From the IMG/VR virus record IMGVR_UViG_3300028794_000191, positions 1 through 31,896 of that record: DNA of 31,896 nucleotides. One strand, 5' to 3'. Positions 1 to 31,896 of the stretch are shown piece by piece. This stretch comes from a virus. Position 1 is the first letter of the stretch. Each line of letters opens with the position of its first letter. A model generated the notes under the pieces. That model made no database searches, was not told the DNA's origin, and saw only the letters and a program-made list of their open reading frames with translations. The position numbers were made by a program, and so were the translations under genes.

Positions 1-240
1 CTACGAGGCATGGCGCCTCGCTTCAGGCCGTACGGTCGTGAGGAACTGCCTTGCATCGCTGAGCGTGCGGAGGTTGTTCTTCCTCCGATGCCTGCCGTTG
101 GCGTCGCGGTAGCGGACGCTCCAGGGGCCCGTGCATCCGTCCTGCGGGGGCCGCTCGCCGTACTGCTCGGGTGGATAGTCGATGAGGCACTCCCGGCAGC
201 CGCACGTGCGGCTGGGGATCTGCTCGGGTTCAGGCGCCAT
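1..240 (-). CDS. Short protein resembling the N-terminal segment of a tyrosine integrase
   Basis: This 79-residue protein starts at ATG 240 with AGGTG about 7 nt upstream, and its TAG stop lies on the first three bases of the window. Residues 38-70 (GPWSVRYRDANGRHRRKNN, then a helix containing DARQFLTTV) look like the arm-type DNA-binding N-terminus of actinobacterial phage and ICE integrases, in which a three-stranded sheet is followed by a helix. A Cys-rich stretch (CGCREC) precedes it. No catalytic domain follows in frame, so it is either a stand-alone DNA-binding protein or a remnant of a truncated or frameshifted integrase; the rest would lie to the left of the window. It overlaps the upstream gene by 11 nt, so the two are probably co-transcribed leftward. 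Family resemblance is from memory of the motif and is moderate. Confidence 0.6.
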   Translation of the reverse strand: MAPEPEQIPSRTCGCRECLIDYPPEQYGERPPQDGCTGPWSVRYRDANGRHRRKNNLRTLSDARQFLTTVRPEARRHAS

Positions 241-481
241 GCTTGATCACCTGTTCGCTCCTTCGCTGCTGAGGAATCGCGGGGAGCAGTCCTATCGCCT
301 CCCCGCACCAGCAGCGTGCACCGAACTCAGGCTGTTCGACGTCGAGTTCGTCAAGTACGGCGCGAAGAGCGCGAAGAGCGAACGTGGCGGTCAGCTCGCT
401 CGGGAGGGTGATGACCAGCCGGTCGGCGTCCCAGGGCTCGTCGAGGTCCTGACGAGGCGCGTATTGGACGCGAATGCACAT
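230..481 (-). CDS. Small conserved hypothetical protein (83 aa)
   Basis: The start was set at ATG 481 because GGGGGAG sits 6 nt upstream; a longer in-frame ORF begins at 577 but has no ribosome site and atypical composition. The protein begins MCIRVQYAP, has an acidic, Trp-containing middle (DEPWDADRL), a helix (ALRAVLDELD) and a CWCGEA cluster near residues 60-65 that could bind metal. I recognise it only as the kind of small protein often found beside regulators in Streptomyces; no function can be assigned. It lies between the repressor and the integrase-like fragment, in the leftward lysogeny-side group, and a candidate promoter precedes it at 589-617. Confidence 0.65.
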   Translation of the reverse strand: MCIRVQYAPRQDLDEPWDADRLVITLPSELTATFALRALRAVLDELDVEQPEFGARCWCGEAIGLLPAIPQQRRSEQVIKHGA

Positions 482-588
482 GGCTCTCCCCCGGGGTACA
501 CGTGTGGCTGTGGTGACCGACGGGGGAGCGTGGCCGTGCGGTCGACCGTACCCGGCCATGAGTGAATATGCGACCACTCAGAGCGAGC

Positions 589-617
589 TTTATGTGCATA
601 GTCTGACCGGGAGTGAA
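589..617 (-). promoter_or_regulatory. Candidate leftward promoter upstream of the 83-aa gene
   Basis: On the minus strand TTCACT (612-617) and CATAAA (589-594) are separated by exactly 17 nt, each matching 4 of 6 bases of the sigma-70/HrdB consensus. The 482-681 gap is less GC-rich than the surrounding coding DNA and has no convincing gene. This would drive the leftward pair 481-1 independently of the repressor gene. It is a weak match. Confidence 0.35.
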
Positions 618-681
618 AGGGTCCGTTTAGCGGAGACTCTCTGGATCACGAAACGGTTGCACGCGACTTTCTGAGGCCGCG

Positions 682-1053
682 TCAGACCTTTCCGTCATTG
701 CTGTCTGCCCAGGCCCTTCCCTGGATCAGCATGAGTTCCTGCTGCTCCTCGGTGAGCCGGTCCATCACCGCAAGGACCGCTTGCCGCCGATCCGGCGGAA
801 GCGGGGCGGGCACCCTGATTTCGGCAGCTGCGAGAAGCCTCTTCTTGAGCTTGGGAAAGTACCTGGCAAGGTCGCGGACGGCGTCCGGCCGCGGAATCGA
901 CTTGCCGTTCGTCCACTTGTTGACGGTGGAGACATGGACGCCGATGCGCTCCGCGATGGCCGGCTCTTTGACGCCGTACTCGTCCTTGAGTGCGTCTAGT
1001 ACCTGCGCGAAGGTCTCTTCGGCAGGTTCGGCGGCGGGCTCGGGGGTGTCCAC
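682..1053 (-). CDS. XRE-family helix-turn-helix repressor (probable phage immunity repressor)
   Basis: A 123-residue protein with GTG start at 1053; GGAGGG lies about 13 nt upstream, somewhat far. Residues 13-66 form a Cro/CI-type HTH: ALKDEYGVKE then PAIAERIGVHVSTVNKWTNG (first helix, turn, recognition helix) and IPRPDAVRDLARYF. The C-terminal half (80-123) is helical, with LTEEQQELMLIQGRAWAD, and probably dimerises; there is no LexA-like self-cleavage domain, so RecA-dependent autocleavage is unlikely. It is transcribed divergently from the Cro-like gene at 1331, the classic arrangement of a temperate phage switch. The inverted repeat at 1075-1103 lies just upstream of its own start, which suggests autoregulation. 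That this is the maintenance repressor is inferred from position and size. Confidence 0.85.
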   Translation of the reverse strand: MDTPEPAAEPAEETFAQVLDALKDEYGVKEPAIAERIGVHVSTVNKWTNGKSIPRPDAVRDLARYFPKLKKRLLAAAEIRVPAPLPPDRRQAVLAVMDRLTEEQQELMLIQGRAWADSNDGKV

Positions 1054-1074
1054 GCAGGTAAGGGTGCCCTCCGA

Positions 1075-1103
1075 CTTCTACTTTCCGCAAGTAAAAGTAG
1101 AAG
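1075..1103. promoter_or_regulatory. Perfect inverted-repeat operator upstream of the repressor
   Basis: CTTCTACTTT (1075-1084) and AAAGTAGAAG (1094-1103) are a perfect 10-bp inverted repeat with a 9-bp spacer, giving about 19 bp between half-site centres, close to two helical turns. It lies immediately 5' of the repressor's ribosome site. The same half-site recurs in the rightward promoter at 1255-1275, so it is probably the binding site of the repressor, the Cro-like protein, or both. Confidence 0.75.
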
Positions 1104-1245
1104 CATTGGCGGGAACTTGGCGGCGCGTGGCCTCCCCGCTACGCGCCGTTGTGCACTGCATATGCCGTCAGCGTAGAACACGCGTTCGAAGATCGCACGC
1201 ACCCCACCTGGACTCGGTGAATCTCGGCGAGTCTCGGCGAACCCA

Positions 1246-1283
1246 TTGACAGGACTTCGACTTCGAAAGTAGAAATGTCGAAG
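1246..1283 (+). promoter_or_regulatory. Rightward early promoter with embedded operator
   Basis: A perfect -35 TTGACA (1246-1251) is followed after 18 nt by TAGAAA (1270-1275) as -10. Between and over them lie half-sites related to the 1075-1103 operator: CTTCGACTTC (1255-1264) and AAAGTAGAAA (1266-1275), and a wider pair CTTCGAC (1255-1261) with GTCGAAG (1277-1283). A protein bound here would cover the promoter. Transcription would start near 1282, leaving about a 49-nt leader before the Cro-like gene. The remaining 1104-1245 stretch shows the repetitive words CTCGGCGA but no other feature I can support. Confidence 0.7.
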
Positions 1284-1330
1284 ACGCCCCAACCGGTGGC
1301 GATCCAGCCACCACGGCACGAGGTCCCTCA

Positions 1331-1645
1331 ATGCCCAAGCTGCTCCGCAAGGCCGACGGAAAGCCCCTCAGAGACGCCATGGCCCGCGCCGGCCTTTCCG
1401 GTCCGGAGCTTGCCGAGGCGACCAAGCGGGTGGACCCCACGGGCAAGGGCGTCAGTCCTGCCACCGTCGGTCGGATCACGGGGCAGGGCAGGACCGCCCG
1501 CGACAAGTGCGAGTGGACAACGGCATGGCTCGTCGGCGAAGCGCTGCACAAGGAGACGAACGCCCCCCTCCAGGACCTCTTTGCCATGCCGTCAGCTTCG
1601 ACTTCGACTATCGAAAGGTCAACCCCCGATGCCGACGAAGGCTGA
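1331..1645 (+). CDS. Cro-like XRE-family DNA-binding protein, first gene of the early operon
   Basis: A 104-residue protein starting at ATG 1331 with GAGGT about 8 nt upstream. Residues 8-60 are an HTH: LRDAMARAGLSGPELAEATK, then GVSPATVGRITGQG as the turn and recognition helix, followed by a helix (WTTAWLVGEALHK) and the LQDLFA ending typical of short XRE regulators. The C-terminus is a Ser/Thr-rich tail. It is divergent from the repressor and directly downstream of the operator-bearing promoter, so it is inferred to act as the Cro partner. Its last 17 nt overlap the next gene. Confidence 0.85.
   Translation: MPKLLRKADGKPLRDAMARAGLSGPELAEATKRVDPTGKGVSPATVGRITGQGRTARDKCEWTTAWLVGEALHKETNAPLQDLFAMPSASTSTIERSTPDADEG
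1596..1618. promoter_or_regulatory. Third operator-like sequence inside the Cro-like gene
   Basis: CTTCGACTTCGA (1596-1607) repeats exactly the left half-site found in the rightward promoter at 1255, and ATCGAAAGG follows. The location in the 3' end of the Cro-like gene, about 30 nt before the next start codon, would allow control of the downstream HTH gene. It encodes a low-complexity Ser/Thr tail, which is less constrained at protein level. Coincidence is possible. Confidence 0.4.
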
Positions 1646-1856
1646 GCGCCGCGCCCCCCTCCCGGCCGGCCTCATACCGCTGCTCACGCAGAAGCAGCTG
1701 GAGACGTACTACGACATCTCGGACTACACGCTCCTCCAGTGGATCGATAAGGGCTTGCCCGTCGAGCCGTTCGGTGGCCGTGGCCGCCGCTTCGACCTGG
1801 ACAAGGTCCGCGACTGGATGGCCGAGCACGGCGAGCAGCTCGCCGCCAGCGCCTGA
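1629..1856 (+). CDS. MerR/excisionase-type helix-turn-helix protein (HTH_17-like)
   Basis: The 75-residue product starts at ATG 1629 with GAAAGG upstream, inside the end of the preceding gene; an in-frame extension back to 1275 is rejected because it would run through the Cro-like gene. It has the compact winged-HTH pattern of phage excisionases: LLTQKQLETYYDISDYTLLQ (helix-turn-helix), WIDKGLPVEPFGGRGRRFDL (wing) and DKVRDWMAEH (final helix). Such proteins act either as recombination directionality factors or as early regulators. With an integrase-like fragment nearby an Xis role is possible, but its place second in the early operon is equally compatible with a regulator. Confidence 0.8.
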   Translation: MPTKAERRAPLPAGLIPLLTQKQLETYYDISDYTLLQWIDKGLPVEPFGGRGRRFDLDKVRDWMAEHGEQLAASA

Positions 1857-1949
1857 CCCACCCCTTGAACGCGCCGAAGGGCCGCCCGACTTCCCGGCCT
1901 GGCGACCCCACGACTCGGCGCCTCAACCACAGAGAAAGAAGAGGTCACC

Positions 1950-2342
1950 GTGACCACGCAGATTACCGAACAGGCCACGCGGTTCACCGCGCCGGACCCC
2001 GGCCAGATCGACGAGCAGACGGCCGTCTTCGAGGCGCTCCTCGCGCTGAAGGAGATGTTCCCGGCGCTCCCGAGGCCGTACATCACGATCTACTCCTCCG
2101 GCTCCGAGGGCTTCAACCTCCAGCTGGATCACCCCTCGCACTTCGAGGCGTGGCGCACCGCGCTCCAGCTCGCGACTGACCCGATCAGGCTGAACGCCTC
2201 GGGTGGGAGTGTGTGGTTGGACGTCCCTGGTGTCTTCCGGGGGGTGCCGTTCAGCCTCACCGGCTTCTGTGTGCCGTTGACGAGGGAGCAGGCCGAGGCG
2301 CCGCAGGCGGTCCGCGAGGAGTCTTCGGCGGTGGCGGCGTGA
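1950..2342 (+). CDS. Hypothetical early phage protein (130 aa)
   Basis: GTG start at 1950 preceded by AAGAGG. The 130-residue product is soluble, without signal or membrane segment. A central alpha/beta-looking stretch (YITIYSSGSEG, then LQLDHPSHFEAWRTALQLA) is followed by a beta-rich part with SVWLDV and FSLTGFCVPL. I do not recognise the family. It follows the HTH gene after a 93-nt gap and its TGA overlaps the GTG of the next gene, so it begins the overlapping run that continues to 9423. Confidence 0.7.
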   Translation: MTTQITEQATRFTAPDPGQIDEQTAVFEALLALKEMFPALPRPYITIYSSGSEGFNLQLDHPSHFEAWRTALQLATDPIRLNASGGSVWLDVPGVFRGVPFSLTGFCVPLTREQAEAPQAVREESSAVAA

Positions 2343-2986
2343 TTGCGCTGTCGGTGGCTGCTGCGGCGGGTGTGATCTGTCGTTCGATGGAGAACGGTGA
2401 GCGGACGCCTGCGGGTTGGGCGGCGGCTCTGGATGCGGCGTGCATGTTGCAGACGCCGGAGACGGCCGCCGAGCTGGAGCACCTGCGTGCGTGGCACACC
2501 GCAGCTCCTACCGAGCTGACGCCTGAGCAGCGCACGACGCTCGCCGCGCATCTGGGCGACTCCAAGCCCGCGACCGCCGCGCTGGTCGCCTCTCTCGCCA
2601 AGGCCGTCCGCAATGTCCGCGAGCACGACCACCCGACGTGGGAGGACCTCTACTGCCTCAACCTCACCTCGTACATGGGTGAGCGTATGGGGCCGGTTCT
2701 GCGCCGCTTGGTGGCCGCCGAGGCCCGGGTCGCCGAGCTGGAGGCCCAACTCGCCGCGAAGGACCGTCCGGTCGATGAGGACCCGATTGCGTTCGCGCTG
2801 GCCGAGAAGGCTGCGGACGTCGTGGCCGAGGCGAATGTGACGCGGTCGGTTCGGAAGCTGCGGTCGCTCCTCGCCGGACAGCGCAGCGCCGCTGCCGTTG
2901 AGATCGACGAATGGTGCACCGGCTGCAACACGGACCATGACCCCGGCGAGTGCGGCTACCGCCCCAAGGCGGGTGAGCGCCCGTGA
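2339..2986 (+). CDS. Hypothetical early phage protein with C-terminal Cys/His cluster (about 215 aa)
   Basis: The start is set at GTG 2339, which overlaps the preceding TGA as GTGA; the ORF is open further upstream but that overlaps the previous gene. A later ATG at 2387 is an alternative. The protein has a helical middle with a short coiled-coil (VLRRLVAAEARVAELEAQLA, residues about 138-157) and ends with CTGCNTDHDPGECGY, a plausible zinc-binding cluster. No function can be assigned. The next gene again overlaps by four bases. Confidence 0.65.
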   Translation: MIALSVAAAAGVICRSMENGERTPAGWAAALDAACMLQTPETAAELEHLRAWHTAAPTELTPEQRTTLAAHLGDSKPATAALVASLAKAVRNVREHDHPTWEDLYCLNLTSYMGERMGPVLRRLVAAEARVAELEAQLAAKDRPVDEDPIAFALAEKAADVVAEANVTRSVRKLRSLLAGQRSAAAVEIDEWCTGCNTDHDPGECGYRPKAGERP

Positions 2987-3459
2987 ACGCCGCCCTGGCC
3001 CTGCACGTCCAGCTGTCGCTCCGCCTCGACGCGATCGAGGCGTACCGGCTGGCCCACGCCTACCGCGACGAGGAACTCCAGAAGTTCGCTGACCGGCTCG
3101 CGTCCCGCGCCACGCTCTACGGCGACAGCCGCACGGTGGGCGAGGTCATCCGCGACCTGCGCCAACTCGCCGGGGAGAAGGCCACCGCTCCGGCGGCGGC
3201 CACTCCCGAGCTGACGGTCTACCGCGCCACCTGGGACGTCGCGCCCCTCGACACGTACACGACGGAAGCCGAGGCCCGGAAGCACTGCGAGGACCACGCC
3301 CGTCGGGATCTGCCCACCGCGTCCTTCGACTGGATCGTCGACGAGGAGGACGGCGTCGCCGAGTTGGTCGCCGCCGCCAGCGGCGAGGAGAACTTCACCG
3401 GCTACGTGGTGACCGCCCTGGAGATCGCCTCCAAGTACGACCCGGAGGCCGACGAATGA
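2983..3459 (+). CDS. Hypothetical actinophage protein (158 aa)
   Basis: GTG start at 2983 within a GTGA overlap. The N-terminal 65 residues are predicted helical (LSLRLDAIEAYRLAHAYRDE). After an Ala/Pro linker (around 66-75) a second domain begins with YRATWDVAPLDTYTTEAEAR and continues through KHCEDHARR and FDWIVDEEDG, a pattern I associate with small proteins common in Streptomyces phages. Role unknown; co-transcribed with neighbours by ATGA coupling. Confidence 0.75.
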   Translation: MNAALALHVQLSLRLDAIEAYRLAHAYRDEELQKFADRLASRATLYGDSRTVGEVIRDLRQLAGEKATAPAAATPELTVYRATWDVAPLDTYTTEAEARKHCEDHARRDLPTASFDWIVDEEDGVAELVAAASGEENFTGYVVTALEIASKYDPEADE

Positions 3460-3776
3460 GCGCGCCCGTGACCCCGCGCGACCTCGCGGAGAAGAACAGC
3501 CACCCCGCAGCCGTAGCCACCCCCAAGAGCCACCCGCCCGTGACCTGGCCCGCCGACTGGGACCACGTCCTCGACACCGCCATCTACTCCTGGCAGGGCG
3601 AGTGGAACACGCAGCGCGTCCAGCAGCTGTTCCTCGCCCGCTACGGCCGCAGCCTGTCCCGGTCCCACGCCCGCCCCTTCCTGGCCCGGCGCGCCCACCA
3701 GGGCGTGTTCACGCTGCACGACCTGCCCAACCGGCGCTTCTACACGCTCAAGAACCGAAAGGACGGCCGCCCGTGA
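3456..3776 (+). CDS. Hypothetical protein, possibly winged-helix (106 aa)
   Basis: ATG start at 3456 overlapping the preceding TGA. Residues 1-28 are Pro/Ala-rich and probably disordered. Residues 35-100 (DHVLDTAIYSWQGEW, then TQRVQQLFLARYGRSLSRSH, then GVFTLHDLPNRRFYTL) suggest three helices and a beta hairpin rich in Arg, compatible with a small winged-helix DNA-binding fold, but this is only a pattern impression. It precedes the exonuclease/annealing genes in the same operon. Confidence 0.7.
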   Translation: MSAPVTPRDLAEKNSHPAAVATPKSHPPVTWPADWDHVLDTAIYSWQGEWNTQRVQQLFLARYGRSLSRSHARPFLARRAHQGVFTLHDLPNRRFYTLKNRKDGRP

Positions 3777-4030
3777 CCGGCCCCGAGCACTACCGCGAGG
3801 CCGAGCGCCTCGCCGCCCGCGCGCACCACTTCACCTACGGCGACGGCGCCGACCCGGTCACGGGCGCGGCCCTGGCCGCCGAGGCGCAGGTACACGCGAC
3901 GCTCGCCCTCACCGCCGCGACCGCCATGCAGTCCGCCGTCGACGGCTCCGAGCCCGGCATGGCCCCGCAGGAGTACCTCGCCTGGTACGAGGCCGCCGGA
4001 GTCCAGGTCGCGAAGGGCGGTAACGCCTGA
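3773..4030 (+). CDS. Small helical hypothetical protein (85 aa)
   Basis: GTG start at 3773 in a GTGA overlap; the longer open frame to 3602 runs inside the previous gene and is rejected. The sequence is alpha-helical and Ala-rich (YREAERLAARAHHFTYGDG, AALAAEAQVHATLALTAATA), resembling a small family that recurs upstream of recombination genes in actinophages. Its stop overlaps the next start as TGATG. Function unknown. Confidence 0.75.
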   Translation: MTGPEHYREAERLAARAHHFTYGDGADPVTGAALAAEAQVHATLALTAATAMQSAVDGSEPGMAPQEYLAWYEAAGVQVAKGGNA

Positions 4031-5067
4031 TGACGACCACCGTGCAGGCCGGGGCTTCGGCCCCGGCCGCCGGCCGCAGGGTCACCCCCACCGGCCGCCT
4101 CATCCTCCCCGCCACCGCCGACCGCGCCGACTGGCTCACCGCCCGCCGTAGCGGCATCGGCTCCAGCGACGTCCCCGCCATCCTCGGCCTCGTCGACTAC
4201 ACCCCGCCGCTGAAGGTCTACTACGACAAACTCGGCGCCGACGTCGACGACGCAGGCGAAGCCGCGTACTGGGGCACCGTCAACGAAGAGGCCGTCGCAC
4301 GCCGTTGGGCCATGCAAAACCGGTCCGTGATCCGGCGCGTCGGACTCGTCGCTCACGTCGACCACCCGCACTGGATGACGACTCTCGACCGGCGCGTCAC
4401 CGAGTGCCCGCTCGACTCTCACGAGCAGGCCCCTTGCGCGCTGGAGGTCAAGACCCGGTCCGCCTTCAAGGCCGCGCAGTGGCATGCCGGGGCGCCCGAC
4501 GACGTCACCGCGCAGGTGCTCCACCAGATCGCCGTCAACGGGTACGAGCACATGCATTACGCCGTCCTGATCGGCGGCAACGAGTACCACCAGGGCACGA
4601 TCCGCCGGGACGCCTACCTCGACGTCATCGACGACATCACCACCGCCGTCGACAAGTTCTGGTTCGAGCACGTGCAGCCGCAGATGCCGCCGGAGCCGAC
4701 CGGCGACGGCGAGGCCCTTACACGGCTGTTCCGCCGCCTGCACCCGACCCGCTCGGGGGCGGTGGACGTCGACCGGCACGGTGACGCCCTCGACGCGCTC
4801 CTTGACTACGGCACCCACCAACGCGCCGAGTCCGCCGCCAAGAAGGCGAAGGCCGCTGCGAAGGCCCGCATGGTCGCGGCCCTCGGCGCCGCGCAGTCCG
4901 CGCTGATCGGCGGTGAGCGGGCCTACTCCCTGGAGCCCTCGAACGCTGCTCCGAAGGTGGACCTGGAGCAGCTCGCCGAGCGCTGGCCGGACGCCTACGC
5001 CGCGTGCGTGGCCCCGAATCCGACCGAGCGGATCGACATCGCGAAGCAGTTCAAGGGCGGTGTGTGA
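4030..5067 (+). CDS. YqaJ-like viral recombinase, lambda-exonuclease-fold nuclease
   Basis: The 345-residue protein starts at ATG 4030 (TGATG overlap). It carries the YqaJ signature RRSGIGSSDVPAILGL (39-54) and the metal-binding nuclease set: E86/E87 in WGTVNEEAVARRWA, D120 in TTLDRRV, then E139 and K141 in ALEVKTRS, and the QVLHQIA helix (162-168). Members of this PD-(D/E)XK family resect double-stranded ends 5' to 3' so that a partner can anneal the 3' strand. That partner, an ERF protein, is encoded one base after its stop, so the pair forms a Red-like recombination module. The C-terminal 80 residues are Ala/Lys-rich helices (ESAAKKAKAAAKARMVAAL) and a short beta part. Confidence 0.92.
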   Translation: MTTTVQAGASAPAAGRRVTPTGRLILPATADRADWLTARRSGIGSSDVPAILGLVDYTPPLKVYYDKLGADVDDAGEAAYWGTVNEEAVARRWAMQNRSVIRRVGLVAHVDHPHWMTTLDRRVTECPLDSHEQAPCALEVKTRSAFKAAQWHAGAPDDVTAQVLHQIAVNGYEHMHYAVLIGGNEYHQGTIRRDAYLDVIDDITTAVDKFWFEHVQPQMPPEPTGDGEALTRLFRRLHPTRSGAVDVDRHGDALDALLDYGTHQRAESAAKKAKAAAKARMVAALGAAQSALIGGERAYSLEPSNAAPKVDLEQLAERWPDAYAACVAPNPTERIDIAKQFKGGV

Positions 5068-5068
5068 C

Positions 5069-5848
5069 ATGGGAAGCCTGCGAGAGAACGCAGCCGCAGC
5101 AGCCGGCCGCACAATCACCCCGGCTGACGACGGCACCGAGCCCTCGGCCGTGGCCTCTGAACCGCTGCCCGACCTCAGCGACTACGTCCCCAAGGAGGGC
5201 GAGGACTGGGACATGGTGCCCGTCCACATCGCCTGGCTCCGCGTCCGCCGCGACATCTCCTGGATCGGCAAAGGCGACGCCTACCAGGAGAACGGCAAGC
5301 ACAAGTACAACTTCCGAGGCTACGAGCGGACCGTGGCAGCGTTCGGGCCGATCACCCTTAAGCACGGGGTGTCTGTCATCCCGCACCGCCTCACACCAGC
5401 TCACCGGGACGCCAAGAGCGGCAAGGGCACCCCGATGCGCGAGTCCACCACGAAGATCACGTGGCGGGTGTACGGGCCCAAGGGTGACTACTTCGAGATG
5501 GAGTCCGAGGGCGAGTCCCTCGACTATGCCGACAAGGGCACCGCGAAGGCTCAGACGATCGCTCAGCGCGTCGCCCTGTTGGTCGGTGGCCTGATCCCGA
5601 CCGGGGCGCCTGACAGTGACGAGTCGAACATCGAGCGGGGCGAGGCCCCGGTTCGTACGGCCGCCTCATACCAGGAGGAGATCCTCCAGGCGGGGACGTC
5701 CCGGCAACGCATGGCCCAGATCAACTACGAGATCAAACAGCTCGGCATCTACGACACGAAGATCGTCAACGAAGCTGATCTGGAGGAAGGGCTCGGCGCC
5801 TTCCTGTACCGCATCGGCCAGGAGCGCTTCCAGGTAGGTGGCGCATGA
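5069..5848 (+). CDS. erf: ERF-family single-strand annealing protein
   Basis: ATG 5069 is chosen because it follows the exonuclease stop directly and has AAGGGCGG upstream; the open frame further upstream lies within the exonuclease gene. The 259-residue product shows the ERF pattern: HKYNFRGYERTVAAFGPITL, HGVSVIPHR, a beta core (TTKITWRVYGPKGDYFEME), and the conserved DYADKGTAKAQTIAQRVALL motif. ERF proteins form rings that anneal complementary single strands during phage recombination and genome circularisation. The C-terminal part (ASYQEEILQ to the end) is helical. It partners the YqaJ nuclease immediately upstream. Confidence 0.92.
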   Translation: MGSLRENAAAAAGRTITPADDGTEPSAVASEPLPDLSDYVPKEGEDWDMVPVHIAWLRVRRDISWIGKGDAYQENGKHKYNFRGYERTVAAFGPITLKHGVSVIPHRLTPAHRDAKSGKGTPMRESTTKITWRVYGPKGDYFEMESEGESLDYADKGTAKAQTIAQRVALLVGGLIPTGAPDSDESNIERGEAPVRTAASYQEEILQAGTSRQRMAQINYEIKQLGIYDTKIVNEADLEEGLGAFLYRIGQERFQVGGA

Positions 5849-6594
5849 GCACCTTCGCCAACATCCGCAAAGCCGGCTTCGACACCGAGACGACCGGGCC
5901 CGACCCGCTCACCGACCGGATCGTCACCGCCGCCCTCGTCGTACGCGGCGGCGGCCGGGACAACCGCGTCATGTCCTGGCTCATCAACCCCGGCATCCCC
6001 ATCCCGCCGGAAGCCACCGAAGTCCACGGCATCACCAACGAGATGGCCGCCACGGGCGCCGACCCCAACGAAGCGCTGGAGGACATCGCCGGCCAGCTCA
6101 CCGCCGCCATCACCTACGGCATGCCGATCATCGCGTTCAACCTCTCCTTCGACTGGACCGTCCTCGTCCGCGAACTGGAGCGCAACGGGCTCCGGTCCAT
6201 GGCCGACAGGCTCCCCGACCGGCTGCCCCTGATCGACCCGCACGTCATCGACAAGCAGGTCGACAAGTACGTCAAGGGACAGGGCCAGCGGAAGTTGAAG
6301 CCGACCGCCGAGCGGTACGGCGTCGAGCTGGAGGACTGGCACACCGCCGAGGCCGACGCCCTGGCCGCGCTGCTGATCGCCGAGAAGCAGTTCGAGAAGC
6401 ACCCGCACCTCTTCCGGATGGGCCCGCAGCAGTTGTTCTCCGCGCAGCGCGCGTGGAGGGCGGAGCAGCAGGCCGGCCTTCAGCAGTGGTTCCGTACGAA
6501 GGCGTCGGCGGAGCAGGGCGGCGACCCGGAAAAGATCATTGATGGGTCGTGGCCGCTGATCCCCGCGCAGCGTACGGGCGGTGAGGCGTCGTGA
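5845..6594 (+). CDS. DnaQ-like DEDDh 3'-5' exonuclease
   Basis: ATG 5845 overlaps the previous TGA. The 249-residue protein has all exonuclease motifs: Exo I GFDTETTGPD (D13, E15), the HGITNE element (61-66), Exo II AFNLSFDWTVL (D103) and Exo III WHTAEADALAA (H166, D171). It is a RNase T/DNA polymerase III epsilon-type nuclease but is not fused to a polymerase, and no polymerase gene is in the window. It may trim 3' ends in recombination or proofread for a host polymerase. The last 60 residues (from the RMGPQQLFSAQRAW helix) are an extension beyond the nuclease core. Confidence 0.9.
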   Translation: MSTFANIRKAGFDTETTGPDPLTDRIVTAALVVRGGGRDNRVMSWLINPGIPIPPEATEVHGITNEMAATGADPNEALEDIAGQLTAAITYGMPIIAFNLSFDWTVLVRELERNGLRSMADRLPDRLPLIDPHVIDKQVDKYVKGQGQRKLKPTAERYGVELEDWHTAEADALAALLIAEKQFEKHPHLFRMGPQQLFSAQRAWRAEQQAGLQQWFRTKASAEQGGDPEKIIDGSWPLIPAQRTGGEAS

Positions 6595-6926
6595 GACTCG
6601 TTTCCCGCAGTAAGTACGAAGTTCTCCGGGCCCGGTACGAGCACATCGTCGAGAAGCGCGATGAGGCGCAGGCGCTCGCCGTCGAGCGCCTGACCACCAT
6701 CACACGGCAGGCCGAGACCATCACCAGGCTCCGGGACGCACGCCCCGAACCCCCGGTCCGGGAGCCCCAGTCCCCGCAGGGCGAGGCAGAACTACGCCGC
6801 CTCCTCAGGCTCTCCGAGGAGGCCCGCCGCAAGCTCGACGAGCAGCTGCGCCCCCTCCAGGCCGCGAACGAGGCGATGGCCGCCCAACTGCGCGACATCT
6901 CCGAGCGGGAGGTGACCGCGCCGTGA
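6591..6926 (+). CDS. Coiled-coil hypothetical protein (111 aa)
   Basis: GTG 6591 overlaps the preceding TGA. The protein is nearly all charged helix: residues 5-50 (YEHIVEKRDEAQALAVERL) and 62-108 (ELRRLLRLSEEARRKLDEQL) look like two coiled-coil segments separated by a Pro-rich hinge (PEPPVREPQSPQ). No catalytic motif is visible. Such proteins may scaffold replication or recombination partners, but that is not shown here. Confidence 0.75.
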   Translation: MRLVSRSKYEVLRARYEHIVEKRDEAQALAVERLTTITRQAETITRLRDARPEPPVREPQSPQGEAELRRLLRLSEEARRKLDEQLRPLQAANEAMAAQLRDISEREVTAP

Positions 6927-7294
6927 ACCCCATGACGCGCACGCAGCTCGCCGAGATCCGCGCCGAACTCGGCAACTGGCCTCCGGCCACGCCAGAGGCA
7001 GTCCTCAACCTGCTCAAGGGACTTGAGAGCTCCGGCGGCCGTACGGCCGAGGAGCGCGTCCGCCGCTTCCGCCTGGTGGTGCCGACAGTCGTCAAGCGGC
7101 TCTTCGACGCCGAGGCCGAGCGACTGATGTTCCGGTCGACCGTGGCCCGGCTCGTCGTGGCGAACAACCGCGGCGACGACTACGGACTCGCGGACCTGGC
7201 CTCGGAGTTGGAGCGGGCCGGCATCGACCTCAAGAACGACTACGACGAGGCAGACGATCTCGCCCGCGCCGCCGAGCAGGAGGGAATCCTGTGA
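6923..7294 (+). CDS. Hypothetical early phage protein (123 aa)
   Basis: GTG 6923 overlaps the preceding TGA as GTGA, with an in-frame ATG at 6932 as alternative start. The product is helical and acidic at its C-terminus (YGLADLASELERAGIDLKND, then YDEADDLARAAEQEG). An Arg-rich central helix (AEERVRRFRLVVPTVVKRLF) precedes it. No family is recognised. It is part of the overlapping early operon. Confidence 0.72.
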   Translation: MNPMTRTQLAEIRAELGNWPPATPEAVLNLLKGLESSGGRTAEERVRRFRLVVPTVVKRLFDAEAERLMFRSTVARLVVANNRGDDYGLADLASELERAGIDLKNDYDEADDLARAAEQEGIL

Positions 7295-7581
7295 GCCCAC
7301 TACACAGGCTGCTAGATCGGGTCCTGCCGCCGACTGGCCTTCACCGTGGTGTCCGCGCCGGGACGCTCCCGGGGCGCGTCGAGGTGTCGCTCGCCGACCT
7401 CCTCGGCCCGCCCGCGCTGGCCCCGTTCCCCGAGCCACCTGTCCACGGCGTCATCACCCAGGGGTGGCAGTACTGCCCGGCTGCGTCGTGCCGGAAGGAC
7501 ACCGTGGGGGTGGTGCACGCGGACGGTTGGACGTGCGGGGAGTGCCTGACCTCGACGTCTGAGGAGGTGCGCGATGCCTGA
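7291..7581 (+). CDS. Hypothetical protein with a zinc-ribbon-like C-terminus (96 aa)
   Basis: GTG 7291 overlaps the previous stop. Residues 1-50 are Pro/Leu-rich and give little. The C-terminal part has CPAASC (62-67) and CGEC (82-85) separated by 14 residues including a Trp (HADGWTC), a spacing that fits a small zinc ribbon. It overlaps the next gene by 8 nt. Function unknown. Confidence 0.7.
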   Translation: MSPLHRLLDRVLPPTGLHRGVRAGTLPGRVEVSLADLLGPPALAPFPEPPVHGVITQGWQYCPAASCRKDTVGVVHADGWTCGECLTSTSEEVRDA

Positions 7582-7813
7582 ACTCAGCGATGCCCAACTC
7601 GACCAGCTCATCAACGACATCGGCCTCAAGCGACCCCGCGGGGGCAGCAGGTTCAAGCCGATCGCCCACGGCACCTACCGGGGCGCCCGCCAGCACCGCT
7701 ACCGCAGAGAGCTGCCGTGCGACCAGTGCCGCCTGGCGGAGAACGCCTACCAGAACGAGATGAAGCGGAACGCGAGGCTGCGTAAGCAGGCGCGAGCAGG
7801 TGGTGCCCGGTGA
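7574..7813 (+). CDS. Small basic CxxC protein of a common actinobacterial type (79 aa)
   Basis: ATG 7574 lies inside the end of the previous gene, with GAGGAGGTG upstream. The core HGTYRGARQHRYRRELPCDQ followed by CRLAENAYQNEMKRNARLRK matches a small family seen repeatedly in actinobacterial genomes and phages, in which a Gly-Arg motif and CxxC precede a basic helix, suggesting a nucleic-acid-binding mini zinc finger. Function is not established. It is directly upstream of and overlaps the resolvase gene. Confidence 0.78.
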   Translation: MPELSDAQLDQLINDIGLKRPRGGSRFKPIAHGTYRGARQHRYRRELPCDQCRLAENAYQNEMKRNARLRKQARAGGAR

Positions 7814-8397
7814 GCACTCTCTTCGACGCATCCGAGGTTCCGGCCGCCACCACGGCGGCCGGGCCCCTCACCGTCATCGGCCTCGACCTGTCCCTCACCG
7901 CTACCGGCATCGCCTACGCCGACGGCACCACCGCCACCGTCAAGACCCGCCAGAAGGACGGCGACCGACGCCTCATCCACATCGCCGAAGCCATCCATTG
8001 GGCCATCGGCGACGGGCAGGGTCCCATGGGTACCGACGTCCGGCCCTCCCTCGCCGTCATCGAGGACATCCCTCAGAACTCGTTCGCGGCCAAGCCGGTC
8101 AGCATGGTCCACGGCGTCGTCCGTACGGTCCTGATCGAGGCAGGCGTGCCGTACGTCCTCGTCACCGCGGCCACGCTCAAGGCGTACGCGACCGGCAAGG
8201 GCGCTGGCGACAAGGTCCCCATGGCCATCGCCGCGCTGAAGCGGGCCGGGCGCGAGTTCCCCGACGACAACCAGTGCGACGCGGCCTGGCTCCGCTGGGC
8301 TGGCCTCGACTGGTACGGACAGGCGGAGTTCGTCCTCCCGGCAGCTCAGCGGGAGCGCCTGGCGAAGGCCAACTGGCCTGAGGCGGTGGCCCGATGA
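7810..8397 (+). CDS. RuvC-like Holliday junction resolvase
   Basis: GTG 7810 overlaps the previous TGA. The 195-residue protein has the RNase H-fold acidic set of RuvC: D26 in VIGLDLSLTATGIAY, E85 in AVIEDIP, and D153/D157 in DDNQCDAAWL, plus the LKAYATGKGAGDKVPM loop typical of actinophage RuvC-like proteins. It would cleave four-way junctions formed by the exonuclease/annealing pair upstream and resolve branched DNA before packaging. The length is slightly above bacterial RuvC because of a short N-terminal tail and a C-terminal extension. Confidence 0.88.
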   Translation: MSTLFDASEVPAATTAAGPLTVIGLDLSLTATGIAYADGTTATVKTRQKDGDRRLIHIAEAIHWAIGDGQGPMGTDVRPSLAVIEDIPQNSFAAKPVSMVHGVVRTVLIEAGVPYVLVTAATLKAYATGKGAGDKVPMAIAALKRAGREFPDDNQCDAAWLRWAGLDWYGQAEFVLPAAQRERLAKANWPEAVAR

Positions 8398-8876
8398 TCG
8401 AGATCACCATCCGCCTCAAGCCCGGCCGCGCCACTGCCTTCGCCTCCCTCCTACGCGCCATCGCAGACATGGAGAGCGACCGCGGGCAGGCCAAGCGCTA
8501 CCGCGGAGCCGCCCGCCAGATCGAGCGCCTCCCCAAGGCCACCCGGTCCGAAAGGCGGCGGCCCACCCGGTCGACATCGGGCCGCCCGAAGCTCGCCCGA
8601 ACGGCGCCCACCCGGCCGGCATCAGCCCCGCGCCCCCTCCGCTACACGCCCCGGGTCCAGCGCCCGAAGCACCAGGAGATCGACGAGGGAGCGGTACAGC
8701 GCGTCGTCCTCGGCATCCACCCGCTCCCCGTGCTCACCCGCGAGGAAGCCCGCCTCGCGTGCTGGCACCTCACCGGGCGCGGATGCAGCGCCCCCGAGAT
8801 CGCCGAACGGCTTTTCGTCGCTCAGCGGACGGTGCACCGCTGGCGTGCCGAGGACCAGCAGGCGGTGGCGGCATGA
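8394..8876 (+). CDS. Helix-turn-helix protein with a disordered Arg-rich linker (160 aa)
   Basis: ATG 8394 overlaps the previous TGA. Residues 1-45 form a small N-terminal domain (EITIRLKPGRATAFASLLRA). Residues 50-95 are Arg/Pro/Thr-rich and probably disordered. The C-terminus (TREEARLACWHLTGRGCSAP, then EIAERLFVAQRTVHRWRAED) is a clear helix-turn-helix of the kind found in sigma-region-4 and LuxR-type proteins. The role is probably transcriptional regulation. It is translationally coupled to the WhiB-like gene, so the two regulators are likely made together. Confidence 0.78.
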   Translation: MIEITIRLKPGRATAFASLLRAIADMESDRGQAKRYRGAARQIERLPKATRSERRRPTRSTSGRPKLARTAPTRPASAPRPLRYTPRVQRPKHQEIDEGAVQRVVLGIHPLPVLTREEARLACWHLTGRGCSAPEIAERLFVAQRTVHRWRAEDQQAVAA

Positions 8877-9142
8877 GCAATGGGTGGCGTACCACCGCGG
8901 CCTGCATCGGCCTCGACCCCGACATGTTCTTCCCCGGCTTCAGCGACGTCCGTGGCCGCAACGCCGCCAAGCAGGTCTGTGCTGCCTGCCCCGTGCGCCC
9001 GGACTGCCTGGCCGAAGCGCTCACAGAGGAGGGCGGCCGGCCGAGGAACCACCGGTTCGGAGTGCGCGGCGAGAAGACGCCCGGCCAGCGGCACGCCCTG
9101 TTCCTGGCGGCCCGTGGGCGAGCGCAGCGGGCAGCGGCATGA
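8873..9142 (+). CDS. WhiB-like iron-sulfur regulatory protein
   Basis: ATG 8873 overlaps the preceding TGA. The 89-residue protein has the WhiB cysteine set: C11, then C36, C39 and C45 in QVCAACPVRPDCLAEAL, which would hold a [4Fe-4S] cluster, preceded by the typical FFPGFSD element. The usual G-[V/I]-W-G-G turn after the cluster is replaced by FGVRGE, so the sigma-factor-contacting turn is altered. WhiB proteins are confined to actinobacteria and their phages; the mycobacteriophage TM4 WhiB is known to interfere with host WhiB2 and superinfection. A comparable host-reprogramming role is inferred here. Confidence 0.92.
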   Translation: MSNGWRTTAACIGLDPDMFFPGFSDVRGRNAAKQVCAACPVRPDCLAEALTEEGGRPRNHRFGVRGEKTPGQRHALFLAARGRAQRAAA

Positions 9143-9423
9143 GCGCCCGCTTCCCGGAGCCGTGCGACGGCCTGGCCCCCGTCGAACACACCGGTCGTGT
9201 CCGCTTCTACCGGACCGGCTGGAAGTGCAACGCCCACAGCCCGTGGGCGGAGGCCGGGCAGGACGAACCGCTGCCCGGCTACGGACCGCCCCCCAGTTCC
9301 CTCCCGCTGTCGCCGATCGCCGCGTCTGCCGTGTTCGACAACAAGGCCATCGCCTCCGGGAAGCGCCGCTCCAGCCCGAACGCCTACCGCGCCGCACAGG
9401 CCGCGGTCGACAAGACCACCTGA
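9139..9423 (+). CDS. Hypothetical actinophage protein (94 aa), last gene of the overlapping early operon
   Basis: ATG 9139 overlaps the WhiB stop. The N-terminus contains PCDGLAPVEHTGRVRFYRTG followed by WKCNAHSPWA, a Cys/Trp/His motif that could bind zinc. The rest (PLSPIAASAVFDNKAIASGK, ending SSPNAYRAAQAAVDKTT) is basic. No function is recognised. A strong hairpin follows 49 nt after the stop, so this ends the transcription unit begun at 1331. Confidence 0.75.
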   Translation: MSARFPEPCDGLAPVEHTGRVRFYRTGWKCNAHSPWAEAGQDEPLPGYGPPPSSLPLSPIAASAVFDNKAIASGKRRSSPNAYRAAQAAVDKTT

Positions 9424-9471
9424 CCGGCGGCCGGCCCCCGAGCGCATCCCCCAGCGCTCCGGCCGCCACCC

Positions 9472-9511
9472 CCGGGCCCGCCCCGAATTCCCCCAACAGG
9501 GGCGGGCCCGG
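9472..9511 (+). terminator. Strong intrinsic hairpin after the early operon
   Basis: CCGGGCCCGCCCC (9472-9484) and GGGGCGGGCCCGG (9499-9511) form a perfect 13-bp, all-GC stem around a 14-nt loop. No U-tract follows, which is usual for actinobacterial terminators. It lies in the 128-nt gap between the genes at 9139 and 9552. Confidence 0.75.
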
Positions 9512-9551
9512 ACCACACCAGCACCACCCGACACAGAAAGGCACCACCAGC

Positions 9552-9923
9552 GTGACGATCCAGCAGGACACCGAGACCGAGCCGAGAGCCACCGAGTTCG
9601 CCGCCTTCCTCGTCCAGCACTTCGGCGGACGCGCCCACGAGGAGATCAGCGAGGAGATGCACCAGCTCCTCGGCGCCGTCAACGAGCACGGCAAGAAAGG
9701 CACGTTGACCATCAAGGTCACCGTCGAGCCGCCCAAGGGCCACATCGATGGCGCGCCCGTCGTGATCTCCATCGACAGCACGCTGAACGCTCCCAAGGCC
9801 AGCGCGCCGCAGTCGCTCTACTTCGTCGACGGCCAGGGCAATGCCACCCGCACCGACCCCCGCCAGACCGCCGCGTTCGACATCCGCGACGTCCAGACCA
9901 CCACCGAGATCAAGGACATCTGA
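9552..9923 (+). CDS. Hypothetical protein paired with DUF2303 (123 aa)
   Basis: GTG 9552 with GAAAGG upstream; the longer open frame (to 8880) crosses the WhiB gene and is rejected. The product has a helical N-terminus (TEFAAFLVQHFGGRAHEEIS), a beta-rich middle (GTLTIKVTVEP, APVVISIDSTLNAP) and an acidic/polar end. It sits two bases upstream of the DUF2303 gene, and I have seen small proteins of this sort beside DUF2303 in phages, but no activity is known. No promoter was recognised. Confidence 0.72.
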   Translation: MTIQQDTETEPRATEFAAFLVQHFGGRAHEEISEEMHQLLGAVNEHGKKGTLTIKVTVEPPKGHIDGAPVVISIDSTLNAPKASAPQSLYFVDGQGNATRTDPRQTAAFDIRDVQTTTEIKDI

Positions 9924-9925
9924 CT

Positions 9926-10735
9926 GTGACCAGCCTCGAAATCGAGCCCATCGCCGCCCTCGCACGACAGGGCATCGACCCCAAGGAAGTCGACGCCGGG
10001 GGCATCTACCTCGTCGCCACCGCCAACGGCGACGTCCAGAAGTTCGACCTCACCGGACCCGAGCACACCGGCGTCCTCGCCCGGAAGACCGGCACCACCG
10101 TCGTACGCGACAGCGCCTCCTTCCTCACCTACTACGCCAAGCACCACGACGACGCCACCGAGGTCTACTCCGACGTCGAGAACCTGAGCGTCACCGCCGT
10201 CCTCAACGCGCACTCCTCGGAAGACGCCGACTTCGGAGACCACCGCCTCGTCCTCTCCCTGCGCCGCACCAAGGCCTGGCAGGAGTGGCTCTTCCTCGAC
10301 GGCAAGCTCGTCGACCAGGACAAGTTCGCGAACTTCCTCGAAGACCAACTGCCGTACCTGGAGACCCCGGACGCCGCGACCATGCTGGAGATCGCCCAGT
10401 CCATCAAGGCGACCACCAAGGCCGAGTTCCAGTCGTCCAGCCGACTCCAGTCCGGCGAGCGGAAGTTCGCCTACGTCGAGGACACCAAGGCCTCGGCCGG
10501 CGCGAAGGGCGACCTCGCGATCCCGGAGACGTTCCTGATCGCCGTGCCTCCGTTCGAGGGCGCCGGGGCCTACCGGATGACGGCCCGCTTCAAGTACCGC
10601 ATCAACGGCGGGCAGTTGACCCTCGGCTACAAGCTGGAGCAGCCCGAGGAGCGTGCCAAGGCCGCGTTCGCCGACGTCCTCAGGGAGATCGCCGAGGGCG
10701 TGGACACGCCGATCTTGAACGGCACACCCGCCTGA
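9926..10735 (+). CDS. DUF2303 (YfdQ-like) phage protein
   Basis: GTG 9926 is chosen because it directly follows the previous stop; the frame is open upstream through other genes. The 269-residue product matches the DUF2303/YfdQ pattern: SFLTYYAKHHDDATEVYSD, then VTAVLNAHS, GDHRLVLSLRRTKAWQEWL, FANFLEDQLPYLETPDA, LEIAQSIKATTKAEFQSSSR and RLQSGERKFAYVED. The family is widespread in prophages, often near recombination or replication genes, without a settled function. A perfect hairpin follows four bases after the stop. Confidence 0.85.
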   Translation: MTSLEIEPIAALARQGIDPKEVDAGGIYLVATANGDVQKFDLTGPEHTGVLARKTGTTVVRDSASFLTYYAKHHDDATEVYSDVENLSVTAVLNAHSSEDADFGDHRLVLSLRRTKAWQEWLFLDGKLVDQDKFANFLEDQLPYLETPDAATMLEIAQSIKATTKAEFQSSSRLQSGERKFAYVEDTKASAGAKGDLAIPETFLIAVPPFEGAGAYRMTARFKYRINGGQLTLGYKLEQPEERAKAAFADVLREIAEGVDTPILNGTPA

Positions 10736-10738
10736 TCC

Positions 10739-10779
10739 GGGCCGTGCGCGGGATGACCAACCCCTCCCGCGCACGGCCC
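10739..10779 (+). terminator. Intrinsic terminator after the DUF2303 gene
   Basis: GGGCCGTGCGCGGGA (10739-10753) and TCCCGCGCACGGCCC (10765-10779) form a perfect 15-bp stem with an 11-nt loop, the longest perfect stem in the window. It separates the DUF2303 cassette from the replication ATPase, whose GTG start is 46 nt downstream. Confidence 0.8.
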
Positions 10780-10825
10780 CCGCCCTCGCCCCCGAACAAC
10801 CCAGCACCCCTATGAGGAGCCGTAC

Positions 10826-12406
10826 GTGAGCAACGTCCGCCAGATCCCACGCAACACGGCGGATGATGACGGCTTCACGCGCGTTCCTCCCCAGGACCTC
10901 GACGCAGAACAATCCGTCCTCGGCAGCACGTTCATCTCCGAACGCGCGATCGCCGACGTCATCGAGATCCTCGAAGGCCGCGACTTCTACCGCCCCGCGC
11001 ACGAAACGATTTTCCTGGCCGTCACCGCCATGGCCGTACGCGGCGAACGCGTCGACCCCATCACCGTCGCCGCCGAACTCGCCAAGCGCGGCGAACTCGA
11101 CAGGGTCGGGGGCGCCCCGTACCTGCACCACCTCGTCCAGCAGGTGCCCTCCGCGGCCAACGCGGAGCACTACGCCGAGATCGTCCACAGCACCGCTGTA
11201 CGCCGCCGCATCATCGAAGCCACCGACCGCGCAGCCCAGCTCGTCCGCTCCGGCGAAGGCGACCTCGACGACGTCCTCGACCTCGTCCGCGAAGAGATCA
11301 CCACCGCCACCGAACCCCGCGGCCCCCGCAACAGCCCGGCCGCCGGCTGGGACTTCTCCGACCTCACGCCCGTCCTCGACGGCACCCACAAACCAGCTCA
11401 GCCGATCGTGGGCGCGAGAGACGACGGCATCGGCCTCTTCTACCCCGGCCGCGTCAACGGCATCCAGGGCGAGTCCGAAGCCGGCAAGAGCTGGGTGGCT
11501 CTCGTCTCCTGCCTCGTCGAGATCAACCGCGGCAACCTCGTCGTCTACATGGACTTCGAGGACTCCGAAGAAGGCGTCGTCTCCCGCCTCCTCCTCATCG
11601 GCGCCACCCCCAAGGACATCGCCGAACGCTTCCTCTACATCCGCCCCGGCGCCACCCCCACCCCCGCGCAGCTGCGCGCCGTCATCGACCGCATCGGCGC
11701 CCTCCAGCCCACCCTCGTCATCGTCGACGGCGTCACCGAGGCCATGGTCATGCTCGGCCTGGAGCTGAAAGAGAACACCGAGATCGCCAAGTTCGGCCGC
11801 ATGCTCCTGCGCCCCCTCGCGGACACCGGGGCCGCGGTCGTCCCCCTGGACCACGTCGTCAAGGCAACCGAGTCCCGCGGCCGGTACGCCCTCGGCGGCG
11901 TCCACAAGCTGAATGCCGTCGACGGCGTCCAGTACATGCTGGAGGCCGTCCGCCCTTTCGGCATCAACACCGAGGGCCGCTCCCGGCTGCGCATCGCGAA
12001 GGACCGGCCCGCGCAGATCCGCCGGCACGCGCTCCCCGGCGGGCGGAACCCCATGCACTGGTTCGCCGACCTCGTCATCCGCTCCGAGGGCGACCAGTTC
12101 GCCACCGCGCACCTCTTCCCGCCGATCCAGCACGTCGACGAACCGGGCGACCTCACGGCGCGGGAGGAGAAGGCGGAGCAGGACGAGGCGGAGATCAAGG
12201 GCCGTGAGGACAAGGTGCTCCAGATCCTCACCAAGGCCATCGAGCCGCTCAGCAAGAACGCCCTGGAGGAACTCATCCCCGGGCGCGCCTCGGTCACTCG
12301 CAGGGCCCTCACGCGGCTCGTCCACACCGGGCGCGTGAAGACCGAGCGTGGCGGCCGTGGCGCGGTCCTCCACAGCATCGCGGACACCCCCGAGGAGTCC
12401 TCGTGA
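10826..12406 (+). CDS. Replicative ATPase: DnaB N-terminal domain, RecA/RepA-like core, C-terminal winged helix
   Basis: GTG 10826 with GAGGAG upstream. Residues 22-130 match the DnaB helicase N-terminal domain (PPQDLDAEQSVLGS at 21-34, FYRPAHETIF at 54-63, LHHLVQQVPSAANAEHYAEI at 100-119). Residues 205-400 are a RecA-fold ATPase of the AAA_25/RepA kind: Walker A GESEAGKS (215-222), YMDFEDSEEG (241-250), Walker B TLVIVDGV (296-303) and PLDHVVK (340-346). Residues 460-518 look like a winged helix (KNALEELIPGRASVTRRALT). The protein is longer than RepA helicases and differs from true DnaB in the core. It probably serves as origin-binding helicase or loader for the repeat array that begins 14 nt after its stop. 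Confidence 0.88.
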   Translation: MSNVRQIPRNTADDDGFTRVPPQDLDAEQSVLGSTFISERAIADVIEILEGRDFYRPAHETIFLAVTAMAVRGERVDPITVAAELAKRGELDRVGGAPYLHHLVQQVPSAANAEHYAEIVHSTAVRRRIIEATDRAAQLVRSGEGDLDDVLDLVREEITTATEPRGPRNSPAAGWDFSDLTPVLDGTHKPAQPIVGARDDGIGLFYPGRVNGIQGESEAGKSWVALVSCLVEINRGNLVVYMDFEDSEEGVVSRLLLIGATPKDIAERFLYIRPGATPTPAQLRAVIDRIGALQPTLVIVDGVTEAMVMLGLELKENTEIAKFGRMLLRPLADTGAAVVPLDHVVKATESRGRYALGGVHKLNAVDGVQYMLEAVRPFGINTEGRSRLRIAKDRPAQIRRHALPGGRNPMHWFADLVIRSEGDQFATAHLFPPIQHVDEPGDLTAREEKAEQDEAEIKGREDKVLQILTKAIEPLSKNALEELIPGRASVTRRALTRLVHTGRVKTERGGRGAVLHSIADTPEESS

Positions 12407-12419
12407 ACCAGCCCGCCGC

Positions 12420-12712
12420 ACCTCGTCCCGACCTCGTCCCGATCTTCGGACGACCTCGTCCCACCTCGTCCCGTGACACTCCGTCAGATTCCATACCGGT
12501 CGGGATGTTCGCAGGTCAGCGCGATATCGACCTCGTCCCGATCTTGAAACCCACCTCGTCCCGACCTGACACACCATCACGGGACGAAGTCACACCCCCT
12601 CCCACCTGCACAAACACACTCACCGCGACCTCGTCCCACCTCGTCCGGGACGAAGTCGGGACGACGTCAAGCGACCTCGTCCCTCGTCCCCCGCCCTATA
12701 GGGGGACGAGGA
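12420..12712. repeat. Iteron-like array of 10-bp units, candidate replication origin
   Basis: Eight exact copies of ACCTCGTCCC start at 12420, 12431, 12453, 12463, 12530, 12553, 12628 and 12674. One-mismatch copies are at 12638 and 12681 in the same orientation and at 12581, 12647, 12658 and 12703 in the opposite orientation. Many spacings are close to 10-11 or 22-23 bp, so copies would lie on one face of the helix. Copies fall in all three reading frames, so selection is on the DNA, not on a peptide. The array fills the 413-nt gap (12407-12819) behind a helicase-type gene, as expected of an iteron origin. A regulator-binding cluster or partition site remains possible. Confidence 0.8.
12683..12710. 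other. Perfect hairpin closing the iteron-like array
   Basis: CTCGTCCCCC (12683-12692) and GGGGGACGAG (12701-12710) are a perfect 10-bp inverted repeat around the 8-nt loop GCCCTATA. The arms are themselves array units in opposite orientation. It could be a cruciform/origin element or a terminator for the ATPase transcript. Confidence 0.6.
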
Positions 12713-12819
12713 CGAGCGTCGCGACAACAACACCCGACACAGCCACACCACGAGCACCACAGCACGACCGCACGCATCCGGTTCCGGACGGGCCCACGCA
12801 CATACAGAAGGAAACGATC

Positions 12820-13728
12820 ATGACCACCCTCGCTCCGAACCCCCACAGCCCCTACGCCGACGCAGACCCCGAGACACGGCACATCTTCCCCAGCCCGATC
12901 TTCTTCCCTCAGGCCAAGCCAGGCGTCCTGGCGCTGACGGCCTGCGAGGGCATGGCCGTCGTTCCGGAAGACCTCATCGAGACCCAGCCCAACGCCGCAC
13001 TGCCGGACGGCCTGTGCCCGGCCTGCGTGACCGTGATGCAGGGCGGCGCCCCGCCCAAGCGGCCGTCGTCGGAGTGCGGCGAGTGCGGTACGGCGACGTG
13101 GCACGGCGTTCTGTGCGCGTTGTGCCGGCAGGACAAGCACGAGGCGTGGTGGCCGACCCGCGACACCGCCCGCACCTTCACCCCTGACGTGAAGACCGTC
13201 AACGACGAAGGCCACACCGTCACCACGATCAAGGTCAAGCGCGCCTGCAACGGCTGCGGAACCCTCCTCGGCGACCTCCAGGACCGCGACGTCGACGCCC
13301 ACGGCAACCTCACCGACGTCCGCGCCGAATGCGACCGCTGCGCCCCGCTGGTCGAGCTGGAGGCGCAGGGCTGCAAGACGTGGCTGCTCACACCGCGCAA
13401 CATCACCGACGTCGACGACGAGGTCGATCGGGACCGGATCTACGCCAAGGGCTACTTCGAGTCGGATGGCGACAAGAGCGTCTGCGTCGGGCTCCGCATC
13501 GGCACCGGCGAGACCCGCATCGTCGCCCGCTACGGGGACCACGTCATCCGGCACCCCGACGGCCGCTGGAGCGTCCGTAAGGCGCCCGCCGAGCCCAGCG
13601 TCGAGACCTTCTGCACCTACGGCGCCACCAGCGCGCCCGGCTCCGGCTGCGTCCTCCTGGCCGGCCACGAGCCCGCCAACCGGCACATCGTCACGCCCGG
13701 CGACGCCGACGAGGACGAGCAGCCGTGA
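12820..13728 (+). CDS. Multi-zinc-ribbon phage protein (302 aa)
   Basis: ATG 12820 is preferred because AGAAGGA precedes it; the same frame is open back to 12403 but that part only translates the repeat array. Five CxxC pairs are visible: C66/C69, C86/C89, C99/C102, C143/C146 and C171/C174, enough for two or three zinc ribbons in residues 60-175. The C-terminal third has VCVGLRIGTGETRIVARYG and an ending with CVLLAGHEPANRH that might bind another metal. It may bind DNA or act as an adaptor near the origin. The function is unknown; it starts a new overlapping gene run. Confidence 0.78.
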   Translation: MTTLAPNPHSPYADADPETRHIFPSPIFFPQAKPGVLALTACEGMAVVPEDLIETQPNAALPDGLCPACVTVMQGGAPPKRPSSECGECGTATWHGVLCALCRQDKHEAWWPTRDTARTFTPDVKTVNDEGHTVTTIKVKRACNGCGTLLGDLQDRDVDAHGNLTDVRAECDRCAPLVELEAQGCKTWLLTPRNITDVDDEVDRDRIYAKGYFESDGDKSVCVGLRIGTGETRIVARYGDHVIRHPDGRWSVRKAPAEPSVETFCTYGATSAPGSGCVLLAGHEPANRHIVTPGDADEDEQP

Positions 13729-13829
13729 TCGACACCATCGCCTTCGTGCTCCTCGTCACCACCACCGCCGGCCTCCCCCTCGGCCACTGGATGTACTTCC
13801 CGCCCCTACGCACCTGGAGACGCCGATGA
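13725..13829 (+). CDS. 34-aa single-pass membrane micropeptide
   Basis: GTG 13725 overlaps the preceding TGA and its own TGA overlaps the next ATG as ATGA, so it fills exactly the space between two coupled genes. The peptide is an N-terminal hydrophobic segment (DTIAFVLLVTTTAGLPLG) followed by HWMYFPP and a basic end (TWRRR), a typical N-out/C-in single transmembrane helix. Position and coupling are the main support for it being real. Function unknown. Confidence 0.65.
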   Translation: MIDTIAFVLLVTTTAGLPLGHWMYFPPLRTWRRR

Positions 13830-14029
13830 CCACCACCCGCTGCCCCGGCTGCTCCGACGGAGTGAAGGGCCCCGGCAAGTACCTCTGCTGGGGCTGCTGG
13901 ACCTCCCTGTCGATGGCTGCGCGCAACGCCCTCAAGCGACGCGGCAACGGCGCGATCGGACGCCTCAGCGAGTTGTACGACCAGATCCACGACGGCGTCC
14001 CGCTCGCGAAGATCGAGATAACCCCATGA
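13826..14029 (+). CDS. Small zinc-ribbon protein (67 aa)
   Basis: ATG 13826 lies in an ATGA overlap. CPGCSDGVKGPGKYLCWGCW provides two CxxC knuckles 12 residues apart, a canonical minimal zinc ribbon at residues 6-25, followed by a helix (MAARNALKRRG) and a C-terminal IHDGVPLAKI. Such proteins are frequent in Streptomyces phages; the role is unknown. It overlaps the next gene by four bases. Confidence 0.78.
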   Translation: MTTTRCPGCSDGVKGPGKYLCWGCWTSLSMAARNALKRRGNGAIGRLSELYDQIHDGVPLAKIEITP

Positions 14030-14352
14030 GCCGCCTCTCGCGCACCCTGCACGTCGTGTACGGCGCGCTCCTCGTCTGGCTCGCCTACTGCGCCGTCATC
14101 TCCGCCCTCAACGGCTCCCCGTGGGCGTGCGTGGCCTTCGTGATCGGCTCCGGGCTGGCGGTGACGGCCGCGATCCGCGAAGGCGACCTCGACGACGCGC
14201 TGCGGCGTGAGGCCGTACGAGCCGAACGCCACGCCCGGACCAACAAGACCGCCGAGGCCGCGCTCAACGAGGCGTGCTGCGAACGCTGGTGGACCAGCCT
14301 CGCCACCGACCACGACCCGACCTGTCCCAACCAGCAACGGAGCGCAGCATGA
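14026..14352 (+). CDS. Two-helix membrane protein (108 aa)
   Basis: ATG 14026 in an ATGA overlap. Two hydrophobic segments are visible, residues about 11-28 (VYGALLVWLAYCAVISAL) and 32-50 (PWACVAFVIGSGLAVTAAI), followed by a charged cytoplasmic-type helix (DDALRREAVRAERHAR) and a tail with CCERWW and a final Cys. Function unknown; an early membrane protein could act in exclusion or host takeover. Confidence 0.75.
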   Translation: MSRLSRTLHVVYGALLVWLAYCAVISALNGSPWACVAFVIGSGLAVTAAIREGDLDDALRREAVRAERHARTNKTAEAALNEACCERWWTSLATDHDPTCPNQQRSAA

Positions 14353-15026
14353 CCAATAGCCAGCAGAACCGCCCCCTCACCCACGACGAACAGCTCACGA
14401 TGCTGTTCGACCGCACCGCCAAACTCAACGACCGGGTCTCCGCGCGCCTCGCACCCAAGTGGGGCTCCGAGGCCGGGATCATCCCGTCCGACCATCCGCT
14501 GTACGTCGGCGAGGGCGCCGTCGTCGAAGAGCAGGGCGCGCCCGTCGACTGGGAGGCCATCGCCAGGCAGCGCGAGCGCGAGCTGAAGGCCGTGGGAGAG
14601 CAGAAGCACGACGCCGAGGGGGAGCGGGACGGCGCGTACCGCGAACGCGCCCAACTCCTCGCCCTCCTCGCCGCGCTCCACCCCTCGGTCATCGCACCCG
14701 CACCCGACGTCGACGAGGACGGCTGGCAGATCCTGTACCTCCGGATCGGCGGCAAGCAGGCGTCATGGCACATCGCGCCCCGCGACGCCGAGCTGTTCGC
14801 CCACGTGGAGCACGTCGCCGCCGACGATCGTCGGGCGCAGTGGGACGGCCATAGGACCGAGCAGAAGTACGCGCACATCGGGGAGCACGCCGCCCGGCTC
14901 CATGCCGAAGCGCGCGGCCGGACCGAGACCCCCGCTCATGAGCGGTACCGGTTCGCGACCACATGGGCCGAGTACGACGCGGGCCGCCGCGCCGCCCTCG
15001 CCGAGCGCCTCCAGGAGGGGTCATGA
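14349..15026 (+). CDS. Hypothetical actinophage protein with SWHI-type domain (225 aa)
   Basis: ATG 14349 overlaps the preceding TGA. Residues 60-105 form a charged coiled-coil (AIARQRERELKAVGEQKHDA). The conserved part is GWQILYLRIGGKQASWHIAP with ELFAHVEHV and WDGHRTEQKYAHI, a set of motifs that recurs in hypothetical proteins of Streptomyces and other actinophages. The alternating His/Asp pattern might bind a metal, but no enzyme family is recognised. Coupled to both neighbours. Confidence 0.75.
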   Translation: MTNSQQNRPLTHDEQLTMLFDRTAKLNDRVSARLAPKWGSEAGIIPSDHPLYVGEGAVVEEQGAPVDWEAIARQRERELKAVGEQKHDAEGERDGAYRERAQLLALLAALHPSVIAPAPDVDEDGWQILYLRIGGKQASWHIAPRDAELFAHVEHVAADDRRAQWDGHRTEQKYAHIGEHAARLHAEARGRTETPAHERYRFATTWAEYDAGRRAALAERLQEGS

Positions 15027-15442
15027 CGGCCGTCGGCTGGGACCCAGACGGCTTCGACGACGAAGCGTGCCCCGGCCCCTGCTGCCAGACCCCGCCGGAC
15101 ACCCGACACCAAGGACTGACCATGGACCCGAACGTCCCCCTCGGCCGCATCGTCGACACCAGCCAGCAGAATTGCAGCTACTCGCCCGGCGACCGCCCGG
15201 AGAGCGACTGCGGCCAGCCAGCGACCTGGCACATCGCCTGGGACGCGCAGCTGGAGAACGGCCTCGCCTGCGACGAGCACATGGCCGAAGCCCAGCGCGA
15301 CTACGTGTACGTCGACCGCCACCGCGTCACACCCGACTGCGCGATGCCCGGCTCGATCTGGTTCTTCGAAGAGAAGCGCTGCGGCTACCCCGACGACCCC
15401 GAACGGCAGGCCGCCAGCAAAGCGCAGCACGCGACTGCCTGA
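15023..15442 (+). CDS. Cys/His-rich hypothetical protein (139 aa)
   Basis: ATG 15023 overlaps the previous TGA. The N-terminus carries CPGPCC; the main motif is CSYSPGDRPESDCGQPATWH followed by GLACDEHMAEAQ, where Cys/Cys/His/Cys/His spacing fits a treble-clef-like zinc site seen in many small actinophage proteins. An ATG at 15122 could give a 106-residue form without the first cluster. A hairpin follows the gene. Function unknown. Confidence 0.75.
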   Translation: MTAVGWDPDGFDDEACPGPCCQTPPDTRHQGLTMDPNVPLGRIVDTSQQNCSYSPGDRPESDCGQPATWHIAWDAQLENGLACDEHMAEAQRDYVYVDRHRVTPDCAMPGSIWFFEEKRCGYPDDPERQAASKAQHATA

Positions 15443-15451
15443 GCATGACGA

Positions 15452-15494
15452 AGGGGCGCGCGCCAACAGTCTGGCCGGACCGGCGCACGCCCCT
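15452..15494 (+). terminator. Imperfect hairpin after the 139-aa gene
   Basis: AGGGGCG (15452-15458) pairs with CGCCCCT (15488-15494) and CGCC (15461-15464) with GGCG (15482-15485), leaving a small internal mismatch and a 17-nt loop. It lies in the 93-nt gap before the gene at 15536 and is a weaker terminator candidate than those at 9472 and 10739. Confidence 0.5.
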
Positions 15495-15535
15495 CAGGTG
15501 CTGATCACCGTACCGCTTGAGCACCAGGAGCAGCG

Positions 15536-16255
15536 ATGACCACCACCGCCCACCACCTCCGCACCATCACCCTCCACTGGACCGACCTCACCCAAGCCCT
15601 CGCAACCACCGGCACCGCCACCTGGCCCCCCGCCGGACGCATGACCGACTACCTCGCCAGCATCGACCGCAACGACGCCGAGGAACTGGAGGCCGAACGC
15701 CACCGCGCGCTCGCCCTCCGCACCCTCGAACGCGACCCCACCCAGATCGGCGAAACCCGACCCCCGCTCCGCATCGCCGTCCTCGACACCATGCGCACCG
15801 TCGAGGCCGCCCTCGTCAACACCGCCGATCAGGTCGCAGCCGTCGTTCAGCGCTCCCCGATGCCCTTCGCCCCCCGCTCGTGGCCGGCCGCCGACCGGGC
15901 CCGCCGCGACCAGCTGGCGCGCGCGGACGCGGCAGACCTTCGCCGCTGGCGCTACTCCGGCCGCCGGATCGCGACGTACGCAGGACTGTGGCTCCTCGCC
16001 CGAGTCGAGCGCGCGCCAGGCCCGTTCATCGCGTTGCCTGATACGCAGGCCCGGCTGATCGCGAACGTGGCCGCAGGCGCAGCCGAGCGCGTAGAGCGGG
16101 CCCTCGACGTTGCCGCACGCGTCGCGCCCCTCGCCCGTCCGTGCCCGGACTGCGGCGGGCGGATCGAGATGCACGGGGGTGCCGGCGCCGATCCGGTGGC
16201 GCATTGCACGAGGTGCGGGCACGTGTGGTCAGGGCAGAGCACGGCCGTGGCGTAG
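15536..16255 (+). CDS. Conserved phage protein with C-terminal zinc ribbon (239 aa)
   Basis: ATG 15536 with AGGAG 6-7 nt upstream. The product is helical for about 190 residues (LHWTDLTQALATTG, AVLDTMRTVEAALVNTADQV, QARLIANVAAGAAERVERAL) and ends in a zinc ribbon with CPDCGGRIEM and CTRCGHVW. This overall arrangement is common among Streptomyces phage and prophage proteins annotated only as hypothetical. It is the last gene of the rightward early block; the terminator at 16334-16364 lies between it and the convergent HTH gene. Confidence 0.8.
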   Translation: MTTTAHHLRTITLHWTDLTQALATTGTATWPPAGRMTDYLASIDRNDAEELEAERHRALALRTLERDPTQIGETRPPLRIAVLDTMRTVEAALVNTADQVAAVVQRSPMPFAPRSWPAADRARRDQLARADAADLRRWRYSGRRIATYAGLWLLARVERAPGPFIALPDTQARLIANVAAGAAERVERALDVAARVAPLARPCPDCGGRIEMHGGAGADPVAHCTRCGHVWSGQSTAVA

Positions 16256-16333
16256 CTCTGCCATCCTGGTGGTACGCGGCGAATCACCGACCGGGTGGGC
16301 CGCGAGTTGCTGGCAGGCCACCAGCAACGACGA

Positions 16334-16364
16334 AGCCCCCGACCGTCTCGCTCGGTCGGGGGCT
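16334..16364. terminator. Bidirectional terminator between convergent genes
   Basis: AGCCCCCGACCG (16334-16345) and CGGTCGGGGGCT (16353-16364) make a perfect 12-bp stem with a 7-nt loop. It sits between the rightward gene ending at 16255 and the leftward gene ending at 16378, so it can serve both. Confidence 0.85.
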
Positions 16365-16377
16365 CACGTACGCCCGC

Positions 16378-16647
16378 CTACTCCTCGGCCTGCGGCTTCA
16401 GGTCCGTACGCTCGCCCGGGCGCAGCTCCCGGCCCTTGTAGTAGGCGCGCGCCTCAGCCAGATCCCAGAACTCCCTGGTACTGCCCGGCTTCCGCTGCGA
16501 CGGCGGGAACTTCGGGTCCCTCACACGGAGGTTGTGCAGCCACTGGCGCGTGACCCCCAGCTCCGCCGCGAGCTGCGAGAGGTTCACCAATCTGCCCTCC
16601 TCGGCCTGCTTCTCCTCCGGCCCTGGCACGTCCGGCATAGGCTCCAT
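16378..16647 (-). CDS. Leftward helix-turn-helix regulator (about 89 aa)
   Basis: This is the only leftward gene after 1053. ATG 16647 is taken as start because the in-frame GTG at 16668 overlaps the rightward -35 and has no ribosome site; ATG 16638, with GGAG close upstream, is another possibility. The HTH is LVNLSQLAAELGVTRQWLHN (first helix, turn, recognition helix), followed by LRVRDPKFPP, STREFWDLAEARAYY and a basic end, the layout of small MerR/AlpA-like phage regulators. It faces a promoter whose -10 is inside a perfect inverted repeat, so autoregulation and control of the rightward unit are inferred. Confidence 0.8.
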   Translation of the reverse strand: MEPMPDVPGPEEKQAEEGRLVNLSQLAAELGVTRQWLHNLRVRDPKFPPSQRKPGSTREFWDLAEARAYYKGRELRPGERTDLKPQAEE

Positions 16648-16661
16648 CCTGCCCAACCTTG

Positions 16662-16690
16662 TTGACACTGTAAAGCAGGTTCCCTAGCTT
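16662..16690 (+). promoter_or_regulatory. Strong rightward sigma-70-type promoter
   Basis: TTGACA (16662-16667), a 17-nt spacer and TAGCTT (16685-16690) form one of the best consensus promoters in the window. It would start transcription near 16697 towards the gene at 16788, reading through the leader hairpin at 16711-16750. Confidence 0.75.
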
Positions 16691-16699
16691 GGAACCTGC
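16675..16699. promoter_or_regulatory. Perfect inverted-repeat operator over the -10 box
   Basis: GCAGGTTCC (16675-16683) and GGAACCTGC (16691-16699) are a perfect 9-bp inverted repeat with a 7-bp centre containing the -10. A dimer bound here would block the rightward promoter. It is unrelated in sequence to the operator at 1075-1103, so a different regulator is expected, most simply the adjacent leftward HTH protein. Confidence 0.75.
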
Positions 16700-16710
16700 A
16701 CCAACAACAA

Positions 16711-16750
16711 GCCCCCGGCCCGGCGCGCGAACGCCATATGGGCCGGGGGC
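16711..16750 (+). terminator. Terminator-like hairpin in the leader of the second rightward unit
   Basis: GCCCCCGGCCC (16711-16721) and GGGCCGGGGGC (16740-16750) form a perfect 11-bp stem with an 18-nt loop, starting about 15 nt after the expected transcription start and ending 37 nt before the next gene. It may act as an attenuator or as a 5' stabilising structure. Confidence 0.6.
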
Positions 16751-16787
16751 GGACCCACCCACAACCATCACGAAGGAGCAGGCCCGG

Positions 16788-17123
16788 ATGGAGCGTACCG
16801 ACCAGCCCACCCCTGCTGAAGAACCCGTCAGCCTCCGCAACCTCCTCACCACCATGGCCGACCTCCTCAGCCACAACACCCCCGAGAACGAGTTCACCGA
16901 CGCCGAGCGCCTCACCGTCGCCCGCGACCTCACCGAGGGCGAAGAGCCGGCGCACACCCAGCTCCTCGCCGTCGCCCCCCGCATAGAGGCCCCGGTCACC
17001 CGCGGCGAGTACGCCCTCCTCCTCCGCCGCGTCGCCCCCGTCGCGCACCTGCGCGCGCAGGCCGCCGAGGACTACCGCCGCTACGCCGACCGCCGCCCGG
17101 GTCACACGGGAGGCACAGCATGA
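16788..17123 (+). CDS. Hypothetical protein, first gene of the second rightward unit (111 aa)
   Basis: ATG 16788 with AAGGAG about 9 nt upstream; the frame is open to 16689 but the start follows the leader hairpin. The product is helical (SLRNLLTTMADLLSHNTPEN, then TDAERLTVARDLTEGEEPAH, then a basic C-terminal helix with EDYRRYADRR). No family is recognised. Its stop overlaps the ribbon-helix-helix gene, so the two are probably expressed in equal amounts and may interact. Confidence 0.75.
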   Translation: MERTDQPTPAEEPVSLRNLLTTMADLLSHNTPENEFTDAERLTVARDLTEGEEPAHTQLLAVAPRIEAPVTRGEYALLLRRVAPVAHLRAQAAEDYRRYADRRPGHTGGTA

Positions 17124-17464
17124 GCACACCGCCCACGGTCGGTAAGACCGCCTCCGTCAAGGTCGACCCGCAGCTGTATGACGACCTGGAGACGATGCTC
17201 CGCACCGGTATGACCGTGTCGGACGCCGTGCGTACCGCCGTCGCCATCGTGGCCGGCACCTACCGCGCGGCGTGGGACACCGGACGCTGCCCGGACGCGG
17301 TCCGTCCGACGATCACTCGGTACTGGATTGACCGGTATGACGCAGGTCAGGAGCCCCCGCGCGGCTCGGTGCAGTCGACCGTTCCGACGCCGTACACCGA
17401 GCGTCCGACACCGCATCCGACGATCACACCGCCCAGTCCGACACCCGTACGACGAGGCGTCTGA
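17120..17464 (+). CDS. Ribbon-helix-helix-type protein with Pro-rich tail (114 aa)
   Basis: ATG 17120 in an ATGA overlap. Residues 10-48 fit the RHH fold: a strand (TASVKVDPQ), helix one (LYDDLETMLRTG) and helix two (TVSDAVRTAVAIVAGTYRAA). RHH proteins dimerise and bind operator DNA with the strand. The C-terminal 45 residues (TPYTERPTPHPTITPPSPTP) are Pro/Thr-rich and disordered. It is a candidate regulator of this unit. The TGA overlaps the next ATG as TGATG. Confidence 0.75.
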   Translation: MSTPPTVGKTASVKVDPQLYDDLETMLRTGMTVSDAVRTAVAIVAGTYRAAWDTGRCPDAVRPTITRYWIDRYDAGQEPPRGSVQSTVPTPYTERPTPHPTITPPSPTPVRRGV

Positions 17465-17607
17465 TGCTGGCCCTGTTCTTCGCCGGATCGGCCGCGCTCA
17501 GCCTCTTCGGGCTCTGCGCGGTCGCCCTCCACGACACCCCGCGTATTACCGGGACCACCGCGTTCATCCTCACCCTGGCCGCGCTCGGCGTCGCCGTCCT
17601 CCGCTGA
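17464..17607 (+). CDS. 47-aa two-helix membrane micropeptide
   Basis: ATG 17464 is fused to the previous stop (TGATG). Two hydrophobic stretches, MLALFFAGSAALSLFGLCAV and TTAFILTLAALGVAVLR, are joined by the short polar turn ALHDTPRITG, giving a helical hairpin in the membrane. It is followed 8 nt later by a larger membrane protein with GAAGGA between them. Coupling and composition support it; function unknown. Confidence 0.65.
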   Translation: MLALFFAGSAALSLFGLCAVALHDTPRITGTTAFILTLAALGVAVLR

Positions 17608-17615
17608 AGGACCCC

Positions 17616-18131
17616 ATGAACTACGTGACCTACGGCGGCGTCACCGTCGGCCTCTGCATCCTCATCTGGGACGTCACCAAGTGGTGGCCCGGCCGCGCCA
17701 AACTGCTGAAGGACCCTCTAAAGCACGCCGCCCGGCTGCTGCCCTGGCTGCTGTCCTGGTGCTACGGATGTCTCACCACCCTCGGTATCGGTGGCCTCAT
17801 CGGTACCGCGTCCAGCAGCGTCCTGGGCCTGTCGAACTGGCTGGGGGACGTGGCCCTGTTCTGGGGCGTCGGCGAGCAGCGCGGCCAGCTCGCGGCCCGC
17901 GCAACGTTCGTGCCGCTGTCCGGCCCCGGGAACTGCCTGGTCCTGATCCTGACCATCGCGTTCATCGCGGCCGTGAAGAAGGCCAACGATTTCGAGGCGG
18001 GCGTCCTGAAGCGGGGCGCGTGGTGCGGCATCACCCTGGGCACGTCCGCCGGGGTCGCGGGGTTCGCTGCGGTGCCCCTCGCGCAGGCCGCGAATTTGAT
18101 CGCCGACCCCGTGTACGCGGCGTTCCGGTGA
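17616..18131 (+). CDS. Multi-pass membrane protein (171 aa)
   Basis: ATG 17616 with GAAGGA upstream. Hydrophobic segments are seen at about 4-20 (VTYGGVTVGLCILIWDV), 40-66, 104-120 (GNCLVLILTIAFIAAV) and 134-158. Basic loops (KWWPGRAKLLKDPLKHAAR, VKKAND) suggest which face is cytoplasmic. Proteins with this opening are found in Streptomyces phages and integrative elements, but I cannot name a function; an exclusion or transfer-associated role is conceivable. The stop overlaps the next ATG. Confidence 0.78.
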   Translation: MNYVTYGGVTVGLCILIWDVTKWWPGRAKLLKDPLKHAARLLPWLLSWCYGCLTTLGIGGLIGTASSSVLGLSNWLGDVALFWGVGEQRGQLAARATFVPLSGPGNCLVLILTIAFIAAVKKANDFEAGVLKRGAWCGITLGTSAGVAGFAAVPLAQAANLIADPVYAAFR

Positions 18132-18490
18132 TGGCGAAGAGGCAGGCCAAGGAGTCCTCGGAGGAGCCGGGCCGTACGGCTGGCGCGTGCGTGCTGGTGG
18201 TCCTCGCGGGGGTCGTCACCGCCGTGGTGTTCGCCGTCTCTCCGACGGCCGGAGTGCTCGCGGTGTGGGTCGTCGGGACCGTGCTGCTCTGGCGGTCTGT
18301 GCGCCGTACAGCTAACCCCGCTCCCCCACCGGGGGAGGAGCGCCCCTCCTGTGATGAGTGTGCAGGTCACAAACTTGTGAGCGTTGCCCCTCTCGAAGGC
18401 CGGAAGGGGATGTTGATCTACACAACAGTCGCCCCCGGACTGCCCAATTACACCCATATCCACATTGCAGGGGAGGTGAACACGCCATGA
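18131..18490 (+). CDS. Membrane protein with a C-terminal Cys cluster (119 aa)
   Basis: ATG 18131 in a TGATG overlap. A charged N-terminus (KRQAKESSEEPGR) is followed by two hydrophobic segments (CVLVVLAGVVTAVVFAVSP and AGVLAVWVVGTVLLW), a basic turn and a soluble C-terminal part with PSCDECAGHK, which could hold a metal. The ending (LIYTTVAPGLPNYTHIHIAG) is more AT-rich than its surroundings. Function unknown; part of the membrane-protein cluster. Confidence 0.72.
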   Translation: MAKRQAKESSEEPGRTAGACVLVVLAGVVTAVVFAVSPTAGVLAVWVVGTVLLWRSVRRTANPAPPPGEERPSCDECAGHKLVSVAPLEGRKGMLIYTTVAPGLPNYTHIHIAGEVNTP

Positions 18491-18588
18491 TCCGACGCCT
18501 CCTCGCAGCCCTCGGCATCGACCACACCACCTACTACTGCGCCAACTGCGGCGGGCATTACCCGGCTTCACACTTCCCCTGCGACTGA
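18487..18588 (+). CDS. 33-aa zinc-finger micropeptide
   Basis: ATG 18487 overlaps the previous TGA; GGGGAGG lies upstream. After a basic start (MIRRLLAALGIDH) the peptide has YYCANCGGHYPASHFPCD, whose Cys/Cys/His/Cys ligands could bind one zinc. The translational coupling and ligand pattern support a real gene despite its size. Function unknown. Confidence 0.62.
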   Translation: MIRRLLAALGIDHTTYYCANCGGHYPASHFPCD

Positions 18589-18606
18589 CCACGAGAGGAT
18601 TGGCCC

Positions 18607-18888
18607 ATGACCGAGAACACGGACGGCAACCCCCGCGCCAACGTCGTACGCGAGATACTCCGCGGCAACCCCGCCCTCGACGAACAACAGGCCGAGGACC
18701 TGATCGACGCCCTGTTGGACACGGCGGCCCACGAACTGGCCAACGAGCAGCGCGCCATGGCCGAGGCACACGGCGTCTCTCTGGAAAGGGACGGGAGGAC
18801 GGCACCGGGGGATCTGATCAACCACATCGATCCTCAGGTCCCCTTCGCCGAGGGTGGTCCGAACCGTGAGTTCGTGGACGGACCCTGA
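18607..18888 (+). CDS. Hypothetical acidic helical protein (93 aa)
   Basis: ATG 18607 with GAGAGG about 8 nt upstream. The product is helical and acidic (VVREILRGNPALDEQQAEDL, then IDALLDTAAHELANEQRAMA), with a polar C-terminus. No family recognised. It is the last gene before the terminator at 18965-18990. Confidence 0.72.
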   Translation: MTENTDGNPRANVVREILRGNPALDEQQAEDLIDALLDTAAHELANEQRAMAEAHGVSLERDGRTAPGDLINHIDPQVPFAEGGPNREFVDGP

Positions 18889-18964
18889 GCCGTTCGTAGT
18901 TGCATTCCGGACGATCACGCGTCATCCTGGCCCCACGTCCGGCGTGCCCGGACCCAACAACCTC

Positions 18965-18990
18965 GAAGGCCCGCCACCGCGCGGGCCTTC
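18965..18990 (+). terminator. Intrinsic terminator ending the second rightward unit
   Basis: GAAGGCCCGC (18965-18974) and GCGGGCCTTC (18981-18990) form a perfect 10-bp stem with a 6-nt loop. It isolates the lipoprotein gene from upstream transcription. In the remaining gap to 19098 I could not identify a convincing promoter. Confidence 0.82.
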
Positions 18991-19098
18991 GCCATTCCCC
19001 GACACCCAGTTGTGTCACAGAAACGTCACCAGGCCACCACAGCCCGTACACGCGACACATGATGCTCCCCAACTCACGCACCACCCCAGGGGGACACC

Positions 19099-19518
19099 AT
19101 GCGCACCCGCACCATCGCAGCCGCACTCGCCGCCACCGCACTACTCACGCTCACCGCCTGCGAAGGCACCGACAGCAGCAGCCCCAGCAAGCCGGACACC
19201 ACGGCCGAGGAAACCAACGACCAGCCGAAGGACACCGACGCGACCGCCACGGACACCGAAACGTCCGACAGCGCCACCGACACAGCCGCCGAGTCGGCAA
19301 CGCTGCCCAACCTCGTCGGCCAAGACCTCCAGGCCGCCCAAGACGAAGCACAGGCCGCCGGCTTCTACGCCCTCGACGACCAGGACGCCAGCGGCCAGAA
19401 CCGCTTGCAGGTCCTGGACCGCAACTGGGTCGTATGCAGCCAGGAGCCCGACGCCGGCACACACCCCACGGACACGCCCGTGGTCCTCTACGCCGTCAAG
19501 GACGACGAGAGTTGCTGA
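19099..19518 (+). CDS. PASTA-domain lipoprotein, probable moron
   Basis: ATG 19099 with AGGGGGA upstream. The first 21 residues are a lipoprotein signal (MRTRTIAAALAATALLTLTA then the lipobox Cys of LTAC), so the mature protein is anchored to the outer face of the host membrane. A 50-residue Asp/Thr/Ser-rich spacer follows. Residues about 72-135 have the PASTA pattern: LPNLVGQDLQAAQDEAQAAG near the start and SQEPDAGTHPTDTPVVLYAV near the end, as in domains that bind peptidoglycan precursors. It stands alone between two terminators, typical of a moron expressed in the lysogen. Exclusion of other phages or surface modification is inferred. Confidence 0.85.
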   Translation: MRTRTIAAALAATALLTLTACEGTDSSSPSKPDTTAEETNDQPKDTDATATDTETSDSATDTAAESATLPNLVGQDLQAAQDEAQAAGFYALDDQDASGQNRLQVLDRNWVVCSQEPDAGTHPTDTPVVLYAVKDDESC

Positions 19519-19532
19519 CCCACCGCTGAACT

Positions 19533-19562
19533 GGCCCGGCCCGCGCCCGCGTTGGCCGGGCC
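19533..19562 (+). terminator. Terminator between the lipoprotein and late genes
   Basis: GGCCCGGCC (19533-19541) and GGCCGGGCC (19554-19562) form a 9-bp stem with a 12-nt loop. It is only 21 nt upstream of the small terminase start, so late transcription must begin close to or pass through it. Confidence 0.7.
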
Positions 19563-19583
19563 TTCGCATGCCCGGAGGTGACC

Positions 19584-20129
19584 GTGCCGAACCAGAACGG
19601 CCTCCCGGTCACCGAAGAGGACTACAAACGCGTACGCCAACTGCACGCACTCGGCATGGGCCGCAACGCCATCGCCCGCGAGATCGACCGCGCGCAACGC
19701 ACCGTCTCCGTCATCGCTGGCGAACTTGGACTCGTCTTCGACGCGTCGATGACCGAGGACGCCACCCGGCACCGCGTCGCCCAACTCGCCGCCCTCCGCG
19801 CCGACACCGCCGTCGACCTCCACCTCGACGCGCTCCGGCTCACACAGCAGATGTGGGAGCCCGCGACCATCTACAACTTCGGCGGCAAGGACAACACCTA
19901 CCGCGACAAGCAGGTCAACGAGCCGCCCTCCGGCGACAAGAAGAACCTCATGGCCGCGGCCGGCATCGCCCTGGAGAAGTCTCTCAAGCTCGTCCCGCCC
20001 GCCGACGACTCCGGTGTCGAGGACGCTCAGTCGGTCCTCGGCCAGCTCATGGTCGGGCTGAGAGCGGCGTACGACCAGGCCAAGAGCGAGGAGGCAGGCA
20101 GCGAGGAGGCGGAGGGTGAGTCTCCTTGA
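19584..20129 (+). CDS. terS: Terminase small subunit
   Basis: GTG 19584 is selected because GGAGG (19574-19578) is correctly spaced; GTG 19578 overlaps that site. The 181-residue product has an N-terminal HTH (RQLHALGMGRNAIAREIDRA then QRTVSVIAGELG, residues 18-50) for recognising the packaging site, a central helical part (AALRADTAVDLHLDALRLTQ), and an acidic C-terminus (DQAKSEEAGSEEAEG) that would contact the large subunit. Identity rests on the HTH plus position directly upstream of and overlapping the large subunit gene. Confidence 0.82.
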   Translation: MPNQNGLPVTEEDYKRVRQLHALGMGRNAIAREIDRAQRTVSVIAGELGLVFDASMTEDATRHRVAQLAALRADTAVDLHLDALRLTQQMWEPATIYNFGGKDNTYRDKQVNEPPSGDKKNLMAAAGIALEKSLKLVPPADDSGVEDAQSVLGQLMVGLRAAYDQAKSEEAGSEEAEGESP

Positions 20130-21393
20130 CGCGCTGCCGCTGTCCCGTAAGCAGATCATTTCCATCGTCGAGGCCGAGTCGCGCATCAACGCGTGGGAAG
20201 GCAGCGTCCGGTCGGGCAAGACGATCGCCTCGCTGATCTGCTGGCTGGAGTTCGTCAGGACCGCGCCGCGCGGCGGCGAGCTGGTCATGGTCGGGCGCAC
20301 GCGAGACTCGCTGTACCGCAACGTCATCCAGCCGCTCACCAACCCGGAGATCTTCGGCAGGCTGGCGAAGCAGGTCAAGTACAACCCAGGCGCCCCGATC
20401 GCGATCATCATGGGCCGGATCGTGCACGTCCTCGGCGCGAACGACGCCAAGGCAGAACCCAAGGTCAGGGGCATGACCTGCTCCGGCGCCTACGTGGACG
20501 AGGCGACGACGTTGCCGAAGACGTTCTTCGACCAGCTCCTCGCCCGCTGCTCGGTCAAGGGCGCCAAGCTCTTCACCACGACGAACCCTGACAACCCGGC
20601 GCACTGGTTCCGCAGGGAGTACCTGAAGCGCCCGGCCGAGACGGGGCTGCGGTCGTGGCACTTCACCCTCGACGACAACCCGTACCTCGACCCGACGTAC
20701 GTGGCGTTCCTGAAGAGCACGTACACCGGGCTGTTTTACCGACGGAACATCCTCGGCCACTGGGTCCAGGCCGAAGGCGCCATCTACGACACGTTCGACG
20801 AGACGCGGCACGTCGTCAAGGACGTCCCGCACATCCAGCGGTGGCTGTGCGACGCGATCGACTACGGCACGACCAACCCGTACGCCGACCTCCTCATCGG
20901 GTTGGGCGTCGACCAACGGCTGTACGTCGTCTCGGAGTACCGGTGGGACTCTCGCGCCGAGCGCCGGAAGAAGACCGACGCCGAGTACTCGCAGGCGCGC
21001 CGACGCTGGCTCGCTGCGGTGCCGCACCCGCAGACCAACGTGCTCGGCGTGCAGCCAGAGTGGACCGTCGTCGACCCCTCCGCCGCCTCCTACGTGGAGC
21101 AGCTGCACCGCGACGGCGTCCACGGCGTCACCCCGGCCGACAACACCGTCCTCGACGGGATCCGCACGGTCGGATCGCTGATCGCGGCCAACCGGCTGTT
21201 CATCCACGAGTCCGCGCGCGGGCTGATCGAGGAAATCCCCGGCTACTCCTGGGATGACGAGAAAGCGGAGAAGGGCGAAGACGCCCCGATCAAGCAGGAC
21301 GACCACTCGTGCGACGCGCTCCGGTACGGCATCCGTACGACCGAGGCCCTGTGGCGGCCACACATCCCGATGCTCCTGGAGGTGGCCGCGTAA
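20116..21393 (+). CDS. terL: Terminase large subunit (PBSX-type)
   Basis: GTG 20116, inside the end of the small-subunit gene, has GGAGGCGGAGGG upstream. The 425-residue motor has an N-terminal ATPase with Walker A GSVRSGKT (29-36), Walker B GAYVDEA (124-130) and the coupling motif TTNPDNP (155-161), and a C-terminal RNase H-like nuclease with D249 (AIDYGTTNPYA), D320 (TVVDPSA) and D396/D400 (DDHSCDALRYG). It translocates DNA into the prohead and cuts it. The sequence resembles the PBSX/SPP1 group, consistent with headful packaging, but the packaging mode is inferred. Confidence 0.95.
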   Translation: MSLLDALPLSRKQIISIVEAESRINAWEGSVRSGKTIASLICWLEFVRTAPRGGELVMVGRTRDSLYRNVIQPLTNPEIFGRLAKQVKYNPGAPIAIIMGRIVHVLGANDAKAEPKVRGMTCSGAYVDEATTLPKTFFDQLLARCSVKGAKLFTTTNPDNPAHWFRREYLKRPAETGLRSWHFTLDDNPYLDPTYVAFLKSTYTGLFYRRNILGHWVQAEGAIYDTFDETRHVVKDVPHIQRWLCDAIDYGTTNPYADLLIGLGVDQRLYVVSEYRWDSRAERRKKTDAEYSQARRRWLAAVPHPQTNVLGVQPEWTVVDPSAASYVEQLHRDGVHGVTPADNTVLDGIRTVGSLIAANRLFIHESARGLIEEIPGYSWDDEKAEKGEDAPIKQDDHSCDALRYGIRTTEALWRPHIPMLLEVAA

Positions 21394-21614
21394 TGGCCGT
21401 ACGACTCGCCAAGGTGCGCCTCACCACGAACGGTCGCGGCACCGTCGAACTCGACGGCCAGCCCATCCCTGGGGTGCGGGCGGTGACCGTGCGGACCGAA
21501 ATCTACTGCCGACCGGTCCTCGTGATCGAGGTGCTCGCCCGTGAGGTCGACCTCAAGCAGGGCGACGAACCGGAGCCCGCCGAGGAGGTGGCAGATGCCC
21601 CTGCCCACGGGTGA
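21393..21614 (+). CDS. Small hypothetical protein between terminase and portal (73 aa)
   Basis: ATG 21393 overlaps the terminase TAA (TAATG). The protein is predicted all-beta for residues 1-52 (AVRLAKVRLTTNGRGTVELD, RAVTVRTEIYCRPVLVIEVL) and ends in an acidic tail. It overlaps the portal start by 20 nt. Similar short beta proteins occur at this place in actinophages; function unknown. Confidence 0.72.
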   Translation: MAVRLAKVRLTTNGRGTVELDGQPIPGVRAVTVRTEIYCRPVLVIEVLAREVDLKQGDEPEPAEEVADAPAHG

Positions 21615-23193
21615 CATCCCCTGGCCGCCCACGGACGAGCGCATCCAGTTCGCCCTCGCCGACTGGGACGCCTGGTACTCCTCCGACCCCGACCGCCTCG
21701 AACAGCGCTACCTCAGCCGCGGCTACCGCGACGCCGTCGACCGACCCTCGCAGTACCGCGGCGGAGTCGTCGGACGCCTCGCCCGCTGGTTCTGGGGCAA
21801 CCCCACCACAGAAGGCCAGAAGCGCGAGAAACTGCACGTACCGCTCGCCGGGGACATCGCCCGCACGAGCAGCGAACTCCTGTTCTCCGAGCCGCCAACC
21901 CTGAAAGCCACCGAGGACGCCAGCGACGCCACGCAGCAGGCCCTCGACGACCTCTTGGAGAGCGGCCTCCAGCCGACCCTCCTGGAAGCCGGGGAGGTCT
22001 GCGCCGCACTCGGCGGGGCGTACCTGCGCGTGGTGTGGGACCAGGATGTCTCCGACCGGCCGTGGATCGACACCGTAGCCGCCGATCGGGCCGTGCCAGA
22101 GTTCGCCTACGGGCGGCTGCGCGCGGTGACGTTCTGGACGGTACTGGAGTCCGAATCCCCGGACGACCGGCGGGTGTTCCGGCACCTGGAGCGCCATGAG
22201 AAGGGCCGGATCTACCACGGCCTGTACGAGGGCTCAGCCGGATCGCTCGGCACCGTACGCCCGCTCGCCGACCACCCCACCACGGCGCCCCTCGCCGCCG
22301 AGGTGGACGCCGAGGGCGGCCTCGACACCGGCGCCCCCGACAACCTGACCGCCGCCTACGTGCCCAACGTTCGCCCCGCGCGCGCCTGGAGGCACATCCC
22401 CACCGCCGCGTACTGGGGACAGTCGGACTTCCAGGGCATCGAAGGCCTGATGGACGCCCTCGACGAGACGTACTCCAGCTGGATGCGCGACATCCAGAAC
22501 GGCAAGGGCCGCGTCGTCGTCCCGTCCAGCATGCTGGAGTCCATGGGCCCCGGCCAGGGCGCCTCATGGGATGAGGAACGCCGGATCTACACCGGCCTCA
22601 ACATGCTCCCGCGCCCCGGCGACCCCAACCCACTCACGATCGTGCAGTTCGAGATCCGGGTTGAGCAGCACCGTGACACCTCCCAGGCCCTGATGGAGCA
22701 GGCCGTACGACAGGCCGGTTACTCCGCAGGCAGCTTCGGCGAGTCCGACGGCCAGGCCGTCACCGCGACCGAGGTCAAGGCCCGCAACCGGCGCTCTCTC
22801 AGCACCGCCGGCCGCAAGGGCAAGTACTGGGGGCCCGGGATTGCCGACATCAGCGCCTCCTACCTCGCGGTCCTGTCGGGTCCGCGCTTCCGCGTCAGTG
22901 GGCTGGACCTGGAGCCCCCGAAGGTGGAACTCCAGGACGGCGTCACCGAGGGCCCGGTGGAACTGGCCACCACCGCCGAGCTTCTCGCCCGGGCCGAAGC
23001 CGCCTCCAAGGAGACGCTGGTGGCGATGGTCCATCCGGACTGGGACAAGGACCAGGTGAAGGCCGAAGTAATCCGGATCAAGGACGAGTCCGCGCTCGCA
23101 GACCCGGCCCTGACGGGCGCCGAGGGCCCCGGCCCCGGCTTCCCCCCGCCCGGCGGCACGGACCAGGGCGAGGACGACAGCGGGGAGACGTAG
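21595..23193 (+). CDS. Portal protein (SPP1 gp6-like)
   Basis: ATG 21595 with GAGGAGG 6 nt upstream; the open frame further upstream lies in the previous gene. The 532-residue product has the portal pattern: DAWYSSDPDRLEQRYLSRGY near the N-terminus, a helix at RWFWGNPTTEGQKREKLHVP, a beta core (AYLRVVWDQDVSDRPWIDTV), the IEGLMDALDETYSSWMRDIQ helix, and the ATEVKARNRRSLSTAGRKGK segment followed by the C-terminal stem. The dodecameric ring sits at one capsid vertex, drives packaging with the terminase and joins the tail. The tail of the sequence is Pro/Gly/Asp-rich. Confidence 0.92.
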   Translation: MPLPTGDIPWPPTDERIQFALADWDAWYSSDPDRLEQRYLSRGYRDAVDRPSQYRGGVVGRLARWFWGNPTTEGQKREKLHVPLAGDIARTSSELLFSEPPTLKATEDASDATQQALDDLLESGLQPTLLEAGEVCAALGGAYLRVVWDQDVSDRPWIDTVAADRAVPEFAYGRLRAVTFWTVLESESPDDRRVFRHLERHEKGRIYHGLYEGSAGSLGTVRPLADHPTTAPLAAEVDAEGGLDTGAPDNLTAAYVPNVRPARAWRHIPTAAYWGQSDFQGIEGLMDALDETYSSWMRDIQNGKGRVVVPSSMLESMGPGQGASWDEERRIYTGLNMLPRPGDPNPLTIVQFEIRVEQHRDTSQALMEQAVRQAGYSAGSFGESDGQAVTATEVKARNRRSLSTAGRKGKYWGPGIADISASYLAVLSGPRFRVSGLDLEPPKVELQDGVTEGPVELATTAELLARAEAASKETLVAMVHPDWDKDQVKAEVIRIKDESALADPALTGAEGPGPGFPPPGGTDQGEDDSGET

Positions 23194-23196
23194 CCC

Positions 23197-24336
23197 ATGG
23201 CCGTATCCCCTGCGATGGCCGAGGACCTCGCCGCCGCGATCACGCGCCTGTACGAGGACGCCGAGTTGGCGATCATCGAGCGGATACGAAGGGCACTCGC
23301 GCAGGGCATCGACTCGCCGCTGTGGGCGGAGATCAAGCTCCGCTCGATTGGTGACCTACGGGAAGCCGTCGAGCACGTCGCGAACGCCCTCCAGACCGAC
23401 GCGAACGGCGCCGTCGCGCAGGCCCTCGCTACCGCGTACGGGCGCGGCAGGCAGGCCGCTGTCGCCGAGCTGGGGGCGCTGGACATCGGACGCGAACTCC
23501 ACGCTCGCCGGATCCTGCCGAACGCACCCTCGGTAGACCGGCTGGCCGCGTCATACGCGCAGGACACACGGCCGTTGTACCAGCGCATCACCCGGGCCGT
23601 CGTCGACACCTACCGCAACGTCGTCTCACGAGTGTCCGCCGGGCCGCTACTGGGCATCGAGACGCGCCGTCAGGCCAGTCAGCGGGCCCTCGATCAGCTG
23701 GCGCAGCGGGGCGTGAGCGGCTTCACGGACCGGGCGGGGCGGAACTGGGAGCTGGCCGCGTACGCGGAGATGGCCGTCCGGTCGGTCACGGCGCGCGCGG
23801 CGATCGAGGGCCACACCGACGCCCTGGCGGAGATCGGCGTGGGACTGGTCATCGTCTCGGACGCCCCGCTGGAGTGCCCGCTGTGCGCGCAGTGGGAGGG
23901 CGAGATCCTCACGCTGTCCGGTCCTCCTGGGCCGCAGGCGCTGCGCGTTGAGCACGCGATCCAGCCGGAAGGCCTGTTCGCACCGACGCGCACTCTGGCG
24001 GTGCACGTCGCCGGATCGCTGATCGAGGCGCGCGCGGCAGGGCTGTTCCATCCAAACTGCCGGCACAGCCTCGCCGCGTACCTCCCGGGCGTGACCACCA
24101 GGCCGCCGCACCATGCGACACCGGGCACGACGTACGAGGACACGCAGCGCCAGCGGGAGATCGAGCGGCACATCCGCCGCTGGAAGCGGGTGCAGGCTGC
24201 GGCGATGGACGAGGCCGCGCGCAAGCGGGCGGGTGCGAAGGTCCGCGCGTGGCAGGCCGCTCAGCGTGAGCACGTGGATGCGCACCCGGACCTGCGGCGT
24301 AAGCCCGTGCGCGAGCAGATCGGCTCCGCTCGCTGA
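23197..24336 (+). CDS. Phage minor capsid protein (Phage_min_cap2 / MuF-like)
   Basis: ATG 23197 lies three bases after the portal stop. The 379-residue protein has a helical N-terminal half (EDLAAAITRLYEDAELAIIE), then a conserved region GVSGFTDRAGRNWELAAYAE, EIGVGLVIVSDAPLECPLCA with QWEGEIL, and FHPNCRHSLAAYLPG, the hallmark Cys/His set of Phage_min_cap2 proteins. The C-terminus is a basic helix (RQREIERHIRRWKRVQAAAM). These proteins sit with the portal inside the prohead and may be ejected with DNA. No extra toxin domain is fused. Confidence 0.9.
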   Translation: MAVSPAMAEDLAAAITRLYEDAELAIIERIRRALAQGIDSPLWAEIKLRSIGDLREAVEHVANALQTDANGAVAQALATAYGRGRQAAVAELGALDIGRELHARRILPNAPSVDRLAASYAQDTRPLYQRITRAVVDTYRNVVSRVSAGPLLGIETRRQASQRALDQLAQRGVSGFTDRAGRNWELAAYAEMAVRSVTARAAIEGHTDALAEIGVGLVIVSDAPLECPLCAQWEGEILTLSGPPGPQALRVEHAIQPEGLFAPTRTLAVHVAGSLIEARAAGLFHPNCRHSLAAYLPGVTTRPPHHATPGTTYEDTQRQREIERHIRRWKRVQAAAMDEAARKRAGAKVRAWQAAQREHVDAHPDLRRKPVREQIGSAR

Positions 24337-24399
24337 CACAGACTTCCCGGCACCGCCCGCACGGGCACCGCCGGACATCCCGAAAAGGGAGCAACACCC

Positions 24400-25143
24400 A
24401 TGCACAAGAAGACTCTTCCCCGCCTGTCCGGGGCTGGCTGGTGCCACCCCTACGCCACTGGCCCTTTCGCCCCGGTCCTCTACGCGGATGGCGGCGCAGG
24501 GGACGGCGGCGGCTCCGGATCCGGCAGCAACGCAGGCGGTGACGGCGGCACAGGCGCTGGAGGCCAGGGTGGAGACGGCTCCGGCGGTCAAGGCTCTGGC
24601 GAAGGCGGGCAGGGCTCCGGTACATCCACCGGTTCGGGCTCCGGCGAGGGCGACGTCACGGACTGGAAGGCGCACTCCCGCGAGTGGGAGAAGCGGGCCA
24701 AGGCCAACGCCAACGCCGCGACCGAGCTGGAGAAGCTCAAGGCCGCGAACATGAGCGAGCAGGAGAAGGCCGTCACCGAAGCGGAGAAGGCAGGCCGCAC
24801 GGCCGCCCTCGCCGAGGCCGCCCCCCGGATCGCTCAGGCCCGCCTCGAAGCAGCTGCTGCGCGCGCGGGCGTCGACCTCAGCGAGTTCGCCGAGTACATC
24901 GACGTCAGCAAGTTCATCGGCGAGGACGGCGAGGTCGACGACAAGGCCATCAAGGCCGCCGTCACCAAGTTCTCCAAGCTCGCCCCCAAGGGCGCCGGCC
25001 GCTCCGGCGGCGACATGGGCGGCGCGGGCGGCTCCGGCGACCAGGGCGCTTCCCTCGACAAGCAGATCGAGGAGGCGACGAAGGCGCGCAACTTCCCGCG
25101 CGTCATCGCACTCAAGCGGCAGAAGGCCGCACAGACCACGTAA
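24400..25143 (+). CDS. Capsid scaffolding protein
   Basis: ATG 24400 with AAGGGAGC upstream. Residues 28-85 are an extreme Gly/Ser-rich stretch (GGAGDGGGSGSGSN and similar) followed by a charged coiled-coil (KAHSREWEKRAKANANAATE, LEKLKAANMSEQEKAVTEAE), then a helical C-terminal part with FIGEDGEVDDKAIKAAVTKF and a basic end (NFPRVIALKRQKAAQTT) likely to bind the coat protein. Position between minor and major capsid genes and coiled-coil composition are characteristic of scaffolds. The initial segment before the Gly stretch (GWCHPYATGPFAPVLYADGG) is unusual. Confidence 0.85.
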   Translation: MHKKTLPRLSGAGWCHPYATGPFAPVLYADGGAGDGGGSGSGSNAGGDGGTGAGGQGGDGSGGQGSGEGGQGSGTSTGSGSGEGDVTDWKAHSREWEKRAKANANAATELEKLKAANMSEQEKAVTEAEKAGRTAALAEAAPRIAQARLEAAAARAGVDLSEFAEYIDVSKFIGEDGEVDDKAIKAAVTKFSKLAPKGAGRSGGDMGGAGGSGDQGASLDKQIEEATKARNFPRVIALKRQKAAQTT

Positions 25144-25153
25144 GGAGTAGGCC

Positions 25154-26353
25154 ATGGCCGGAATCACCGGGATGGGCACCACCTTCAACCTCCCCAACTA
25201 CGCGAACGAACTGATCGCGCTCACTCCGGACGACACCCCGCTGCTGTCGGCCATCGGCGGACTCACCGGCGGCGGTATGACGACCGCCGTCGAGTTCGAG
25301 TGGCAGACCTACGACCTGCGCGATCCCGGGCAGAACGTCCAGGTGGAAGGTGCAACCGCCCCGGCCGCACAGGAGCGCGTACGGGCGAATGTGCGCAACG
25401 TCGCCCAGATCCACCAGTCGAAGGTCAGCGTCTCCTACACCAAGCAGGCGGCCATCGGGCAGCTGGCGACGCCCGGATCGGCTCCGTTCCGTGGCGTCGA
25501 CGGCTCCAACCCGGTCAACAGTGAGTTGGACTGGCAGGTCGCGCAGGAGCTGAAGTCCATCGCCCTGGACGTGAACTACAGCTTCATCAATGGCACCTTC
25601 GCCAACCCGACCACCAACGCCACAGCCCGCAAGACTCGGGGCTTGCTCGCTGCGGTCACCACGAACCGGATCGCGAAGGGCGTCACCACGACGGGTGGCA
25701 CCTCGGCAACCGACACGATCACCTCGACCGCCCACGGCCTGACCGATGGCAACAAGATCGTGTTCACGCTGACGGACGTGGCCACCAACATCGTGGCCGG
25801 CCGCGTCTACTACGTCGTGTCCAGTGCCGCGAACACCTTCAAGGTCGCCACGAGCCTCGGCGGCGCTGCACTCACCCTGGGCACCGCGACCGGCTTGGCG
25901 TGGACCAAACCGTGGGCGACGGCGCTAACCGGCGACGTGGTCAACGACATGATCCAGCTGGCCTTCGACAACGGGGGGCTCAGCGAGCAGTTCACCGCCA
26001 CCCTGCTGTGCAACAGCATCCAGAAGCGGGCTGTGACCAAGGCCTTCGCGTCGCAGTACGGCCAGTACACGGAGACCTCGCGGAACGTCGGCGGTGTGGC
26101 ACTGACGACCGTCGTAACGGACTTCGGGACGCTCAACCTGATGATGGACCGACACATGCCGCAGGACACCCTTGCTGCCGTGTCGCTGGAGCAGCTGCGC
26201 CCGGTCTTCCTGAACGTGCCTGACAAGGGCGTGTTCTTCGAAGAGCCCCTGGCCAAGACTGGCGCCTCGGACGAGGTCCAGCTCTACGGCGAGATCGGCC
26301 TGGAGTACGGCGCGGAGAAGGCCCACGCGGTCATGACCGGACTGGTGGTGTGA
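25154..26353 (+). CDS. Major capsid protein (HK97 fold, SU10-like) with an inserted domain
   Basis: ATG 25154 with AAGGAG upstream. The 399-residue product opens with MAGITGMGTTFNLPNYANEL, has the N-arm/E-loop-like VEFEWQTYDLRDPG, the helix LDWQVAQELKSIALDVNYSF, and after residue 255 the A-domain pattern (DMIQLAFDNGGLSEQFTATL, VTDFGTLNLMMDRHMPQ, ELYGE-like VQLYGEIGLEYGAEKAHAVM), matching SU10-type coat proteins. Residues about 174-251 form an insert with TDTITSTAHGLTDGNKIVFT and GRVYYVVSSAANTFKVATSL, a small beta domain otherwise known from tail and decoration proteins. Confidence 0.9.
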   Translation: MAGITGMGTTFNLPNYANELIALTPDDTPLLSAIGGLTGGGMTTAVEFEWQTYDLRDPGQNVQVEGATAPAAQERVRANVRNVAQIHQSKVSVSYTKQAAIGQLATPGSAPFRGVDGSNPVNSELDWQVAQELKSIALDVNYSFINGTFANPTTNATARKTRGLLAAVTTNRIAKGVTTTGGTSATDTITSTAHGLTDGNKIVFTLTDVATNIVAGRVYYVVSSAANTFKVATSLGGAALTLGTATGLAWTKPWATALTGDVVNDMIQLAFDNGGLSEQFTATLLCNSIQKRAVTKAFASQYGQYTETSRNVGGVALTTVVTDFGTLNLMMDRHMPQDTLAAVSLEQLRPVFLNVPDKGVFFEEPLAKTGASDEVQLYGEIGLEYGAEKAHAVMTGLVV

Positions 26354-26354
26354 C

Positions 26355-26657
26355 GTGGCGACGTACGAACGAGGCGCCGGTGCCCACGCGGCGGAGCGGA
26401 TTCGCCCAACACCCGGCAGTGACGACGAGGTGCGTCTTGACGCCCTTTCCGATGATCCATCGACCGACTGGCGACGTGTTGACGACGAGGCGCCGACGCC
26501 CGTCACGGAGGACCCCACGGACAAGCTTCCGGCCCGCTCGGCCTCGAAGGCGGACTGGAAGGCCTACGCGGCCTCCCAGGGCATGGACGAGGACGAGGCA
26601 GAGAAGGCCACGCGCGACGAGCTGGCCGCGAAGTACGCGGACGGAGGCGATAGCTGA
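26355..26657 (+). CDS. Hypothetical late protein with SAP/HeH-like C-terminus (100 aa)
   Basis: GTG 26355 directly follows the coat protein stop. Residues 1-55 are acidic and polar, probably disordered (ERIRPTPGSDDEVRLDALSD). The C-terminal 40 residues (SASKADWKAYAASQGMDEDE, AEKATRDELAAKYADGG) look like the short helix-extended-helix motif found after capsid genes in many phages. It probably contributes to head completion, by position. Its TGA overlaps the next ATG. Confidence 0.72.
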   Translation: MATYERGAGAHAAERIRPTPGSDDEVRLDALSDDPSTDWRRVDDEAPTPVTEDPTDKLPARSASKADWKAYAASQGMDEDEAEKATRDELAAKYADGGDS

Positions 26658-27166
26658 TGGGCCTCACGCGCACGCGGGTGGAGCTGAAGCTGGTCACCAC
26701 CCAGACCAAGCCCGACGACCTGTCCGTCCCGCAGGACGCCGTCGACTACCTCAAGTTCCTCAACTTCGGTGACGGTGCCGGGGCGGGCGCGGTCAACCTG
26801 CTCTTCCACGACCAGCGGACCCTCGCCGCGTCGGGCACGGAGAACCTCGACTTGGCGGGCACGCTGGCCGACAAGTTCGGGCAGACCCTGACGTTCGCCC
26901 GGATCAAGGTCGTGATGGTGATCGCGGCGACCGGGAACACGAACAACGTCAACGTCACCCAGCCCGCCGCCAACGGCCTTCCCGGAATGTTCCTGGCGGC
27001 TAGCGACGGCGTCGCGGTGCAGCCTTCCGGGATGTTCCTGTGGGTGGCCCCGAGCGCTGCTGGCGCGGTGGTCACGCCAGCCACGGGCGACCTCATCACC
27101 GTCACCAACTCGGCGGCCGGCACGTCGGTGACGTACGACGTGCTGATCCTCGGCGCGGCAACGTAG
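26657..27166 (+). CDS. Putative virion structural protein (head decoration candidate, 169 aa)
   Basis: ATG 26657 in a TGATG overlap. The product is mainly beta, Gly/Ala/Thr-rich and without charged helices: NLLFHDQRTLAASGTENLDL, FARIKVVMVIAATGNTNNVN, PGMFLAASDGVAVQPSGMFL, TGDLITVTNSAAGTSVTYDV. This resembles beta-sandwich proteins found just after coat genes in siphophages, which bind the capsid surface or a vertex. The exact role is inferred from fold impression and place. Confidence 0.75.
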   Translation: MGLTRTRVELKLVTTQTKPDDLSVPQDAVDYLKFLNFGDGAGAGAVNLLFHDQRTLAASGTENLDLAGTLADKFGQTLTFARIKVVMVIAATGNTNNVNVTQPAANGLPGMFLAASDGVAVQPSGMFLWVAPSAAGAVVTPATGDLITVTNSAAGTSVTYDVLILGAAT

Positions 27167-27176
27167 GGGGTGTCCG

Positions 27177-27593
27177 GTGGCCAGGATCTACGCGACGGCG
27201 GCGGACTACCTGGCCTACACCGGGCAGGCTCCGCCGTCGGACATCGACGCCCGGCTCGGTCGCGCGTCACGGTTCCTCGGCTCGAACGTGTTTCGGCTGT
27301 GCTGGTACGAGGTCGACGAGGACGGCTACCCCTCGAACACGCTCGTGGCGGAGGCCTTCGCGGCTGCGGTGTGCGCGCAGGTGCAGTGGTGGGACGAGAC
27401 CGGGGACGAGCTGGGTGCGGCCGGGCGGTACGCGTCGGTGAAGCTCGGCACTCTGGCCCTGTCCCGCGCGTCATCGTCCGGAGGCAGCGCCCCGGAGTCG
27501 GGCCGGGAGGTCGCTGAGACGGCGTTGGAGGCGCTGCGGTCGGAAGACCTGATACGCGACATCTTCGTGCTGGGGCTGGTGGTCCAGTGCTGA
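27177..27593 (+). CDS. Head-tail connector / adaptor protein (138 aa)
   Basis: GTG 27177 with GGGGGTG upstream. The all-helical pattern fits the gp15/gp6-type adaptor that binds under the portal: YATAADYLAYTGQAPPSDID, ARLGRASRFLGSNVFRLCWY, NTLVAEAFAAAVCAQVQWWD and the C-terminal EVAETALEALRSEDLIRDIF. Length and position after the coat gene agree. The stop overlaps the next ATG. Confidence 0.85.
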   Translation: MARIYATAADYLAYTGQAPPSDIDARLGRASRFLGSNVFRLCWYEVDEDGYPSNTLVAEAFAAAVCAQVQWWDETGDELGAAGRYASVKLGTLALSRASSSGGSAPESGREVAETALEALRSEDLIRDIFVLGLVVQC

Positions 27594-27907
27594 TGCCCGG
27601 TTTCCTCCTGCGGCACGAGGTGGTCGTCGAGCCGTACGAGGGCGACAGCGCCAACGGCCCGCTGTACGGCGCCCCGGTCACCGTGCGGTGCTTCCTCGAG
27701 GAGAAGCGGCGCATGGTCCGCAACTCAGCGGGCGAGCAGGTTCTGTCGGGGGCGACGTTCTACTGCCGTCTCGACGCGATCCCGGATGCCCCGCCGCAGT
27801 CCCTGGTCACTCTGCCCGGAGATCGGCAGAGCGAGGTCATCACGCAGGCCCGGCACGACGGCGGGGGCCTGCCCACCCCGGATCACCTGGAGGTGAGCCT
27901 CGTATGA
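27593..27907 (+). CDS. Head-tail stopper / head completion protein (104 aa)
   Basis: ATG 27593 overlaps the previous TGA (TGATG); GTG 27587 in frame is less likely. The small beta-barrel pattern is that of gp16-like stoppers: LLRHEVVVEPYEGDSANGPL, YGAPVTVRCFLEEKRRMVRN, ATFYCRLDAIPDAPPQSLVT and DHLEVSLV. The protein would close the portal channel after packaging and bind the tail. It is followed directly by the HK97 gp10-like gene. Confidence 0.85.
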   Translation: MPGFLLRHEVVVEPYEGDSANGPLYGAPVTVRCFLEEKRRMVRNSAGEQVLSGATFYCRLDAIPDAPPQSLVTLPGDRQSEVITQARHDGGGLPTPDHLEVSLV

Positions 27908-28254
27908 CGCAGTACACGCGTTTCACCTTCGACGGCCAGCGGCAGTGGACGTCGCGCGGCCGGCGCCTCGCGTCCGAGGGCCTGCGCCGAGGGCTGGAGC
28001 ACGTCCTCGCTGAGTCCCGGAAGATCGTGCCGCTCGAAGAGGGCACGCTGGAACGCTCCGGGAAGGTCGACGTGGACGGCCTGGACGGCTCGGTCTCGTA
28101 CGACACCGTGTACGCCCGCCGCCAGCACGAAGAGCTGACCTGGCGGCACCTCCCCGGGCGCTCGGCGAAGTACCTGGAGATCCCCATGCTGCGGGAACGC
28201 GAGGTGGTCCTGCGGCTGATGGCGGTACCCCTGCGGAGGTGGCTGCGTGGCTGA
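27904..28254 (+). CDS. HK97 gp10-like neck / tail completion protein (116 aa)
   Basis: ATG 27904 overlaps the previous TGA. An N-terminal helical half (GLRRGLEHVLAESRKIVPLE) is followed by EGTLERSGKVDVDGLDGSVS and YDTVYARRQHEELTWRHLPG, the characteristic GxLxxS and YAxxxHE motifs of the HK97-gp10 family, and the C-terminal YLEIPMLREREVVLRLMAVP. Such proteins complete the head-tail joint. It overlaps the next gene by 8 nt. Confidence 0.87.
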   Translation: MTQYTRFTFDGQRQWTSRGRRLASEGLRRGLEHVLAESRKIVPLEEGTLERSGKVDVDGLDGSVSYDTVYARRQHEELTWRHLPGRSAKYLEIPMLREREVVLRLMAVPLRRWLRG

Positions 28255-28666
28255 CCTCCTCGACGGGATCGCCCGTCACCTCGCCACCCTCGGCCTCCTC
28301 GTGTACGAGACCGCGGGCACGGGCGGGAACGTGTTCTTGGAGTCCATGCCCGACACCCCCGACGAGGCGGTCGCGCTGACCCTGTACGACGGCCTGGAGC
28401 CGGACTCCAGGTTGGGGTACGACGAGCCGCGCCTCCAGGTCCGATGCCGTGGGACACGCGACCGCAGGGTGTCCCGGGAACGCTGCCAGGCCATCTACGA
28501 CGAACTCAACGGCCTCGGCCCGCTCACCCTGCCGGACGGCACCGAGCTGATCCTGTGCTTCGCTCTCCAGCCTCCAACGTCGCTCGGGGTCGACGCAAAA
28601 GGGAGGCACGAGCACGTGACGAATTATCAGCTTGAGCACCGGTCGCTGACAGAGCACCGCGTCTGA
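28247..28666 (+). CDS. Tail terminator protein (139 aa)
   Basis: GTG 28247 lies in the end of the previous gene. The alpha/beta pattern DLLDGIARHLATLGLLVYET, VFLESMPDTPDEAVALTLYD, RLQVRCRGTRDRRVSRERCQ and AIYDELNGLGPLTLPDGTEL is that of minor capsid/tail terminator proteins that cap the tail tube at the head side. The extreme C-terminus (TNYQLEHRSLTEHRV) fits the usual beta strand and tail. Position immediately before the tail tube gene agrees. Confidence 0.83.
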   Translation: MADLLDGIARHLATLGLLVYETAGTGGNVFLESMPDTPDEAVALTLYDGLEPDSRLGYDEPRLQVRCRGTRDRRVSRERCQAIYDELNGLGPLTLPDGTELILCFALQPPTSLGVDAKGRHEHVTNYQLEHRSLTEHRV

Positions 28667-28683
28667 CCCTCAATTCCTTTTCA

Positions 28684-28707
28684 GCCCGCTGCTTTTCTGC
28701 TGCGGGC
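28684..28707 (+). terminator. Weak hairpin upstream of the major tail protein gene
   Basis: GCCCGC (28684-28689) and GCGGGC (28702-28707) form the base of a stem extended by GC/GC beyond one T-T mismatch, with loop TTTTCT and ATTTC after it. The 64-nt gap is AT-rich for this genome. It may reduce or process the transcript ahead of the abundantly needed tail protein. Confidence 0.4.
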
Positions 28708-28730
28708 ATTTCGCCATGCCCGGAGGAGAA

Positions 28731-29180
28731 ATGGCACTTCAGAAGTACAACGCGAGGGACGTCGATTTCCAGATCGAGGACTTCCTGTCGCCCGGCACGT
28801 GGATCACGATCGCCGGGCTCAACACGTTCACCAAGGGCAACGACCAGGAGACCACCGACACCACCACCTACGTCTCCGCCGGGCAGGCCGAGTCGCAGAA
28901 GATGCAGATCGGCAAGACCCTCGGCCTTCAGGGCCTGCGTCTGCGGGACTCCGTGACCGGCGCCGGGGACCCGGGGCAGGCCAAGGTGGAGGCGCTCGCG
29001 GAGCGTCTCGGCGAGGAGTCCCTCGGCCGCGTGCGCTTCTCCCACAAGAACGACACCACGTGGGAGATCTGGACGGCGCACGTCAACGTGGGTGACCAGG
29101 GCGGCGGCAACAACGACAAGGTGTCGTGGAACGTGACGTTCACACGCTCCGGCGCGGGCACCTCGGCGGCCAAGCCGTGA
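28731..29180 (+). CDS. Major tail (tube) protein
   Basis: ATG 28731 with GGAGGAG at 5 nt, the strongest ribosome site in the late region; ATG 28716 is ignored because it overlaps that site. The 149-residue beta-rich product contains DVDFQIEDFLSPGTWITIAG, LNTFTKGNDQETTDTTTYVS, GLQGLRLRDSV, GRVRFSHKNDTTWEIWTAHV and DKVSWNVTFTRSG, typical of siphophage tail tube proteins that stack as hexamers. It precedes the chaperone pair as expected. Confidence 0.9.
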   Translation: MALQKYNARDVDFQIEDFLSPGTWITIAGLNTFTKGNDQETTDTTTYVSAGQAESQKMQIGKTLGLQGLRLRDSVTGAGDPGQAKVEALAERLGEESLGRVRFSHKNDTTWEIWTAHVNVGDQGGGNNDKVSWNVTFTRSGAGTSAAKP

Positions 29181-29659
29181 CCGTGAGCAAGGGCGCCAAG
29201 AGCGCCTCCAACGAGTCCTGGGATGATTTCTGGGCTGAAGTTTCTGGTGCCCGGACGGAGGTCATTCGCGGCGTCGTCGTGCAGGTGCCCCGAGACGTGC
29301 CGTTCGGCTTCGAGGAACGACTCAACGAGCTATCTTCTTCCTCCGCCCGCGAGGACGTCGCGGAACTCGTCGGGCGGCTCTTCGGGGCCGAGATCTTCGA
29401 GCAATGGGACGAGGCCAATATGGGTCTCCGGGAATTGCTCACCGCGCTCACGTGGGGCATGGCACAGGCAGCCGGTACGGACATGACGTTCCGTGAGGCG
29501 TTCGACCTGGTGCAGCAGGGAGAACAGGGAAAAGCCCCAGCCCCGAATCGGCAGGCGAGGAGAACCGCCTCACGCGCGCCGTCCACGAGCACTGGTGGGC
29601 GATCGAAGCGGACTTCCAGCGCGAGTACCACCTCGGCCCGCAAGACATCACGGGCCTGA
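29177..29659 (+). CDS. Tail assembly chaperone, short (unshifted) form
   Basis: GTG 29177 overlaps the tail protein TGA; GTG 29183 is an alternative. The 160-residue frame encodes the N-terminal chaperone domain (SWDDFWAEVSGARTEVIRGV, VPFGFEERLNELSSSSARED, ELVGRLFGAEIFEQWDEANM, ELLTALTWGMAQAAG, FREAFDLVQQGEQGK). After residue 119 (the slippery AAA) the zero-frame tail becomes Arg/Ser/Thr-rich and non-descript. The protein is the counterpart of lambda gpG and keeps the tape measure soluble during tail assembly. Confidence 0.85.
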   Translation: MTVSKGAKSASNESWDDFWAEVSGARTEVIRGVVVQVPRDVPFGFEERLNELSSSSAREDVAELVGRLFGAEIFEQWDEANMGLRELLTALTWGMAQAAGTDMTFREAFDLVQQGEQGKAPAPNRQARRTASRAPSTSTGGRSKRTSSASTTSARKTSRA

Positions 29660-29784
29660 CCCGCCGCCGCTTCTACGTCCTGCTCGGGGGCCTCACCCCA
29701 GAGGCGACGTTCCGCCGTGTAGCGGGCGATGAGATCTCCGTCATCGACGACCCGGACCAGATCCGGGCGGCACTGCACTCCTGA
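29177..29784 (+). CDS. Tail assembly chaperone, long form made by -1 frameshift
   Basis: Reading 29177-29533, stepping back one base and continuing 29533-29784 gives a 202-residue fusion equivalent to lambda gpGT. The downstream frame, from AGC 29533 on, encodes a well-formed domain (NRLTRAVHEHWWAIEADFQR, EYHLGPQDITGLTRRRFYVL, LGGLTPEATFRRVAGDEISV, IDDPDQIRAALHS) with no start codon of its own. The shift site GGGAAAA is in the correct phase. The gene lies directly between the tail tube and tape measure genes, the universal place of such pairs. Confidence 0.87.
29527..29533 (+). promoter_or_regulatory. Programmed -1 ribosomal frameshift site GGGAAAA
   Basis: The zero-frame codons are CAG, GGA, AAA, so the heptamer reads G GGA AAA, the XXXYYYZ pattern in the exact phase needed for tandem -1 slippage. 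It precedes G and a C-rich stretch. It joins the two chaperone frames described for 29177-29784. Confidence 0.85.
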
Positions 29785-29817
29785 CCGGCAACTGAACAGC
29801 GGGCGGAGGTGCTTCCG

Positions 29818-31896
29818 GTGGCCCTCACGATCGGCCAGCTCGTCGGTTACATCCAAGCGGACGACTCCGGCATGCAGCGGGGCCTCACCGCCGCCGAGCT
29901 GCGGATGAGGGGCTTCCAGCGCGACACCGAAGGCCGCCTGCGCCACCTCGACGGCCGCTTCGCCGACAGCGGCGAACTGATGGCACTCGGCCTGAGCCAG
30001 GGCACCAACGAGGGCAACCGGCTCGGTCTCTCCCTCGGCCGGATCGGCAGCATGGCCGGCAGCCTGTTGGGGGCGGCGGGGTCGGTGGGCCGGATCGCGG
30101 CGGTGCTCGGCGCGGCGGCTCCGCTGGCGGCCGGCGTGGTGGCGACGCTGGCGAACATCGCGCCGGCGGCGGGGGTGGCTGCGACAGGCATCGTCGCTGT
30201 GCAGCTGGCGACGAACGCCGTGAAGATCGGCATGTCCGGTGTCCAGGAGGCGGTCAAGGCCGCCTTCGACACCGAGAATCCGGAGAAGTTCGAGGAGGCG
30301 CTCAAGAAGCTCAGCCCGAACGCGCGCGCGTTTGTCCTCGAACTGAAGGGGATGTCGAAGGAGTTCGACGCCCTCAAGCAGGACGTTCAGGACCGGCTTT
30401 TCACGAAGCTGGACGACGTCCTGCGTGGTCTCGGCGAGTACACGCTGCCCATCGTCCGAAACGGCCTGGTCAATGCCGCGGGCGCCGTGAACCTGATGGC
30501 GCGGGGCGTGGGCAACGCCGCGATCGGACTGTCCAGGTCCGGGGCGCTGGGCACGGCGATCAGCTCGGCGAACATCGGCCTGTTCAACCTCTCCCGTATC
30601 CCGAGCCAAGTCGTGGCTGCGCTGGTTCAGGTGGCCAGCGCTGCGGGCCCCAGCTTCGAGCGGCTGACGGCGGCTGCGGGGGATGCGTTCGATGGGATCT
30701 CGGAGAAGATCTCCGACGCGTTCGCCTCGGGGCGGATGCAGGAGGCCATCGAGTCTGCGATCGACTTGATCGGCGACCTGGCGGAGATCGGCGGGAACGT
30801 CGGCTCGGTCCTCGGGAGCATCTTCTCGGCGGCGCAGGTGTCGGGCGGGGGTTTCATCGGCACCCTGAAGGAGATCACCGGCGCGCTCGCTGAAGCGTTC
30901 GCGTCCAAGCCTGTCCAGGACGGGTTGAAGGCCCTGTTCGGGACCATGTCGCTGCTCGCGAAGACGGCGGCGCCCCTGCTTGGTCAGGCGCTCGGCGTGA
31001 TCGCCCCGGTTCTGATGGCCCTCGCGCCGCCGCTTCAGGAGCTGATCAAGGCCCTCGGCGACGATCTGGGGCCGCTCATTGCAGAGCTGGGGCCCGTACT
31101 GGTCGAAGCGGCGGTCGCTGTAGGGACGCTGGTCCTGGCCGCTCTGCCGCTGATCGGCATCACGGCCCAACTCGCGGTGTGGATAGCACAGGTGATCAAC
31201 GCCATGCCGCCCGGGACGCTCGCCGTCATCGCCTCGGCGTGGGTGGCGATCTCGCTGGGCATCAAGGCGTACGGGCTGTACACGATGATCGCTGCGGGCG
31301 CTACGCGGGCGTGGGCCATCGCTCAGGGCATCTTCAACGCGGTCATGATGTTGAACCCGATCGGCCTGGTGATCGGCCTGATTGTGGCTCTGGTCGCCGC
31401 GATCGTCATCGCCTACCAGAACTCGGAGACGTTCAGGAAGATCGTCCAGGACGTGTGGAAGGCCGTACAGAAGGCGGTCGAAGTCGCGGTCGACGGGATC
31501 ATGACCGCGGTCGACTGGTTCAAGGAACTGCCCGGCAAGATGAGCCGCTGGTTCGGCCAGGCCAAGGACTGGGCCATCAGGAAGTTCCTCGAACTGATCA
31601 GTTGGCTGGCCGGACTTCCCGGCCGCGCCAACAGGGCTCTGTCCGGTCTCGGAGGCGCGTTGCGCCGCCGCGCCGCCGAAGCAGGCGTCCAGCTTGTCTC
31701 CATGATCCGGCAGAAGGTGTCCGACGCGATCGCCTGGGTCAAGGGACTTCCGGGCCGGGCCCGCTCCGCTCTCAGCGGTCTGGGCAGTGCTCTTCAGTCG
31801 GCGGGCCGCTCGCTGATCAGTGGGTTTATCAAGGGCATCATCTCGAAGTTCGGCGACGTGAAAGGCGCGCTCGGCAGCCTCACGTCCAGTCTCACG
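29818..31896 (+). CDS. Tape measure protein, N-terminal part (cut by window end)
   Basis: GTG 29818 with GGAGG 8 nt upstream; the frame stays open to the window end, giving 693 residues. The N-terminus (IGQLVGYIQADDSGMQRGLT) is typical of siphophage tape measures. Helical and hydrophobic stretches follow, including GLVIGLIVALVAAIVIAY around residue 520-540, which would insert in the host membrane during DNA ejection. LPGK/LPGR repeats begin at residues 571, 600 and 644, the last two with ALSGLGxAL. The length sets tail length. A long minus-strand open frame overlapping it is an artefact of base composition. Confidence 0.9.
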   Translation, partial: MALTIGQLVGYIQADDSGMQRGLTAAELRMRGFQRDTEGRLRHLDGRFADSGELMALGLSQGTNEGNRLGLSLGRIGSMAGSLLGAAGSVGRIAAVLGAAAPLAAGVVATLANIAPAAGVAATGIVAVQLATNAVKIGMSGVQEAVKAAFDTENPEKFEEALKKLSPNARAFVLELKGMSKEFDALKQDVQDRLFTKLDDVLRGLGEYTLPIVRNGLVNAAGAVNLMARGVGNAAIGLSRSGALGTAISSANIGLFNLSRIPSQVVAALVQVASAAGPSFERLTAAAGDAFDGISEKISDAFASGRMQEAIESAIDLIGDLAEIGGNVGSVLGSIFSAAQVSGGGFIGTLKEITGALAEAFASKPVQDGLKALFGTMSLLAKTAAPLLGQALGVIAPVLMALAPPLQELIKALGDDLGPLIAELGPVLVEAAVAVGTLVLAALPLIGITAQLAVWIAQVINAMPPGTLAVIASAWVAISLGIKAYGLYTMIAAGATRAWAIAQGIFNAVMMLNPIGLVIGLIVALVAAIVIAYQNSETFRKIVQDVWKAVQKAVEVAVDGIMTAVDWFKELPGKMSRWFGQAKDWAIRKFLELISWLAGLPGRANRALSGLGGALRRRAAEAGVQLVSMIRQKVSDAIAWVKGLPGRARSALSGLGSALQSAGRSLISGFIKGIISKFGDVKGALGSLTSSLT

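Follow-up and report, generated by a model that had tools for sequence, protein, structure and literature searches.

The locus lies in a 31.9-kb virus record of IMG/VR, the whole of which was analysed and is here called the window. Genes for terminase, portal, capsid and tape-measure proteins are present, indicative of a tailed phage or prophage. The features of the locus are:

10826–12406, plus strand: ATPase gene (526 aa), directly before the array; DnaB_N at residues ~20–160, RecA-fold core at ~175–435, C-terminal winged helix at ~440–520
12131–12403, plus strand: part of this gene coding for the winged helix; helix 2 bears N478 and E481, and recognition helix 3 has A488 and R492 at its start
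12420–12712, ten units on the plus and four on the minus strand: array of 14 units ACCTCGTCCC, predicted sites for the ATPase winged helix
12463–12590: inverted element with arms 12463–12487 and 12566–12590 (...CCCGTGACACTCCGTCAG / CTGACACACCATCACGGG...)
12671–12721: terminal hairpin with convergent units on either side of CTATA and a ~20-bp stem
12823–13728, plus strand: next gene downstream of the array, differing among relatives that keep the array

Elsewhere in the window, positions 15536–16255 encode a PHROG 7575 protein with a weak match to the restriction alleviation protein Lar.

The gene before the array had been read in a first-pass annotation as a DnaB_N/RecA-like ATPase with a C-terminal winged helix, and this agrees with Pfam matches to DnaB (2e-32) and AAA_25 (8e-8), with an AF2 model (pLDDT 88) and with structure matches to 2r5u (Z 21) and to KaiC/DnaB (Z 20). 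The PHROG match was to a DnaB-like helicase (2e-33). Canonical DnaB_C gave no Pfam match at threshold in the window ATPase, the DnaB_N match being strong and the core being AAA_25, and the likeness of the structure to DnaB and to KaiC was about equal. The C-terminal domain is predicted to be a winged helix and matches solved winged helices such as those of Rpa2, Z-alpha, MarR and Fur. All members of the ATPase family have the RecA core and the C-terminal domain in common, while the N-terminal part varies and can be DnaB_N, Prim-Pol or absent. The Prim-Pol domain is fused to the ATPase in some members, and at one locus the two are encoded by neighbouring genes.

The array comprises eight exact and six one-mismatch copies of ACCTCGTCCC in the orientations listed above, as had been counted at the first pass, and its start was again placed 14 nt past the ATPase stop codon (12404–12406). 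By chance, 0.054 units would be expected in the array segment, with a maximum of 2 (local shuffles, n = 2000), and 5.5 in the whole 32 kb (whole-window shuffles). Spacings close to helical turns had also been remarked upon, and family-wide the spacing of same-orientation units does peak at 10–11 bp, so that units of the same direction face the same side of the duplex. A convergent unit pair around a TATA core (12684–12711), absent from the first-pass annotation, closes the array and is conserved; convergent units around a TA-rich core were found in 76 of 129 arrays and in none of the shuffles. The inverted element flanks a unit pair with GCAGGTCA in between and is retained by several relatives. 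The motif CAGGTC (mostly GCAGGTCA) lies between unit blocks, near alignment position 12535, and is invariant in ten aligned close relatives (L003–L105).

The array has a GC content of 64% and holds no classical A+T-rich melting region, the terminal hairpin having a short TA-rich core. A search of 12407–12820 that tolerated one mismatch found no DnaA box; such boxes are common, not universal, in iteron-type theta replicons. GC skew was uninformative. These points stand against reading the array as an origin.

One open frame (GTG 12403) crosses the array and joins the next ORF, the start of which is more likely the ATG at 12823. In the relatives L003, L004 and L007, none of the three forward frames stays open across the array, so that the window array is taken to be non-coding; in the relative L008, one other frame stays open through it. 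The location of the array within the coding tail of the gene in some relatives might suggest that codon bias or a repetitive peptide gave rise to the repeat as a by-product. However, units fall in all three frames, as had been claimed for the window, lie on both strands and are mostly outside genes; the closed frames of L003, L004 and L007 also speak against a coding by-product, as does the covariation of unit variants with a different region of the protein (described below). This explanation is refuted by the sequence and its probability is negligible.

Array and gene were found to be conserved together. In all six close IMG/VR relatives (L003–L008) the array lies directly 3′ of the gene, and in L006 and L008 the units are switched array-wide to ACCCCGTCCC. 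A scan of IMG/VR with DNA only, for which the criterion was two units ≤12 bp apart, returned ~60 contigs with dense arrays, nearly all of them with an ATPase homologue; these homologues, down to 28% identity, end at the array and point into it. Three arrays initially without the gene (L060, L070 and L075) had the ATPase on the same contig once more flank was included (L182, L237 and L186, respectively), and a scan of GTDB genomes yielded 59 further loci, nearly all Actinomycetota by their titles. Conservation of an array beside related ATPase genes, on which the first-pass proposal of an origin had been made to depend, was observed with de novo motifs at 129 of 142 non-redundant loci and then at 57 of 60 further loci with <90% identity to the first set, a locus being counted when its motif score beat all shuffles.

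The array, family-wide a cluster of some ten units, sits just past the stop codon or within the 3′ end of the gene; where the reading frame runs on past the winged helix, it is inside the coding tail, directly after the winged helix. The motif search region was defined as the sequence after the winged helix, and a search downstream of the stop codon alone misses the coding-tail arrays. A motif score >130 was reached by 103 of 142 array windows (73%), as against 24 of 432 other windows from the same loci (5.6%). The shuffle control is lenient, with 31% of unrelated windows beating all 20 shuffles, and the claim therefore depends on the threshold for the score, on the consensus shared between arrays and on the covariation. 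The 10-mer was recorded in more than 20 unit variants, including ACCCCGTCCC, ACCTCGCCCC, ACTGCGTCCC, ACCGTGTCCC, CCGTTCCCC, ACCCTTTCCC and GGTGGTTCC, and at L014 the motif search turned up the unit ACCTGCCC 12 times. An array was looked for and not found in the distant DnaB-type homologues L009–L013 and in phage KimJongPhill. Left out of the evidence were L076, which resembles a 30-bp tandem repeat, and L093 and L096, which lie at contig ends. Even sampling of its bacterial class put the frequency of the ATPase family at 4.6%, and IMG/VR has hundreds of stretches with a member. In the records examined, exact units formed one array per genome, bar three singletons.

Some named phages were also inspected. 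Streptomyces phage Dagobah (L276) carries a gene annotated as RadB-like, the 3′ end of which holds CGACCGGTTC in ~10 copies, and is a cultured phage with a member of the ATPase family and another unit. Microbacterium phage Hendrix (L278) has a possible array of AGAATTCGGC (nine copies) after gene 91, downstream of a more distant Prim-Pol protein. In phage MinS1 (MZ923504.1; L016, L286), for which a Microcystis host is reported, the ATPase core is 77% identical to that of Nocardioides oceani and the other best matches are also actinobacterial, so the assigned host seems odd. Its array is overlain by an annotated ORF (297–491).

The relationship between the winged helix and the units was studied by computing mutual information at 118 loci, the unit positions being compared with 311 columns of the protein and the 249 columns outside the winged helix serving as a control for shared ancestry. 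The top column for each of unit positions 4, 5, 6 and 7 was residue 478, 481, 492 and 488, respectively (Fisher p = 1.5e-9, 2.8e-10, 3.2e-6 and 5.2e-4), all of them in the winged helix, on its helices 2 and 3. The covariation of these four residues with the units exceeds that of the RecA core, and the effect persists in the 58 closest pairs by RecA core (p from 4.5e-5 to 0.003). E481 occurs only with C5 (71/71) and R492 with G6 in 89 of 90 cases; T or S at 478 pairs with C4, R478 with G4 and R488 with C7. Arginine–guanine and glutamate–cytosine are standard base-reading pairs. A switch in specificity is seen between L018/L050, with units ACCTCGTCCC and residues N-E-A-R, and L209/L239, with units ACCCTTTCCC and residues S-I-(A/T)-(M/L), the winged helices being otherwise similar domains. 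In a divergent out-of-sample set the covariation had the same direction and was weaker (p from 0.014 to 0.35), partly because the unit register is uncertain there; the forward rules gave C5 for E481 in 5/5 cases and G6 for R492 in 13/14. Since the bases of the units covary with four winged-helix residues, the protein that binds the array would be the ATPase itself. Binding by the winged helix had been a guess at the first pass; the residue–base covariation lends it strong support at the level of sequence, and the winged helix very probably binds the units.

The module is also found on small plasmids. The ATPase and its own array are carried by p-XQ-29-C (7.9 kb; units ACCTGCCC) and by pKRAD02 (12.9 kb; units GGAACCACC), and a Pfam search recognised no other Rep on either of them. 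A 7210-bp contig of Actinomadura rubrisoli (L119/L283) has Prim-Pol, ATPase and array, and the coverage of 2943 given in its title suggests a high-copy element; no terminal overlap indicative of circularity was found on this contig (L119).

Regulator operators can be short bidirectional sites and the terminal hairpin might act as a terminator of transcription, so the array might be an operator cluster through which the ATPase operon or the next gene is transcriptionally controlled. Set against this, the array is 3′, not 5′, of the ATPase gene, and the covarying protein is the ATPase. The gene downstream of the array differs between close relatives while the array persists, and is therefore not a likely target of regulation. 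No second array was seen elsewhere in the genomes. A role as operators is very unlikely. A partition centromere is another conceivable role: parS repeats can sit just after repA in mycobacterial prophages (PMC7157519), and TubR is among the structure matches of the winged helix, so that a parS-like site might be read by a ParB or a TubR-like protein. However, ParA and ParB were not found among the window ORFs tested, the specificity follows the ATPase winged helix, and on pKRAD02 there are separate ParA and RHH genes, 7 kb from the array. The single locus per genome and these separate genes argue against both operators and parS, and the probability of the latter is judged to be slight indeed. 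The convergent TA core, the 10–11-bp phasing, the single locus and the unconserved next gene are more readily accommodated by an origin than by an operator or a centromere.

One interpretation of these data, and the probable one, is that the array is a cis site for the ATPase winged helix, with one unit for each, and most likely an iteron-type replication origin. The origin role is supported indirectly, by the Prim-Pol and DnaB_N fusions, the two small plasmids and the single cis locus. It could be that the ATPase binds the array for a purpose other than initiation, for example at a recombination, packaging or copy-number-control locus, especially as its core is a RecA fold of the AAA_25/KaiC/DnaB group, recombination genes (RecE-like exonuclease) lie upstream in the window, and binding is no proof of initiation. 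However, the fusions and the presence of the module on two small plasmids that have no other recognisable Rep count against such a role, as does the absence of packaging genes beside the array, and it is considered unlikely.

For an iteron-type origin, we infer binding itself, ring assembly, melting and replication to run as follows. Several ATPase subunits would bind the 10–11-bp-phased units and form an assembly on the DNA; the likely site of duplex opening and of loading of the RecA-fold ring would be the convergent pair with its TA-rich core. The primase could be supplied in some members by the fused or neighbouring Prim-Pol, and in others, the window phage included, by recruitment through DnaB_N.

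Several known systems resemble this arrangement in part. The origin repeats of the satellite phage P4 are decamers that point both ways and make up the ori1/crr clusters; unlike the arrays of the ATPase family, they are not placed at the 3′ end of the gene for alpha, and the helicase of the alpha protein is SF3. The P4 alpha polypeptide unites domains for priming and unwinding with a C-terminal winged helix that binds the origin repeats, and its primase is TOPRIM (PMC4234260). The ATPase family shares with it a C-terminal winged helix (predicted and structure-matched) and, as covariation would have it, the reading of repeats, but differs in its RecA-fold core of AAA_25/DnaB type and in its DnaB_N or Prim-Pol N terminus. 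In the Sulfolobus plasmid pRN1, the ORF904 protein combines Prim-Pol, helicase and C-terminal winged helix, and an essential origin element that includes a stem-loop lies directly 3′ of its gene (PMC4234260), just as nearly all ATPase relatives have their array immediately behind the winged helix. The ORF904 helicase is SF3, whereas the family core is AAA_25/RecA fold, and the pRN1 origin is without iterons, its bound motif not being identified, whereas the family has an iteron-like array. Because its motor is a RecA fold and not SF3, the ATPase family falls outside both the P4 alpha and the pRN1 types.

The Streptomyces theta plasmid pWTY27 has a short unit in both orientations and a long inverted repeat beside its rep genes, a Prim-Pol gene (RepB), and RepA–iteron binding shown in vitro (PMC3583192). 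An actinobacterial host, short bidirectional units and, in some members, Prim-Pol are common to both systems, but in pWTY27, compared here by description only, the reader RepA is a separate protein and is not known as a member of the ATPase family. RSF1010 likewise has a RecA-fold helicase, a primase and iteron recognition in one replicon, divided among three separate proteins (RepA, RepB′ and RepC), the iteron reader being RepC and not the helicase. Corynephage BFK20 gp43 (RepA-like) is an actinobacterial phage protein in which Prim-Pol is fused to a RecA-fold helicase; to our knowledge, no iteron array or winged-helix code has been described for it. The lambda O gene, too, is an initiator gene that contains its own repeat origin; O is not an ATPase and depends on P and host DnaB, and its repeats are mid-gene.

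No phage or plasmid paper was among the matches listed for the unit ACCTCGTCCC in the literature, and the part of the literature on the topic that was covered gave analogues and no account of the ATPase family, the array or the code. The paper on one named phage labels the family protein a chaperone-like AAA ATPase (PMC8876498). This widespread actinobacterial phage and plasmid ATPase family with an array at the 3′ end of its gene is apparently undescribed. It is slightly more likely than not that a putative DnaB-like RecA-fold helicase is here its own origin reader, with helicase, initiator and origin forming one cassette of at least 20 specificities written in a four-residue code. DnaB-type replicative helicases normally require separate initiator and loader proteins, and a helicase, an origin reader and an origin working as one unit, if true, would be a different solution from that of the DnaB type. 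Since the units and the reader residues covary, the origin read by each protein should be predictable, and hence also which elements should interfere with one another; the diversity of units may provide Streptomyces and other actinobacteria with a natural set of replicons that are independent of one another.
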